This document shows, in pieces, positions 1 to 64,000 of a DNA stretch of 64,000 nt. Under the pieces are notes generated by a model. The model did not search any database and had not been told where the DNA came from. It saw only the letters and a program-made list of their open reading frames with translations. This DNA comes from Lentibacillus cibarius. GTDB taxonomy: Bacteria > Bacillota > Bacilli > Bacillales > Amphibacillaceae. Numbering within the stretch: position 1 is the stretch's first letter; the number at the start of each line of letters is the position of its first letter. Made by a program: the position numbers and the translations under genes. The stretch lies in assembly GCF_005887555.1 (NCBI RefSeq), contig NZ_VCIA01000001.1:2542001-2606000 (forward strand), read 5' to 3'.

Positions 1-1
1 C

Positions 2-661
2 GTTTTCTCGATGGAAGGTGTTTTTGATCACTATACAGACCCGGCGCTAATTATCCGTGACGGGGTGAAGCAGGAAATCGCTTCATTGAGTGAAGTGGAG
101 CGCATCCATTTTGAAAAATTCGGTCCACTCGAGGCATTCCATACATCTGGTGGGACATCCACGCTATCTATATCCTATCCCAATTTAAAAACACTTGAAT
201 ATAAAACAATTCGCTATCCGGGGCATGCGGAGAAGTTTCAACTGCTTGTTGACTTGAATTTGACACGAGCTGATTATACAGTTGATATAAATGGTGAACA
301 GGTCAGTCCACGTGACGTGTTCTTGAAAGTGCTAGATCCTATTGTAGAACTGGGTGACAAAGACGACGTTGTTCTGTTGCGAGTAAAAGTTGGTGGTGAA
401 AAAGCCGGGAGCCCGGAAACTCATGTATTTGAAATGACTACTTATAAAGATAGAGAAAACAATGTCACAGCAATGGCGCGGGCGACAGCTAACTCTATCT
501 CGGTGGTGGCACAGATGATTGCAAATGGTACCATTACCAAACGGGGGGTTTATCCGCCTGAGCAGATTGTTCCGGGGAAGACGTACATTAATGAAATGGC
601 CAAACGTGGTGTGAATATTTACGAATCAGTCGGTGAGGAAAAATCGCACGTTAAAAGCTGA
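2..661 (+). CDS. Saccharopine dehydrogenase family protein, C-terminal part (5' truncated by window edge)
   Basis: The reading frame is already open at the window edge and no ribosome binding site precedes the first internal ATG at position 11, so this is the C-terminal part of a longer gene. The visible 219 residues resemble the C-terminal domain of saccharopine/lysine dehydrogenase-like enzymes, which act on lysine-derived amino acids with NAD(P). The NAD-binding N-terminal domain lies outside the window. The IclR regulator gene follows about 80 bases downstream on the same strand, and a glutaryl-CoA dehydrogenase-like gene lies nearby on the other strand, which fits a role in lysine breakdown. 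The exact substrate is inferred, not shown. Confidence 0.7.
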
Positions 662-739
662 CTAAGGGTGAGAGACTGCTTTTGTACAGCAGTCTCCCAC
701 GCTAATAAGAACAAGGACGGGCAGCAAGGAGAAATAAAA

Positions 740-1519
740 ATGAATCAAAGTGTATTAAAAGCATTAACACTGCTTGATTATTTTTCAGCGGAAACACCGG
801 AACTGACATTGAAAGAGATTGCTGATAAATCTGGAATGCCAAAGCCAACCGTGTACAGATTGCTGGCGTCACTAGAACATCATCATGTTATCATGAAAAC
901 GAAAGAAAACGAACATGACACCAAGTATCAATTAGGGCTTAAGCTGCTGGAATTGGGGAAAATCGTTTCAGATCAGCTTGAAGTTCGGACCATTGCATTG
1001 CCTGATATGGAGCAGCTTGGTCGGGAAATTAATGAAGTCATTCATTTAGTCATTGTCAATCAAGAAGAGGCTGTTTACATAGAAAAAGTCGACAGTTCAA
1101 GAGCGCTAAGGCTGAATACACGAGTCGGTAGAAGTGCCCCGCTCTATCTCGGATCAGGACCTAAGCTGCTGCTGGCAAATATGCCTGAAGAGCGGCAACA
1201 GGAAATTTTGAATGAAGCTGAACTGTCTCGCGCCGGCCACCAGCCGATTGATAAGACACAATTGATTCAGGAACTGCAAACGATTTATGAGGAAGACTAT
1301 GCATACAGTATCGGGGAACAAGACCCTGACACGACAGGAATATCTTACCCAATCTATGATTACAACAGCCAGGTTATTGCCGCACTGGCGGTGAGCGGCT
1401 TGTCCAGTCATTTTGAAGGGGAGAATCTAGACGTATTGAAAGCCAAAACGTGTCAAGCAGCTGAGAAGATTTCTAGGAAACTTGGCTATCGCGGGCCAAT
1501 TTTGATGCAGGAGGAATAG
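740..1519 (+). CDS. IclR-family transcriptional regulator
   Basis: A 259-residue protein with an N-terminal winged helix-turn-helix (about residues 5-65, including KEIADKSGMPKPTVYRLL) followed by the IclR effector-binding domain to the C-terminus. The ATG at 740 was chosen over an upstream GTG at 668 because AAGGAG stands 8 bases before it and homology starts there. IclR proteins usually control adjacent catabolic operons in response to a small acid. The DUF3870 gene follows after 5 bases, so the two are probably co-transcribed. It could control the saccharopine dehydrogenase gene upstream or the divergent CoA-transferase/dehydrogenase pair; the sequence does not decide. Confidence 0.9.
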   Translation: MNQSVLKALTLLDYFSAETPELTLKEIADKSGMPKPTVYRLLASLEHHHVIMKTKENEHDTKYQLGLKLLELGKIVSDQLEVRTIALPDMEQLGREINEVIHLVIVNQEEAVYIEKVDSSRALRLNTRVGRSAPLYLGSGPKLLLANMPEERQQEILNEAELSRAGHQPIDKTQLIQELQTIYEEDYAYSIGEQDPDTTGISYPIYDYNSQVIAALAVSGLSSHFEGENLDVLKAKTCQAAEKISRKLGYRGPILMQEE

Positions 1520-1524
1520 GATAA

Positions 1525-1842
1525 ATGAATACGGTATTTATTGCCGGCCATGCTAGATTACCATCGGGTATGGCGGCTAAAAGTATGTACGAAACACTAA
1601 CCATCACAGCCGAAATCGATAAAAAGTACGGTGTCATTGTGGCTGCCAATTGTACGCTGGCAACCGAACATGGCAGGTATTTTGTTCACCATTTGTTAAG
1701 AGGCCATAGTTTGCAGGACGGTATTGAGACACCAGCGGAAATCATGAAAGAACACTATTTAGGAAAAGCCGGCAACGCGCTCGTGTCAGCATTGCATGAT
1801 TTGTACAAGCAATATGCGCATTATCGGGAGAGTCATGGGTAG
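1525..1842 (+). CDS. DUF3870 domain-containing protein
   Basis: A 105-residue protein that matches the DUF3870 family along its length (start MNTVFIAGHARLPSGMAAK, a conserved GVIVAANCTLAT segment in the middle). It lacks a signal peptide and membrane segments, so it is probably cytoplasmic. The start codon is 5 bases after the IclR stop codon, with GGAGG inside the end of that gene, so it is translationally linked to it. The function of the family is unknown; its genes often sit beside catabolic operons of amino acids or organic acids, which fits the neighbours here. Confidence 0.8.
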   Translation: MNTVFIAGHARLPSGMAAKSMYETLTITAEIDKKYGVIVAANCTLATEHGRYFVHHLLRGHSLQDGIETPAEIMKEHYLGKAGNALVSALHDLYKQYAHYRESHG

Positions 1843-2171
1843 GGGAGTACTGTTGATGGTGAATCTTAGGACTTTCCGGGCTTTTTTTGCCAAGTAAATA
1901 GGTTTAATAGATGCGTTAGCTATCAGGGTTGCCTTGGAACATTTGGATATCCGTGAAGAAAAGCGGATAAGCTTTCGTAAAATAGGGTTTAGAAGAACAA
2001 CTTTTGGGTTGCGTAGAACGAAATGAAAACAGAACATTTATTCTCTTGTTGCTGTTTTTTTATTTAGAATGATGGTAATATAATAATTGCAACTACATAG
2101 GTATAGTGGGCGGTTGGCCATCTTTCCCTGATCCTTGAGGCACGTTATAATCCGGGAAGGGAGGTGGTCAG
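1843..2171. other. Intergenic region upstream of the small toxin gene
   Basis: No coding region is supported here. The last 30 bases hold a TATAAT at 2146-2151 and the ribosome binding site GGGAGGTGG of the toxin gene. No good -35 element is seen 17 bases upstream of the TATAAT, so the toxin promoter is uncertain. Confidence 0.4.
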
Positions 2172-2279
2172 GTGACGACATATGAGGCATTTAGTTTGGT
2201 AGCGCAGTTCAGTATTTCACTCGTAGCTACGTTAACTTTAATTGTCACGCTTGTCGTTTACCTGAATAAAAAGAAGTAA
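2172..2279 (+). CDS. Putative holin-like toxin of a type I toxin-antitoxin pair
   Basis: A GTG-started 35-residue peptide: MTTYEAFSLVAQ, then a single hydrophobic helix of about 20 residues, then a basic tail ending NKKK. This matches the 'putative holin-like toxin' family of Firmicutes (TxpA/BsrG-like peptides). A strong ribosome binding site (GGGAGGTGG) lies 6 bases before the GTG. Family members insert in the membrane and are silenced by an antisense RNA that overlaps the 3' end of the mRNA. Such an RNA, with a consensus promoter, is visible here on the opposite strand. Toxicity is inferred from the family. Confidence 0.75.
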   Translation: MTTYEAFSLVAQFSISLVATLTLIVTLVVYLNKKK

Positions 2280-2408
2280 CCGCTCCCACACCAAAGGTCA
2301 GCGATTACTTCTTTAGGTAGACAAGCCAGACAGCTGGCCAACTGCACTTTATGCAGTTTGTAGTTGCCGGTGACCGAGTAGTTTAACACTACTCGGTACC
2401 TTATTTCT
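2264..2408 (-). ncRNA. Antisense antitoxin RNA (RatA-like) convergent with the toxin gene
   Basis: The promoter at 2415-2443 (minus strand) would start an RNA near 2408 that runs toward the toxin gene. The RNA contains a perfect hairpin (CCGAGTAGT/ACTACTCGG), and ends in the hairpin at 2270-2314 followed by a T-run in the minus direction. It would overlap the last bases of the toxin gene and its 3' untranslated region, as in TxpA/RatA of B. subtilis. The arrangement is seen in the sequence; the antitoxin role is inferred. Confidence 0.6.
2270..2314. terminator. Bidirectional terminator shared by toxin mRNA and antisense RNA
   Basis: The arms AAAGAAGTAACCGC and GCGATTACTTCTTT pair around a loop of about 17 bases; a run of A/T on each side could end transcription in both directions. 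The left arm overlaps the toxin stop codon. Confidence 0.6.
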
Positions 2409-2414
2409 AAGTAT

Positions 2415-2443
2415 ATTATAAGATGAAATAAATATACTGTCAA
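2415..2443 (-). promoter_or_regulatory. Consensus sigma-A promoter of the antisense RNA
   Basis: On the minus strand TTGACA (2438-2443) and TATAAT (2415-2420) are separated by exactly 17 bases. Both hexamers are perfect. No protein gene lies downstream in that direction before the toxin gene, so the promoter most likely makes the antitoxin RNA. Confidence 0.8.
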
Positions 2444-2498
2444 TTTCTAGGATCAACACCAAAATCTATGGTTGACAAACTAGACTGCATTGTAGTGT

Positions 2499-2529
2499 CC
2501 GCTGCGGAAAAACACTACGCTTTCCGCGG
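2499..2529. repeat. Truncated copy of the interspersed element found at 19.7-20.2 kb
   Basis: These 31 bases match, with one mismatch, the reverse complement of the right part of the palindromic element at 19713-20168 (shared core ACTACGCTTTCCGCGG). The similarity fades after about 2545, so this is a fragment rather than a full element. Confidence 0.6.
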
Positions 2530-2568
2530 ACTTGAGCTCAGCTTTTTTCGCTTGCTATTAGTATTATT

Positions 2569-2786
2569 TTGTTTTTATCTGTTTCCTTCTTTACAGCCAA
2601 TCTGGAAAAGCCATATGGTTTGTCACAAGCAGACTTGGATTATGACATTAAAATGTTCACAGGGCACGGATTTTCTGAGCAATTCGTTAATGGTGTAAAG
2701 GATTTGGACACGGTTATAGCGCATACGCTTGTTGTGAAAAAGGAAAACATCATCGAAGCATTAAAACAGGGAAGATATGGAAAAAG
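2569..2786 (+). pseudogene. Unidentified gene fragment (C-terminal remnant)
   Basis: This frame encodes a stretch that looks like ordinary cytosolic protein (GLSQADLDYDIKMFTGHGF onward to NIIEALKQGRYGKS), but it has no credible start or ribosome binding site. Its 5' end abuts the repeat fragment at 2499-2529, and the frame runs through a terminator hairpin without a stop. It is therefore probably the 3' remnant of a gene cut off by insertion of the repeat. The family was not recognised. Confidence 0.4.
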
Positions 2787-2815
2787 CCGCATTGTTCGCT
2801 CAAAATGCGGCTTTT
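2781..2815 (+). terminator. Rho-independent terminator after the gene fragment
   Basis: AAAAGCCGCATT and AAATGCGGCTTTTT form a strong hairpin with a T-run on the plus strand. It lies inside the open frame of the fragment at 2569, which supports that frame being a disrupted gene. Confidence 0.75.
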
Positions 2816-2896
2816 TATATGTCTTTAGTTATACTTTAATGGTCGATTCCCATTGATTGATTACATAATTTAAGATCGGCAACTTTTTGAATAAGT

Positions 2897-4099
2897 TTAT
2901 ACTTTGGCATGATTTCCTTCCCACGTCGGGAGCATTTTGTTTAATGGTTTATCCTGACGATAGCCTAGTGCATAGTCCGCTTGCATAAGGGTGTGAATTT
3001 CTCTGGTTCCTTCGTAAATAACCGGGGCTTTGGAGTTTCGTAAATAGCGTTCGACCGGGTATTCATCGGAATAACCATATGCACCGTGGATCTGAACGGC
3101 GTCATCGGCAGCTTTATTAGCGAAATCACATGCCTGCCATTTAGCCATCGACGTTTCTTCGGTATTGCGTTTTCCTTCGTTCTTCAGCTCACCGGCACGG
3201 TACACAAGCAGGCTGCTCATTTCCAGACCGGCTTTCATGTTGGCAATCATGCGCTGAACCAGTTGATGCTGGCCGATTGGCTTGCCGAATGTTTCTCGTT
3301 CATGCGCGTATTTAAGACTTGCTTCCAAACATGCTCGAATTTGACCGACAGCACCTGCAGCAACCGTGAAACGCCCATTGTCGAGGGCAGACATGGCAAT
3401 TTTGAACCCTTCACCTTCGTCACCAAGCAAGTTTTCTTTCGGAACTTTTACATTGTCAAAAAAGATTTCACCCGTGTTGCCCGAACGAATGCCGAGTTTG
3501 CCTTTGGTTGCTTTGGAGTCAAAGCCTTCCCATTCCCGTTCGACGATAAATGCGGAAATGCCTTTGTGACGTTTTTGCTTATCCGTGTAGGCGAACACTA
3601 AGAAATGGTCGGCCGTATCACACAGCGAGATCCATGCTTTGGACCCATTTAGAATATAATGGTCGCCCTGTTTGACGGCTGTGGATTGCAAGGAAGTGAC
3701 ATCCGAACCGGCGGCAGGCTCCGTCAGTCCATAAGCACCGAATTTTTCTCCTTTTGCCTGGGGGACGAGATATTTTTGCTTCTGCTCCTCTGTTCCCCAT
3801 TGCAGCAATGTCATGCTATTCAGTCCTGTATGCACGGAAACGGCTGTCCGGAAGGCGGTGTCCCCACGCTCCAGTTCCTCGCAAACAATGGCCAATGAAT
3901 TATAGTCCATACCACTTCCACCATATTCTTCCGGAATGCAGACGCCCATCAGCCCCAGGTCGGCAAGCTTCTTATTTATGGATGGGTCGTATTGGCCTTG
4001 TCGGTCCCACTCAGCAATATATGGTAAGATTTCGTTATCAACAAAGTTTCTAACGGTTGTCCGCAACATATCCTGTTCTTCTGAAAAATGAAAGTTCAC
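2897..4099 (-). CDS. Acyl-CoA dehydrogenase, glutaryl-CoA dehydrogenase-like
   Basis: A 400-residue flavoprotein with the full acyl-CoA dehydrogenase fold: N-terminal helical domain (about 1-120), middle beta domain with the flavin/substrate segment GAYGLTEPAAGSD (about 130), and C-terminal helical domain. The catalytic glutamate is in IYEGTREIHTLM near residue 365, the position used by glutaryl-CoA dehydrogenases. The segment FRTAVSVHTGL resembles the YRSAMSVQ segment that holds the carboxylate-binding arginine of glutaryl-CoA dehydrogenase. The CoA-transferase gene upstream on the same strand would supply the CoA ester. It would oxidise glutaryl-CoA to crotonyl-CoA and pass electrons to ETF. 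A branched-chain or short-chain substrate cannot be excluded. Confidence 0.8.
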   Translation of the reverse strand: MNFHFSEEQDMLRTTVRNFVDNEILPYIAEWDRQGQYDPSINKKLADLGLMGVCIPEEYGGSGMDYNSLAIVCEELERGDTAFRTAVSVHTGLNSMTLLQWGTEEQKQKYLVPQAKGEKFGAYGLTEPAAGSDVTSLQSTAVKQGDHYILNGSKAWISLCDTADHFLVFAYTDKQKRHKGISAFIVEREWEGFDSKATKGKLGIRSGNTGEIFFDNVKVPKENLLGDEGEGFKIAMSALDNGRFTVAAGAVGQIRACLEASLKYAHERETFGKPIGQHQLVQRMIANMKAGLEMSSLLVYRAGELKNEGKRNTEETSMAKWQACDFANKAADDAVQIHGAYGYSDEYPVERYLRNSKAPVIYEGTREIHTLMQADYALGYRQDKPLNKMLPTWEGNHAKV

Positions 4100-4179
4100 G
4101 TGATCAACTCCTAATATAATGGGTAAAATTTTCTCACAGCTAGGAATCTACCTGCTCATGCAAAAAAACGGAATGTTCC

Positions 4180-5337
4180 TCAACTATCATTGATTATACC
4201 AAGCTTTTTTAATAATTCTTCATTGTGTTCACCGGCATCCGGCGGGTGGTTTGTCGTTTGCACCGGGGTCCGCGAAAGTTTCAGCGGACTGCCAATCATA
4301 CGAATGTCGCCAGCGGTTGGGTGTTCAGTATCAACAAACATATCCCGTTCGTTCAGCTGCGGATCATTGGCAACTTCATCAACAGTCTGGATTGGTCCGC
4401 ATGGAATATTATTTTGCTCGCATTGCTTTTGCCAATAGGCAGTAGGCTTGGTTGAAAAAACCGCCTGAAGCAGTGGGATTAACGTATCTCGATTGGCCAC
4501 ACGATCCGGGTTTGTCCGGAACCGTTCATCTGATGCATATTCAGGCTTACCTAAAATTTTGCATAAATTTCGGAACTGATTATCATTCCCCACCGCAATG
4601 ACCATTTCGCCATCCATGGTGGAAAACGTCTGGTACGGGACAATATTGGCGTGCTGGTTTCCAAGTGCTTCCGGAATTTTCCCGGCCATCAGGTAGTTGC
4701 TGCCAACGTTTACGAGGGCGCTGACGGCTGAATCATATAAGGATAGGTCAAGCTTTTGTCCTTTGCCGGAATGCATCCGTTCCAAGAGTGCACCCTGAAT
4801 GCCAACACAAGCATACAAGCCGGTCAAAATATCCGTGATGGCTACCCCGACTTTTTGCGGTCCTGATTCGCTGTCCCCAGTAATGCTCATCAGCCCGCTC
4901 ATTGCCTGGATGATAAAGTCATAGCCAGGCATGTCTTTGTATGGACCTGTTTCCCCGAAGCCTGTAATCGAGCAGTAGACCAGGCCAGGATTAATTTCGG
5001 ATAGTGTTTCATAATCAAGTCCAAGCCGCTGCATGGTTCCCGTTTTGAAATTATTAATGATGACATCACTTTCACGTACAAGACTTTTAATTGCTTCATG
5101 GCCTTCCTCGGATTTTAAATCAAGGGTGATGCTTTTCTTATTACGGTTCGCACACAGATAGTAAGCACTAACGCCATTTTGAAATGGGGGACCCCATTTT
5201 CGTGTCTCATCACTGCCGCCCGGCGCTTCTACCTTAATTACTTCTGCGCCAAGGTCACCCAGAATCATGGTGCAGTACGGACCGGCTAGAACTCTGGACA
5301 GATCGAGAATTCGGATGTTTTCGAGTGCTCCGGTCAT
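4180..5337 (-). CDS. Class III (CaiB/BaiF) CoA-transferase, possibly succinyl-CoA:glutarate CoA-transferase
   Basis: A 385-residue protein starting MTGALENIRILDLSRVLAGP, the typical N-terminus of class III CoA-transferases, with the segment GVAITDILTGLYA holding the predicted catalytic aspartate near residue 170. The start at 5337 was chosen because AAGGAG stands 7 bases before it; a frame extension to 5415 has no ribosome binding site. It precedes the glutaryl-CoA dehydrogenase-like gene by about 80 bases on the same strand, so the pair is probably one operon that activates a dicarboxylate and oxidises its CoA ester. The glutarate substrate is inferred from the pairing. Confidence 0.85.
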   Translation of the reverse strand: MTGALENIRILDLSRVLAGPYCTMILGDLGAEVIKVEAPGGSDETRKWGPPFQNGVSAYYLCANRNKKSITLDLKSEEGHEAIKSLVRESDVIINNFKTGTMQRLGLDYETLSEINPGLVYCSITGFGETGPYKDMPGYDFIIQAMSGLMSITGDSESGPQKVGVAITDILTGLYACVGIQGALLERMHSGKGQKLDLSLYDSAVSALVNVGSNYLMAGKIPEALGNQHANIVPYQTFSTMDGEMVIAVGNDNQFRNLCKILGKPEYASDERFRTNPDRVANRDTLIPLLQAVFSTKPTAYWQKQCEQNNIPCGPIQTVDEVANDPQLNERDMFVDTEHPTAGDIRMIGSPLKLSRTPVQTTNHPPDAGEHNEELLKKLGIINDS

Positions 5338-5642
5338 TTCTTCACTCCTTTCCAACGAAAAAATAAGCCACTCCAAAAAAACGACAGTGTACCTGTAGCA
5401 GTAGAGAAGACTCACTGCATAAGTGAAACCAAGGTAATCGCCTGCATCTAAAAGGCTTGGCGCTTACCAAGTTTTCTTACTGTTCGTCTATTTGAACTGG
5501 CTTTTATCTGCTGGGACAGAACTGGAATAGAACTGTAAACAGATTAAACAGTTATCATTTGTTAAAAAAGGTAATTGAAGGTTGCTGAATGCTTGCACAG
5601 CAACCTCTGCCTTGGAAGAATAGGATATCATGCGTTCTAGCG

Positions 5643-5656
5643 TGGAAGCGCTTCAA
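5643..5656 (-). promoter_or_regulatory. Candidate cre (CcpA) site upstream of the CoA-transferase operon
   Basis: A 14-mer with the perfect palindromic core GAAGCGCTTC fits the catabolite-responsive element consensus with one mismatch on the minus strand. It lies about 300 bases before the CoA-transferase start, which is far for a simple roadblock or promoter site. It is a motif match only. Confidence 0.4.
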
Positions 5657-5831
5657 CATGATTGATATTATTATATACTATTCTGAAATATTTGTAAACC
5701 TATTTTTATAATTTTATGGAAATGGATATTCCATGGGGTTGTGAAGGAGGATGTTGGCCCGATGATGGAGCTTATTTTGGCAAATAGGGTCTGTAAGATG
5801 AAGTTTGAGGAGGACGAGTAACAACTCAGGG

Positions 5832-6068
5832 GTAAACATCGACGGATTAGGAGTGGATATCAACGGATTAGAGGTGAATATCGACGGATTAGGTAGTAAC
5901 ATCGACGGATTAGAAGTGAACATCAACGGATTAGAGGTGGATATCAACGGATTAGAAGTGGATATCAACGGATTAGGGAGGAACATCAACGGATTAGGAG
6001 CGAACATCAACGGATTAGGAGCAAACATCAACGGATTAGGTAGGAATATCGACGGATTAGAGGCGAAC
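5832..6068. repeat. 21-bp tandem repeat, 11 units
   Basis: Eleven direct units of 21 bases with consensus close to AACATCAACGGATTAGGAG run without gaps; point differences between units cluster at the same places. Because 21 is a multiple of 3, one plus-strand frame reads the heptad NINGLGx/NIDGLEx throughout, but no start codon with a ribosome binding site precedes it, and the frame runs into the 3' end of the mreBH gene. It is most safely called a minisatellite; it could be a remnant of a repeat protein. Confidence 0.85.
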
Positions 6069-6094
6069 AGCCCGGGTGCCTTGCCATGGGATAG

Positions 6095-6129
6095 AAAAAA
6101 CCGCGCATATAAACTAGGAGCGCGGTTTT
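6095..6129 (-). terminator. Terminator of mreBH
   Basis: AAAACCGCGC and GCGCGGTTTT pair; reading on the minus strand the hairpin is followed by a run of six T, just after the mreBH stop codon. Confidence 0.75.
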
Positions 6130-6137
6130 ACTTCTTG

Positions 6138-7145
6138 TTATTTTGCGGCTTTTTGTAGCTTGGAAATCATCTTAAGTGACCGACCAGTTCCGATGGCTAC
6201 CGATTCAAGCGGGTTTGGTGCCAGATGAACCGGAACGAATAATTCGTCTGATAGCCAGTCTTTTAATCCGTTCAACAGTGCTCCGCCGCCGGTCAGCACG
6301 ATGCCGTGATCAACAATGTCACCACTCAACTCAGGTGGGCAGTTTTCCAGCGTTAAGCGTATCGTCTCGATAATTTGGTCGAGTGATTCTTTTAAAGCGG
6401 TGTACACTTCTTTCGATGAAACAGTGACTGTTTGCGGCAAGCCTGAGACCATATCCCGACCACGAACCTCCATTGTTTCTTCTACATGATTTTCATCAGC
6501 ATGTCCAATTTCCATTTTAATGTTTTCTGCAGTGCGTTCACCTATTAAAATGTTGTATTTTTTGCGGATGAAGTTGACGATCTCTTCGTCCATTTTGTCG
6601 CCGCCGGTGCGAACGGAATTACAAGAGACAACGCCACCAAAAGAAATGATTCCGACTTCGGATGTACCCCCGCCGATATCCACCGTGACATTGGCCACTG
6701 GCTCGTCAACCGGCAAATCGGCGCCAATTGCTGATGCGATTGGTTCCTCAATCAGATGGACATGTTTAGCACCGTAACTGCTAACGGCATTGTGGATTGC
6801 GCGCCGTTCCACCGTTGTACTTCCTGATGGGGTACAGACAACGACGGTCGGTTTGCGCATGGACATCCCGATGGTTTTGCTAACTTTTTTCAAAAATTCT
6901 TTCAGCATCTGTGCAGTAACATCATAGTCGGCAATTACACCGTCTTTCAATGGACGGATTGGTACAATGTTTTGCGGGGTTTTGCCGACCATTTCTTTTG
7001 CCTCTGCACCTACAGCGACGACATTTTTTGTATTTAAATCTATGGCGACAACGGAAGGCTCGTTCAGAACAACCCCTTTTGTTTTGGAATATATCAATAT
7101 ATTTGCGGTGCCCAGGTCAATTCCGATTTCTGCTGTTGATAACAT
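6138..7145 (-). CDS. mreBH: MreB-like actin homologue MreBH
   Basis: A 335-residue actin-family protein with the nucleotide-binding segments [14 protein letters not shown] (phosphate 1), [15 protein letters not shown] (phosphate 2) and [11 protein letters not shown] (adenosine). The closest match in memory is MreBH of B. subtilis (shared [16 protein letters not shown] and [14 protein letters not shown] segments), a third MreB paralogue that directs wall hydrolases such as LytE to the lateral wall. It stands alone here rather than in mreBCD, which also fits MreBH. The ATG at 7145 was preferred because GGAGGA lies 7 bases upstream; an in-frame start 15 bases earlier has no such site. Confidence 0.9.
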
Positions 7146-7601
7146 GGTATGTTCCTCCAATGATGATATATTAAAATCTATAAAAAAGAATCAATGTAAA
7201 ATATTAATGTTGTAATAAGAAACAAATTTGTTTGATAACATTTCTCTAGTATACCACAATTTGCGAGTGTCAATAAACGACAAAAAACATGCTCTTCTTA
7301 TGTATTTTGGCCTTTATTATAGGGGATTGCAAGTAACATTTTGGTTACATATTCTTACTTTGTGTAACAAAAGAAGCACTTCCTGAGGGTTGTCAATATA
7401 TATTTTCATGAAAATTATTCCACCTTATAATAAAAATACCAACTTTTACAGTGTGAAAACAAAAAGAATCCCTGTAATGACGCTGATTTTATAGTAACGA
7501 TATTCATGCTGCCCAGCTGTTGGAAGCACCTGCCAAAAATATTACAAAAAAAGCATGGTACGATAAGGTCGTACAAAAAACAACGGGAGAGGTGGCAACA
7601 C
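7146..7601. other. Divergent intergenic region between mreBH and the CAP-protein gene
   Basis: AT-rich region that must hold both promoters. On the minus strand TTGACA and TATACT occur but only 14 bases apart, so a sigma-A promoter is not well supported for mreBH. Nothing else was recognised. Confidence 0.3.
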
Positions 7602-8393
7602 ATGTATAACAAATTGATAGTAGGATCTATGACCGCAGCGTTATTATTTGGCGGAGCGTTTCAAACTGCTGCATCAGCCAGCACATCCGATTCACAAAAT
7701 CAGTCTTATCAGCAAAAAGTCTACTATTCTATTAATGGGGATAGCCGGACTGAATTTTCATCCGATCGATTCACTAATTATTTAAATAAACATTTTCCAC
7801 AAGTCAGCTGGAACCGGGATGGTCAAAAGGAAAGCAACGAACACGAAGACAAGGATCAGCCGAAGCAAGATAAGTCGGAGCAACAGCAAGCACCTTCAGA
7901 CGAACAAACAACAAACAAACAAGAACAACCAAAAGAACAGCCTGAAGCCCAAACACCAGCAGAACAACAACCGGTTGAACAGCAAAAGCAACAAGCGTCA
8001 TCACAATCACAGCAGCTAAATGAATTCGAACAGCAAGTGGTTGAACTCACTAACCAGGAGCGGACAGCACGTGGACTGGAGCCGCTTAAAGTAGATGCTG
8101 AACTGAGCAAAGTAGCACGGGAAAAATCACGTGATATGGCAACAAGTAACTACTTTTCACATAATAGCCCGAACTATGGTTCACCATTTGATATGATGAA
8201 ACAATTTGGTATTTCCTATTCTACAGCCGGAGAAAATATAGCTAAAGGTCAACGCACACCGCAACAGGTTGTAGAAGCATGGATGAATAGTGAAGGACAC
8301 CGCAAAAATATTCTAAAACCAGAATTTACGCATATTGGTGTTGGTTATGTGGAACAAGGCAACCACTGGACCCAGCAGTTTATCGGAAAATAG
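7602..8393 (+). CDS. Secreted CAP/SCP-domain protein (YkwD-like)
   Basis: A 263-residue exported protein: signal peptide (about 1-28, ending ASA), a variable region, a Q/E/K/P-rich low-complexity linker (about 75-145), and a C-terminal CAP domain (about 148-263) with the family segments YFSHNSP, AGENIAKG, WMNSEGHRKNIL and HIGVGYV. The ATG at 7602 follows GGGAGAGGTGG; upstream in-frame codons lack a signal peptide. The protein resembles B. subtilis YkwD; CAP domains in this group are extracellular or wall/spore associated but their reaction is not established. A bidirectional terminator follows directly. Confidence 0.85.
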   Translation: MYNKLIVGSMTAALLFGGAFQTAASASTSDSQNQSYQQKVYYSINGDSRTEFSSDRFTNYLNKHFPQVSWNRDGQKESNEHEDKDQPKQDKSEQQQAPSDEQTTNKQEQPKEQPEAQTPAEQQPVEQQKQQASSQSQQLNEFEQQVVELTNQERTARGLEPLKVDAELSKVAREKSRDMATSNYFSHNSPNYGSPFDMMKQFGISYSTAGENIAKGQRTPQQVVEAWMNSEGHRKNILKPEFTHIGVGYVEQGNHWTQQFIGK

Positions 8394-8402
8394 TAATATC
8401 AA

Positions 8403-8435
8403 AAAAGGACTGATCAAACGTTTGATCAGTCCTTT
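8403..8435. terminator. Bidirectional terminator between convergent genes
   Basis: AAAGGACTGATCAAACG pairs with TTTGATCAGTCCTTT, flanked by A-runs and T-runs, so it can serve the CAP-protein gene (plus) and the MFS gene (minus), whose last codons it overlaps. Confidence 0.85.
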
Positions 8436-9595
8436 AATTTTTGCATTTTTTTTGGTTGTCGTTGACCGTAGATGGAAATGATTGCGGCCCCTATGGAAAA
8501 TAAAATAAATAACCCGCCGACGGTTTCATTTTGTTCAACAGATCCGTGCTCAATGACAACACCTCCAACCAAGGAACCAAACGCGATCCCGAGATGAAGG
8601 GCGGAGTTATTCAGACTTTGCTGTATGTCCGATGTTTCCGGTGATAAGTTAATCAGGTAGCTTTGTGTTGCTGGTGCCAATGTCCAGCTTATGATTCCCC
8701 ATATAACCAGAATAACTAAAAATACCGGCATGGCAAATGTTGCGTGCGGTATGATCAACATGACTGCAGCGAATAGTATCGTTGTCAGCATGATGGTACG
8801 TTTCGGGCCAAATGTGTCGGATAAGTACCCACCAACACCACCGCCACTTACCGCCGCAATTCCGAAGATCATGTAAATAACACTAACCCAGGTTCCATCA
8901 ACACCTAAGATCGTTTTAGCAAACGGGGTTAAATAAGCATAAAGTGTAGTGTGACCTGCCAGAAAGAAAAATGTGATGGCTTGTCCAAATAATATTCTCC
9001 GGTTTTTTAGCGTCGCCAGCTGTTCCTTGATGGGGCTGGATGGCTTAGGATCGACTTTTTCCATTAAGAACATGACGCCGATCATAGAAAGGACAGTTAA
9101 CACAATAATTAGTATAAATGGGGAACGCCATCCAAAAGCATTGCCTAACATAAGACCAATTGGAAGACCGAGCACGATGGATGCACTGACCCCCATCGAC
9201 ACAATCCCGATTGCCCGTCCGCGGTATTTTGGTTGTACAATGGAAGGAGCGATTGTCAGACATAAAATAATCAAGAGTGCCCCGCTTAATGCTGAAATAA
9301 CCCTGCCGATAAACACAACCGTATACGTCGGGCTGAACACAGTCACCAAATTTCCCACTAGAAAGACAGCAAGTGAAATAAGTGTCAGTTGTTTCCGTTC
9401 GATTCCTGCTGTAAGTATCAATAAAATCGGCGCCCCGACTGCAAAAATTAGGGAAAAGATGGTGATTAGAAAACCGACCTGGCCGAGGCCGACATGCAGG
9501 TCATTTGCGATTAAATCCAATATCCCGCCGATGATTAATTCAACCATACCAACAACGAATGCAACAATCATTAAAAAATAAACTCGTTTATTCAT
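8426..9595 (-). CDS. MFS transporter, DHA1-like drug/metabolite exporter
   Basis: A 389-residue protein with 12 predicted membrane segments and two homologous halves. The loop between segments 2 and 3 is weakly conserved (GIERKQLTL) and the pattern of the first half (PSIVQPKYRGRAIGIVSMG, loop after segment 4) matches the DHA1/AraJ-like exporters. It is a single-gene unit, convergent with the CAP-protein gene and divergent from glutaminase. The substrate cannot be read from the sequence; sugar, purine or drug efflux are all possible. Confidence 0.8.
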   Translation of the reverse strand: MNKRVYFLMIVAFVVGMVELIIGGILDLIANDLHVGLGQVGFLITIFSLIFAVGAPILLILTAGIERKQLTLISLAVFLVGNLVTVFSPTYTVVFIGRVISALSGALLIILCLTIAPSIVQPKYRGRAIGIVSMGVSASIVLGLPIGLMLGNAFGWRSPFILIIVLTVLSMIGVMFLMEKVDPKPSSPIKEQLATLKNRRILFGQAITFFFLAGHTTLYAYLTPFAKTILGVDGTWVSVIYMIFGIAAVSGGGVGGYLSDTFGPKRTIMLTTILFAAVMLIIPHATFAMPVFLVILVIWGIISWTLAPATQSYLINLSPETSDIQQSLNNSALHLGIAFGSLVGGVVIEHGSVEQNETVGGLFILFSIGAAIISIYGQRQPKKMQKLKD

Positions 9596-9970
9596 GTTAT
9601 GACGCCCTTCTTAGCAAAAAGTTTATTTTTGAACAACTTTTGCTCAAGACTTAATCGTACCTCTGATTCTTTTAAAAAACAAGTGGAAAATGATTACTAA
9701 CCGGGCACTATTTACAATGGTTTTTTTAACAGGATAAGAAACTATAAAACTTAGCGATATGACTTTTACTTGCGAGGTTAAGCCACGTCCGGCTCCAGGA
9801 TTGTGATTAAAATTCTCACAATGTAATGAAGAAATATGTCAAGTGACTGTTTTCAGCCCAAGTACATGGAATGAGTTCGAAAAGGAATATTATCGAATAT
9901 AAATCAGTGAAGCAAATCATGCAGAAAATCCTCTGTAGAAAGGCATACTACTATAAGAAGGGGTGATAGA
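9596..9970. other. Divergent intergenic region between the MFS gene and glutaminase
   Basis: At 9613-9644, just before the MFS start, lies an imperfect inverted repeat (AGCAAAAAGTT / AACTTTTGCT) that could be an operator or hairpin. A 27-base stretch near 9768 weakly resembles one near 41271. No gene is supported. Confidence 0.35.
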
Positions 9971-10966
9971 ATGGTACAAGGAATAGCCAACTGGAATACA
10001 GGTCAGACACAGGAATGGCTGCAAAAATACGTTGATGATTGGGTTGCTTTTTACCGGAAGCATACTAATGACGGTGAGGTTGCATCGTATATTCCTGTTT
10101 TACAGCAAGCAGATCCGAATGACTTGGGGATTTCAATCATCGGCAGAAACGGTATGTCCATTCGTTCTGGTGATACGGAAATTCCGTTTACGCTACAGAG
10201 TATTTCCAAAGTGCTTAGTTTTATTGTCGCGTGCATGGAGCGTGGCATTTCCTATATGCTGGACAGAGTTGACGTGGAGCCTTCGGGTGAAGCCTTTAAC
10301 TCGATTATGCATCTGGAGATGAGGCAAGTGGAGAAACCATTTAACCCGTTGATCAATGCCGGAGCAATAACGGTAGCATCCATTTTGCCGGGGAAAACAT
10401 CAGACAAACGACTGGAGCCTATGTTTCAATTGCTTGAAAAAATATTGGGATACCGACCTGATTTGAATGTTGATGTTTATGAGTCAGAGCGTGATTCATC
10501 GATGCGTAACAGGGCAATTGGTTATTATTTACTGGAAGTCGGCTTTTTGGAATCAGATCTAAATATTACACTGGAAACGTACTTTAAACAATGCTCAATT
10601 GAAGTAACGATTGACGACCTGGCCAGGATAGGAATGGTCCTTGCCAATGATGGAATGGATACGAAAACAGGGGAGGAAATTATACCGAGACAAGTGGCGC
10701 GGATTACAAAGGTACTCATGCTGACTTGCGGAATGTATGATGCGTCGGGAAAATTTGCTACCTATGTTGGCATTCCGGCCAAAAGTGGAGTTTCGGGCGG
10801 GATTGTTGCAGCCGTACCACCAAGGGTAAGAGATGAAATTATGCCATTTACGGACGGATGTGGAATCGGTGTTTATGGACCGGCTCTAGGGGATAAAGGT
10901 AATAGTATTGCCGGTATTCGTTTACTTCGGCATATTGCGAATCAGTGGGACTTAAGTATCTTTTAA
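9971..10966 (+). CDS. glsA: Glutaminase A
   Basis: A 331-residue serine-dependent glutaminase that hydrolyses glutamine to glutamate and ammonia. The beta-lactamase-like fold is marked by the nucleophile motif in FTLQSISKVL (S-x-x-K), followed by NPLINAGAI, and KSGVSGGIVA near the C-terminus, all signature segments of the family; the length is also typical. A weak GGGGTG ribosome binding site stands 6 bases before the ATG. It is a single-gene unit, and no glutamine transporter is next to it, unlike the B. subtilis glsA-glnT arrangement. Confidence 0.92.
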   Translation: MVQGIANWNTGQTQEWLQKYVDDWVAFYRKHTNDGEVASYIPVLQQADPNDLGISIIGRNGMSIRSGDTEIPFTLQSISKVLSFIVACMERGISYMLDRVDVEPSGEAFNSIMHLEMRQVEKPFNPLINAGAITVASILPGKTSDKRLEPMFQLLEKILGYRPDLNVDVYESERDSSMRNRAIGYYLLEVGFLESDLNITLETYFKQCSIEVTIDDLARIGMVLANDGMDTKTGEEIIPRQVARITKVLMLTCGMYDASGKFATYVGIPAKSGVSGGIVAAVPPRVRDEIMPFTDGCGIGVYGPALGDKGNSIAGIRLLRHIANQWDLSIF

Positions 10967-11037
10967 AAGATTAGTTTGTTTGTTCGTAACTGGAACAACG
11001 ATAAATGGAAATTATTTGTTAGGGGAGGAGAGAAGTT

Positions 11038-11703
11038 ATGTGTGGACGATATACGCTACTAGCGGACGAGGCGGAGATTTTACGGGAATTCGACATACCC
11101 TGCCCCATTGACGGATACCAGCCAAGCTATAATATTGCCCCGGGTCAGCAGATACTGGCGATTATTAACGATGGTAAGGAAAAACGTGCCGGGTATTTAA
11201 GCTGGGGCCTTGTTCCGTCATGGGCAAGCGATGAAAAAGTCGGATATAAAATGATCAATGCCCGCAGTGAGACAGCCCATGAGAAGCCAAGTTTCAAACG
11301 TTTAATGGCTCGTAAACGCTGTCTGATTGTGGCTGACAGTTTTTATGAATGGCAGCGTTACGGAGATCAAAAGCAGCCAAAACGCATTCGGCTTGCTGAT
11401 CGTGAATTGTTTGCCTTTGCTGGTCTGTGGGATAAATGGGAGTTTAAGGGTAAGAAACTTTTTACTTGTACAATCCTAACAAAAGCGGCAAATGATTTTA
11501 TGGAGGATATTCATCATCGGATGCCAATCATTTTACCAAAGGATCGAGAGGATGCGTGGATAACAGCAGATAAGCAGACGCCCGAAGAAGCACATCGCTT
11601 TTTGGAAACACTGAAAATAGAGCGTATGCAAGCGTATGATGTAGCAAGTTACGTAAATTCAGCAAAAAATAATGATGCTAAATGTATTGCTCCGATTGTC
11701 TAA
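11038..11703 (+). CDS. SOS response-associated peptidase family protein (HMCES/YedK)
   Basis: A 221-residue protein starting MCGRYTL: after removal of Met, Cys2 is the nucleophile that forms a covalent link to abasic sites in single-stranded DNA. The other family hallmarks are present: the NARSET segment, the glutamate in SFYEWQ, and HHRMPIIL with the active-site histidine. It protects abasic sites from breakage during replication. The start has a good GGGGAGGAG ribosome binding site. It seems to be a chromosomal single gene, and it is followed by the phosphatase gene after about 80 bases. Confidence 0.93.
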   Translation: MCGRYTLLADEAEILREFDIPCPIDGYQPSYNIAPGQQILAIINDGKEKRAGYLSWGLVPSWASDEKVGYKMINARSETAHEKPSFKRLMARKRCLIVADSFYEWQRYGDQKQPKRIRLADRELFAFAGLWDKWEFKGKKLFTCTILTKAANDFMEDIHHRMPIILPKDREDAWITADKQTPEEAHRFLETLKIERMQAYDVASYVNSAKNNDAKCIAPIV

Positions 11704-11785
11704 TCATCATGGAATAGTGGAATTTATAGACGCCAGCGATTATAATGACATTATACAAAGACTGATTGGAGCAGGAGTTGAATAG

Positions 11786-12256
11786 ATGATACGTGTGTTA
11801 TTTATTTGCCTTGGGAACATTTGTCGGTCCCCGATGGCAGAGGCCATTTTCCGGGATTTGGTGAAAAAAGATGGTTTATCTGATAGAATTGTGGTGGATT
11901 CAGCCGGAATTGGTTCGTGGCATAGTGGAGAAGGGCCGCATGAAGGAACAAGAAGTATACTTGACAGACAGCGTATTCCTTATGACGGAATGACATCCAG
12001 GCAAATACATAAGCAAGATTTTTTTGATTTTAATTATTTGATTGCCATGGATGATCAGAATGTGCGCGCATTACAGGAGATGGAGGCTGAAAAGGAAGGT
12101 GTTACGCTTGCCAAGTTGATGGATTTTGTCGATGAGGTGGAAGAGAAGAATGTTCCGGATCCATACTTCACGGGAAACTTCGATTACACGTATGAATTGG
12201 TTTCAAAAGGCTGTAGCCAATTGTTAAACTACATCAGGAAAACAAACAACATATAA
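11786..12256 (+). CDS. yfkJ: Low molecular weight protein-tyrosine phosphatase
   Basis: A 156-residue enzyme with the P-loop CLGNICRS (C-x5-R-S, nucleophile Cys8) at the N-terminus and the general-acid loop DPYFTG near residue 127, the complete active site of low molecular weight phosphatases. Length is normal. The next two genes correspond to B. subtilis yfkI and yfkH, so the yfkJ-yfkI-yfkH order is kept and supports the name. In B. subtilis YfkJ dephosphorylates tyrosine and is linked to ethanol stress; the present substrate is unknown. Confidence 0.92.
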   Translation: MIRVLFICLGNICRSPMAEAIFRDLVKKDGLSDRIVVDSAGIGSWHSGEGPHEGTRSILDRQRIPYDGMTSRQIHKQDFFDFNYLIAMDDQNVRALQEMEAEKEGVTLAKLMDFVDEVEEKNVPDPYFTGNFDYTYELVSKGCSQLLNYIRKTNNI

Positions 12257-12275
12257 CATCAAAGGAGCGATAGCT

Positions 12276-12572
12276 ATGGGTAAACGAAAATTGTGCTTGG
12301 GAATAGTCGTTGGATCTATTGTAGGAGGTCTTCTTTCTTTGCTTGATCGTGAAGCGAGAAGCTATGCAAAAGGTAAATGGTCAGATGTAAAAAGCGGGTC
12401 ATCATACTATGTGAAACGTCCATCAGAAGCAGTGCAGGCTGTGAAAGATGTATGCAATCAATTTAATGAACAAGTGACAACAGGTGCTGACAATGCGATG
12501 AATGCACTTGAACAAGTGGAGCATACATTGAGCCAGTTTACAGGCAATGAACCGGAAAAACTCGAAAAATAA
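12276..12572 (+). CDS. yfkI: YfkI-position small protein, YtxH-like
   Basis: A 98-residue protein with one N-terminal hydrophobic segment containing glycines (about residues 6-22, GIVVGSIVGGLLSLL) and a soluble amphipathic helical tail, the layout of YtxH-type general-stress proteins. It has AAAGGAG 8 bases before the ATG and lies 19 bases after the phosphatase gene, so it is in the same operon. The name rests mainly on position between yfkJ and yfkH; function is unknown. Confidence 0.65.
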   Translation: MGKRKLCLGIVVGSIVGGLLSLLDREARSYAKGKWSDVKSGSSYYVKRPSEAVQAVKDVCNQFNEQVTTGADNAMNALEQVEHTLSQFTGNEPEKLEK

Positions 12573-12601
12573 CTGTTGAGCAAACTTGAGAGGTTGATAA
12601 G

Positions 12602-13422
12602 ATGTGGGAGGAAAGCAAGCAATTCGTTAAACATTTGTATCGGCGTGCAATTGACGACGACATTTTTGGTTTAGGCGCTCAACTTGCCTATTTTCTTTTG
12701 CTTTCCTTGTTCCCATTCCTATTGTTTATCATGACGCTGGTTGGATATTTACCATTGGAAGCGCAGGATATAACCGGATTTATTGAACGATATGCCCCCG
12801 GTGAAATACCGGAGTTAATCAATCAGAATGTCAGTGAACTGGTTGATAACCAAAATGGGCAGTTGTTATCCATTGGAATCATTGGTACGTTGTGGGCGGC
12901 ATCCAACGGTATTAATGCGATTATGCGAGGGTTTAACCGGGCCTACGATGTGGACGAGGATCGGTCATTTATTGTGACGCGTCTGATTGCGATTGTATTG
13001 ACACTTGCCATGGTTCTCGTCATTTGCATGGCGTTTCTCTTGCCTGTTTTTGGGAAAATGATCGGTGTATATATCTTTACTTTTTTCGGTGCTTCCGAGG
13101 CATTCTTAAGTGTATGGAATGCATTGCGCTGGGTGGCTTCATCAGTAGTTATTTTTATTGTATTAGTGGCACTGTATAAAATGGCACCCAATAAACACAT
13201 GTTTTTAAAAATGTTATATGGGGAGCAATGTTTGCAACGGTTGGCTGGCAGCTTGCTTCACTGGCTTTTTCCTTCTACGTTAATTCCATGGGCAACTATT
13301 CAGCAACATATGGGAGCCTAGGGACTGTCATTATTTTGATGATTTGGTTTTACTTAACCGGTGTCATTATCATGATTGGCGGTGTCATTAATGCCACGCT
13401 AAGAAAACGCAATATAACCTAA
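12602..13422 (+). pseudogene. yfkH: YihY/BrkB-family membrane protein, single frameshift
   Basis: The gene encodes an inner-membrane YihY family protein (DDIFGLGAQLAYFLLLSLFPF at the start; six hydrophobic segments). Reading in the first frame stops at 13321 with an unrelated tail, while the expected C-terminal part (GAMFATVGWQLASLAF to the stop at 13422) is in the +1 frame. The frames would join if the run of five A at 13207-13211 had six, giving FLKNVIWGAMFATVG, a normal family sequence of 273 residues. Either the gene is recently inactivated or one base was lost in the sequence. Third gene of the yfkJ-yfkI-yfkH operon. Confidence 0.85.
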
Positions 13423-13427
13423 TCACG

Positions 13428-13462
13428 AAAAAAGCTGTCACGCGTATGTGGCAGCTTTTTTT
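13428..13462 (+). terminator. Terminator of the yfkJIH operon
   Basis: AAAAAGCTGTCAC pairs with GTGGCAGCTTTTTTT around a short loop, followed by a T-run, a few bases after the yfkH stop codon. Confidence 0.85.
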
Positions 13463-13693
13463 ATGTCGTCATTTTCTAGGCGAGTAAAAAACATTATCAA
13501 AATCACCTTCTAACTCAGAAGTCTGCGTATGAACGTCTTGCTTTTTATTCATAAAATTTATTTCAGATAACCAAAAATTCCCCTTATCAAAATTTTTTAA
13601 AAAAGGGGTTGCATTTTTGTTTTATATCCCATAAACTGTACTATAACAAATAAATAAACATGTAACTGTTATACAAAAGAAAGGAGGAATAAG

Positions 13694-13792
13694 ATGATAA
13701 TGACAATGGCAACTTGTCCTGATTGCGGGGGAGAGGTAAACAATCAGTATATACAGGAATGTGATTATTGTTTGTCAAAGAAAGAGGATTAA
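13694..13792 (+). CDS. Very small zinc-ribbon protein
   Basis: A 32-residue peptide containing CPDC and CDYC 15 residues apart, the spacing of a small zinc ribbon, preceded by a very strong ribosome binding site (AAAGGAGG, 6 bases from the ATG). The stop codon is directly followed by a T-run. The site strength and four correctly spaced cysteines argue that it is translated. No family was recognised. It stands alone between the yfkH terminator and the aceB remnant. Confidence 0.55.
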   Translation: MIMTMATCPDCGGEVNNQYIQECDYCLSKKED

Positions 13793-13948
13793 TTTTTTTG
13801 TATATGTTGTTATATAACAATAATTTTAATATTCAACAGTATTACAACAGAGGGGGTGAAGGGATTCGGGAGTCTATATGTTAACTAAAAATGATTAAGT
13901 TCATGTGCGTAGGGATTTGTGGAAACAGTATGATGAGGTTTTACTGCA

Positions 13949-14369
13949 GCATTTGAGATGGATGAAATCTAATATGAATTTCATGATCATCTGCCGGCCG
14001 CAAATGTGGCCGATGGAATTATATATTTAGTTATATCAAGAAATTCCAGCATCATTCCAACGTTCTTTTTCCTGATCGGGCGACGGTAACAATGAATGTT
14101 GCCGTGAGGATCTTTTGGAAGTTCCTTCAGGTAAGATTACGGAGCAAGCATGGTATACAAATATGACAGCGGGCATCCAACATATTGCATCGTGGCTTGA
14201 TGGACGTGACGTTACTAGGGAGCTAGTTGAAAGCCTGATTGATAAAGAGATGGGGTCTCTGTATTCGGAAGTGGCTGCATTGTTCCGTCACTTGGTTAGT
14301 GAGGAAAAGTTTGCGGAATTTTTGACATTGCCGGCGTATGATCAATTAATAAAAGGGGGAAATGAATAA
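13949..14369 (+). pseudogene. aceB: Decayed malate synthase A remnant
   Basis: Pieces of malate synthase A can be followed in order. AFEMDEI is followed by an in-frame TAA at 13970 and then YEFHDH. After a one-base deletion near 13990 come [19 protein letters not shown] and [12 protein letters not shown] junction near 14100 leads to [15 protein letters not shown]. The last 85 codons (from 14115) are open and end with FLTLPAYDQL, the normal C-terminus, but lack the NLMEDAATAE segment that carries the catalytic aspartate. The N-terminal half is missing. The gene cannot make an active enzyme. Its stop codon overlaps the isocitrate lyase start (TAATG), the remains of an aceBA operon. Confidence 0.85.
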
Positions 14370-15649
14370 TGGATAAACAAACGCGTATGGAAAGAATCAA
14401 AAATGAATGGGAAAACAATTTACGGTGGGTTGGTGTGGAAAGACCATATAGCGCAGAAGATGTCATTCGTTTGCGTGGATCGATTGATATTGAGTACACA
14501 CTCGCTAAAAAAGGTGCACAAAAGCTGTGGCATCTCATGAAAAATGAAAACTATGTTAATGCGCTTGGAGCATTGACTGGTAATCAAGCTGTTCAACAGG
14601 TGAAAGCAGGTTTAAAAGCTATTTATCTGAGTGGTTGGCAGGTTGCCGCAGATGCTAACCTTGCCGGGCAAATGTATCCTGATCAAAGTCTTTATCCGGC
14701 CAACAGTGTCCCTGAGGTTGTCAAACGGATCAATAAGGCATTGCAGCGGGCCGATCAGATTCATTATGCTGAAGGGGACGATAGTATCGATTGGTTCGCT
14801 CCGATTGTCGCTGATGCAGAAGCTGGTTTTGGTGGGCAGTTAAATGTGTTCGAGTTAATGAAAGCGATGATTGAGGCAGGTGCATCAGCAGTACACTTTG
14901 AGGATCAGCTGTCATCAGAAAAGAAGTGTGGCCATTTAGGCGGAAAAGTCTTGCTACCGACACAAACATCGGTCCGTAATTTGATTTCAGCTCGTTTAGC
15001 GGCAGATGTGATGGGAACACCAACAATTATTATAGCTAGAACTGATGCCAATGCGGCAGACATGATCACCAGTAATGTCGATCCATACGATGAACCTTTC
15101 TTGACTGGTGAGCGTACGTCAGAAGGATTTTTCCGTACGAAAGCCGGAATCGACCAGGCAATCGCACGCGGTTTGGCTTATGCGCCGTATGCGGATATGC
15201 TTTGGTGTGAAACTTCCGAGCCTGACCTGGATGAAGCGCGAAAATTCGCTAATGCCATTCATGAAAAATATCCGGATAAAATGCTGGCTTATAATTGCTC
15301 CCCATCATTTAACTGGAAGCGTAAATTAACTGAGCAAGAAATGAAAGATTTCCAGAAAAAACTGGGTGAAATGGGTTATAAATTCCAGTTTGTCACACTT
15401 GCAGGTTTCCATGCGGTGAATCATAGCATGTTTGATCTTGCGAGAAAATACAAAGATGATGGTATGGCAGCGTATTCGGAATTGCAGCAGGCAGAATTCG
15501 CAAGTGAAGCGTTCGGTTACAGTGCAACACGTCATCAGCGGGAAGTTGGTACAGGTTACTTTGATGAAGTTGCTTCTATCATTTCTGGAGGAACATCGTC
15601 CACAGGTGCCTTGGCGGGATCAACAGAGACTGAACAATTTTCTGGTTGA
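14369..15649 (+). CDS. aceA: Isocitrate lyase
   Basis: A 426-residue enzyme that cleaves isocitrate to glyoxylate and succinate. The signature [11 protein letters not shown] with the catalytic cysteine lies near residue 189, and the metal-binding DAEAGFGG and the C-terminal NCSPSFNW segment are present; length is typical of the bacterial AceA class rather than the shorter methylisocitrate lyases. AAGGGGGAAATGAATA supplies the ribosome binding site inside the aceB remnant. The partner enzyme of the glyoxylate shunt, malate synthase, is destroyed immediately upstream, so the shunt depends on another copy or the enzyme serves only to make glyoxylate/succinate. Confidence 0.93.
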
Positions 15650-15733
15650 TTATGTTGGGAAGTACAATATAACAACACTGTATGCCTGAGTAGCGTACAA
15701 GGGAAGCAGTAGGGCACTCATATTATGGGTGCC

Positions 15734-17671
15734 CTACGCTTTTAATAACCGGAGACCGTTCAATATAACTAGAATGGTGCTTCCTTCGTGTCCGACAACA
15801 CCTAATGGCAAATCTAATAACTGGGTGAAGTTAGAAATGATGAGTACACCGATGATAGCCAGCGAAAAGACAATATTTTGTTTAATAACCCGGTTCATTC
15901 GCTCGGAAAGGTTCATAGCGTTAGTGATTTTCGGAAGTTCGTTCTTCATTAGAACAACATCCGCTGTTTCAAGTGCTACATCTGTACCTTCTCCCATGGC
16001 TATGCCTAAATCAGCAGCCGCTAGTGCCGGAGCATCATTGATACCATCGCCGACCATGGCAACATGTTCATGTTGTTGGCGCAACTGTTTTAGGTAATCT
16101 ACTTTTTCTTCCGGCAGGCACTCGGCAACGAATTCATCAACACCTGCTTCCTTTGCGATAGCATTGGCCGTCTGCTTATTATCACCTGTGAGCATGATCG
16201 TATGAATGCCTTGTTTCTTCAATGCGCTAATGGTCTTTTTCGTATCTTTCCGGATGGTATCTTTTAAGGCGTACATGGCAACAATGGTATCTTTTGCTTT
16301 CACAAAAATGATTGTTTTTCCCTCGTCGGCTAGTTGATCTGCTGCGCCATCATGGAAGACAGCTGCTTTTTCCGCTCCGACAAAAGATGCTTTACCGATT
16401 TCCCATTTGACACCGTCTATTGATGCTGTAAGTCCATTGCCGCTTACGGTTTTAACTTCGGTGACAGGAATAGCTGAAAAGTCATGTGCTGCATGTTTAC
16501 TGGCATATGCTGTCATGGCTAGTGCCAGTGGATGGGTAGATTCTTTTTCAATAGCTCCCGCTGCAGCAATAATGTAATCATGATCTGTACCGGGAAGTGT
16601 GATGACATCAGTGACTTTTGGTTTGCCGTTCGTCAGTGTTCCGGTTTTATCGAAAGCAACCGCGTTCATATTGCTAAGGTTTTCCACATGAACGCCACCT
16701 TTAAACAATACGCCTTTTTTAGCGCTGCTTGATATAGCAGATAGTGTAGCAGGCATGATGGAGGCGACAAGTGCACAAGGTGATGCTACCACCAATAGAA
16801 TCATCGCCCGGTAGATACTTTCAGAAAGGGACCACCCGAAAACAATCGTTGGCAAAAACATCATGATGGCGACAACAGCTAACACGACTTTCACATACGT
16901 CCCTTCAAACCGCTCAATAAATAATTGGGATGGAGATTTTTCATCCTGTGCATCATGAACGAGTTGAATAATCTTCTGGAACAGGGTTTCACTGGAAGGT
17001 TTCGTGATTTTAACGGTAATTGACCCGTCAAGCGCCACTGTACCGGCAAAAACATCATTATCGTTAGCCTTGTTGACCGGAACAGATTCTCCAGTAATAG
17101 CACTTTCATCAACTGAGGTGCTTCCTTTAACAATCATACCATCAGCTGGAATTCGCTCGCCTGCCCGGACAAAGATGTGGTCACCTACTTCTAACGCGGA
17201 AACAGGAACAAGCTCCTCTTCACCATCAGTTAGTTTCATCGCTTCTTCCGGCTGCAACTTCATCAAGGAAGATATCTCCCGACTGCTTTTGTTCATCGTA
17301 TACGTTTCAAGTGCACCAGATAGCGCAAAGATGAATATAAGAATTGCGCCCTCCGTCCAGTAGCCGATAGCTGCCGCACCGATTGCAGCAATGATCATCA
17401 GCAATTCCACATTCAGATCTTTATTTTTAATCGTTTCCTGGATTCCTTCTTTCGCTTTGGCATAGCCACCGACTGTAAACGCGGTTAAATGAAGTATAAC
17501 CCACCATACAGGTGACAAAAAACCTTCAAGCGACCAAGCAATCAGGATAATAAGTCCACTGACAAGTGCCGCAATTAATTCACTATGTTCATAGACTTTA
17601 TGAAGCATAACAGCGCGTTTTTGTGTTTTTTTTGCATTAGTCTGTTTTAAGGCTTGTAAATCAGCCCCCAT
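15734..17671 (-). CDS. zosA: Heavy-metal P1B-type ATPase, ZosA-like
   Basis: A 645-residue membrane ATPase without an N-terminal metal-binding domain. It has the phosphatase loop TGES (in SAITGESVPVNK), the membrane metal motif SPC in VASPCALVASIMPATLSA, the phosphorylation site DKTGTLT, HP in ESTHPLALAM, and the hinge MVGDGINDAPALA. The SPC motif and lack of a metal-binding domain match B. subtilis ZosA, a zinc importer/transporter induced by peroxide. The ATG at 17671 has a GGGGGAG site; a GTG two codons earlier overlaps it. A Fur/PerR-like box lies 22 bases upstream of the start. Zinc, cadmium or iron could each be the ion. Confidence 0.8.
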   Translation of the reverse strand: MGADLQALKQTNAKKTQKRAVMLHKVYEHSELIAALVSGLIILIAWSLEGFLSPVWWVILHLTAFTVGGYAKAKEGIQETIKNKDLNVELLMIIAAIGAAAIGYWTEGAILIFIFALSGALETYTMNKSSREISSLMKLQPEEAMKLTDGEEELVPVSALEVGDHIFVRAGERIPADGMIVKGSTSVDESAITGESVPVNKANDNDVFAGTVALDGSITVKITKPSSETLFQKIIQLVHDAQDEKSPSQLFIERFEGTYVKVVLAVVAIMMFLPTIVFGWSLSESIYRAMILLVVASPCALVASIMPATLSAISSSAKKGVLFKGGVHVENLSNMNAVAFDKTGTLTNGKPKVTDVITLPGTDHDYIIAAAGAIEKESTHPLALAMTAYASKHAAHDFSAIPVTEVKTVSGNGLTASIDGVKWEIGKASFVGAEKAAVFHDGAADQLADEGKTIIFVKAKDTIVAMYALKDTIRKDTKKTISALKKQGIHTIMLTGDNKQTANAIAKEAGVDEFVAECLPEEKVDYLKQLRQQHEHVAMVGDGINDAPALAAADLGIAMGEGTDVALETADVVLMKNELPKITNAMNLSERMNRVIKQNIVFSLAIIGVLIISNFTQLLDLPLGVVGHEGSTILVILNGLRLLKA

Positions 17672-17692
17672 TTTCACTCCCCCTAATCTAAT

Positions 17693-17707
17693 TGATAATA
17701 ATAATCA
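17693..17707 (-). promoter_or_regulatory. Fur/PerR-type operator upstream of the P-type ATPase
   Basis: The 15-mer TGATAATAATAATCA matches the 7-1-7 Fur-family consensus TGATAATnATTATCA at all but one base. It is nearer the Fur than the PerR form, but PerR controls zosA in B. subtilis, and a perR gene is in this window. It sits between the start codon and the upstream AT-rich region where the promoter must be. Confidence 0.6.
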
Positions 17708-17952
17708 TTTGTAGTTATTAAGCATATTTCATAATAGCCCTCATATAGCCATTCATCACTTAAATTAAAATAATTATAATCTAATATCTTTTTTAATAAT
17801 AACGTTGTTTTGCAGAAATGTCAATGAAAAATCTGTTAAATCAGCTAATGACTAATACAGCAATTTACCCCTTATATAACTATTAAAGATCCCGCGCTTC
17901 AAGATCACTTAGTTGGTTTTAATCTATTATGTTAAAACAGTCATTCATAAAA

Positions 17953-17981
17953 TTGAAATAAAGGAAGCTTACTGTTATAAT
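17953..17981 (+). promoter_or_regulatory. Sigma-A promoter of the ABC transporter pair
   Basis: TTGAAA and TATAAT are separated by 17 bases, 52 bases before the start codon of the binding-protein gene. The remaining upstream part of this intergenic stretch (17708-17952) is AT-rich and shows nothing else. Confidence 0.7.
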
Positions 17982-18033
17982 CAATGTTGATTTTTTGATA
18001 TAACACAATGAGGAAGAGAGGAGCTGAGCACGT

Positions 18034-18900
18034 ATGGTTATTAATCGGATGACTGTAGCCATGCTGTTAGTCATGATATTCGCTCTGAGTGCGTGTGGTA
18101 ACAATGATGTAGAGAGCGGAGACGAGGGGAGTGGAAACAAGAAATGGAATGAAATCCAGGATGCCGGTGAACTAGTTGTCGGTACACCGGGTACACTTAT
18201 TGCTTCTTCGTACTATGAAGGGGAAGGTAAGGAAAAGGAACAGCTAACAGGTTACGAAGTGGAAGTGATGCGGGAAATCGGCAAAAGACTGGATTTGGAT
18301 ATTAATTTTGAAATTATCGGCTTTGACAGTGTCCTCGCCGCTGTTAAAAACGGCAGAATTGACATCGCTGGTATGGGCATAACCGACAAGCGTAAAAAGA
18401 AATTTAATTTCAGTGACCCGTTTAAATATTCGTATACTACTATGGTCGTTAGGGAAGAAGACTATTCCGGTATACATAAACTTGAGGATTTAGAAGGTAA
18501 AAAAGCAGGTGGAGCAGCCTCGACTGTTTACAGTGAAATCGCCCGTAAATTCGGAGCTGAAGTGAAAACGTATGGAAATGCGCCAAATGAAGCATATCTC
18601 CGTGATGTGAATAATGGCAGAACCGATGTGGTTATCAATGATTACTATCTTTCCAAATTTGGCGTTGCGGCATTTCCACAATTTGATATCATGCTTCATC
18701 CAGAGTTAAAATTTCACCCTACAAGAAAAGGTATCGTAATGCAGGACGGGGCCGATCAACTGACGAGGGAGATAAACAGCGCGCTTGCGGAGCTGAGAGA
18801 AGATGGCACCCTAACGAAATTAGCCAAAAAGTTCTACAAGGAAGATGCCTCCATAAAGCCTGAAGGTGATATTCGGGAAATCGATGGGTTGGACTTCTAA
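18034..18900 (+). CDS. Amino-acid ABC transporter substrate-binding lipoprotein (cystine/glutamine family 3)
   Basis: A 288-residue protein with a lipoprotein signal (lipobox LSAC, Cys21) followed by a family 3 solute-binding domain: GELVVGTPGT, LTGYEVEVMREIGKRL, and SDPFKYSYTT are the usual segments. It resembles cystine (TcyA) and polar amino-acid binding proteins. AGAGGAG lies 10 bases before the ATG. The permease gene begins 3 bases after the stop codon. No ATP-binding gene is present on either side, so an ATPase from elsewhere must serve it. Confidence 0.88.
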   Translation: MVINRMTVAMLLVMIFALSACGNNDVESGDEGSGNKKWNEIQDAGELVVGTPGTLIASSYYEGEGKEKEQLTGYEVEVMREIGKRLDLDINFEIIGFDSVLAAVKNGRIDIAGMGITDKRKKKFNFSDPFKYSYTTMVVREEDYSGIHKLEDLEGKKAGGAASTVYSEIARKFGAEVKTYGNAPNEAYLRDVNNGRTDVVINDYYLSKFGVAAFPQFDIMLHPELKFHPTRKGIVMQDGADQLTREINSALAELREDGTLTKLAKKFYKEDASIKPEGDIREIDGLDF

Positions 18901-18903
18901 GGT

Positions 18904-19587
18904 ATGAATGGGTTTGATTTTAGCAAGATTTTTGATGTGAAACTTGCCTGGGAAAGCTTGCCGTTCATACTCAAAGGGCTTCCGGCAACGATTGGTGTTG
19001 CGGTGGCTGGAATGGCGCTTGGTATGGTATTGGGTTTGTTTCTTGCTCTAGCCCGTGACTCGAAACAAATCATTTTAAGGTGGCCTGCGCGCATGTACAT
19101 TTCATTTATGCGGGGAACGCCACTACTTGTGTTTCTGTTTATTTTATATTTTGGGTTTCCCAATGTAGGGATTGAACTAGGGGCAATCACCGCAGCGTCT
19201 CTTGGATTTGGATTGAATAGTGCTGCCTATATTGCGGAAATTGATCGTTCATCGCTGAATAGTATTGATCATGGCCAATGGGAATCAGCTAAAGCATTGA
19301 ACTTAGGGTACTGGAAAACGTTGTGGGTGATTATTTTGCCGCAAGCCGCACGAATCGCCATTCCTCCACTGACCAATGTGTTTATGGACATTGTGAAGGC
19401 AACATCGCTGGCGGCGGTTATTACTGTTCCGGAGTTGTTTCAGCGGACGCAGATAGTCGTCGGTAGGGAATTTGATGCCATGACATTATATATATTAGTT
19501 GCTTTGATCTATTGGCCGGTGTGTATATGTATTTCCTTTATACAGGATCGGATGGAGGCAAAATATAGCAGGTACACTACGCATTAA
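18904..19587 (+). CDS. Amino-acid ABC transporter permease
   Basis: A 227-residue membrane protein of the polar amino-acid permease family (HisM/TcyB type) with five hydrophobic segments, the segment MRGTPLLVFLFILYFG, and the EAA loop (ESAKALNLGYWKTLWVIILPQAARIAIPP region) that docks the ATPase, so it should bind an ATPase even though none is encoded here. The start is 3 bases after the binding-protein gene; the ribosome binding site is weak (AAGG), suggesting translational coupling. It forms the transport pore of the importer. Confidence 0.9.
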   Translation: MNGFDFSKIFDVKLAWESLPFILKGLPATIGVAVAGMALGMVLGLFLALARDSKQIILRWPARMYISFMRGTPLLVFLFILYFGFPNVGIELGAITAASLGFGLNSAAYIAEIDRSSLNSIDHGQWESAKALNLGYWKTLWVIILPQAARIAIPPLTNVFMDIVKATSLAAVITVPELFQRTQIVVGREFDAMTLYILVALIYWPVCICISFIQDRMEAKYSRYTTH

Positions 19588-19598
19588 CGGGCTGTAAT

Positions 19599-19642
19599 CC
19601 CCCACCTCTAAACGCGGGTGAACTACACTTTTGAAGGTGGGG
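19599..19642. repeat. Inverted repeat CCCCACCT/AGGTGGGG after the permease gene
   Basis: Arms at 19600-19607 and 19635-19642 pair around a 27-base loop holding GCGGGTG. No T-run follows, so it is a poor terminator. Such CCCCACC-type hairpins occur at ends of IS200/IS605-like elements; no transposase is nearby, so it may be a remnant or the terminator of the operon. Confidence 0.35.
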
Positions 19643-19712
19643 AATAAACAACCCGGCCGATATGCTCGCCAAGCCACCCCCTGGCAAAAAGGTTATTTTT
19701 TATACACAAAAA

Positions 19713-20168
19713 ATATATAATGCGACGTAAGTGCTAGGTTGATTTCCGTTCCAGCCAGTCGCTTTCCGCGGGCAACGCTTCAGCTTCCTCGGAAGAAAAC
19801 CGCTTCCTGCGGGATCTTCAGCTGTTGCTTTTCCCGCAGGAGTCGACTGGCCTCCACTCCAATCAACCATCAAAATAGTAGTTCATTATTCTTTGTGATT
19901 TAATTATGTATAAATGTAGTTAAGCACAAGCGGAGGAAATACACGGAGACTCCTGCGGGAACAGTGGCCAAAGTGAGACCCCACAGGAACGAGCGATACA
20001 TCCACCGAGTACGCTACGAGTTGCGAGGAGTGCTGCTCCACTGAAACCACTTACAACACGACGAGCACACTGGATGTCCGAGGAGGCTCACGGGTCACCC
20101 GCGGAAAGCGTAGTGTATTTCCGCAGCGGCGGTTTAACACTCATACAAAATTATGTCGCATTATATAT
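19713..20168. mobile_element. MITE-like palindromic element with 14-bp terminal inverted repeats
   Basis: The 456-base stretch is bounded by perfect inverted repeats ATATATAATGCGAC (19713-19726) and GTCGCATTATATAT (20155-20168). Inside, two halves are similar but in opposite orientation: CGCTTTCCGCGGGC followed by CTTCAGCTTCCTCGG on the left, and CCGAGGAGGCTCACGGG followed by CCCGCGGAAAGCG on the right. No open frame is present, so it would be non-autonomous or an RNA-forming repeat. A 31-base piece of it recurs at 2499-2529. Confidence 0.65.
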
Positions 20169-20201
20169 CAAATGTGATGATAAACAACAAACCCTTTTTA
20201 G

Positions 20202-21359
20202 TTAAGTTGCCACTTCTGTCTCCCGCTTAAAATAAATGGCAAAGAAAAGAACGGCGAGCATAAAAATGATAACGTAAAAAAATGAAATACTTGGAAAAAC
20301 ATCAAGGAACAAACCACTCAAAAATGGACCACTTATGCTGCCGATGCTAAAGGAAATGCCAGTCATGAGATTGCCCGCGGGCAGTAGGGACGACGGCAGC
20401 AAATCCGTCATAAATGTAATACTTAATGAGTATAGGGAACCAATCAGCATACCCGAAATAGCAAACGAAAGAAATAGAGCAATGATTGATGTTTCGAACA
20501 ATGCTGCTAAAAGGAAACAGATGCTCCCGCTCGCAATAACCGTCAGTAGGACTTTTCTTCTGCCGACTTTGTCACTAAATATACCAAGGGGAATTTGGGT
20601 AACAATACTGCCTGCTGCAAAACAAGGAATGATTAGTGACAACATATTCACTTCATGTCCGATACGCAATCCGTAGACAGGAAAAATACCGTGCAATGTC
20701 GCTTCCAAAAAGCCATATCCAAAAGCAGGCAAAAAGGCAACCCAGGCGATTTGTGCTGCTTGAATGAACCGTTTTACGGAACCGGTAGCAGTTGTTACAT
20801 TATCTGTCTTAGGATACGTATTTCTGACAACGAACATAAGTGACCAAACAACAAAGCTTAGGGCCGCCGATACCAGAAACGGCAAAGCCTGGTTAACCTC
20901 CAAAAGCCGTGTCATGAGCGGTCCAACAGTAAATCCCAATCCAAAAGATAATCCATAAAATGATATATTTCTTCCGCGTGTTTCCTTTGCGCTCGTCGTT
21001 GTAATCCATGTCTGTGTGCCAAAATGAAGCATGTTGTCACCAATTCCAATAGTGACACGGAGGACAAACCAGAACCATAGTGACTGCCATAAAGGAAAGA
21101 TGGCTAGAGATGCAAACACAAGCAGTCCGCCTAACATGATAAGCGGTTTAAATCCATATTTGCGAATCGGTTTTTCCATAAACGGCGAAGCAATGAGCAC
21201 TCCTACATATAATCCTGTGGCATGTAATCCATTAATTGATGATGAGACATTTTCTTGTTCCAAAATGATACCCATTAATGGAAGGATCATTCCTTGTGAA
21301 AAGCCTGAAATGAATACGAGTGCAATTAATATCCAAAATCTTGTTTTAACTGAAACCAT
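20202..21359 (-). CDS. yfkF: MFS transporter, YfkF-like
   Basis: A 385-residue protein with 12 predicted membrane segments and the loop 2-3 motif in FMEKPIRKYGFKPL and loop 8-9 motif GIFSDKVGRRKVLL. Its position next to the OsmC and YfkD genes matches the B. subtilis yfk region, where yfkF encodes an MFS protein. The ATG at 21359 follows AAAGGTG; the frame extends upstream to 21425 without a ribosome binding site and with a very basic, non-membrane lead, so it was not used. The substrate is unknown. Confidence 0.75.
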   Translation of the reverse strand: MVSVKTRFWILIALVFISGFSQGMILPLMGIILEQENVSSSINGLHATGLYVGVLIASPFMEKPIRKYGFKPLIMLGGLLVFASLAIFPLWQSLWFWFVLRVTIGIGDNMLHFGTQTWITTTSAKETRGRNISFYGLSFGLGFTVGPLMTRLLEVNQALPFLVSAALSFVVWSLMFVVRNTYPKTDNVTTATGSVKRFIQAAQIAWVAFLPAFGYGFLEATLHGIFPVYGLRIGHEVNMLSLIIPCFAAGSIVTQIPLGIFSDKVGRRKVLLTVIASGSICFLLAALFETSIIALFLSFAISGMLIGSLYSLSITFMTDLLPSSLLPAGNLMTGISFSIGSISGPFLSGLFLDVFPSISFFYVIIFMLAVLFFAIYFKRETEVAT

Positions 21360-21510
21360 ATGTATCACCTTTTTCTTAGGATGGCGAATCCGGTTTTTCC
21401 GATTTAAATGTACGTGTTTTCGCAATAAAGGTCAATGCTTTATTATTAAGTGGCATTTAGTGTACGATAGTAATAAAGACAGAAATTTGGAATAAGAGGA
21501 GCGATAAATT

Positions 21511-21903
21511 ATGGATTTTCACTTGAAAGAAGAAGGTATGCGTATTGATTTGGGGTATGGGCAATTGGATATATCTGGTGATGAGGCGTATGGTTTCCGC
21601 CCATTTCAACTGATGGTTGCATCGATTGCTGGGTGCAGTGCCTCGGTTTTCCGTAAAATTTTAAAGAAACAACGGATTAGTATTGAAGATTTGATTATAA
21701 AGGCAGATGTTGAGCGTAACCCGGACGAGGCTGACCGGATTGAACAAATTGATTTGCATTTTATTATAAAAGGATACCAGTTAGATGATGAAAAATTGTA
21801 TAAGAATTTAGCCCTCGCAAGAAAGAACTGCTCCATGGCCCGTTCTGTTGAGGATAGTATCACTATTAACGAAACGCTGGAAACAATTGAATTAAGCCGC
21901 TGA
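21511..21903 (+). CDS. OsmC-family protein
   Basis: A 130-residue OsmC-like protein. The two cysteines of the family are present: one in MVASIAGCSASVFRKIL (about residue 48) and one in ARKNCSMARSVEDS (about residue 107), the pair that makes the peroxidatic centre in active members. The N-terminal part (FHLKEEGMRIDLGYG) forms the usual strands. A GAGGAGCGAT site stands 7 bases before the ATG. It lies divergent from the MFS gene. It probably reduces organic hydroperoxides, but many OsmC paralogues have no proven reaction. Confidence 0.85.
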   Translation: MDFHLKEEGMRIDLGYGQLDISGDEAYGFRPFQLMVASIAGCSASVFRKILKKQRISIEDLIIKADVERNPDEADRIEQIDLHFIIKGYQLDDEKLYKNLALARKNCSMARSVEDSITINETLETIELSR

Positions 21904-21944
21904 ATTTAAAAGGTATAATATCCATGTGTCCGAAAAAACTATGC

Positions 21945-22106
21945 ATAAAAGCGCAAGTGACCGACTGGCGACGCATGGACTAGACTGAGCCGTAGGAGAT
22001 AAAAGAAACACGGTGAGCATAAGCGAACCGATGTTGATTTATCGTACAGAGGTGAGGGAAGTCCAACTAGTCGCCGGGAGCTGGATAAATAAAAGCGCAA
22101 GCGACC
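21945..22106. repeat. Interspersed palindromic repeat flanked by 18-bp direct repeats
   Basis: Two copies of ATAAAAGCGCAAGYGACC (21945-21962 and 22089-22106, one difference) bracket about 126 bases that contain opposing arms GGCGACGCATGGACTAG and CAACTAGTCGCC. There is no open frame. The layout resembles the short folded repeats scattered through intergenic regions of Bacillus-group genomes. It ends directly before the ribosome binding site of yfkD. Confidence 0.6.
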
Positions 22107-22128
22107 TTCTAAGAAAGGAATGGGACAC

Positions 22129-22950
22129 ATGTTTAAATGGAAATTGATGATTATCGTCATCGCTATTGCACTCCTTTTTCCCATGAATGGCATGGCCAAA
22201 GAAAAGGATCATAAGGAAGAAAAGTCTAAAGAAAAAACGGAAGAAAAAGCCAAATTTGAGGTGCCAAGTCATGTTCTGAGCATTTCCAAGGAAAATACTT
22301 ACCCGAATTCAACGGAGGATCAGGAAGTCGTTGAACCAAGTGAGTTAACAAAGGAATTGATTAAGGATGCAGAGGTTGATATTACCAATCCTGACTTGAT
22401 TAGAATGCTTAATGAAACATCCATTAATCCTTCACCACTTGCTTTTGGGTATCGGGGCATGGTTTACATTGGTCGGTGGCCGCTGAATTATAAATCGAAT
22501 GAAACAAATATTAATTGGGAGTACCAAAAGATAAATAAAAATGAACTGAATAATATTGGCGGCGATTCAGAAAAGAAAATGCATTACAATCAGCAGAAAA
22601 AGGAAGAAATCAAAGGGGCACTCACGAACAAAATTGCCAATCCTAATGACATCAAAAAGATGATGCTTTTAAGGGCAAAGGAAAAAATAGAACTTCCACT
22701 TGCTTATTCGGCCATTGTTGGAAAAGGAACTAAAAAGGAAAACTCGTACAATGTACCACCGAAAAAATTTGGGGAACTTCAAGCATATGCGCCTGCCGTA
22801 AATGAAAAAGGCCAGGTGACATTCGGTGAAGTGTATTTTCAATTGAAAGGTCACGATAAATCCATTGTCGTAAAAAATGTGACCAAACAAGGAATAGGGG
22901 CATGGATACCTATTCAGGACTATGTATCCTTTTCTTTTAAAATGCAATAA
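22129..22950 (+). CDS. yfkD: YfkD-family exported protein
   Basis: A 273-residue protein with a signal peptide (MFKWKLMIIVIAIALLFP to about residue 24), a highly charged segment rich in K and E (about 24-45), and a conserved region with NPSPLAFGYRGMVYIGRWPL and LPLAYSAIVGKGTKKEN. It matches the YfkD family of Bacillus, secreted or membrane-tethered proteins of unknown function. The ATG at 22129 has AAAGGA 9 bases upstream; an ATG at 22120 touches that site and was rejected. Position near yfkF supports the name. Confidence 0.85.
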   Translation: MFKWKLMIIVIAIALLFPMNGMAKEKDHKEEKSKEKTEEKAKFEVPSHVLSISKENTYPNSTEDQEVVEPSELTKELIKDAEVDITNPDLIRMLNETSINPSPLAFGYRGMVYIGRWPLNYKSNETNINWEYQKINKNELNNIGGDSEKKMHYNQQKKEEIKGALTNKIANPNDIKKMMLLRAKEKIELPLAYSAIVGKGTKKENSYNVPPKKFGELQAYAPAVNEKGQVTFGEVYFQLKGHDKSIVVKNVTKQGIGAWIPIQDYVSFSFKMQ

Positions 22951-22966
22951 GTTGTAAAAGCCTCGG

Positions 22967-22987
22967 GAAACTTTCCCGGGGCTTTTT
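22967..22987 (+). terminator. Terminator of yfkD
   Basis: AAAGCCTCGGGAAA pairs with TTTCCCGGGGCTTTTT, with a T-run and a minimal loop, 16 bases after the yfkD stop codon. Confidence 0.85.
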
Positions 22988-23013
22988 ATATCATTCGAAA
23001 TATTAATTAGGGG

Positions 23014-23050
23014 TTGATTTTATCGCTTTAGTACTTTATTATAGTAAAGT
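23014..23050 (+). promoter_or_regulatory. Sigma-A promoter with overlapping palindrome before the YuiF-type gene
   Basis: TTGATT (23014-23019) and TATTAT (23037-23042) are 17 bases apart. The palindrome ACTTTATTATAGTAAAGT (23033-23050) covers the -10 region and could be a repressor operator. The start codon is 37 bases further on. Confidence 0.55.
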
Positions 23051-23087
23051 ATAAACGACGTAGAGGAATTGGGGAGGAGAAACCAAA

Positions 23088-24398
23088 ATGGAATGGGTTG
23101 TTGTCATATCCGTACTTGTGCTGACTATTCTCAGTCTATTGCGAATCAACGTTATTGTTTCCATTATCGTTGCAGCCATAACGGCTGGCTTGTTATCCGG
23201 GCTTAATGTTATTGAGTCGATTGAAATGATGGTAAACGGTATGGGTGAACAGGCGAATACAGCGCTAAGCTATATTTTGCTTGGAGCCTTTGCTGTAGCA
23301 ATCAGTTATACAGGAATTACAGCTATTTTAGTGAATTTTTTAATTCGTGTATTAACCGGAAAGAAAACAATGATGCTTTTGGCGATTGCCGGTGTTGCAT
23401 CGTTGTCACAAAACTTGGTTCCGGTGCACATTGCATTTGTACCGATTTTAATTCCGCCTTTATTAAAACTTTTTGATGAAATGAAAGTAGACCGCCGTGG
23501 TGTGGCAACAGCATTGACATTCGGCTTGAAGGCACCTTATGTCATGATTCCGGCTGGGTTTGGCTTGCTTTTCCATCAGACCATTGTGGATGGGATGACT
23601 GAAAATGGTGCAGCCATAACGACTGGCGAAACAGCACTTGCCATGTTAATTCCAGGCTCCGGCATGGTTGTTGGTCTCCTAGTTGCCATCTTCTTCACGT
23701 ATCGGAAAGACCGGGAAGCTGTTCCGGGAGCAGGTGGAAGTGAGGCAAACTTTACTGCACCATCAACAGAGCATGTTACGTTCAATAGAAAACATTTATT
23801 AACAATCGTTGCGATCATCGGAGCACTTGCCGTACAGATTGCTTTCCAAAATTTAATTGCAGGCGCGCTGACAGGTCTTATTCTCATGTTCGCACTGGTT
23901 GTTGTTCCATATCGGAAAGGTGAACAAGTCATGGCGGACGGGATAGCTATGATGGGGCAAATCGCCTTTGTTATGCTAGTCGCATCTGGCTTTGGCAACG
24001 TTTTGACCGAGACGGGAGCGGTAAATGCACTTGTAGAAGTAACGTCGGGATTTCTAGGTGACAACAAAAGCCTGATTGCAATTATTTTGCTTCTCGTTGG
24101 TTTGCTTGTCACCATTGGCATTGGCTCGTCGTTTGGAACGATACCGATTATTGCAGCGCTTTATGTGCCAATTTGTCTGGCAGCCGGATTTTCTACGATG
24201 GCGACGGCGGCACTGATAGGTACAGCCGGCGCAGTTGGTGATGCCGGTTCCCCTGCTTCGGACAGTACACTCGGACCTACATCCGGACTGAATGCGGACG
24301 GAAAACACCATCACATTTGGGATACATGTGTTCCGACGTTTATTCACTTTAATATCCCATTGGTATTGTTTGGCTGGATTGCAGCAATGGTTTTATAG
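23088..24398 (+). CDS. Na+/H+ antiporter-family transporter, YuiF-like
   Basis: A 436-residue membrane protein with 11-12 hydrophobic segments, glycine-rich re-entrant-like stretches (GSSFGTIPIIAALYVPICLA and GTAGAVGDAGSPASDSTLGP), typical of the NhaC/ArsB-like ion transporter superfamily, and most like B. subtilis YuiF, annotated as an amino-acid or Na+/H+ transporter. GGGGAGG lies 9 bases before the ATG. It is followed by pdaA after about 60 bases and might be co-transcribed with it. Ion or amino-acid specificity is not visible. Confidence 0.8.
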   Translation: MEWVVVISVLVLTILSLLRINVIVSIIVAAITAGLLSGLNVIESIEMMVNGMGEQANTALSYILLGAFAVAISYTGITAILVNFLIRVLTGKKTMMLLAIAGVASLSQNLVPVHIAFVPILIPPLLKLFDEMKVDRRGVATALTFGLKAPYVMIPAGFGLLFHQTIVDGMTENGAAITTGETALAMLIPGSGMVVGLLVAIFFTYRKDREAVPGAGGSEANFTAPSTEHVTFNRKHLLTIVAIIGALAVQIAFQNLIAGALTGLILMFALVVVPYRKGEQVMADGIAMMGQIAFVMLVASGFGNVLTETGAVNALVEVTSGFLGDNKSLIAIILLLVGLLVTIGIGSSFGTIPIIAALYVPICLAAGFSTMATAALIGTAGAVGDAGSPASDSTLGPTSGLNADGKHHHIWDTCVPTFIHFNIPLVLFGWIAAMVL

Positions 24399-24456
24399 GA
24401 AGAATAAGAAGGAGCAGTTTCGGATAAAGTAAGGAAAAAGTGAAGTGGGGTGCGCT

Positions 24457-25254
24457 ATGCGAAAATTGATTGTAGCGGTCGTAACTGTCATGTTTTTCCT
24501 TGCTTTGTCTGCTTACCAACCAGAGATTCATGCTCAAGGTGGTTATGGATGGGGATTTAAAAAGAATGACGAACATAAATTGCCCGACATTGGCAAGTAT
24601 AAGCAGATCCTCGAGGAATATGGTGCCTATTATGCCGATGATTCCGGTGAAAAGAACGTGTATCTTACATTTGATAATGGGTATGAAGAAGGATATACCG
24701 ATGACATTCTTGATGTACTGAAAAAACATGATGTACCAGCAGCGTTTTTTCTAACGGGGCATTATGTGGAAAGTCAGCCGGATCTTGTTAAACGGATGGC
24801 GGACGAGGGACACATCATTGGAAACCATTCCTATCATCATCCGGATTTCACGACGGTAACTAAGAAAACGATGCGCAAAGAATTAGAATCGTTGGAAGAA
24901 GCAGTAGCTGACGTTTCCAGCCAAGAGAATATCAAGTACTTGCGTCCGCCCCAAGGGATGTTTAATGAGAAAACACTCCAATGGGCAAATGAATTAGGGT
25001 ATATTCATACGTTTTGGTCATTGGCATTTACGGATTGGGATACCGATGATCAAAAAGGATGGAAATATGCGTATGACAATATCATGGAGCAGATACATCC
25101 TGGAGCGCTCATCCTTCTTCATACTGTATCGTCGGACAACGCTAAAGCATTGGACAAGCTGGTAACAGATTTGAAGAAACAAGGTTATCAATTCAAAAGC
25201 CTTGATGACTTAGTGTTAAAAAATTTGCTTCCACAACCGATTTACGGTTATTAG
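24457..25254 (+). CDS. pdaA: Delta-lactam-biosynthetic de-N-acetylase PdaA
   Basis: A 265-residue exported NodB-domain enzyme: signal peptide (about 1-27), then the deacetylase with TFDNGYEEGYTDDIL (the PdaA form of motif 1), GNHSYHHPD (metal histidines), RPPQGMFNE (motif 3) and LILLHTVS (C-terminal histidine). PdaA removes acetyl groups from muramic acid during spore cortex formation, a step needed for muramic delta-lactam and germination. The ATG at 24457 has a GTGGGGTG site. Presence of pdaA, with sspE, shows an endospore former. Confidence 0.92.
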   Translation: MRKLIVAVVTVMFFLALSAYQPEIHAQGGYGWGFKKNDEHKLPDIGKYKQILEEYGAYYADDSGEKNVYLTFDNGYEEGYTDDILDVLKKHDVPAAFFLTGHYVESQPDLVKRMADEGHIIGNHSYHHPDFTTVTKKTMRKELESLEEAVADVSSQENIKYLRPPQGMFNEKTLQWANELGYIHTFWSLAFTDWDTDDQKGWKYAYDNIMEQIHPGALILLHTVSSDNAKALDKLVTDLKKQGYQFKSLDDLVLKNLLPQPIYGY

Positions 25255-25299
25255 TGCCCTAAAGCCTAGTCGGGATGCAATCACTCATCGGGGGAAACA

Positions 25300-25335
25300 T
25301 AAAAATAGCAGGGGAATGTTTAGAATTCCTCTGCT
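25300..25335 (-). terminator. Terminator of the PAS-GGDEF-EAL-PilZ gene
   Basis: AGCAGGGGAAT pairs with ATTCCTCTGCT; on the minus strand it is followed by TATTTTTATG, 16 bases after the stop codon of that gene. Confidence 0.7.
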
Positions 25336-25350
25336 ATATCATCTACGCTT

Positions 25351-28338
25351 TCACAAATGATGTTTTTTAATATAGGTATAAGGGCTTTCCTCAATCATAG
25401 GTGTATCTGGGATATCTTGGTTCAGTTTAACGAGTACACTCATTTTATTGATAATACCTGCCAAACGGTCTTTGTCTGCTTCAGGCAAACTGCATTTAAT
25501 GCCATAATGGAATGTATCGCCCTTTGCTACGTTCTTCCAGACTAGTTCGCCGATAAGATTAAATGGTTCCCCCATCAATGTAATGTTAAAACTCAGTTTA
25601 ATTGATGAATTAAGCGGCAGTTTCAGCGATGTGAGTAATTTGATGCCGCCAAGACTGATATCTTCAATTAAAACATCGGCTGACCCCAGGTTTACTTTTC
25701 GTTCATTTATAGCTAATATCATCATTTCACCTAGCAATGCAGAAGGAAATTTCAGTCGGAAAAACTTTCTGCGTTCTTCACAAGGCACTTTACATACCCT
25801 AGGCTTAGCCGGTTTGAGATAGCCGGTTTCCAGCATATGTTCAAACGACTCTAATGGCACAGGTTTGGAAAATAAATACCCTTGGACTTCATCACATTCG
25901 TGCTGATTCAAAAACTCCAGTTGTTCATATTCTTCAACACCCTCGGCAACGACTTTCATTTCCATCCCCCTTGCTAGGTGGAGGACGGATGAGGTAATGG
26001 CCGCCCCGCTACTATTTTCGGCTGTAATATCTTGAATAAAGCTTTTGTCAATCTTGATGGTATCGGCGCTGAACTGCTGTATATATGTTAACGACGAATG
26101 GCCGGTTCCAAAGTCATCGATGGCAATGGAAATGCCTAAATCCCGAAGCTCTTTTAGCGTGTTCAAGACAACCGGCTCATTTTTCAGCATGGATCCCTCC
26201 GTTATTTCCAGTTCTACATATTTGGCTGGAATGTCATATTTGTTCAGCATAGATGAAACAAATTCCACCAGCCCTTTTTTTATGAAACGGATGGGGGAGA
26301 CATTTATAGCAATTGGACGTAAGGTGTAACCCTCATCCTTCCATTTTCGCAGCTGTTTGCATACATGTTCTATGACCCAGTCGCCGATTTGATGGATGAG
26401 ATGGTTTTCCTCGGCTAAAGGAATGAATTCTCCTGGTGAAACAAGGCCCCATTCAGCATGATTCCAGCGTATCAAGGCCTCTGCTCCCTGAATTATACCA
26501 GTAGATGTTTCTACTTGTGGCTGAAAATAAACCTCAAATTCCTCCTTTTCAATAGCTGTCCGCATATCCTTTTCAAGCGAAAAGTTCTTATAGGATATAA
26601 TGTCTTTGGAAACGGAGTATAGTTGATAATTGTTTTTCCCAAGTTGTTTGGCACGGTACAGCGCAGCATGGGCGCTTTCGACCAATGTGAATTTGTCATC
26701 TCCGTCTTCTGGGTAAAATCCGATACCAATGCTTGTAGTTACGTGTAATTCATAACCGTCAACTGTAACCGGTTTCTCTATCGTTTCGATTAGTTGCTCA
26801 GCTAATTGGAACACCGCATCCTTTGACGAGAAGTTTTCGACAAGCAGAATAAAATCATTGCTGCTGAGCCGAGCCAGATAGGACCCTGCCGGCAATGTTC
26901 CCGCTAGCCTAGTGGTAGTGGTCTTGAGAACTGTGTCACCAATGGTATATCCAAGTGAATCATTTATTAATTGAAACCGGTCCAAATCGAGATAAAAGAG
27001 TGCGAATGTATTGTTGCCGTTCATGCTCGTATCACATAATTCATCGAGCTTTTTATATAGACTTCGCTGATTGGGCAGTGCGGTCAAGGCATCATGGGTA
27101 GCGAGATAGTCAAGCTGTTGCTGCATTTCCATTTCAGGGGTAATGTCAACAATCATTCCGAATAAATGGGTGAGCTGCCCGTTATCATCAAATTGGGGTA
27201 CCGTTTGATCGTAAACCCATTTTAATGTTCCATCTCCACATTGAACGCGGTATTGATGGCGAAGTGATTCTCCCTTTTCCAGCCATTGCTGTCGGTTAAG
27301 GACTTCTGCTTTTTCATCGGGATGTAGTAGCCTTTCCCATATATCTGGTTCATGATAAAGATATTGGAGTGGGTACTGAAGCAATTCAGCAGCCCCTTTA
27401 GACACATACTCTAAAGTCCCCGAGGTACAATCTTTCATCCAAATGCCTGCTGTCAGCTCGTCCATTAGGATTCGTGATTGTGTCTTCGCTTCCTCCATTT
27501 GTTTCTCGATAAAGTGCTGGGTTGTATCATCCTGTACGACACCGACTATCTTTTGCGGTGCGCCGTCTATCCAGAATGCTTCTGCGTGGACTTTTAGGAA
27601 ACGAATTTCATTTGTTTTTCCATGATAAATACGGAAATCAACTATACAGTTTTCTCCCTTTCGTACAGCGTTTGTCATTACTGTTCTTACTTTTTCATAA
27701 TCATCGGGATGAACGAGTTGAAAGGTCTTGTCTATGAAAAGCTGTTCCGTCGTTTTATCAAGTCCGAAAATATCATAAAAGTAATTCGAGCATGTTAGAT
27801 ATTCCTCGCCAATCGTGTATTCCCAGCTACCGATTTGGGCAATCTCTTGAGCATGTTCTAAGTGTGTTTTATAAAGCTGTAAATCATCTAATGTTTGTTT
27901 ATGCAAGGTGTGGTCTTGGACGATGATGTAAACACCTTCCACATCTGCACTACCTACTTTGATGGGGATGAAGGTGAGGGCAGTATGAATCGTGTTCCCA
28001 TCTCTGTTATATACAGGTATTTCATGCTGTGCTGTTTGTCCATTCAGTGCGTCAGTAAATGCTTTTTGCAGTTTACGATTGTCAGCTTTTGTAAAGAAAT
28101 CTTTATAACGGATGGAAGAGTCTGATGAATATCCTAAAAATTCGTTTATACTTCCGTGGTTCTGAGAGATGATCTTTCCTTTTGGTGAAAGGACAATGAT
28201 TAAATCTGGGTGATACTTGGCTAACGAAGTAAGATAGTTCTGAAATAATTCGGTGCGCTTTATGTCATCCTGATTATCTACAGGGGCTTTTTTAAATAGG
28301 TTAGCTAACAGAGACGGCCTTTTACGCGTCTCATACAT
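25351..28338 (-). CDS. Cyclic-di-GMP phosphodiesterase candidate: PAS-PAS-PAS-GGDEF(degenerate)-EAL-PilZ
   Basis: A 995-residue cytoplasmic protein with no membrane segment. Order: three PAS domains (about 32-140, 165-275, 290-400), a GGDEF domain (about 408-575), an EAL domain (about 590-830) and a PilZ domain (about 850-960). The GGDEF active-site motif reads SSNDF (about 492-496), so cyclase activity should be lost. The EAL site is intact (EALIRWNH, VELEITEG, IDDFGTGHSS, DTIKIDKSFI), as is PilZ (ERRKFFRLKFP with RxxxR, and DISLGG). It therefore probably degrades c-di-GMP, with GTP or c-di-GMP binding as control and PAS domains as sensors. The ATG at 28338 has GGGAG 8 bases upstream. Single gene unit. 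Confidence 0.9.
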   Translation of the reverse strand: MYETRKRPSLLANLFKKAPVDNQDDIKRTELFQNYLTSLAKYHPDLIIVLSPKGKIISQNHGSINEFLGYSSDSSIRYKDFFTKADNRKLQKAFTDALNGQTAQHEIPVYNRDGNTIHTALTFIPIKVGSADVEGVYIIVQDHTLHKQTLDDLQLYKTHLEHAQEIAQIGSWEYTIGEEYLTCSNYFYDIFGLDKTTEQLFIDKTFQLVHPDDYEKVRTVMTNAVRKGENCIVDFRIYHGKTNEIRFLKVHAEAFWIDGAPQKIVGVVQDDTTQHFIEKQMEEAKTQSRILMDELTAGIWMKDCTSGTLEYVSKGAAELLQYPLQYLYHEPDIWERLLHPDEKAEVLNRQQWLEKGESLRHQYRVQCGDGTLKWVYDQTVPQFDDNGQLTHLFGMIVDITPEMEMQQQLDYLATHDALTALPNQRSLYKKLDELCDTSMNGNNTFALFYLDLDRFQLINDSLGYTIGDTVLKTTTTRLAGTLPAGSYLARLSSNDFILLVENFSSKDAVFQLAEQLIETIEKPVTVDGYELHVTTSIGIGFYPEDGDDKFTLVESAHAALYRAKQLGKNNYQLYSVSKDIISYKNFSLEKDMRTAIEKEEFEVYFQPQVETSTGIIQGAEALIRWNHAEWGLVSPGEFIPLAEENHLIHQIGDWVIEHVCKQLRKWKDEGYTLRPIAINVSPIRFIKKGLVEFVSSMLNKYDIPAKYVELEITEGSMLKNEPVVLNTLKELRDLGISIAIDDFGTGHSSLTYIQQFSADTIKIDKSFIQDITAENSSGAAITSSVLHLARGMEMKVVAEGVEEYEQLEFLNQHECDEVQGYLFSKPVPLESFEHMLETGYLKPAKPRVCKVPCEERRKFFRLKFPSALLGEMMILAINERKVNLGSADVLIEDISLGGIKLLTSLKLPLNSSIKLSFNITLMGEPFNLIGELVWKNVAKGDTFHYGIKCSLPEADKDRLAGIINKMSVLVKLNQDIPDTPMIEESPYTYIKKHHL

Positions 28339-28555
28339 ACGAACATCTCCCTTATGTACACAAAATTTATCCATGGTCAATAAAAAAATATAAATGTATA
28401 ATAATTATAATATAAAACGGAACATTTTGAAATGAATTTGTGAAAAAATTGTCACCTAGTGTCGAAATACAAGGAGATTTAGATACAAATATCTGTTTGA
28501 AATTTTCTTAATATTTGATACAATGAATTTAATTCTAAATGTTGGGGTTGATAGG

Positions 28556-30136
28556 ATGAAACGGGAAAATTTAATCGCTCCGGAGTCATATAACATTGTC
28601 ATGGAAATGGAACGTTATGCGGCAGAAAGACCTGGAAGACAAGCGTTGATCTGGCGGGATGAAAATGGTGCATCTGAAGAAGTTACATACGGTCAGCTAA
28701 TGAAAAACGTCAACAAAATTGGTAATGTGTTCAAAGAAAAAGGGCTTCAGAAGGGCGACAAGGTGCTTGTTATGATACCGAGGCTTATTGCAGCGTATGA
28801 AACGTATCTAGCAGCGATAAAAACCGGAATCGTCGTCATCCCAAGCTCGGAAATGTTGAAAACGAAGGATTTGCAGTATCGAATTACTCACGGAGAAGTA
28901 CGTGCGGTTGTTAGCTATTATCCATACGTTGATGAATTTAAAGGTGTAAGGGAATATGATCAACTGACATTATTTTCAGTTGGCGGCGCTGTTGAAGGAT
29001 GGCACAATCTGGATGCATTGAAAGACAAGGCAATGGATGAATTGGACATGGCCGATACGACCAGGGATGACGTCGCTTTTCTGTCGTACACATCAGGAAC
29101 AACTGGTAATCCAAAAGGGGTTGTCCATACCCATGGATGGGGATATGCTCACTTACAGACAGCTCCGGAAAACTGGCTCTGCATCACTGAAGGCGACAGG
29201 GTTTGGGCAACAGCAGGCCCAGGCTGGCAAAAGTGGATTTGGAGTCCGTTTCTTTCCGTGCTTGGGTCAGGCGCCACTGGATTTGTATACCTTGGTAAAT
29301 TTGATCCTAAGACCTATTTAGGGCTCCTGCAGGATTTAGACATCAATGTACTGTGCTGTACACCGACAGAGTACCGGCTAATGGCGAAAGTTGATAATCT
29401 GGCAGACTATCAGCTCCCGGCGCTTCACAGTGCGGTGTCAGCAGGTGAACCACTTAATCGGGAAGTGATTGATACATTCCGGCATTATTTTAATGTGACC
29501 GTAAGAGATGGTTATGGACAGACAGAGAATACGCTCTTGCTTGGTGTGATGAAGGATATGGACGTGAAGCCGGGCTCTATGGGCAAGCCGACACCAGGCA
29601 ATGACGTAGAGATTATTGATGAAGACGGTCACCCGGTACCACCAAATGAAATCGGTGACATTGCATTGAAAAGAGACAGTCCCGCGCTGTTTAAGGAATA
29701 CTATAAAGATCCCGAGCGCACGAAGATGACACAGCGCGGGGATTATTACGTGACAGGGGACCAGGCATCTAAAGATGAAGATGGCTACTTCTGGTTTGAA
29801 GGCCGCAGTGATGACATTATTATCAGTTCCGGTTATACCATTGGACCGTTCGAAGTGGAGGATGCATTGGTCAAACATCCATCTGTTCAGGAATGTGCCG
29901 TTGTCGCAAGTCCGCATGAAGTACGTGGGAATATTGTCAAAGCGTTCGTCGTACTGCAGGAAGGTGTGGAAGCCGGCAGTCCAGATTTGGTCAAAAAACT
30001 GCAGGACCATGTGAAAAATTTGACTGCACCATATAAATATCCGAGAGTAATTGAATTTATCGAAGCGCTGCCCAAGACAACTTCCGGTAAAATAAGACGG
30101 ATTGAATTACGTCAGAAAGAAAAAGTGGAGAAATAG
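28556..30136 (+). CDS. Acyl-CoA synthetase (MbcS-like medium/branched-chain)
   Basis: A 526-residue AMP-forming ligase. Motifs: P-loop YTSGTTGNPKGVVHTHG (about 183), core DGYGQTENT (about 317), YVTGDQASKDEDGYFWFEGR (hinge), and the C-terminal lysine in LPKTTSGKIRR. It activates fatty or branched short-chain acids as CoA esters via an acyl adenylate. The overall sequence is like MbcS/YtcI acyl-CoA ligases of Bacillus. The ATG at 28556 is preferred to an upstream frame extension because the family N-terminus starts with MKRENL; GGGGTTGATAGG serves as ribosome binding site. Confidence 0.88.
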   Translation: MKRENLIAPESYNIVMEMERYAAERPGRQALIWRDENGASEEVTYGQLMKNVNKIGNVFKEKGLQKGDKVLVMIPRLIAAYETYLAAIKTGIVVIPSSEMLKTKDLQYRITHGEVRAVVSYYPYVDEFKGVREYDQLTLFSVGGAVEGWHNLDALKDKAMDELDMADTTRDDVAFLSYTSGTTGNPKGVVHTHGWGYAHLQTAPENWLCITEGDRVWATAGPGWQKWIWSPFLSVLGSGATGFVYLGKFDPKTYLGLLQDLDINVLCCTPTEYRLMAKVDNLADYQLPALHSAVSAGEPLNREVIDTFRHYFNVTVRDGYGQTENTLLLGVMKDMDVKPGSMGKPTPGNDVEIIDEDGHPVPPNEIGDIALKRDSPALFKEYYKDPERTKMTQRGDYYVTGDQASKDEDGYFWFEGRSDDIIISSGYTIGPFEVEDALVKHPSVQECAVVASPHEVRGNIVKAFVVLQEGVEAGSPDLVKKLQDHVKNLTAPYKYPRVIEFIEALPKTTSGKIRRIELRQKEKVEK

Positions 30137-30242
30137 TTCGTTCTTAGAAAGGGCTCCATTGTTTTTGGTGAATATAATTTGGGTAGTGATTAGGTTATAT
30201 ATTTGTCGGCTAGGGAACCAAGTGAACACATATGATAATGTA

Positions 30243-30279
30243 AGGCAGCCGAGCTGATCAATATAGCGCGGCTGCTTTT
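30243..30279 (+). terminator. Terminator of the acyl-CoA synthetase gene
   Basis: GCAGCCG and CGGCTGC pair around a loop of about 18 bases and are followed by TTTTA on the plus strand. Confidence 0.65.
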
Positions 30280-30287
30280 ACTATCTT

Positions 30288-30650
30288 TTATGCTGACATG
30301 GCAAAATAACGACATGCCTGAGCACACTGCAGGCAGACTCGGCCACAATGCTGCGATAACTCATCAGGGTGCTGTAAGCAATGATTTCCGCACGTGTCAC
30401 AAATCTGTGCACAAAGTGAGGCGATAGATTTTGAAAAGTTGCTGCAGCGTGCTATACATTTAGCTGTTAATGTACAAATATCCGCACAATCTTCAAGCAA
30501 TCGTAATTGTTCTTTTCGATGATTGGATCCATCCATTTCCAAAATACAGTATTTGGTGTATTCGCAAGTAGCTTCACAGTCTTGGATTATATTTACCATT
30601 TGTTGTTGATCCATATTGTTTTGATTATGATGAGCCATTGCATAATGCAT
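30288..30650 (-). CDS. Four-helix-bundle copper-binding protein (DUF326, YhjQ-like)
   Basis: A 120-residue cysteine-rich protein with 16 cysteines in a repeating pattern (CEATCEYTKYC, CADICTLTAKC, CAQICDTCGNHC, CGRVCLQCAQAC), the hallmark of the DUF326/Csp copper-storage family, in which the cysteines line the inside of a four-helix bundle and hold many Cu(I) ions. No signal peptide, so it is cytosolic like YhjQ/Csp3. The N-terminus has extra Met and His residues. GGAGG lies 9 bases before the ATG. It protects against excess copper. Confidence 0.9.
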   Translation of the reverse strand: MHYAMAHHNQNNMDQQQMVNIIQDCEATCEYTKYCILEMDGSNHRKEQLRLLEDCADICTLTAKCIARCSNFSKSIASLCAQICDTCGNHCLQHPDELSQHCGRVCLQCAQACRYFAMSA

Positions 30651-30900
30651 GATAATTCCTCCAATAACTTTTATTTAACAATGCCATTCTATGCATAAAT
30701 GCCTATCCGAGGTTATAGGCGAATACCTGTTTTTTGGTTTTAATTTGAACAAAAAAAGGGAATGAATATAACAGCAGATAGGTAGAAATTGATTCTTGTA
30801 GTAGAAAGTATAATTAGAGAAATTCGGTATCCGACTTGTCTTATAGCGAGTGTTGAAGTTTTTTTTATAAGATAAAATATAAAAAAATAAGCAAAAACCC

Positions 30901-30929
30901 TTGAAAGTCAAAGAAGGTCAGAGTATAAT
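30901..30929 (+). promoter_or_regulatory. clpE: Sigma-A promoter of clpE
   Basis: TTGAAA (30901-30906) and TATAAT (30924-30929) are exactly 17 bases apart. Both the spacer and the region just downstream carry CtsR heptads. Confidence 0.85.
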
Positions 30930-30958
30930 AACAATTGAAAGGTCAAAGATAGTCAAAG
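30905..30958 (+). promoter_or_regulatory. Two CtsR operators at the clpE promoter
   Basis: The CtsR consensus is a direct repeat of GGTCAAA separated by three bases. The site at 30941-30958 (GGTCAAAGATAGTCAAAG) fits closely; a second at 30905-30923 (AAGTCAAAGAAGGTCAGAG) lies in the promoter spacer. A further half-site follows at 30958. Two operators are also typical of clpE in B. subtilis. Confidence 0.85.
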
Positions 30959-31004
30959 TCAAAGTTAAACAACTGACCTTCACATACCAAAGGAGGAATC
31001 GGAT

Positions 31005-33143
31005 ATGCAATGTCAAAATTGTGGTATTCGTCCAGCAACAATTAATATGTCTATGCAAATTAACCAACAAAGAATGAATATGCATTTATGTGAAAAATGT
31101 TTTCATGAAATACAAAACAGTATGATGAGCGGTGATTTCAGTCAAGGCCAGCAAGGCAACTTTGCATCGGGCTTTTTCCAAGGCAATGGTGGCCAAGGCC
31201 AAGGTCAAGGATTCACCGGTACGAAGACAAAACAACAATCCGGTAATGGCAATAGCTTGCTCGAGCAAATGGGCAAAAATGTCACTCATGAAGCAAGACA
31301 AGGTATGATTGATCCGGTTATTGGACGCGACAATGAAGTCAAACGTGTCATTGAAACATTGAATCGCCGAAACAAAAACAACCCGGTACTAATCGGTGAA
31401 CCCGGTGTTGGTAAAACAGCTATAGCAGAAGGACTTGCACGGCAAATTACCGAGGGTAAAGTTCCAGCAAAATTGATGAATAAGGAAATTTACTTACTCG
31501 ATGTAGCCTCGCTCGTAGCGAATACAAGCATGCGTGGTCAATTTGAAGAACGCATGAAACAACTGGTTTCGGAAATGCAAGAACGAGATGATGTTATCCT
31601 ATTTGTTGACGAAGTACATCTGTTGGTTGGTGCCGGCACCGCGGAAAGCTCGCAAATGGATGCTGGCAACATTTTGAAACCGGCATTGGCACGCGGTGAC
31701 TTGCAGCTAATCGGTGCAACCACGCTGAAAGAATATCGTGAAATCGAAAAAGACGCTGCACTTGAGCGTCGTTTCCAACCAGTGATGGTACATGAGCCAT
31801 CTGAAGAAGATACAATTGCTATTCTTAACGGAATTAAAGATCGCTACGAAAATTTCCATGAAGTGCGTTATTCCGACGAAGCGATTCGTTCGTTTGTCAC
31901 ACTGTCCAAGCGATATATTCAGGATCGCTATCTACCGGACAAAGCGATTGACCTAATGGATGAAGTCGGCTCACGGCTAAACTTGGATAATGCTGAGAAA
32001 GACTCCGACTCTATTCAGAACCGAATGAATGAAATCGTTCGTGAAAAGGAACAAGCGGCAGAACGGGAAGACTATGAACGTGCAGCACACTTGCGTTATC
32101 AGGAAATCCAGCTGCAAAAACAGCTCGATAAAGCAAAAGATGAACAACAGGATATCGACGTGGATATATCTGATATCCAATTAATTGTCGAGGAAAAGAC
32201 CGGCATTCCGGTTACCAAATTGCAAGCAGATGAACAGGAAAAAATGCGCAATCTTGCTGAACAGCTTGGTGCAAAAGTAATTGGCCAGGATGAAGCCGTT
32301 CAAAAAGTGGCCAAAGCTGTTCGCCGTAGCCGCGCAGGACTGAAGTCAAAATATCGTCCAATTGGCTCCTTCCTATTTGTCGGACCAACTGGTGTCGGTA
32401 AAACAGAATTGACCAAAGCACTGGCTGAAGAATTGTTTGGTACCCGTGATAGTATGCTTCGGCTTGACATGAGTGAGTATATGGAAAAACACGCCGTTTC
32501 CAAAATCATTGGTTCGCCACCGGGATATGTCGGACATGACGAAGCCGGACAGCTGACGGAAAAAGTTCGCCGGAACCCGTACTCCATTCTGTTACTGGAT
32601 GAAATAGAAAAAGCCCATCCAGACGTACAGAACATGTTCCTGCAAATTATGGAAGACGGACAGCTGACTGATTCACAAGGTCGTACCGTAAGTTTTAAAG
32701 ACACTGTGATCATCATGACAAGTAACGCTGGAACCGGTGAAAAGCAAGTCAATGTCGGCTTCAATCGAGATGAGCATGACTCCGTATCAACGCTAGAAAA
32801 CTTGAGTGCATACTTCAAGCCGGAATTCCTAAACCGTTTTGACAGTATCATTCAATTCAATGAACTTGAACAAGACAGCTTACTGCACATTGTTGATCTG
32901 ATGCTCGCGGACCTTGAAGAAACCATTGAGGAAAATGATATCTCTATCACGATTACAGATGAAGCTAAGCAAGAGCTGGTAAACCTTGGTTATGATCGCC
33001 GATTCGGTGCACGTCCATTGCGCCGCGTCATCCAGGATAAAATTGAAGACCAGTTGACCGACCTTATTCTGGAAGATGAAGAAGTTAAAGCCGTTAAAGT
33101 ATATGTAGACAATGACGACATTGTCGTTGCAAAAAGTGAATAA
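31005..33143 (+). CDS. clpE: ATP-dependent Clp protease ATP-binding subunit ClpE
   Basis: A 712-residue Hsp100 ATPase. N-terminal zinc finger (CQNC at 3-6 and CEKC near 30), a G/Q-rich linker (about 45-85), first AAA module with Walker A GEPGVGKT, a UVR coiled-coil (about 345-380, [16 protein letters not shown]), and second AAA module with GPTGVGKT and the C-terminal D2-small domain. The zinc finger and the absence of the long ClpC N-domain identify ClpE. It unfolds proteins for ClpP during heat stress and helps switch off CtsR. CtsR operators lie upstream, and a strong terminator follows. Confidence 0.95.
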
Positions 33144-33152
33144 CCACTTTGG

Positions 33153-33186
33153 GAAGCCGCTGACTGGTGTCAGCGGCTTCTTTTTT
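33153..33186 (+). terminator. Terminator of clpE
   Basis: GAAGCCGCTGAC pairs perfectly with GTCAGCGGCTTC around TGGT, followed by six T. Confidence 0.9.
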
Positions 33187-33328
33187 AATATTAAAGTGGG
33201 GCGAAAACGCCAAAGCTTGGGGCAGAACCGCCAGATTCGGAACAAAATCGATGGAAATAACATAATTACTACATTTTTTTCACATAATAGTAAACCCGAC
33301 ACTCAAAAATGTGAAAAGGATGTTTATT

Positions 33329-34195
33329 ATGCAGCGTATCGCTAAACTGACCCTTATCATACTAGTTATAACAGCAGTGCATCCTTCCTTATACATAGGT
33401 GCACAACAGCATCCTGATCTGAAAGTCCACTTCATTGATGTCGGACAGGGAGACAGCATCTTCGTGCAAACACCTGGAGGAAAAAATATCCTTATTGATG
33501 GCGGCCGACCAAAGGCAGGTAAAAAAGTAGTCCAGTTCCTGAGAAAGAAAAATGTCCAGAAACTTGATCTAATGATTGCGACACATCCTGATATCGATCA
33601 TATTGGCGGTCTGGTGCAAGTAATGCAATCCATGGAAGTAAATAAGATTCTCGAAACGGGGATCATGCATTCAACGAAAACATATGCCAGATATGTCAGC
33701 CAAATCATCAGACAGCACATACCTATAGACATTGCAGATCGTAATGAAGAAATTGATATCGATCCCACAATCAACATGAAAATTTTAAATACCCATAACG
33801 ACTCCAAAACAAATAATGAATCGTCCATTGCTTTGAAATTGACGTACGGAAAAATTGATTTTTTATTAATGAGTGATGTGGAAAAAGAGCAAGAAAAAAG
33901 ACTGCGCAAACGCTATGATCTTAACTCAGAAATCTTAAAAGTTGCCCATCACGGGTCTCATACAAGTACGTCGCTAAAGTTTCTTAAGGAGGTAAAGCCC
34001 AACGTGGCGATTTTGACATATGGGAAAGGCAATAAATTTGGACATCCGGTTGACCGTGTAATTGATAATTTGCAAAAGGTCAATACCGCGATTTATCCTA
34101 CAGCGTCGTTTGGCAATATAACGGTTCAAACTGATGGACAAGGTTTTTTAATTTTGAATGAGAAAAATCCAACTAGCTGGTTAGAAGCAGGATAA
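33329..34195 (+). CDS. Exported metallo-beta-lactamase-fold protein, ComEC C-terminal-like
   Basis: A 288-residue protein with an N-terminal signal or anchor (about 1-25) and a metallo-beta-lactamase domain similar to the C-terminal domain of the competence protein ComEC: VHFIDVGQGDSIFV, NILIDGG, THPDIDHIGG (metal ligands HxDxDH), LLMSDVE, KVAHHGSHTSTS and LTYGKGNKFGHP. It lacks the ComEC membrane channel. Such stand-alone secreted proteins are probably nucleases or phosphodiesterases, which could use DNA as nutrient or serve uptake. Start at 33329 chosen because AAAAGGA is 9 bases upstream; an ATG at 33320 is the alternative. Confidence 0.85.
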   Translation: MQRIAKLTLIILVITAVHPSLYIGAQQHPDLKVHFIDVGQGDSIFVQTPGGKNILIDGGRPKAGKKVVQFLRKKNVQKLDLMIATHPDIDHIGGLVQVMQSMEVNKILETGIMHSTKTYARYVSQIIRQHIPIDIADRNEEIDIDPTINMKILNTHNDSKTNNESSIALKLTYGKIDFLLMSDVEKEQEKRLRKRYDLNSEILKVAHHGSHTSTSLKFLKEVKPNVAILTYGKGNKFGHPVDRVIDNLQKVNTAIYPTASFGNITVQTDGQGFLILNEKNPTSWLEAG

Positions 34196-34204
34196 TATGG
34201 AATC

Positions 34205-34228
34205 CCCTGCACTAACATAAGTGCAGGG
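34205..34228 (+). terminator. Hairpin after the MBL-fold gene
   Basis: CCCTGCACT and AGTGCAGGG form a perfect 9-bp stem with a 6-base loop 10 bases after the stop codon. Only a weak T-rich tail (ACTTT) follows. Confidence 0.55.
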
Positions 34229-34315
34229 ACTTTCCAGTACTTGAAACCCAGATAGCGTGTGCTTGAATGAAAAATTAAATGCGTACTTTAGCATTTCCAA
34301 CTAGGATAAATAAGA

Positions 34316-34374
34316 AAATCCGAACTGATTCAAAATCTAACAGAAGAATTTTGAATCATCGTTCGGATTTTCTT
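34316..34374. terminator. Long bidirectional hairpin between convergent genes
   Basis: AAAATCCGAAC at the left and GTTCGGATTTT at the right pair, with inner arms GATTCAAAAT and ATTTTGAATC extending the stem, flanked by A-rich and T-rich stretches. It can end transcripts from both sides. Confidence 0.75.
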
Positions 34375-34427
34375 TGATTCGATATAAAGTTTTATCCCAT
34401 CATCTAATTCGTCAGCCTATACAGGAT

Positions 34428-34844
34428 TTACATTGGTTCAAATTGGTCGATAGAGCTTCGCAACAGTTCGAGTACGGCATGCTGCTTACGAATAGGCAAG
34501 CTACGCATCCGGAAAAGCTGTTCTTTTAATGAGGGATTTTCCATCACATACTGAACAAGCTCTACTGCCTCGTCGTCAAATGATTTTGTTTTGGAACCGT
34601 AAATCCGTTTGAAGTCTTTGAGCAAATCCTCACGGTGGGAACGATTGCCGACTAGATGATCGATTGTCACATCGAATAGTTCACTAAGTTTCACTAAATT
34701 CTCCAGGTCCGGGATTACTTTATTTGCCTCCCAGCGAATGACGACATAACGGGAAATATGTAACTGATCAGCAAGATATTGTTGTGTCCATTCGTTTTGT
34801 TCACGCAAGAATTTAATATTATACCCGATTTTTTCCAAACTCAT
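34428..34844 (-). CDS. XRE-family helix-turn-helix regulator
   Basis: A 138-residue protein with an N-terminal HTH_XRE domain (about 5-60: YNIKFLREQNEWTQQYLADQLHISRYVVIRWEANKVIP) and a helical C-terminal region without an evident ligand domain (LPIRKQHAVLELLRSS). The ATG at 34844 is where the domain begins; the frame could extend to 34883. It is a single gene convergent with the MBL-fold gene. Target genes are unknown; it resembles phage-type or SinR-like repressors only in the HTH. Confidence 0.8.
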   Translation of the reverse strand: MSLEKIGYNIKFLREQNEWTQQYLADQLHISRYVVIRWEANKVIPDLENLVKLSELFDVTIDHLVGNRSHREDLLKDFKRIYGSKTKSFDDEAVELVQYVMENPSLKEQLFRMRSLPIRKQHAVLELLRSSIDQFEPM

Positions 34845-35000
34845 CGCATCACACTCTATAAAATTGATAAATAAATTTTCCACAATTTCGCTATTATATA
34901 AATCCTATCATGATTGAGTATGAAATAAGCCGGTTTCTTTGTGCTAGTGATGCACATATAATAGAATGTTTACAAGTTGAACAGGGATGGGGGATGGTGT

Positions 35001-35342
35001 ATGATGATTGGCTGTTTGATTTTATATCACAAAACCGTAACAAGTCTGACAAAAAGCTTGCTGTTGCGGGCTGTTTTCCATGAAGAAGACTTTGAAATTG
35101 AGATCTTAGATGAAAGTACAGTGGTTTTATACGTTTGGAATGTGGAGCGCAGACATGTCTGGCAGGCTGCACTCGATTTTGAGTTAGCTAGCGTACATGC
35201 GGGATATGGTTTTGGGAATTACAAGTGGGAAGCGGAAGAAAGGGCTCATGCAGTTTTGGTCTATTCACAGGGTTATCAACAGCATAGCGGTGATATTTGC
35301 GGTTCATTAACAGGTTTATCCACAAAATCCACAATTGAATAA
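35001..35342 (+). CDS. Hypothetical protein next to a DnaA-box cluster
   Basis: A 113-residue protein of unrecognised family. The first 25 residues are moderately hydrophobic (MMIGCLILYHKTV) and the rest looks globular, with aromatic-rich stretches (VVLYVWNVERRHVWQAALDFE and HAGYGFGNYKWEAEERA, each split here at will). GGGGGATGGTGT precedes the first of two ATG codons. Its last 27 codons overlap the DnaA-box-like cluster at 35261-35443, so its 3' end is constrained by those motifs. It is transcribed away from the XRE regulator gene. Coding status is probable because the frame is open and has a start site. Confidence 0.45.
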   Translation: MMIGCLILYHKTVTSLTKSLLLRAVFHEEDFEIEILDESTVVLYVWNVERRHVWQAALDFELASVHAGYGFGNYKWEAEERAHAVLVYSQGYQQHSGDICGSLTGLSTKSTIE

Positions 35343-35443
35343 CGGGTTATACACATAATGGTTGTGCATAAGTAAGGTTGATATAAAAAGGGATACGTCG
35401 ATTATCAACAATTATGCCATGTTTGTGGATAGGTTGTGGATGG
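35261..35443. promoter_or_regulatory. Cluster of DnaA-box-like 9-mers
   Basis: Three perfect matches to TTATNCACA: TTATCCACA (35316-35324), TTATACACA (35347-35355) and TGTGCATAA (35363-35371, reverse). One-mismatch sites: CTATTCACA (35261-35269), TTATCAACA (35273-35281 and 35402-35410) and TGTGGATAG (35424-35432, reverse). TGTGGATGG (35435-35443) is a two-mismatch site. Eight such sites in 183 bases is dense. B. subtilis has DnaA-box clusters away from oriC that bind DnaA and restrain initiation; this may be one. Confidence 0.6.
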
Positions 35444-35461
35444 ACAAGGAAGTAGGATTAC

Positions 35462-35513
35462 AAAAAAACTTCGGCACTCGACTTCTTTTATAAGTCAAGT
35501 GCCGAAGTTTTTG
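35462..35513. terminator. Terminator of yfhE, bidirectional
   Basis: AAAACTTCGGCACT and AGTGCCGAAGTTTTT pair, with inner GACTT/AAGTC extending the stem; A-run and T-run flank it on both sides. Confidence 0.85.
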
Positions 35514-35514
35514 T

Positions 35515-35619
35515 TCAGCGTCTGCGGGATTCTCGGTCCGCGCGTTTGAAGTCCTTCTGATAAAGAACTTCTTGTGTTTTGGACAAGAAGCGTTCCTTCT
35601 CGATTGGCTTTTTACCCAT
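35515..35619 (-). CDS. yfhE: YfhE-family small protein
   Basis: A 34-residue basic peptide with the segment FLSKTQEVLYQKDFKRADR that is characteristic of the YfhE family of Bacillus. GAGGTG lies 5 bases before the ATG. It sits between the DnaA-box cluster and yfhF, as in the B. subtilis yfhD-yfhE-yfhF order. It has no cysteine and no membrane segment. Function is unknown; its size made it easy to miss. Confidence 0.8.
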   Translation of the reverse strand: MGKKPIEKERFLSKTQEVLYQKDFKRADRESRRR

Positions 35620-35684
35620 ATGAACACCTCATTTCTCCAAGGGTGTACGTATAGTATTGTCCATGACCGGATAATTATACCAGG

Positions 35685-36584
35685 TTAGCCAATTTTAGAT
35701 TGTTCTATTTTACGCAGTGCTGCTTCCAGTTGTGGAAAAGCGAATGGATAACCATGATCCTCGGCTTTTTTGGGCAGCACGTATTGTCCGTGGGTAACCA
35801 GGATGCTCATTTCACCAATCACGGTCCGGACTGCTAATGCAGGAGTCGGAATCCAATCCGGCCGCCGCAATACACGGGCCAATATACTGATGAAATCTTT
35901 GTTCCGCTTCGGATTCGGAGCAGTGACATTAACCGGACCGCTCATTTGTTTATTGGACAGACAGAATTGAATGATGCCAACAACATCCTCTATATGGACC
36001 CATGACATCCACTGTTGGCCACTGCCGATTTTTCCGCCAGCAAATAGTTTAACTGGAAGCTTCATTAATGGCAGAGCACCTTCATCGCCCAGAATAACGC
36101 CGAACCTGGTGCAGACGGTACGAACCCCCAAGTCTTCTGCCTGTTTTGCGGTTTGTTCCCATTCTGCTACGACGCCAGCCAGAAAGTCTCCGCCTGCTTT
36201 TGTCGTTTGTTCGGTGAAAATGCTATCCTCAGACGTCCCGTAAAATCCGACTGCCGACCCGCTTATGAAAACAGCAGGTAATTCTTGCATCTGTTTCATC
36301 ATCTCAATAAGCTGTTGTGTTGTTTCAATCCGGCTATTGCGGATGGCTGCCTTTTTCTTTTTTGACCAGTAGCCAAACAAGGAGTCGCCGGCAAGATTGA
36401 TGACGCCATGGATCAGTGGTAGTTCTTCAACAGGTTGCTCATAGCTAATGAATGACGTTCTTGTCGTGTTGGTATGTCTTTCCGGGGCGCGTGTAAGTAT
36501 GTAGACGTGGTGTCCTTGAGCAGTTAAAGCTACGGTGAGATGTTTACCGACAAAGCCGGTCCCGCCGGTAATTAAATAGTTCAA
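35685..36584 (-). CDS. yfhF: TIGR01777-family epimerase-like protein
   Basis: A 299-residue short-chain-dehydrogenase-like protein with the nucleotide-binding motif TGGTGFVG near the N-terminus, ISGSAVGFYGTS (with the active-site-like tyrosine), and the family's conserved C-terminal domain (GPVNVTAPNPKRNKDF and DHGYPFAFPQLEAAL). TTG at 36584 was chosen because GGAG lies 8 bases upstream; a GTG three codons earlier sits too close to it. It is divergent from recX, as in B. subtilis. Role unknown; called nucleoside-diphosphate-sugar epimerase-like or cell division inhibitor SulA-like in other genomes, without proof. Confidence 0.85.
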   Translation of the reverse strand: MNYLITGGTGFVGKHLTVALTAQGHHVYILTRAPERHTNTTRTSFISYEQPVEELPLIHGVINLAGDSLFGYWSKKKKAAIRNSRIETTQQLIEMMKQMQELPAVFISGSAVGFYGTSEDSIFTEQTTKAGGDFLAGVVAEWEQTAKQAEDLGVRTVCTRFGVILGDEGALPLMKLPVKLFAGGKIGSGQQWMSWVHIEDVVGIIQFCLSNKQMSGPVNVTAPNPKRNKDFISILARVLRRPDWIPTPALAVRTVIGEMSILVTHGQYVLPKKAEDHGYPFAFPQLEAALRKIEQSKIG

Positions 36585-36673
36585 TTCATTCACTCCATTC
36601 TTTTATATAATTGGTTCTTGTTTTCATGATACAATAAAACGTAATAGACGCGCACTAATAGGGAGGGAGTGTA

Positions 36674-37486
36674 TTGCGTAAGATTTCCCGGATTACGACA
36701 CAAAAAAAGCATAAAGATCGTTATAATATTTTTCTCAATGACGGCCAAAAAGAGCAGTATGGTTTTAGTGTAGATGAGGCAGTACTAGTTGAATACAGAC
36801 TTCACAAAGGTATGGAAATGGATGAGGCGACTGTTACCACCCTTATCCATCAAGATACATTACATAAATCCTATACCCTTGCCATCAACTATTTAAGCTA
36901 CCGGATGCGGACAAAAAAAGAAATGTATGATTATCTTATTAAAAAAGAAGTGGATGACGAGCATATCACACACATTATGGAAAAGCTTATCGCTGAAGGT
37001 TTGCTTAACGATCAACAGTTTGCCGAAGCATTTGTACGAACACGCATGAACACGTCAGAAAAGGGACCAATGCTTATCAAGAAAGAGCTGATGGAAAAGG
37101 GTGTACGGGATACCCTTGCTGAAGAAGCAGTTGCTTCATATACATACGACATGCAATTTGAAAAGGCGATGAAACTAGCGAAGAAAAAGTTTCAATCCGG
37201 CAAAAGCAAATCATACCGACAGCAGCTGCAGCATGTTCAAGGCACACTAATGCAAAAAGGGTTTACCGCAGATGTTGTGCAGGCCGTTGCAGGAGAACTC
37301 CAGGATGAAAAAGATGATCATGCTGAATGGCAAGCGCTTGTTAAACAGGGGGAAAAACTACTCCGAAAATATCAGCAAAAATATAGTGGGTACGAGCTCC
37401 ATAATAAAATAAAAGAAGCTTTATATCGGAAAGGCTTCACGATAGATCATATTAATCTATTTTTAGACGAACAGGTGGATGATTAA
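36674..37486 (+). CDS. recX: Recombination regulator RecX
   Basis: A 270-residue, highly charged helical protein of the RecX family, with three-helix repeats recognisable in SYTLAINYLSYRMRTKKEMYDYL (about 75), NDQQFAEAFVRTRMN (about 115) and the C-terminal repeat YSGYELHNKIKEALYRKGF. RecX binds RecA filaments and modulates recombination. Length matches the long Bacillus form (about 264 in B. subtilis). The TTG start follows GGGAGGGAG. It lies between yfhF and yfhH, the same place as in B. subtilis, with a short SDR gene inserted. Confidence 0.93.
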   Translation: MRKISRITTQKKHKDRYNIFLNDGQKEQYGFSVDEAVLVEYRLHKGMEMDEATVTTLIHQDTLHKSYTLAINYLSYRMRTKKEMYDYLIKKEVDDEHITHIMEKLIAEGLLNDQQFAEAFVRTRMNTSEKGPMLIKKELMEKGVRDTLAEEAVASYTYDMQFEKAMKLAKKKFQSGKSKSYRQQLQHVQGTLMQKGFTADVVQAVAGELQDEKDDHAEWQALVKQGEKLLRKYQQKYSGYELHNKIKEALYRKGFTIDHINLFLDEQVDD

Positions 37487-37511
37487 GTTCGGTTAAAATG
37501 TAATTAGAAGT

Positions 37512-37548
37512 GGGGAACCTCATCAAATTTGAGGATCCCCGTTTATTC
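37512..37548 (+). terminator. Terminator of recX
   Basis: GGGGAACCTCA pairs with TGAGGATCCCC with one internal mismatch, followed by GTTTATT. Confidence 0.7.
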
Positions 37549-37568
37549 TTAGAAATAAAGTTCCCGCA

Positions 37569-38228
37569 CTACCGGTCAATAACAATTTCATTGCGCCGGT
37601 CATCTTGACTAAAGATTTGTTCAGCAACGATTTCGGGTCCTTTTAAACCTGACGGGTCTTCTACATGGGTGGAGTTGTCCCAGAAAGGCGTATTCATCCC
37701 GCCCATATAAACAGCTGTAATATCAATAGGGTCATTTGCCCACTCCTGTTGCAGACTTTCGGTAAATCCTTTGACAGCGAATTTACTGGCACAATATATG
37801 GACTCATGCACTTTTCCGCGCAGCCCGGCGGTCGAAATGATCGTCAAGATACGACCTTGGCTTTCCCGAATCAATGGCAGGGCAGATTGTATACAAAGCA
37901 TCGTCCCTCTGACATTGGTGTTTAATGTTTTATCAATATCCTGAATGGAATAGTCTTCTACAGGTCCAAAGATTCCAATGGCAGCATTGTTGATAAATAC
38001 ATCCAGTTCCCCTATTTGCTGAAATGCAATGCTAACAGAAGCGGGTTCCTGCACATCACAAAGGATTACCTCTGCCTGTCCGCCTGCGTTGGAAATTTCG
38101 CTTTGAACTAAATGCAGCTTTGTGTCATCGCGCCCAAGTAAGAATGCTTTATATCCATTTTTTGCATATTTTAGTGCGAGTGCTCGGCCGAGTCCGCTTC
38201 CAGCCCCGGTAATTGCAATCGTTGACAT
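37569..38228 (-). CDS. Short-chain dehydrogenase/reductase
   Basis: A 219-residue classical SDR: cofactor motif TGAGSGLG (7-14), structural NNAA (about 83), catalytic serine in IISTAG and YCASK with catalytic tyrosine and lysine (about 148). Basic residues after the first beta strand pattern (LLGRDD) suggest NADP(H). It is a little shorter than the usual 250 residues, lacking part of the C-terminal substrate loop. It is convergent with recX and divergent from yfhH. Substrate unknown; it may be a paralogue of FabL-like reductases near this locus in other bacilli. Confidence 0.88.
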   Translation of the reverse strand: MSTIAITGAGSGLGRALALKYAKNGYKAFLLGRDDTKLHLVQSEISNAGGQAEVILCDVQEPASVSIAFQQIGELDVFINNAAIGIFGPVEDYSIQDIDKTLNTNVRGTMLCIQSALPLIRESQGRILTIISTAGLRGKVHESIYCASKFAVKGFTESLQQEWANDPIDITAVYMGGMNTPFWDNSTHVEDPSGLKGPEIVAEQIFSQDDRRNEIVIDR

Positions 38229-38318
38229 GTTATTTTCCTCCCAATACAGTGTATTATTATTTTTATTTTCCTAGATAATTGCTAGAATGTAAATAGATAA
38301 GGAAGGGAGCTTAAATAA

Positions 38319-38651
38319 ATGGATTTCCGATATAGTGATTATACAGTTGAACAACTAAGAGAAGAAGTAGGCCGGCTGAAAGAAAAGGCACAGAAAGCTG
38401 AGCAACTGGGAAATATTAGTGAAGTTGCGATTAATCAACGGAAAATGCAGGTTGCCATTGCCTATACAATGAATCCGGATGATTTTGTTCCGGAGCACAT
38501 ATACGAATTGCAGGGCGATCCCGGGTATAAATTTAAAATTAACTATATAAACGGTGTGTTTGCTTGGGGACACCGTGTCAACTTGCTTGGCGAAGTGTAT
38601 GAAAAGGAAGAAGCATTACCGATTTCATTATTAGGGGAAAAGGACGACTGA
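38319..38651 (+). CDS. yfhH: YfhH-family protein (DUF1811)
   Basis: A 110-residue protein matching YfhH: YSDYTVEQLREEVGRLKEKAQKAEQLGN (helical hairpin, about 6-35), AIAYTMNPDDF and a C-terminal SH3-like barrel (GDPGYKFKINYINGVFAWGHRV). A GGAAGGGAG site stands 10 bases before the ATG. It has an established fold class but no known role. Position after recX agrees with B. subtilis. A strong terminator follows. Confidence 0.9.
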   Translation: MDFRYSDYTVEQLREEVGRLKEKAQKAEQLGNISEVAINQRKMQVAIAYTMNPDDFVPEHIYELQGDPGYKFKINYINGVFAWGHRVNLLGEVYEKEEALPISLLGEKDD

Positions 38652-38692
38652 GCGGCTATCGCATACAGAAAAACTAGAGCTGTATGACATAC

Positions 38693-38724
38693 AAAGAACC
38701 CGGCTGGATATCCGGGTTCTTTTA
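38693..38724 (+). terminator. Terminator of yfhH
   Basis: AAGAACCCGG pairs with CCGGGTTCTTTT around CTGGATAT, with a T-rich tail. Confidence 0.85.
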
Positions 38725-38757
38725 AGATTCATGATAAAATGGAGAGCAGGTGATTAT

Positions 38758-39744
38758 TTATATGGGATTATCACCAACATCCAGTTTGCTTTGTAGTTTT
38801 TGCTCGGAAAAAATCCATCCAGTGTAGGAATTCAAAATTCGCATATGATCATCGATTTGAACAACGGCAACAAACGGGTAACGTTCATTGGATCGATACC
38901 GTAAATCGATAAGGCGAACTTCGGTATAATCGTCAAATGTATTCACTTCCCACCGGTAAACAGGCGAAAATGACAGGAATGCAGCAATATTCTTATCCTG
39001 TTTTGCCAGACGGAACAGCTGATTGTCAGGCAGAGGAATCCTTTTAAACTCATCAAGAATTTCAATGTGGCCATCCTCTACGGATCCGACATAAAAGTTG
39101 TCTTTTGTTGTAATGGCTACTCGCCATTTATTTTGTTTAATGGTCGGGGAAGTGGCAATTTGTACAATATCCGAAAAATGATCCTGGATTTTTTTGACGA
39201 TTTCCCGTTTATCCATATACCGTTTAATGTAGTATAGCACAACAACCGCATAAATAATCAGAAACGTATAACCGGGATTAGCGCCAAACATCCACGCAGC
39301 TATCCCGCCAATGTGCAGTGTGAAAATATACGGGTCAAATGTATTGATAAACCCAAGTGCGACCCATTTTCTAGTGAAAGGACGATAGGCTTGCGTCCCG
39401 TATGCGTTGGGGATATCAACAAGGACATGGATAACCACTGCCAGTGCTGTCCAGGCCCACAAATGTAGCAAATTGGAATCAGGAGCGAGTAAATGAATGA
39501 TGTTGGCAATTAGTACTCCCCACATAAGAACTGCCGGTATTGAGTGGGTGATACCACGGTGGTGCCGTATATAAACAGCATTATTCCGTAATTTAAGAAC
39601 TGTATCAAAATCAGGTGCTTGGGAGCCAATGACAGTCCCGGCCAGTACAGCATTAAACAATGCAGGATCTTGCTGTACAGCTGGATCCAAAGTAGCGAGA
39701 CCGCCGATTGCAATGCCCATCACGATATGGGTTCCTGTATCCAT
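38758..39744 (-). CDS. yfhP: YfhP-family metal-dependent hydrolase-like membrane protein
   Basis: A 328-residue protein with an N-terminal half of five hydrophobic segments (start MDTGTHIVMGIAIGG) containing conserved histidines and HHRGITHSIP (about 60), the motif of the YdjM/YfhP (DUF457) family predicted to bind metal, and a soluble C-terminal half from about residue 190. AAGGAGG lies 10 bases before the ATG. In B. subtilis YfhP is the divergent neighbour of mutY (yfhQ), as here, and is reported to influence surfactin-related genes; the reaction is not known. Confidence 0.9.
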   Translation of the reverse strand: MDTGTHIVMGIAIGGLATLDPAVQQDPALFNAVLAGTVIGSQAPDFDTVLKLRNNAVYIRHHRGITHSIPAVLMWGVLIANIIHLLAPDSNLLHLWAWTALAVVIHVLVDIPNAYGTQAYRPFTRKWVALGFINTFDPYIFTLHIGGIAAWMFGANPGYTFLIIYAVVVLYYIKRYMDKREIVKKIQDHFSDIVQIATSPTIKQNKWRVAITTKDNFYVGSVEDGHIEILDEFKRIPLPDNQLFRLAKQDKNIAAFLSFSPVYRWEVNTFDDYTEVRLIDLRYRSNERYPFVAVVQIDDHMRILNSYTGWIFSEQKLQSKLDVGDNPI

Positions 39745-39829
39745 AATTGGAAGTCCTCCTTGAACAGCATGAGTTCATTGGACATACTTACTTATCACAT
39801 TTTAATTGTAACATAGAGGATGTATCAGA

Positions 39830-40900
39830 ATGACAGATAAAGTATTACAGAATTTCAACACTTCTGCATTTCAGAACGCATTAATTGAATGGTATCATGC
39901 CAATAAACGTGATCTGCCATGGCGTGCAGATCAGGATCCATATAAGGTATGGGTATCCGAAATTATGCTACAGCAGACAAAAGTTGACACCGTTATCCCT
40001 TATTTTAAACAGTTTATATCTAAATATCCGACGCCACGCGATTTGGCTTATGCAGATCAGCAGGAAGTATTAAAAACATGGGAGGGTCTTGGCTATTATT
40101 CCCGCGCACGGAATTTGCAACACGCTATTCAGGAAGTGGTTGCTTCCTATGATGGGAAAGTACCGGATGACCCGAATGAACTTGGGTCCCTTAAAGGAAT
40201 AGGGCCATATACGAAAGGTGCCATCTTATCGATTGCGTATAACCAACCACAACCAGCAGTAGATGGCAATGTGATGCGTGTTTTATCCCGCGTCCTAAAA
40301 ATGGATGATGATATTGCAAAAACAAGTGCCAGGAAGAAATTTGAAACATATGCTGCATCGCTTATATCACATGATGATCCCTCGTCTTTCAATCAGGGAA
40401 TGATGGAGCTGGGGGCGCTCATTTGTACGCCTAAAGAACCAATGTGCATGTTCTGCCCAGTTCAGGATTACTGCCGGGCTTTCCAAGAAGGTGTCCAACA
40501 AGCGCTCCCAGTCAAATCAAAGCAGAAAAAACAGAAAGTCGTTCCTTATACCGTTTTACTCATCCAAAACGATAAGGGCCATTATGTGATTGAAAAGCGT
40601 CCTGCCGATGGTTTATTAGCAAATATGTGGCAATTCCCAATGGTGCCAACAGCCGAGATTGGAAATGACCATATCGAACAGTGGTTCCATATGGAGTACG
40701 GGATAGATATTACAAAGAAGGCCAAAAAAGGTAACCTTAAACATGTATTTACCCACCTCGTCTGGCAACTCGAAATTTATGAAGCGACAACGGCAAGTAC
40801 AAAAGTGACAGACGAGCGGCTCAAAATAATAAGCGGAGATAAATTGGATGAATATCCATTTCCAGTATCACATCAAAAAATGATGAAATATCTCCGTTAA
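39830..40900 (+). CDS. mutY: A/G-specific adenine DNA glycosylase
   Basis: A 356-residue base-excision enzyme removing A opposite 8-oxoG. Visible: catalytic glutamate in VSEIMLQQTKVDTVIPYF, helix-hairpin-helix LKGIGPYTKGA, catalytic aspartate in AVDGNVMRVLSRV, and the iron-sulfur ligands of the C-x6-C-x2-C-x5-C type (CTPKEPMCMFCPVQDYC, about 197-213). The C-terminal NUDIX-like domain (VVPYTVLLIQNDKGHYVIEKR, split at will, to the end) recognises 8-oxoG. GAGGATG precedes the ATG by 7 bases. Length and order of domains are normal. Confidence 0.95.
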   Translation: MTDKVLQNFNTSAFQNALIEWYHANKRDLPWRADQDPYKVWVSEIMLQQTKVDTVIPYFKQFISKYPTPRDLAYADQQEVLKTWEGLGYYSRARNLQHAIQEVVASYDGKVPDDPNELGSLKGIGPYTKGAILSIAYNQPQPAVDGNVMRVLSRVLKMDDDIAKTSARKKFETYAASLISHDDPSSFNQGMMELGALICTPKEPMCMFCPVQDYCRAFQEGVQQALPVKSKQKKQKVVPYTVLLIQNDKGHYVIEKRPADGLLANMWQFPMVPTAEIGNDHIEQWFHMEYGIDITKKAKKGNLKHVFTHLVWQLEIYEATTASTKVTDERLKIISGDKLDEYPFPVSHQKMMKYLR

Positions 40901-41029
40901 GTTTAGTTTGCAGTTATGCAAGTAGTTGCGTTATTTCCATTTTATCACTTTTACAGTTAATTTTAACAGCATCTTGAACGGATAGTAAATCAGTACGTGG
41001 GCAGATTAATTAACGCGGAGGTGATAGAA

Positions 41030-41206
41030 ATGGCTAAAAACAAACAGCCAAAAGAAACTGTTGCTGGCACTAACGTACAACAAGTAAAACAACAAAACCA
41101 GCAGGCAGCACAAGGACAAAGTCAGTACGGTACTGAATTTGCTTCTGAAACAAACGCACAAGAAGTGAAAAAGCAAAACCAAAAGTCAAAGCAAAATAAA
41201 AAATAA
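41030..41206 (+). CDS. sspE: Gamma-type small acid-soluble spore protein
   Basis: A 58-residue protein with the repeat typical of gamma SASP (TNVQQVKQQNQQA and TNAQEVKKQNQKS, joined by YGTEFASE, the GPR protease-cleavage-like segment). It is made in the forespore as an amino-acid store. It has one repeat pair fewer than the B. subtilis SspE (84 residues). CGGAGGTGATAG gives a strong site for the ATG at 41030. A sigma-G promoter was searched for upstream but none was convincing. Terminator follows. Confidence 0.92.
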   Translation: MAKNKQPKETVAGTNVQQVKQQNQQAAQGQSQYGTEFASETNAQEVKKQNQKSKQNKK

Positions 41207-41222
41207 CATCCACCCCAAATTT

Positions 41223-41253
41223 TAGAGCTTCCTTCTCCAGGGAGCTCTTTTTT
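41223..41253 (+). terminator. Terminator of sspE
   Basis: AGAGCTTCC pairs with GGGAGCTCT, followed by a run of T, 17 bases after the stop codon. The stretch 41254-41485 behind it holds no supported gene. Confidence 0.8.
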
Positions 41254-41485
41254 GAAAGCTAAGAAAGTATACTTGCAAGTTAAGCCCCAATCGGCTCCGA
41301 TGCACAGCCGCCACACAGGATGTTGCGTACTTAGTCATTAAGGGTGCTCCCATCTCTGTTGTAACGCTGGAACTGATAATGATATTCGCGAGGTATCTGT
41401 CTGAAGTAAGTTTCACTTTATCAATTCCAAGGTTAGGCTTATAATAGGAAGACAACGATTAAAATGGCAGCTAAGGAGCGATAGG

Positions 41486-42013
41486 ATGGCTGGACCAGAT
41501 GCAGGAACGGCAATACAAATACATAGTTATAAACATAATGGTCAATTGCACCGCGTGTGGGAACGTACGCTTGTATTAAAAAGTACGGATATGGTGATCA
41601 TTGGGGCGAATGATAAGACAACTGTCAGAGAAGGTGATGGCAGGTCGTGGATAACAAGGGAACCCGCTATCTGTTATTTCCACGCTGAGTATTGGTTCAA
41701 TATAATTGGTATGCTACGTAATGATGGCATTTATTATTACTGTAATATTAGTTCACCATTCGTTTACGATGAGGAAGCTTTGAAATATATAGATTATGAT
41801 TTGGATGTAAAAGTTTATCCTGATATGACTTATGATTTATTGGATGAGGATGAATATGTTGAACATAAAAATCAAATGAGTTACCCTGTTGTCCTTGATC
41901 GGATTCTTCGGCAGAATGTTGATTATTTACTGAGATGGATTAGACAGCGCCAGGGTCCGTTTGCTCCCGATTTTATCGATCAATGGTACGAACGGTACTT
42001 GACATACCGATAA
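41486..42013 (+). CDS. ntdP: Nucleoside tri- and diphosphatase NtdP (DUF402)
   Basis: A 175-residue DUF402 protein identical in layout to B. subtilis YgaC/NtdP and Staphylococcus homologues: [16 protein letters not shown] at the start, [20 protein letters not shown] and the acidic metal site [24 protein letters not shown] (split at will). It hydrolyses nucleoside tri- and diphosphates with a divalent metal. AAGGAGCGATAGG precedes the ATG. It sits before ygaD, as in B. subtilis. Confidence 0.9.
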
Positions 42014-42138
42014 ACAGTTCAATTGATTATCGCCTGCCAAAGCCTTATAATGCAGTAAGTGTCATTCTGTTTCCTTGTTACCAATTGTAGCAAGGTTTTT
42101 CTTTTTTTACTCAATGTTACTACAAGGAATTGATGTGT

Positions 42139-43893
42139 ATGAGCAATATTAAACAATATTTGCAGTTTGTCCGACCGTATAAATGGAAAATTCTAATAAC
42201 GGTAATGGTCGGCATCGCCAAATTCGGTATTCCGCTTCTTATGCCACTGATTTTGAGATACGTTATCGACCATATTATTAATGCGAATGACATGACAGAT
42301 GCTGCAAAACTGGAGCAATTATTCTGGCTTATGGGTGGAGCCTTTGTCATATTTCTGATCATCCGTCCGCCGATAGAATACTTTCGACAATATTTGGCGC
42401 AATGGGTAGGCAACACAATCCTTTATGACATCAGGGATAAGCTGTTTGACCACTTACAAAAATTGAGCCTCAGGTTCTATTCTCAGACAAAAACCGGGGA
42501 AATTATTTCCCGGGTAATACATGATGTCGAACAGACGAAAACTTTTGTCGTAACTGGAATGATGAACATCTGGCTGGATATGATCACAATTTTAATTGCT
42601 ATCGTCATTATGTTGACAATGAACGTCAGCCTAACCATTGTCGCCATTATTTTGTTCCCATTCTACGGTTTTTCGGTCAAATTTTTTTACGGCAAACTCA
42701 GACGCCTAACACGGGAACGATCCCAGTCACTGGCTGAAGTGCAGGGACATTTGCATGAACGTGTGCAGGGAATTCCGGTGACGAGAAGCTTTGCGCTTGA
42801 AGATTATGAACAGGACCAATTCGATTCACGAAATGAGAATTTCCTGCAAAAAGCATTGAACCATACCGACTGGAATGCAAAGACATTCGCGGTGATGAAT
42901 ACAATTACCGATCTCGCGCCATTATTGGTCATTGGGTATGCTGGCTATCAAGTGATTAACGGACACGTCTCTGTTGGTGACATGAGTGCATTCGTCTTGT
43001 ATATGGAAAAGGTGTACAATCCGCTACGCAGGCTGATTAGTTCTTCCACGGTATTGACACAATCCGTGGCTTCAATTGATCGTGTCTTTGATTTGATGAA
43101 TGAATCGTATGATATTGTCGATAAACCAAATGCAAAAAAACTAGACCGGGTGGAAGGAAAAATTAATGTAGACCATGTTTCCTTCAAGTATGAGGAAGAG
43201 GAAGCAGACGTGTTAAAAGATGTGACGCTTCACGTCGAAAGTGGCGAAACCATCGCGTTTGTCGGTATCAGTGGTGGCGGAAAGTCAACGCTTGTCAGTC
43301 TTATTCCCCGTTTCTATGATGTAACCGATGGATCCATTAAGGTAGACGGCACCGATATTCGTGACGTGCAGGCACGATCACTGCGCAACAATATCGGCAT
43401 GGTATTACAGGATAACATATTGTTCAGTGAATCAATTGCCATGAACATCCGGATGGGGAACCCAGATGCAACAGACGAAGAAGTGAAGGCTGCAGCAAAA
43501 GCAGCGAATGCGCATGATTTTATTACAGGGCTACAGTACGGCTATGATACACTTGTCGGCGAACGAGGTGTGAAACTTTCCGGTGGTCAGAAACAACGGA
43601 TCGCCATTGCCCGTGTATTTCTTAAAAATCCGCCGATCTTAATCTTTGACGAAGCGACATCAGCACTTGATTTAGAAAGTGAGCACATTATTCAGGAAGC
43701 AATGGAACGTCTTGCATCAGACCGGACTACCTTCATTGTGGCTCACCGTCTATCTACCATTACACATGCTGATCGGATTGTCGTTATTGAAGGCGGTGAG
43801 ATTAAGGAAATAGGGTCACACGCTGAACTGATGGAAAGAAAAGGACATTATTATGATCTGTATCAGGTGCAGCATTTGGACGACGATCAGTGA
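42139..43893 (+). CDS. ygaD: ABC exporter, fused membrane and ATP-binding domains (YgaD-like)
   Basis: A 584-residue half-transporter: six-helix membrane domain (about 15-320) and ATP-binding domain with Walker [12 protein letters not shown] (about 375), Q-loop VLQDNILF, signature LSGGQKQR, Walker [13 protein letters not shown] and the H-loop AHRLST. Such homodimers export lipids, drugs or peptides (MsbA/BmrA type). Walker A reads GISGGGKST, a glycine where serine/alanine is common but functional. Start at 42139 ([11 protein letters not shown]) chosen by homology; AAGGA is 10 bases upstream. Substrate unknown. Confidence 0.93.
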
Positions 43894-43995
43894 TATAGTA
43901 ACTTGAAAGCAACTATTAGTGAATGTAACTTCAATTTGATACGATGGAAAAACAGCTTTATAAAAAATGCGATAACAAAATAATTTGAATCAAAA

Positions 43996-44033
43996 TAAGG
44001 CAAAACACCCTAGAAAGGATGTTTTGCCTTTTG
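43996..44033. terminator. Bidirectional terminator between ygaD and gsaB
   Basis: AAGGCAAAACACCCT pairs with AGGATGTTTTGCCTT around AGAA, with A/T runs on both sides of convergent genes. Confidence 0.85.
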
Positions 44034-44090
44034 ATTATAGAAAAGATACATTAATTGGAGATGAACTCATATCTAATAATGTAAGTCTTA

Positions 44091-45386
44091 TTATTTTGTC
44101 GCCATAGCCGCAAATGCTTTTCCAGCTGCATCAATCGTTTGATCAATATCACTTTCAGTATGCTCGGTTGTCAAAAACCATGCTTCGAACTTGGACGGTG
44201 CCAGATTAATCCCTTGTTCCAGCATCAGATGGAAGAATTCAGAAAATGCTTCGCCGTCACTGTCTTCAGCTTGTTCGTAGTTTTCAACGTTACCACCACC
44301 AAAATAAACGGTCATGGCACCACATACCCTGTTTACAGAAATTGGAATACCTGATTCAGATGCTTTTTGTAAAATGCCTTGTTCCAGTCGCTTGCCAAGT
44401 GCGTCTAGTTTTTCGTAGACACCGTCTTCCTGCAGTATTTCCAGGCAAGCAATTCCCGAAGCCATTGAGGCGGGGTTTCCCGCCATTGTTCCTGCCTGAT
44501 ATGCAGGTCCGAGCGGGGCTACCTGTTCCATGATGTCCTGACGACCGCCGTATGCACCGATTGGCAGACCGCCGCCAATAATTTTACCCATGGCTGTCAT
44601 ATCCGGCTCAACACCATAAATCTGCTGTGTGCTACCGTATGTAAATCGGAATGCGGCAATCACTTCATCATAAATGACAAGCGCGCCGGCGTCATGGGTG
44701 ATATCCTTGACCCCTTGCAGGAATCCTTCACGCGGCTCGACAATGCCGAAATTGCCGACAATCGGTTCGACAAGTACGGCCGCAATCTCATCACCCCAGC
44801 GCTCCATTGCTTTTCGGAATGTATCCAGATCATTGAATGGTACCGTAATGACATCTCTGGCAACAGACTGCGGAATCCCAGCAGAATCAGGCGTGCCAAG
44901 TGTCGCCGGTCCGGATCCTGCTTCAACTAATACTGAATCGAAATGGCCATGATAACTACCAGAAAACTTGATGACTTTATCACGTCCAGTATAGGCACGG
45001 GCGACACGGACCGTTGTCATGACAGCTTCGGTTCCTGAATTGGTAAATCGCACCTTTTCCAGCGATGGGATTGCTTCTTTTAACATTTTAGCAAACCGAT
45101 TCTCGAGCTTTGTTGGTGTGCCATATAAAACCCCGTTATGAGCGGCATGGCTGATGGCTTCGGCGATATGTGGGTGCGCGTGACCAGTGATAATCGGTCC
45201 GTATGCTCCTAGGTAATCAATATATTTATTGCCATCGACATCCCAGAAATAAGCGCCTTTTGCCTGTTCCATGTATACCGGTGTCCCGCCACCGACACCC
45301 TTATAGGCGCGTGACGGCGAGTTCACTCCGCCGACAATATGGTTACATGCTTCTTCGTATAATGCCTTTGATGTAGAAAAGTCCAT
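44091..45386 (-). CDS. gsaB: Glutamate-1-semialdehyde 2,1-aminomutase (GsaB-type)
   Basis: A 431-residue PLP enzyme converting glutamate 1-semialdehyde to 5-aminolevulinate for haem and other tetrapyrroles. [46 protein letters not shown] and the PLP lysine in [19 protein letters not shown] are all present. It lies beside ygaD and bcp and perR, the location of the second, GsaB paralogue in B. subtilis, while hemL belongs to the hemAXCDBL operon; assignment as gsaB rests on this synteny. GGAGGC lies 8 bases before the ATG. Confidence 0.92.
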
Positions 45387-45592
45387 TAAAAATGCCTCCT
45401 AAAATGGTTGCATGACTTTATTGCAACTCAATCTGATGATTTCCAGATTCAACTATATCAAAAATGAGAGTGGAATGGCACTTATTCCCTCTCATGAATG
45501 GAGTACATGCACAATAAACATTAGTTTTTCTATAAATAGGTGGTAATTAATGGAGTGGATAAGCATAGGATGAGTATAGAGCGAGGGATAGT

Positions 45593-46035
45593 ATGAATCT
45601 TATTTCATGGTTGATCATGTCGGCGATTGTTATCATCGTTTTTGTTAGTATTGTTACCTTTGTCCGTAGTGGAAAGCTAAGCAATATGCAAGAAAGCCGG
45701 TTTTCCGCAGAAATATTTTATACACTTTTAGTTATCTATCTCATTGTTATTTTTGGCTTCGCATTAATTTATTTCATTTTGTCTATGAATCAAATTTTAC
45801 TGGTCGAGAATGGCGAACTACGGGAAGTCAGTGTGTTCGGGTCACTCGTTCATTCCATTTACTTTAGTGGTGTTACCTTATTGACAATTGGCTATGGTGA
45901 CATCACACCGATTGGTATTGGAAGGATAATCGCGCTGATCCAAGCATTAATTGGTTACATTTGCCGGCTGCTTTCGTACTGAAATTGGTGCAATCCAATC
46001 ACAAAGATAGAGACAGGAATACTGATATGCTATAG
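45593..46035 (+). pseudogene. Two-TM potassium channel protein, single frameshift near the C-terminus
   Basis: The protein has three hydrophobic segments, with the pore and selectivity filter in SGVTLLTIGYGDITPIG. The frame stops at 45982 with the odd tail ICRLLSY. One extra T in the TTT at 45960-45962 would give GYILPAAFVLKLVQSNH and a stop at 46035, a natural end of the second pore helix. So either a recent one-base deletion or a sequence error. It would pass K+ across the membrane. It lies between gsaB and bcp on the opposite strand to gsaB. Confidence 0.75.
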
Positions 46036-46071
46036 TGAACATAATAGAGATTTGGAATGGAGGGATACTAC

Positions 46072-46539
46072 ATGCGTACTGTTGTGGGCGAGCAAGCACC
46101 GGACTTCACACTGCCGAATCAGAACGGGAAACAAGTAAGCCTGTCTGACTTCCGGGGTCAACATGTCGTTCTCTACTTTTATCCGAAAGACATGACACCC
46201 GGCTGTACAAACCAAGCGTGCGATTTTCGTGATGCACAGGAGTCCTTCAGTGAGCTGAATGCGGTTATCATTGGTGTAAGTCCGGACCCTGCCGAGCGCC
46301 ACCAGAAATTTATTGATAAACATGATTTGCCGTTTATGCTGCTTGCAGATGAGGATCATAAAGTGGCAGCGGATTATGGTGTGTGGAAGTTAAAGAAAAA
46401 CTTCGGAAAAGAGTTCTACGGCATCGAACGTTCCACTTTCATTATTGATAAAGAGGGCAACTTACAAAAGGAATTCCGTAAAGTAAAAGTCGACGGGCAT
46501 GTTGAGGAGGCACTCAATTATTTAAGGGAGAATAATTAA
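46072..46539 (+). CDS. bcp: Thioredoxin-dependent thiol peroxidase (Bcp)
   Basis: A 155-residue peroxiredoxin of the PrxQ/Bcp class: [21 protein letters not shown], peroxidatic Cys47 and resolving Cys52 in [13 protein letters not shown], and [10 protein letters not shown]. It reduces peroxides using thioredoxin. The ATG at 46072 has GGAGGG 7 bases upstream; the frame extension to 46057 was rejected. Located near perR as ygaF is in B. subtilis, fitting peroxide defence. Confidence 0.93.
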
Positions 46540-46544
46540 AGCAA

Positions 46545-46581
46545 TAAGGCAGTCCATCAATCTTGGGCTGCCTTCTATTTT
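46545..46581 (+). terminator. Terminator of bcp
   Basis: AAGGCAGTCC pairs with GGGCTGCCTT, followed by CTATTTT. Confidence 0.75.
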
Positions 46582-46644
46582 GATGGAATTTTCAGTTGAA
46601 AACGATTACCATAGAGAGTGGATAATAGTTTGGAGGGGATTGGG

Positions 46645-47595
46645 TTGGTCATTTTATCTTCAGCAAAGATTTCGGAAAAACACCGGAAAACATTGCGCGA
46701 ACACTACCCGAATGCAACATTTATTTTCTGCAGTAATATGGACGAGGCTAAACATAAAATAAAGCATGCTGAGATTTTGATTACGTTTGGGGAAGACCTT
46801 TCTGCCGACATCATCAGTCAGGCAACAAATCTCAAGTGGATTATGGTGATATCAGCCGGTATCGATCAACTGCCGTTCGAGGCAATAAATGAACGAGGCA
46901 TTCTGGTGACGAATGCTAGAGGAATACATAAAGTCCCGATGGCTGAATATGCAATTTCAATGCTCTTGCAAGTGTATCGTCAGGAGAAACAGCTGATTGA
47001 AAACGAAGCAGCCAAAAAGTGGGATCGATCGGTACGCATGAAAGAAATAACCGGTAAAACAATACTTATTGCCGGTACAGGTGCAATAGGCCAGGAAGTA
47101 GCGCGACTTGCCAAAGCGTTTCGAATGAAGGTATACGGTGTATCGAGAAGCGGGAGGGATTTGGAGTATTTCGACAAAAATTTTTCCCAAAGTAAAATGG
47201 AAACCGTGTTGCCCGAGGTTGATTTCGTCGTCTCTGTGTTGCCGAGTACACCATCAACAAAAGGCTTTTTCACGTATGATCATTTCAAACAGATGCCGAA
47301 TCATGCCGTGTTTCTAAACATGGGTAGAGGTGATGCGGTCCGTGACGATGACATCATCAGGGCACTCCAGGAAGGTGAGATTGCCCATGCTGTGCTTGAC
47401 GTGTTTGCAGAAGAACCATTACCGGAAAACGACCCACGCTGGACAATGGAAAATGTTACAGTCACCCCGCACATGTCCGGCATTTCACCACATTACCAAA
47501 AACGAGCACTAGAGGTATTTGAGGAGAATCTTAAGGTATATTTACAAAACCGGAATGATTTTGTGAATCGAATCGATGTAACAAAGGGCTATTAG
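46645..47595 (+). CDS. D-isomer-specific 2-hydroxyacid dehydrogenase
   Basis: A 316-residue NAD-dependent dehydrogenase with the nucleotide-binding motif AGTGAIGQEVARLAKAF (about 140), substrate-binding arginine in NMGRGDAV, acid DVFAEEPLPENDP, and catalytic histidine in TPHMSG. The TTG at 46645 has GGAGGGG 6 bases upstream and gives the normal N-terminal strand MVILSSAKI; an upstream GTG at 46618 lacks a site. It is the gene preceding perR, as in several Bacillus species. The substrate (glyoxylate/hydroxypyruvate type or other) is not determined. Confidence 0.88.
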   Translation: MVILSSAKISEKHRKTLREHYPNATFIFCSNMDEAKHKIKHAEILITFGEDLSADIISQATNLKWIMVISAGIDQLPFEAINERGILVTNARGIHKVPMAEYAISMLLQVYRQEKQLIENEAAKKWDRSVRMKEITGKTILIAGTGAIGQEVARLAKAFRMKVYGVSRSGRDLEYFDKNFSQSKMETVLPEVDFVVSVLPSTPSTKGFFTYDHFKQMPNHAVFLNMGRGDAVRDDDIIRALQEGEIAHAVLDVFAEEPLPENDPRWTMENVTVTPHMSGISPHYQKRALEVFEENLKVYLQNRNDFVNRIDVTKGY

Positions 47596-47714
47596 ATGTG
47601 CGTATTTATACAGAAAAAGGGGACAAGGGAACGACATCTCTGATAGCGGGCAAATGTCTAGCCAAAATGATTTGCGTGTGGAAACTAGTCGCATCCTAAT
47701 TTAATACTTTAAAT

Positions 47715-47746
47715 GAGCGATTTTAATTATAAAATCGCTCGTTTTT
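47715..47746 (+). terminator. Terminator of the hydroxyacid dehydrogenase gene
   Basis: GAGCGATTTT pairs with AAAATCGCTC around AATTAT, followed by GTTTTT. Confidence 0.8.
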
Positions 47747-47788
47747 CGTTCAAATTAATATTATTATCACGTTGGAAATATACTTATA

Positions 47789-47835
47789 TTGACAGAACAG
47801 CACAAAAACAGGTACACTAATTATAAGAATTATAA
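47789..47835 (+). promoter_or_regulatory. perR: perR promoter with PerR box
   Basis: TTGACA (47789-47794) and TACACT (47813-47818) are 18 bases apart. Immediately downstream, TTATAAGAATTATAA (47821-47835) matches the PerR consensus TTATAATnATTATAA with one mismatch, overlapping the expected transcription start. PerR is thus likely autoregulated. Confidence 0.8.
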
Positions 47836-47880
47836 TATAAGAATATTATTAGATATCAAAAATACGGGAAAGTGGGGTGC

Positions 47881-48330
47881 ATGACGGTGTCTGATGAAAG
47901 ATTGCAGGAAGCGATTAATACACTAAAAGAATCTGGTGTGCGTATAACACCACAACGTCATGCGGTTCTTGAATACCTTCTTCATTCAACGATTCACCCA
48001 ACAGCTGATGACATATATAAAGCCCTCGAGAGCAAATTCCCAAATATGAGTGTTGCCACTGTATATAATAACTTACGTGTGCTTCGCGAAACCGGGCTTG
48101 TTCGTGAATTGACGTATGGTGATTCATCAAGCCGTTATGACTACAATTCAAGTGAACATTATCATATCATTTGTGAAGTGTGCGGGAAAATTGAGGACTT
48201 TCATTATCCAATACTGGATGAAGTAGAGTCATTGGCAGAACAGGTTACCGGTTTTGATGTGAGTCATCACCGAATGGAAATTTACGGTACTTGTGAAAGC
48301 TGCCAAAAAACTGAAACAGCGAAACATTGA
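47881..48330 (+). CDS. perR: Peroxide-responsive repressor PerR
   Basis: A 149-residue Fur-family repressor: winged helix (about 10-85, with [12 protein letters not shown] and [13 protein letters not shown]), the Fe/Mn site (HPTADD histidine, [24 protein letters not shown]) and the structural zinc site of two CxxC pairs (CEVC and CESC). Oxidation of histidines by peroxide in the iron form releases DNA. The ATG at 47881 has GTGGGGTG upstream. The gene is next to bcp and the box at 47821 suggests autoregulation; the zosA box could be another target. Confidence 0.93.
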
Positions 48331-48343
48331 TGAAAAAGACTTA

Positions 48344-48380
48344 AAAAAATCCAGCTCCTATTAGGGTGCTGGATTTTTTA
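48344..48380 (+). terminator. Terminator of perR
   Basis: AAATCCAGCTCC pairs with GGGTGCTGGATTTTTT with one mismatch, followed by a long T-run. Confidence 0.85.
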
Positions 48381-48453
48381 TGTTTAGCGGAAAACTATAT
48401 GCGCTGGATCCATAATAAAGGACGCTCTTACCGGTTTTGCCGAAACAATCAAA

Positions 48454-48840
48454 TCACCGCTTTTTGTTCGACTTTGCTTGTTTCCGGTATTTCCGTTTAT
48501 TGTATTTCTCATCGAATTCCATACCTTCCAAATCCTTATCAAGCGTTAACGGCTGTTTACAATGCATGCAAGCATCAACACGGCCCAACATTTTTGTCGG
48601 TTTTTCACAGTTTGGGCAAACGATTGAAACAGCCTTGGTAGATAACATGCCAATCCAGAAATAAACAACACAGCTTAGTAGTATAAATAAGATTCCGATT
48701 AGAAATAAGATCAGCATCAGCCATTCAATTTTTTTAGCCAGCAGCCCACCGTACATAATAGCAAAACCGACAAAAATTAAAATAAGCGCAAAAGAACGGA
48801 TCTTATTTATTTTGCTGGAATAAACCAGATTTTCAGCCAT
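48454..48840 (-). CDS. ygzB: YgzB-family membrane protein with zinc ribbon
   Basis: A 128-residue protein with two hydrophobic segments (about 18-34 and 40-62) and a cytosolic zinc ribbon (CPNC and CMHC, about 74-94), ending with a basic tail [17 protein letters not shown]. This layout and the N-terminus [19 protein letters not shown] match the B. subtilis YgzB family, located next to perR and ygxA. Function unknown. GGAGGA lies 9 bases upstream of the ATG. Confidence 0.9.
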
Positions 48841-49193
48841 TTATATGTCCTCCTTGTAATCCTTCACACGTCAGTATAGCACATTTTGGATTATTATAAT
48901 AAAGCAAAAACGCTATTCTCCCTCATTGAATGATCGTTGAATAGAATTAAATCTATATAAGCGGTTGATCGACCATTGCATTTTTGATTTAATCAGATGC
49001 TTGAAGTGGTGTTCTTACTGTCTGATAATGCAGGGTGAAATTTTTTACCGTTACGTATGTCTGTGGAAAATAAACTTTACGAACATAAAACATGATATTA
49101 GTCATGATTTATCTAAACGATTTTTAAGTTTAAAAAAGGATTTCTCCTAATCATAACGAAATAGATAGTATTCAACGTAATGGAGGAAGTTAA
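48841..49193. other. Divergent intergenic region between ygzB and ygxA
   Basis: AT-rich, no supported gene. A 61-codon frame at 48965-49150 lacks a start site and family likeness and was not accepted. The region must hold both divergent promoters, but no hexamer pair was convincing. Confidence 0.4.
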
Positions 49194-50057
49194 ATGAAAG
49201 AATTATTCAAACCAATTTATCAAGAACAAATAAACGATGCCAATACATTGGGTATCATTTTAATTGAGAAGACGAAACCGGACAGTTCAATTACCGATAA
49301 TTTTGATGTGATTATGCTTGTTATTGTAAAAGCGTCAAATACCGATCATCACGAAAAACATTACGAATTCAATAACAAAACCGCAGCAATGCTTACCTTG
49401 ACCGAGAACTCACTTAATAAATGGATTGATACTAATGGGAATCGAAAATCTGTAGAGTGGATATTTGCCGGTAAGGTTGTTTTTGATCGTGATGGATACA
49501 TTTCAAAATTGAAAGACCAGTTAAGAAGGTTTCCACATGAAAAAAGAGATTTACGCAAAGCAATGGAGTTCGGCGAGTTGCTCAAAAGTTATAGTGAAGC
49601 TAGGGATCTTTATATGTCCGAACAATATAAAGATGCTTTTAGTAGAATGGTTCGTACCCTTCATTATCTTGCCAGGCTTGCATTAGTCGAAAAAGGATAT
49701 CACCCTGAAGTAACACTGTGGAATCAGGTGAAGAAAATAGATCCTGAAATATATAAACTGTACGATGAATTAATTGAAAGTGATGAACCTATAGCCAAGC
49801 GGGTACAGCTGATGATGCTAGCTGCCGACTTTGTGATTAGCAGAAGAGCAAAGGTATCAGCAAAACATCTATTGGAGATAATGGAAGAAAAAAGCTCATG
49901 GTCTTATGAAGAGCTAAAAAATCATTCTAAAATAGCTTCCTATGTATTTGGCTTAACGGCAATACTTCATTATTTAACGGAGAAAGGCATACTGGCAGTG
50001 GAGAAAGAGGAAACAAAGGTTGGTGGTGTTTATTTACGAAGGTATCATGTAAACTGA
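49194..50057 (+). CDS. ygxA: YgxA-family nucleotidyltransferase-like protein
   Basis: A 287-residue cytosolic protein that matches YgxA: the N-terminal domain (about 1-115, LGIILIEKTKPDS, NFDVIMLVIVK) is nucleotidyltransferase-like, and the C-terminal half is helical with a winged helix near the end (KIASYVFGLTAILHYLTEKGILAVEKEE). GGAGG stands 6 bases before the ATG. It is the last protein gene before the rRNA operon in B. subtilis (ygxA-rrnD), as here, but an ISLre2 element lies between. Reaction unknown. Confidence 0.88.
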   Translation: MKELFKPIYQEQINDANTLGIILIEKTKPDSSITDNFDVIMLVIVKASNTDHHEKHYEFNNKTAAMLTLTENSLNKWIDTNGNRKSVEWIFAGKVVFDRDGYISKLKDQLRRFPHEKRDLRKAMEFGELLKSYSEARDLYMSEQYKDAFSRMVRTLHYLARLALVEKGYHPEVTLWNQVKKIDPEIYKLYDELIESDEPIAKRVQLMMLAADFVISRRAKVSAKHLLEIMEEKSSWSYEELKNHSKIASYVFGLTAILHYLTEKGILAVEKEETKVGGVYLRRYHVN

Positions 50058-50244
50058 GCTAGAGAAACCGGTAGCCGGATTTTAAAAAGCGTGTAAATTA
50101 GTGCTTCCGCTTGCCGGTTCTCCTGATTCTGATATGTTTTTTTCTTTTGTTGCTGATTGTATAGTGATCTATTTAGTTTGTTTAAAATATGTGTAAAATA
50201 ATTCTCGGGGCCACCTGAGGCAATTTTCTAGTCAAAAAAGAGAA

Positions 50245-51820
50245 GGCACTCTATCATAAATGTATGCTTTGACGGGCAAATACATTTCGAAAGAGGCCTT
50301 CTCATGGAAACTATTATATCAAGATTATACGCATTAATAAAGGAAACAAACAACTTAGTTGATTTGGAAGAAAGCATTCGACTCTATATGTATGAGGTGT
50401 TTGCTTCCCAGATGGGGGAAGTGTTCACACAGATTAATAAGGTGATTAAAGCTGAGAAACAGAAGTTGGGCTGGACTGTCGAGCGTGAAGATTGGAAAAC
50501 GGTTCAATTCACGTTTGGGGCAGTTCGTTTTCGGCATACATTAATGCATGACCTGAAAGGTGATTCTCACTATCCCTTTGATGAGTGGGCTGGTCTTCGG
50601 AAAAGTCAACGATACAGTCCCCTGACGGAGGTAAAAGTGGCTGAATTGGCTAGTGAGAGCACGTATCGTGCATCAGTCCAAACTTTGAAGGAATGGACCC
50701 CCGTAACGATGAGTCATCAAACAGTCGGGAGTATCGTGAAGCGTGTTGGAGATGCGCAGTCCCAGGCTGATGTGGAACTGGCGGCTGAACTGGAGGAAGC
50801 AGCGTCCCTTCCGGAGGGAAAAGAAGTTGACTATTTATATACAGAGGCAGATGGCGTTTTTGTCCGTTCTACAAAGAAAAAGAAAAGCCATGAGGTCCGG
50901 CATGCGATTATGCATGAAGGCTGGGTCAAAAATGGCAAACGGGTCTCACTCAGCAATCAACACGTAATCATGACAACGAAGCCGACTGATGACTTTTGGA
51001 AAGAGGTGCAGTCATATGCGGCCCATGGTTATTCGCTGGAGAATACGCAGGTTGTGACAAATAGTGATGGCGGGCAGGGCTACACAGCTGAACGGTTCCA
51101 GGAAGCCTTTTCCCAGTCCCGTTATCCCGTGTTGAATCAACTTGACGCTTACCATGTAGCTCAGGCGTTAAATCGGGCATTAGGCGGTGAAAAGAGTGAA
51201 TTTAAGGACGGGATAAGAAAAGCGTTAAAACAACACGATTGGCAACAGTTCATACTTTGGCTGGATACATACGAAAGTACCCTGGAAAACGCAAAACAGG
51301 TAGAAAAGGTAAACGGTTTTCGAACTTACATTCAGCACAATTGGGATCGTATTTTTGACTGGCGTGAGAAAGTGGAAGACCCGCCAGAAGACGCACGAGG
51401 CTTAGGGGCTATGGAATCCAATCAGCGTCGCGTTTCTTTCCGGATGAAAAGACGGGGGATGCATTGGAGCGTAGAAGGCAGTGAAGCTATGGTGAAAGTA
51501 AAACAGGGTATCCTCAATAACACGTTGCGGGATGTTTATCTCACATCCCAAAAACGAAGCGCACGCAAGCAGCGAGACGTTGAAAAGACCGTTCGCATGA
51601 CGGAGTATTTGAATCAGCCAACACGCCCATCGATTGGCGCAAAAGAAGGTTCCATCAGTTTATATACAGCCCATTCATCAGCGATAGGAAACTTGATGAA
51701 GAGTTTTAGGTAATACCCTGCATGTTTTTGTCAGGTTCCGGGTTTTGGAACGTGACGAAAACATGCAGGCCACCAAGCGACAGCGCGGTAGCCGGAAAAC
51801 GTGTACAAAAATAGAGTGCC
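50245..51820 (+). mobile_element. ISLre2-family insertion sequence
   Basis: One transposase gene lies between the inverted ends GGCACTCTAT (50245-50254) and ATAGAGTGCC (51811-51820). A hairpin (CTGCATGTTTT / AAAACATGCAG) after the transposase gene at about 51718-51769 serves as its terminator. Clear target duplications beside these ends were not found, so the exact borders may lie a few bases outside. The element sits between ygxA and the rRNA promoters. Confidence 0.75.
50304..51713 (+). CDS. ISLre2-family transposase
   Basis: A 469-residue transposase. N-terminal zinc-ribbon-less region, then TFGAVRFRHTLMHD, YSPLTEVKVAELASESTYRAS, and the acidic residues of a DDE-like core: YTEADGVFVRS (first D), NSDGGQGYT (second D) and LDAYHVAQALNRALG region, GAMESNQRRVSFRMKRRGMHWSVEGSEAM (E, split at will). 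The segment EADG plus H-x5-G pattern and length fit ISLre2/UPF0236. The frame is complete, and AAAGAGG precedes the ATG, so the element is probably functional. Confidence 0.9.
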   Translation: METIISRLYALIKETNNLVDLEESIRLYMYEVFASQMGEVFTQINKVIKAEKQKLGWTVEREDWKTVQFTFGAVRFRHTLMHDLKGDSHYPFDEWAGLRKSQRYSPLTEVKVAELASESTYRASVQTLKEWTPVTMSHQTVGSIVKRVGDAQSQADVELAAELEEAASLPEGKEVDYLYTEADGVFVRSTKKKKSHEVRHAIMHEGWVKNGKRVSLSNQHVIMTTKPTDDFWKEVQSYAAHGYSLENTQVVTNSDGGQGYTAERFQEAFSQSRYPVLNQLDAYHVAQALNRALGGEKSEFKDGIRKALKQHDWQQFILWLDTYESTLENAKQVEKVNGFRTYIQHNWDRIFDWREKVEDPPEDARGLGAMESNQRRVSFRMKRRGMHWSVEGSEAMVKVKQGILNNTLRDVYLTSQKRSARKQRDVEKTVRMTEYLNQPTRPSIGAKEGSISLYTAHSSAIGNLMKSFR

Positions 51821-51881
51821 AAATATATTGGTGTGACAACCACATCGAGAAAAGATTGACACATACTGTTTAAAAAAGTTG

Positions 51882-51910
51882 TTGACTAGTGATTATATAC
51901 ATGGTACATT
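51882..51910 (+). promoter_or_regulatory. rRNA promoter P1
   Basis: TTGACT, 17 bases, TACATT. G of a GTCGC motif is 8 bases after the -10 hexamer and is the likely start. First of four tandem promoters before 16S. Confidence 0.7.
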
Positions 51911-51969
51911 TATATCCGTCGCAAAAATTCATATCGAATTTAGCCGACAAAAATTTTATAGATTTTCCC

Positions 51970-51998
51970 TTGATTAACAAAGGGAGCCATGTTATATT
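51970..51998 (+). promoter_or_regulatory. rRNA promoter P2
   Basis: TTGATT, 17 bases, TATATT; GTCGC follows at the expected start, as in P1. Confidence 0.75.
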
Positions 51999-52053
51999 AG
52001 TAACCGTCGCTTTAAGGAGCACCACAAACACTTTTTAAAAAATAAAAAAGTTA

Positions 52054-52082
52054 TTGACTTTGCTTCTACAAGGTGATATATT
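52054..52082 (+). promoter_or_regulatory. rRNA promoter P3
   Basis: TTGACT, 17 bases, TATATT; GTCGC again follows 7 bases after the -10. Confidence 0.8.
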
Positions 52083-52126
52083 AATAAAGTCGCTTTTTCA
52101 ACAAAACAAATTAAATAAATCAATTG

Positions 52127-52155
52127 TTGACATCAACATGATTATTTGTTAAACT
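52127..52155 (+). promoter_or_regulatory. rRNA promoter P4
   Basis: TTGACA, 17 bases, TAAACT. The leader RNA then holds an antitermination boxA-like GCTCTTTGAAAACTG near 52193, as in Bacillus rRNA operons. Confidence 0.8.
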
Positions 52156-52352
52156 GAAAAAGTTGATTTGGCAAAAAAGTCAATTAAGTTCGCTCTTTGA
52201 AAACTGAACAAAACAGCCAGTATGACAAAAGATGTCAGAGGTAAGAAGTTGGAAATTAAATCATTTGATTTAATGAAGATTTCAATCCCTGGAATCAATT
52301 TTAAAGCTAAGACATGAAGACTGATTGGCGTCAGTCTTATCACAAACTTTTT

Positions 52353-57026
<4,674 letters not shown>

Positions 57027-57223
57027 CTACTACAGTCGTTGAATCACACTCTTATTTAGTTTTTAGGGTGTAAATTTCAAATTTACCCTTGATTTTTTCA
57101 AAAAAACCATTATAATATTTATTGGCACGAAGAAATCAGTCGACCACTTGGTTATAAAAGGTTTTGATTAAAGCTCCTATATTTCAAGTTTTGCGGGAGA
57201 CAAAATCATTCATAACTTTAGGG

Positions 57224-57339
57224 TCTGGCGATGATAGCGGAGAGGACACACCTGTTCCCATGCCGAACACAGCAGTTAAGCTCTCCAGCGCCGATGGTAG
57301 TTGGGGCCTTGCCCCTGCAAGCGTAGGACGTCGCCAGGC
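57224..57339 (+). rRNA. rrf: 5S ribosomal RNA
   Basis: About 116 bases, with closing stem TCTGGCG/CGCCAGG and the central CCATGCCGAACACAGCAG. It lies about 200 bases after 23S. Confidence 0.95.
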
Positions 57340-57355
57340 ATTTCCTTTGGTATAT

Positions 57356-57430
57356 TCCACAGTAGCTCAGTGGTAGAGCTATCGGCTGTTAACCGATCGG
57401 TCGCAGGTTCGAATCCTGCCTGTGGAGCCA
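57356..57430 (+). tRNA. tRNA-Asn (GTT)
   Basis: Cloverleaf complete with encoded CCA; anticodon GTT in CTGTTAAC. First of 14 tRNAs, 16 bases after 5S. Confidence 0.96.
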
Positions 57431-57431
57431 T

Positions 57432-57523
57432 GGAGAGCTGTCCGAGTGGTCGAAGGAGCACGATTGGAAATCGTGTAGACCGCTATCGCGGTCTCGAGGG
57501 TTCGAATCCCTCGCTCTCCGCCA
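57432..57523 (+). tRNA. tRNA-Ser (GGA)
   Basis: Class II tRNA with a long variable arm; anticodon GGA in TTGGAAAT; CCA encoded. Confidence 0.96.
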
Positions 57524-57539
57524 TTATAATTATCTTTGT

Positions 57540-57611
57540 GGCCCGTTGGTCAAGAGGTTAAGACACCGCCCTTTCACGGCGGTAACACGGGTTCGAATCC
57601 CGTACGGGTCA
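57540..57611 (+). tRNA. tRNA-Glu (TTC)
   Basis: Anticodon TTC in CTTTCACG; acceptor GGCCCGT/ACGGGTC; CCA not encoded. Confidence 0.95.
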
Positions 57612-57674
57612 TCATTAATTTAAAGGATAGAGTTGACGGCATGTAAATACATGCAATCGCACATCCTGTGCGTC

Positions 57675-57750
57675 GGAGGATTAGCTCAGCTGGGAGAGCA
57701 CTTGCCTTACAAGCAAGGGGTCGCAGGTTCGAGCCCTGCATCCTCCACCA
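57675..57750 (+). tRNA. tRNA-Val (TAC)
   Basis: Anticodon TAC in CTTACAAG; CCA encoded; normal cloverleaf. Confidence 0.96.
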
Positions 57751-57773
57751 TATTTCACTTATTTATTTCATAT

Positions 57774-57850
<77 letters not shown>

Positions 57851-57938
57851 AAATTATTCAATTAACTACGTCGAATAACTATCATTGCTAAATGAATATC
57901 AGTTGTGCTTCATGAGTGCAACCAAAACAATTTAACAT

Positions 57939-58015
57939 GGTCCGGTAGTTCAGTTGGTTAGAATGCCTGCCTGTCACGCAGGAGGTCGCGGGTTCGAGTC
58001 CCGTCCGGACCGCCA
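57939..58015 (+). tRNA. tRNA-Asp (GTC)
   Basis: Anticodon GTC in CTGTCACG; CCA encoded. Confidence 0.96.
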
Positions 58016-58053
58016 TTTTTAAATTAAATCTTATCATTGCTTAACACCTTTAA

Positions 58054-58126
<73 letters not shown>

Positions 58127-58147
58127 CCTTTTCCAAATATAGGATAT

Positions 58148-58232
58148 GGAGGGGTAGCGAAGTTGGCCAAACGCGGCGGACTGTAAATCCGCTCCCTCAG
58201 GGTTCGGGGGTTCGAGTCCCTCCCCTCCACCA
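58148..58232 (+). tRNA. tRNA-Tyr (GTA)
   Basis: Class II tRNA with variable arm; anticodon GTA in CTGTAAAT; CCA encoded. The Thr tRNA found here in B. subtilis rrnD is absent between Phe and Tyr. Confidence 0.95.
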
Positions 58233-58243
58233 TTTAAATAAAT

Positions 58244-58317
58244 AGGGGTATAGTTTAATGGCAAAACGAAGGTCTCCAAAACCTTTGATGCGGGTTCGAC
58301 TCCTGCTACCCCTGCCA
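58244..58317 (+). tRNA. tRNA-Trp (CCA)
   Basis: Anticodon CCA in CTCCAAAA; CCA end encoded. Confidence 0.96.
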
Positions 58318-58330
58318 TAATTTCTATTAT

Positions 58331-58407
58331 GGCGGTCGTGGCGAAGTGGTTAACGCACCGGATTGTGGCTCCGGCATTCGTGGGTTCGATCCCCACCGGT
58401 CGCCCCA
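58331..58407 (+). tRNA. tRNA-His (GTG)
   Basis: Anticodon GTG in TTGTGGCT; the extra 5' G (G-1) gives an 8-base acceptor stem; CCA encoded. Confidence 0.95.
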
Positions 58408-58422
58408 TTATAATCGATATAT

Positions 58423-58497
58423 TGGGCTATAGCCAAGCGGTAAGGCATCGGGTTTTGATCCCGTGATTCCCAGGTTCGAATCCTGGTAGCCCAGCCA
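58423..58497 (+). tRNA. tRNA-Gln (TTG)
   Basis: Anticodon TTG in TTTTGATC; acceptor TGGGCTA/TAGCCCA; CCA encoded. Confidence 0.96.
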
Positions 58498-58503
58498 GTA
58501 AAA

Positions 58504-58578
58504 GCGGAAGTAGTTCAGTGGTAGAACACCACCTTGCCAAGGTGGGGGTCGCGGGTTCGAATCCCGTCTTCCGCTCCA
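58504..58578 (+). tRNA. tRNA-Gly (GCC)
   Basis: Anticodon GCC in TTGCCAAG; CCA encoded. Confidence 0.96.
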
Positions 58579-58599
58579 TTTTCTTTATATTTTTCTTTT

Positions 58600-58673
<74 letters not shown>

Positions 58674-58687
58674 AGTACAACTTTTAT

Positions 58688-58769
58688 GCCGGTGTGGCGG
58701 AATTGGCAGACGCGCACGACTCAAAATCGTGTTCCTACGGGAGTGTGGGTTCGAGCCCCACCACCGGTA
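58688..58769 (+). tRNA. tRNA-Leu (CAA)
   Basis: Class II tRNA with variable arm; anticodon CAA in CTCAAAAT; CCA not encoded. Last tRNA of the array; the B. subtilis rrnD array has another Leu tRNA here. Confidence 0.94.
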
Positions 58770-58805
58770 TCTTTAGATGAAAACAAAATAATTTAAAAAA
58801 ACGAT

Positions 58806-58852
58806 AAAACACTCACAAATATTGATACACCAATGTTTGTGAGTGTTTTTGT
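58806..58852 (+). terminator. Terminator of the rRNA/tRNA operon
   Basis: AACACTCACAAA pairs with TTTGTGAGTGTT, followed by TTTTG, about 40 bases after the last tRNA. Confidence 0.85.
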
Positions 58853-58944
58853 TAACAAGGATATAAGGTTATTTTTATTCCATGGATAGTTGAATGATTT
58901 TTGCTCGAAGAATAATTCTAATTCAATCCGACAAATCGCTAAGT

Positions 58945-59982
58945 TTAATCCAAAAGAAAATCCTTGACCAATTGGTTCAATTGTCTTTTTATATCTGAGA
59001 AATCCCTATTCATATCTAAAGTCTTCACTCCAAACCGATTGTTACTAATAGAAAGTTCACTATCTGGAACAATGACCTCATCCGACATTGCATAGAGTAG
59101 TACTCCGCTCACATGACCAGAATTGGTATAGTCTTTATTTTTAACGTATGTAAAGATTTGGTACATATTGTGAGAGTGAAAGCTTTTACTATTATAATAA
59201 CTATTAGATTGCATCATTTGCTGGTAGTATTTCGTATCTATAATAAGAACCTTTTCTCCATAAGTAAGCGTAATATCGGTTTTCATAACAGGAAGAAACT
59301 CAATATCACCTTCATCAACATCCCAATTAATATGAGAAGCGGAGGCATTAAATTCCGGATAGTGTTTTCGATAGTACTCCAGTACAAACTTTTCAAAAAG
59401 ACGATGCATTTTCTGATTGTCCACAAATCGCGCCAGTTTTCGGTCACCATCTTGCTCGGTAAGTAGTAATCCCTCTATGACCAAATAACATATATTAATT
59501 AACAGCTTATAGGTAGCATTATTCCGGTGGTATTTGATACTTGACCACTGAATTCTACGATAATCTATTCGATCCACGTTGGAAAAGTAAAGCAGCACCT
59601 TTTTTAAATCCTTTTTATTCCTACTTGACACTTCAGGAGTCTTAACTAACAGAACCGCAGTAGTCTTAAGGATCTGGTTCATATAGGTGTTTTCTGTATA
59701 TTGGTCAAAACTACAAATCAACTGCTTGTTTCGCATCGTATTTTGTTTGACTGAAAGAGTAACATTAATTTTACCTTTGGGTGACCTGAGAGATTCCGTA
59801 TTTTCAACATAGTCTCTCCATAATCCCCGCTTAATTTGGTTTCCCATGCCCTTTGCAAGGATAGCGGCAAATAAATCTGCCGCATATTCAAATTCCTCTG
59901 TTTCTAACTTTGCATAGTTTTCCTTATTCATCACTTGAAATGCATACGCAAGCATATGATAAATGTTCTTAATTTTAATCAT
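58945..59982 (-). CDS. mcrC: McrC-family nuclease subunit of a type IV restriction system
   Basis: A 345-residue protein matching McrC. The C-terminal half holds a PD-(D/E)xK nuclease core: aspartate in VMKTDITL and IDTKYY (about residues 235-260). The N-terminal half is the part that docks on the McrB ring. Its start codon overlaps the last codons of mcrB (8 bases), so the two are translated together. As in E. coli McrBC it should cut DNA when the partner finds modified sites. It lies directly behind the tRNA array in convergent orientation. Confidence 0.88.
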   Translation of the reverse strand: MIKIKNIYHMLAYAFQVMNKENYAKLETEEFEYAADLFAAILAKGMGNQIKRGLWRDYVENTESLRSPKGKINVTLSVKQNTMRNKQLICSFDQYTENTYMNQILKTTAVLLVKTPEVSSRNKKDLKKVLLYFSNVDRIDYRRIQWSSIKYHRNNATYKLLINICYLVIEGLLLTEQDGDRKLARFVDNQKMHRLFEKFVLEYYRKHYPEFNASASHINWDVDEGDIEFLPVMKTDITLTYGEKVLIIDTKYYQQMMQSNSYYNSKSFHSHNMYQIFTYVKNKDYTNSGHVSGVLLYAMSDEVIVPDSELSISNNRFGVKTLDMNRDFSDIKRQLNQLVKDFLLD

Positions 59983-62455
59983 TCAGAACACCACGGAGTC
60001 GATTTGTCCATAGTTCAATCTTAGAGGGATCGTCAAACCAATACTCATCTAATAATGGTATCAATTCATATTCTATTACCGATGACAACCACTCGTCTGT
60101 TATTTCTTCATCTGGGCATAGATAGCTATGACCGATTTTAAAGCCACTTCCAAGAGATTCGTCTTGACTAATATAGTTGTTTAGGGCTTTTATTTGTTCA
60201 ACTAGAGCATTAAATTTTGAGTTATTTGCTTTAGATACTATTTCTTGAAACCCGTCAGAATCAAATGCTGGCTCTAATTTAAAGAAAGCAAATCGTCTTC
60301 TAAGGGCATAATCAATCATGGCTAGGCTTCGATCTGCTGTATTCATCATTCCAAGAATATATACATTCTTGGGAACTGAAAATAGTTCATTGGCATAAAG
60401 CAGGCGAAGTTTTTGCCCACGCTTGTCATTTTCGATTAGCATTAGAAGTTCACCAAATATATTACTTAAATTACCTCGGTTAATCTCATCAATAATAAAG
60501 AAATAATCACGGTCACTGTCCTGTTCAGCTTTTTTACAAAACTCATAAAATGGCCCTTCTGCAAGTTCAAATCCATTGTTTGTTGGGCGATATCCCATAA
60601 CAAAATCTTCATAACTATAGCTTTGGTGGAATTGTATCATCATTACCCGACTCACATCTTTTTCACCCATCATAGAATATGCAAGTCTTTTGGCAGCAAA
60701 TGTTTTTCCGACGCCAGGTGCCCCTTGTAAGATAACGTTTTTCTTCTTATTAAGAAGGGTTACTATTCTGTTGTAACGATCTTCATCCATAAATACTTCA
60801 TGAAGAAAATCCTCTTCTGTATAGGGGTCGTAATCGACTTCTATATCTTCTATATCATCATCTTCATCTATAAACAGGTTTTCAAGTTTCCGTACATAAT
60901 CCGTATATGGGGTTATATCGGTAAGTGTCTTATTTACGGCCTTACCGGGATGTTCCAATTCATCATTATTAATCCATTTCACTTTATGGATATGTTGATA
61001 TTTGTCACGAGTTGAATCAAACATATATTCAGATTCAACGATGCCTCGTCCGATTACTTTTGACCTTCCTTTTTTTACATAGATGGTATCACCTGGTAAT
61101 AATTCATTAGCAAATTGCCATGTGGCGTGTGCGGCATTAATATACGTGTATTCTTGTCCATATATTTCTTTCATTTTGGATTTCATTTCTTCTTTTGATG
61201 AAAATTGACTTAAATCACCCATTTCATCCCAACCAATCCCCATAATACCTTGGGAGTAAAATTCGTCCCATTTGGAGGCATTACGACCAGGAGAATAAAT
61301 CCAATATCTTTTTTCTTTTTCGTTTACTATATCAGAAGGAGAGGGAGCATCTTTTTCTCTTTCCGTCTTCATTTTATCTGCCCATTTAATAAAAATATCA
61401 CTGGCTAGTTCATCATCCATGTCGACGGTATGTCCTTTTTCAGTAAGTGTCCACTTACCTCGAAAAAAGTTATCTATGTATCCTTCATAGACTAAGTAAT
61501 TTCTTGCAAATGCAACTTCATTATCAAATGTTTTAACACCACTTTTTCCACGTGTTTCATTAATAAAATCATCTGTGAGTTTTAAATCAGATATAATCTG
61601 TTTGCGAACTTCTAAGGGGGTACCAGAGCCACCAAGTTCTCTTAGTGCATTTATTAGCGGGCCAAACCATTTAAGGAAGCTAGCATTTGATTTCTTTTGT
61701 TTAGGAGAAGTTGCTTTCCATGCTGCGAAAGATAAATCCGGAAAACTTTGATGTGGAAATTCTTCCTTTTCAAAGGTGTCTTTAAAGTAATCAATTAGTT
61801 CTAAGTAATCTTCGGCATTAGGTAATTCCTTTAATTTCGATATCTTGGTTATATCATCCGAATAGGGACTGTTACGCTGTAATAAGTAAGATCTATTTCT
61901 TTCGTCTAAGTTTATGTAAAAATATGGACGAATCCAATAAAGTCCCATCGTTAGATTCCATTTAACGCCAAGCTGCATTCTTACCTTATCATAACTAGTT
62001 ATAAACTCCTTCTTTAGCTCGACAGATTGTTGGCCTGCAAGGTGTATTCCTACTTCAAATATTTTCCAAAGGCTTGGGATATCCTCTGGTTTTCTTCTAT
62101 CGTTGGATGCAAAGAACCATGCCTTCATGTTATTCAAGACAGGAATGCCATCAAAGTTAGTTGGAACAGGGGATCGAACTCCAATTTTACTGCTAATTCC
62201 TTCAGCTATGGCTATACGATTTTCGTTTGTAATTCCCTTGTTAAAACACCCAAAAACAGTGAATGGGCATATATCATCAATCGGTTCACCATCTTCAGTG
62301 AAAGGGTAACGTATATTTAAATTTCCATAGACATCCTCTAGTATGGATAGGAGTTCTGATCTTTTAGTTTTATACTGTAGAAGCTTGTCTGCGAATTCCA
62401 TATAAAAATCTGTCCAGGAGAAGGAATTTGTTTTAGTTGGGTTATCTGTTTTCAT
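59975..62455 (-). CDS. mcrB: McrB-type AAA+ GTPase with winged-helix and EVE-like reader regions
   Basis: An 826-residue protein. Residues about 1-245 form a region not recognised. About 260-345 resemble the Mrr N-terminal winged helix (LRELGGSGTPLEVRKQII, then EVAFARNYLVYEGYI and GKWTLTEKG). About 383-500 resemble an EVE/PUA-like modified-base reader (YWIYSPGRN, GIMGIGWDEMGDLS, PGDTIYVKKG, VIGRGIVES). The McrB motor occupies about 557-800: Walker A GAPGVGKT, Walker B FFIIDEINRGN, signature MNTADRS, arginine finger region ALRRRFAF. Such an enzyme recognises modified bases, translocates DNA with GTP and activates McrC. AGAGGTG precedes the ATG. Base composition looks AT-richer than neighbouring genes, consistent with acquisition. 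Confidence 0.88.
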   Translation of the reverse strand: MKTDNPTKTNSFSWTDFYMEFADKLLQYKTKRSELLSILEDVYGNLNIRYPFTEDGEPIDDICPFTVFGCFNKGITNENRIAIAEGISSKIGVRSPVPTNFDGIPVLNNMKAWFFASNDRRKPEDIPSLWKIFEVGIHLAGQQSVELKKEFITSYDKVRMQLGVKWNLTMGLYWIRPYFYINLDERNRSYLLQRNSPYSDDITKISKLKELPNAEDYLELIDYFKDTFEKEEFPHQSFPDLSFAAWKATSPKQKKSNASFLKWFGPLINALRELGGSGTPLEVRKQIISDLKLTDDFINETRGKSGVKTFDNEVAFARNYLVYEGYIDNFFRGKWTLTEKGHTVDMDDELASDIFIKWADKMKTEREKDAPSPSDIVNEKEKRYWIYSPGRNASKWDEFYSQGIMGIGWDEMGDLSQFSSKEEMKSKMKEIYGQEYTYINAAHATWQFANELLPGDTIYVKKGRSKVIGRGIVESEYMFDSTRDKYQHIHKVKWINNDELEHPGKAVNKTLTDITPYTDYVRKLENLFIDEDDDIEDIEVDYDPYTEEDFLHEVFMDEDRYNRIVTLLNKKKNVILQGAPGVGKTFAAKRLAYSMMGEKDVSRVMMIQFHQSYSYEDFVMGYRPTNNGFELAEGPFYEFCKKAEQDSDRDYFFIIDEINRGNLSNIFGELLMLIENDKRGQKLRLLYANELFSVPKNVYILGMMNTADRSLAMIDYALRRRFAFFKLEPAFDSDGFQEIVSKANNSKFNALVEQIKALNNYISQDESLGSGFKIGHSYLCPDEEITDEWLSSVIEYELIPLLDEYWFDDPSKIELWTNRLRGVLND

Positions 62456-62939
62456 TTATTACACCTCTAACCTTTTTGTATTGCATATGTACTATTAATT
62501 CTTATTATAGAGTTTTATGTTGAGTAAATAAAATGAATAGAGCCTATTCTGTGCAAATTCTATCGGGGAATGAATGGAACAGATAATGGAAAGGAAGCAA
62601 CAGTTCAGGAAGGGTTATGAGAAGTCTGATTTAAAATTAGAAGTCAGCGTCAAATAAAATACACATAGTAGCCAATGGTCATCCATGCGATCATCTTCTC
62701 AGAAGTCTAGTAAAAATATCGGAAATAAAAAAAGCGTTGCGTACAATACCCAAGGGCGGGCGATGCACACAACGACTAATCTAAATTTGTATTGTGTCGT
62801 GAAAATTCGTCTATGTCAACATTCTGGACGTATAAGGGTTTAACTGAACGTACATTCGGGCGATGTGTGCCTTCCAAACGGAGGGGCAAGGTGACGACTA
62901 TTGCAGAATTAACTATTCTACCAACAACTACCTCTTTTA
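62456..62939. other. Intergenic region upstream of mcrB
   Basis: Minus-strand TATAAT at 62504-62509 may be the -10 of mcrB, with a poor -35. At 62735-62780 an imperfect inverted repeat (GCGTTG...CAACG) could be the end of the deacetylase transcript. No gene is supported. Confidence 0.35.
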
Positions 62940-63776
62940 CTATTTCTCTTCCATTATGTCTTTAAAATCCTTGAAACTTGTACTCGGAGTAATTCCGATT
63001 CTTTTTAGCTCATACGGGTCATCCGATGACTTCACATAGCCGTGTTCCGTTGTAAAAGCCATTGTTATTCCAACGTCCTCCAATAGATTTTTAGATTCAG
63101 AATTATACTGTCCAAACGGGTAAGCAAAAAGAGTTACATTACCGTATTCCGAAAGCCTGTCCTTACTTTTGCGAAGATCCGATAACACTTCTTCATCCGA
63201 TTTCCATAAAAAATCCGACTTTTCTCTTTCACTTCTGTTGAAATGTAGTTTATTAGTATGACTTTGAAGTTCAAAGACGTCTGAAATCCTATTAAGCATT
63301 TCCTTATCCATATACTGGTTCCGGGAAGGATCCCATTTATCACCGTAATCCCTATACGTTCGCCTTGTGATAATGTTAGCTACACCATCAAGATTATGTT
63401 CTTTCATAATTGGATAGGCATACCTATAAACGCTTCTTAAACCGTCGTCAAACTGTATCATTACACTTTTTCGCGGCAATTGCATTTCCCCCGCTAAAAA
63501 ATGCCTCATTTCATCAACTGTAACAGTATGATAGCCGTTTTCTTTCAGGTATTTCATCTGTTTCTCAAAACTATCAGCCGTTATATAACTAGAATTATCA
63601 GGTCGTAACTGTTTTTCCTCGTCTGTTAAAATACCATGATACATCAAAACGGGAATTTTATTCTCTATATCATTCGATTTACCTTCCACACTACTCGAAA
63701 CCGAAGTACATGCTGTCTGTGTAAGCAATACCACGAGAACGCTGACTAGGAAGGTTGTTGTGCGTCTTATATCCAT
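62940..63776 (-). CDS. Polysaccharide deacetylase-family lipoprotein
   Basis: A 278-residue exported protein with a lipoprotein signal (LTQTAC, Cys23) and a NodB-type deacetylase domain: VLMYHGIL, MIQFDDGLRSVYRYAYPIM (metal aspartate pair), QSHTNKLHF (metal histidine site) and FAYPFGQYN. The type resembles PgaB/IcaB-like enzymes that de-N-acetylate surface polysaccharide (poly-N-acetylglucosamine). AAGGGGGAT is 3-5 bases before the ATG. It is a lone gene; no ica-like synthase is next to it. Substrate not proven. Confidence 0.88.
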   Translation of the reverse strand: MDIRRTTTFLVSVLVVLLTQTACTSVSSSVEGKSNDIENKIPVLMYHGILTDEEKQLRPDNSSYITADSFEKQMKYLKENGYHTVTVDEMRHFLAGEMQLPRKSVMIQFDDGLRSVYRYAYPIMKEHNLDGVANIITRRTYRDYGDKWDPSRNQYMDKEMLNRISDVFELQSHTNKLHFNRSEREKSDFLWKSDEEVLSDLRKSKDRLSEYGNVTLFAYPFGQYNSESKNLLEDVGITMAFTTEHGYVKSSDDPYELKRIGITPSTSFKDFKDIMEEK

Positions 63777-64000
63777 CGTATCCCCCTTAGCAAAATTTAT
63801 CTTAAATCATTATATATTAAATAGAAAATATCTATCAATACCTTATGACAACGTAAAAAGCGAAAAATGAATGGTCAAATGAGATGGTAATAAATGACTG
63901 CCGTTAAGTTGATGAAAGTAATCAAAAAGATGGACAAAATACAATTTTCTATAGTTTGATAAAAAGTGCTTATCCATGGTATAAGTGTAAAAGAAAGCAA
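63777..64000. other. AT-rich intergenic end of window
   Basis: No gene. The next gene probably starts beyond the right edge. No confident promoter seen. Confidence 0.4.

Follow-up and report, generated by a model that had tools for sequence, protein, structure and literature searches.

The two overlapping genes at 58945-62455 (minus strand) of the window, the 64,000-nucleotide stretch of Lentibacillus cibarius DNA analyzed here, form an intact McrBC pair, mcrB and mcrC. By its sequence, the pair appears to be a new member of a widespread McrBC class with an exchangeable reader slot: in this class, the module ahead of an EVE-like domain and the motor varies while both flanks remain alike. The original prediction had assigned the genes to a McrBC type IV restriction pair, and the open reading frames, family matches, and motifs that this assignment calls for are all in place.

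The mcrB-like gene (59975..62455) encodes 826 amino acids and has an ATG start with an AGAGGTG-like ribosome-binding site upstream; the mcrC-like gene (58945..59982; 345 amino acids) overlaps it by 8 bp. Both lie on the minus strand, as do all parts of the two proteins given below, and neither frame contains an internal stop. The AAA+ GTPase motor of McrB (59978..60823; residues 545-826) carries the Walker A sequence GAPGVGKT (60701..60724; residues 578-585), the Walker B sequence IIDEIN at residue 654, and the GTPase signature NTAD (60332..60343; residues 705-708), which is of the NxxD type; Pfam AAA_5 matches residues 573-722 (E 1e-23). McrC contains the sequence motif D236...D249-T-K251 (59230..59277) of PD-(D/E)xK nucleases and gave whole-protein family matches to PF10117 (McrBC; E 1.8e-36) and to the NCBIfam McrC equivalog NF007277 (374.6 bits against a cut-off of 338), as well as a match to the solved structure 6hz4_M (2.6e-42). 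Both hallmarks of a McrBC system are present: an AAA+ GTPase that bears the two Walker motifs and NxxD, and a PD-(D/E)xK McrC partner in the same operon. This McrC is the single match in the 3.66-Mb genome.

The pair resembles McrBC of E. coli K-12 in its motor (51% identity over 279 aligned residues), its McrC nuclease, and its NxxD signature, and the E. coli McrB chains of solved structures match residues 543-822 at 1e-89 to 2e-90. The NCBIfam McrB equivalog scored 305.1, below its cut-off of 637, because only the motor part (543-822) is common to both; in a fold search with the whole McrB model, the matches covered the motor only. The difference lies ahead of the motor, where K-12 McrB has one DUF3578 reader, as described in passages of Bell et al. 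2024 (PMC11090510), whereas the window McrB has an N domain, an Mrr_N winged helix, and an EVE-like domain.

This multi-part reader region had been predicted, and its parts were recovered. The N domain (61715..62428; residues 10-247) is mostly helical and, modeled alone with AF2, reached a pLDDT of 87.5 and a pTM of 0.87. The 245-residue region was originally called unrecognized, which is true of the Pfam version searched, in which residues 1-250 alone gave no match up to E 10, but not of Pfam as a whole, since the precomputed annotation of relatives points to a number for it, PF28527, and to a family of 4479 proteins. A viral structure library gave no match to the N domain. The second part, a Mrr_N-type winged helix with a linker helix (61352..61684; residues 258-368), occupies the exchangeable slot and matches Pfam Mrr_N over residues 262-344 (E 1.2e-14; 54.6 bits against a cut-off of 29.5). 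The third is an EVE/PUA-like domain (60866..61309; residues 383-530), probably PF28530. Its order fits EVE/PUA except for one extra helix, and a PADLOC PDC-S02 match (1.4e-17) bears on this region. The piece from the window McrB has no Pfam match, the EVE model included; Pfam EVE was found in two of 18 scanned members (best 0.0047), and profile-profile comparison with the EVE domains of the slot returned nothing. EVE-like is the weakest of the domain labels. Pfam detected no DUF3578 in the window McrB, and the profiles of the N domain, winged helix, and EVE-like domain gave chance-level matches only to solved structures.

A homologue search with McrB scored at least 7995 candidates, all at E 0.001 or better, and architectures were counted in the best 120 of these (query included) with HMMs built from members of the same 120-protein list. 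The order N domain, winged helix, EVE-like domain, motor occurs in 108 of the 120, and precomputed PF14338 is likewise present in 108; among the rest, an EVE domain replaces the winged helix in six, the slot is empty in five, and one protein has three EVE-like copies. The EVE-like domain is present in all 120, whatever the slot contains. In a separate search, for which the query was the N domain from a Clostridium relative, 4479 of 5264 candidates scored at E 0.001. The best 120 of these 4479 comprise 105 proteins with the order N-motor, nine with N-N-motor, and six with other orders, and because the N domain begins at residue 150-199 in 80 of the 120, further modules stand ahead of it. Conservation within the N domain is strong at W174 (Trp in 316 of 316 sequences), W166 and P177 (315 of 316 each), and D184 (313 of 316).

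The precomputed annotation of class members contains PF28527, PF28529, and PF28530. From the proteins that carry it, we infer that PF28527 is the N domain; PF28530, not seen in forms lacking the EVE-like domain, is probably that domain, and PF28529 would be the C-terminal part of the motor, as it is missing from P0099, a protein that stops at query residue 733. A literature search turned up no paper naming any of the three. The precomputed Pfam column of five other N-domain proteins (P0280, P0288, P0303, P0307, and P0316) holds many repeat families, which from their numbers we take to be TPR; P0280 has three N-domain matches and no motor.

Proteins of similar build have been described. Helbrecht et al. 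2024 (PMC11037411) list 'NTD-wH-NTPase' fusions that have McrC as partner; in the passages on these fusions, a purification is said to have failed and activity to have gone unstudied. The likeness consists of an N-terminal domain, a winged helix, an NTPase, and a McrC-like partner, and is one of part order; those passages mention no EVE-like domain between winged helix and motor and do not tell whether the winged helix is of Mrr_N or DpnI_C type or whether the N-terminal domain corresponds to that of the window McrB. EVE-McrB proteins, particularly abundant in Firmicutes and Bacteroidetes according to passages of Bell et al. 2020 (PMC7641849), share a PUA/EVE-type domain fused ahead of the McrB motor; the window domain differs from what is described there in having no Pfam EVE match and in standing beside a winged helix. 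Passages of Bell et al. 2024 (PMC11090510) label McrB proteins with, among others, Mrr_N and EVE, and place the CoCoNuTs, which are also McrB/McrC relatives with additional N-terminal modules, in a clade with the NxD signature, whereas the NTAD of the window McrB is NxxD.

The claim that this McrB represents an unusual class was thus overturned: the four-part order prevails among the best-scoring proteins, the N region belongs to a large family with a Pfam number, and fusions are already described in the passages of PMC11037411 cited above. A 'new defence variant' had also been proposed; what stands is an intact, multi-part McrBC, while its novelty gives way to a widespread class with listed relatives. 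Our literature search found no experiment on a McrB class of this four-part order, and a report of one may exist.

The exchange within the slot can be followed on trees. On quickly built trees covering 105 of the best 120 proteins (15 were left out of the alignment), the slot state (Mrr_N, EVE, or none) changes at least seven times on the tree of EVE-like domain plus motor, a minimum computed over all branches, not supported ones alone, with 40 of the 101 inner branches below 80% support; the N-domain tree likewise gave at least seven. With the Mrr_N rows set aside, only one change separates EVE and empty forms. Lentibacillus jeotgali has an empty-slot form alike at 73% in the N domain, 77% in the EVE-like domain, and 82% in the motor. 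On plasmid p1318-6 of Roseomonas marmotae, the slot holds DUF3578/MrcB_N (278-450), followed immediately by the EVE-like domain at 472-619 and then the motor at 631-933; E. coli McrB reads methylcytosine through DUF3578, according to passages of PMC11090510. Members that lack the EVE-like domain have DpnI_C between N domain and motor (P0289 and P0321), Mrr_N at that place (P0361) or in front (P0257), or DUF4357 in front (P0291).

The explanation that best accounts for these observations as a whole, and that we consider likely, is a McrBC pair with a winged helix in the slot as the most probable specificity module, a near-constant EVE-like module, and a constant N-terminal chassis. By analogy with E. 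coli McrBC, the motor (545-826) would form GTP-driven hexamers that McrC joins, and the PD-(D/E)xK domain of McrC would cut DNA; cleavage would depend on modification and serve in phage defence. Specificity would be located in the region preceding the motor. Because relatives carry other modification readers, known or presumed, in the same slot, we take the Mrr_N winged helix (258-368) as the module most likely to read modified double-stranded DNA and treat the EVE-like and N domains as constant. The EVE/PUA-like domain (383-530) could be either a base-flipping second reader or an adaptor beside the motor, and the N domain (10-247) probably binds DNA or gates the motor. The slot is not strictly needed, since empty forms exist among the best-scoring proteins. 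With a single position occupied by modules from at least four families, the code can be tested: natural relatives differing in the slot (Mrr_N, EVE, or empty) could be tried against the same panel of modified DNAs, a direct route to decoding specificity. If the winged helix reads a mark beyond those of known readers, it would also be a detection tool.

The roles of the two modules could be reversed, with the EVE/PUA-like domain as the true base-flipping reader and the winged helix adding only non-specific or sequence-specific DNA binding. We view this as possible but would not expect it. The domain is kept even in the five empty-slot proteins, its residues W385, W396, W446, and W494 are invariant in 105 aligned rows, and EVE and YTH domains beside McrB motors are shown or predicted readers in passages of PMC7641849 and PMC11037411. 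However, its persistence while its neighbors change, DUF3578 among them, is what one would expect of a constant adaptor and not of the specificity module, and by sequence it is only weakly linked to EVE.

It is unlikely, in our judgment, that the winged helix reads 6-methyladenine, as those of DpnI and HhiV4I do, and directs attack on adenine-methylated DNA. The DpnI_C winged helices found between N domain and motor in relatives would suit such a role, and the passages of PMC11037411 leave the 6mA activity of NTD-wH-NTPase/McrC pairs open. The Pfam label of the slot is Mrr_N, not DpnI_C. However, the same source assigns a 6mA/GATC motif to about 10% of its wH fusions, and a profile search with Mrr_N matched none of the solved structures by sequence, not even DpnI. 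The host itself encodes an intact Dam-family methylase (TIGR00571; 312.1 bits against a cut-off of 114.85), a type I HsdM, and another N6/N4 methylase, which also speaks against an attack on adenine methylation; for C5 methylase it has no intact gene, only one remnant match with two stops.

Methylases were surveyed in 37 genomes, comprising 17 of 19 carriers (the L082 and L085 genomes left out) and 20 non-carriers. Full-length D12 methylases occur in three of eight carriers of the Mrr_N form versus four of the 20 non-carriers, which again does not favor 6-methyladenine as the target, and in two of nine carriers of other forms; C5 matches occur in five (own remnant included), 13, and two, respectively. 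As no pattern of exclusion emerged across the three groups, we draw no target from them. For hypermodified phage bases, the target suggested originally, the analysis gave evidence in neither direction. In the host genome, a Dam-family methylase gene (L087:1426-2289) is followed by a 428-amino-acid open reading frame (162-1448) and lies beside a frame that by eye is tape-measure-like. The two are perhaps a restriction-modification pair in a prophage; the 428-amino-acid protein had no NCBIfam or PDB match.

For the N domain, we also considered a far-diverged HhH-GPD (DNA-glycosylase-like) base-flipping fold, with Trp166 and Asp184 at the positions of the Nth-type catalytic Lys and Asp. If true, type IV systems would rely on the scaffold of a repair enzyme, whether still active or dead, for the inspection or excision of modified phage bases beside an exchangeable winged-helix reader. 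The idea was prompted by structure-search rows and by the likeness, by eye, of G163-x-K-W...N-L-D184 to the HhH motif, together with the Lys/Asp spacing of Nth. We now regard it as improbable. Profile-profile comparison with Nth, MutY, AlkA-like, and OGG-like sets, drawn from relatives and with group names given by eye, yielded probabilities below 1%, while positive controls reached 86% (AlkA-Nth), 82% (AlkA-MutY), and 96% (OGG-like-AlkA). The observed score was attained by 25 (Nth), 7 (MutY), 40 (AlkA-like), 1 (OGG-like), and 20 (all together) of 40 shuffles, and with residues 140-200 alone by 5, 33, 15, 7, and 28 of 40, respectively. The alignment registers failed to bring the motifs together, K165 is Lys in 159 of 316 sequences and otherwise mostly Gly, Gln, or Arg, and a Pfam scan of 18 N domains found no HhH-GPD.

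It is most improbable that the pair is a McrB relative that has degenerated or serves outside defence, as does the staphylococcal cell-division protein PcdA, described in passages of PMC10602043 as derived from Bacillota McrB with EVE domains. Unlike PcdA as described there, the window pair retains intact Walker motifs, an intact signature and C-terminal part, and an intact McrC partner, and the distribution is patchy, with McrB matches at 1e-40 in eight of 60 genomes, own included.

The site was said to lie behind a tRNA array, and an array of 14 tRNA genes (57356..58771, plus strand) indeed converges on mcrC. Between tRNA-Leu and mcrC lies a perfect 12-bp inverted repeat with flanking A/T runs (58808..58847), likely a two-way terminator common to the converging genes, as read from the sequence. 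The genes are also AT-rich, as claimed: G+C is 35.0% in mcrC and 35.6% in mcrB against 42.0% in window positions 1-52000, where none of 27 open reading frames of at least 250 amino acids falls under 36%. The further notion of a typical insertion site was borne out only in part, in that the site varies among congeners but shows neither integrase nor tRNA-end repeat. No integrase was recognized by eye among open reading frames of at least 100 amino acids near the site, and neither strand of the next 18 kb contains an exact piece of at least 12 bases from the tRNA-Leu gene; tRNA-mediated integration is not supported.

The array is present in 12 of 12 genus genomes, and mcrBC follows it in none of the eight downstream regions examined from the 11 other genomes. 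The proposed synteny check showed that a segment of about 10 kb with mcrBC is missing behind the same array in two congeners. A 422-amino-acid open reading frame (own genome L011 at 12114) starts about 300 bases after the array in one (G010) and about 1.6 kb after it in the other (G009), with one frame of at least 150 amino acids between. In the own genome, the interval holds mcrC, mcrB, and deacetylase-, Dus-, aldo/keto reductase-, and transposase-like open reading frames (names by eye). The remaining six regions have different genes after the array. This absent or different content in congeners marks the segment as accessory and its site as variable. Nine of the 11 other genus genomes have matches to the Dus-like gene, none within the eight downstream regions. 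A polysaccharide deacetylase-like lipoprotein frame (62940-63776, minus strand, by eye) adjoins mcrB and had no match at 1e-30 in the 11 genomes; at the far end of the segment, beyond the window, lies the transposase-like frame (L011:9999-11777), IS1182-like by eye.

Among 72,556 plasmid records, the window McrB (P0001) matches 27 at 1e-50, none over more than 80% of its length among the 15 of 27 matches listed, and among 50,697 phage records it matches seven at 1e-20, all inside the motor; therefore, no record there holds this exact form at those limits. In the seven other McrB-matching genomes of the 60, the N domain occurs only in G032 and, without the winged helix, in G006. In the latter, a Lentibacillus, mcrC is split into two open reading frames (L012:6960-7996) beside the mcrB without winged helix. 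In Desulfosporosinus, a 417-amino-acid frame (L082:5974-7224) joins roughly 190 residues from the start of the McrB N domain to a McrC part and looks like an internal deletion remnant.
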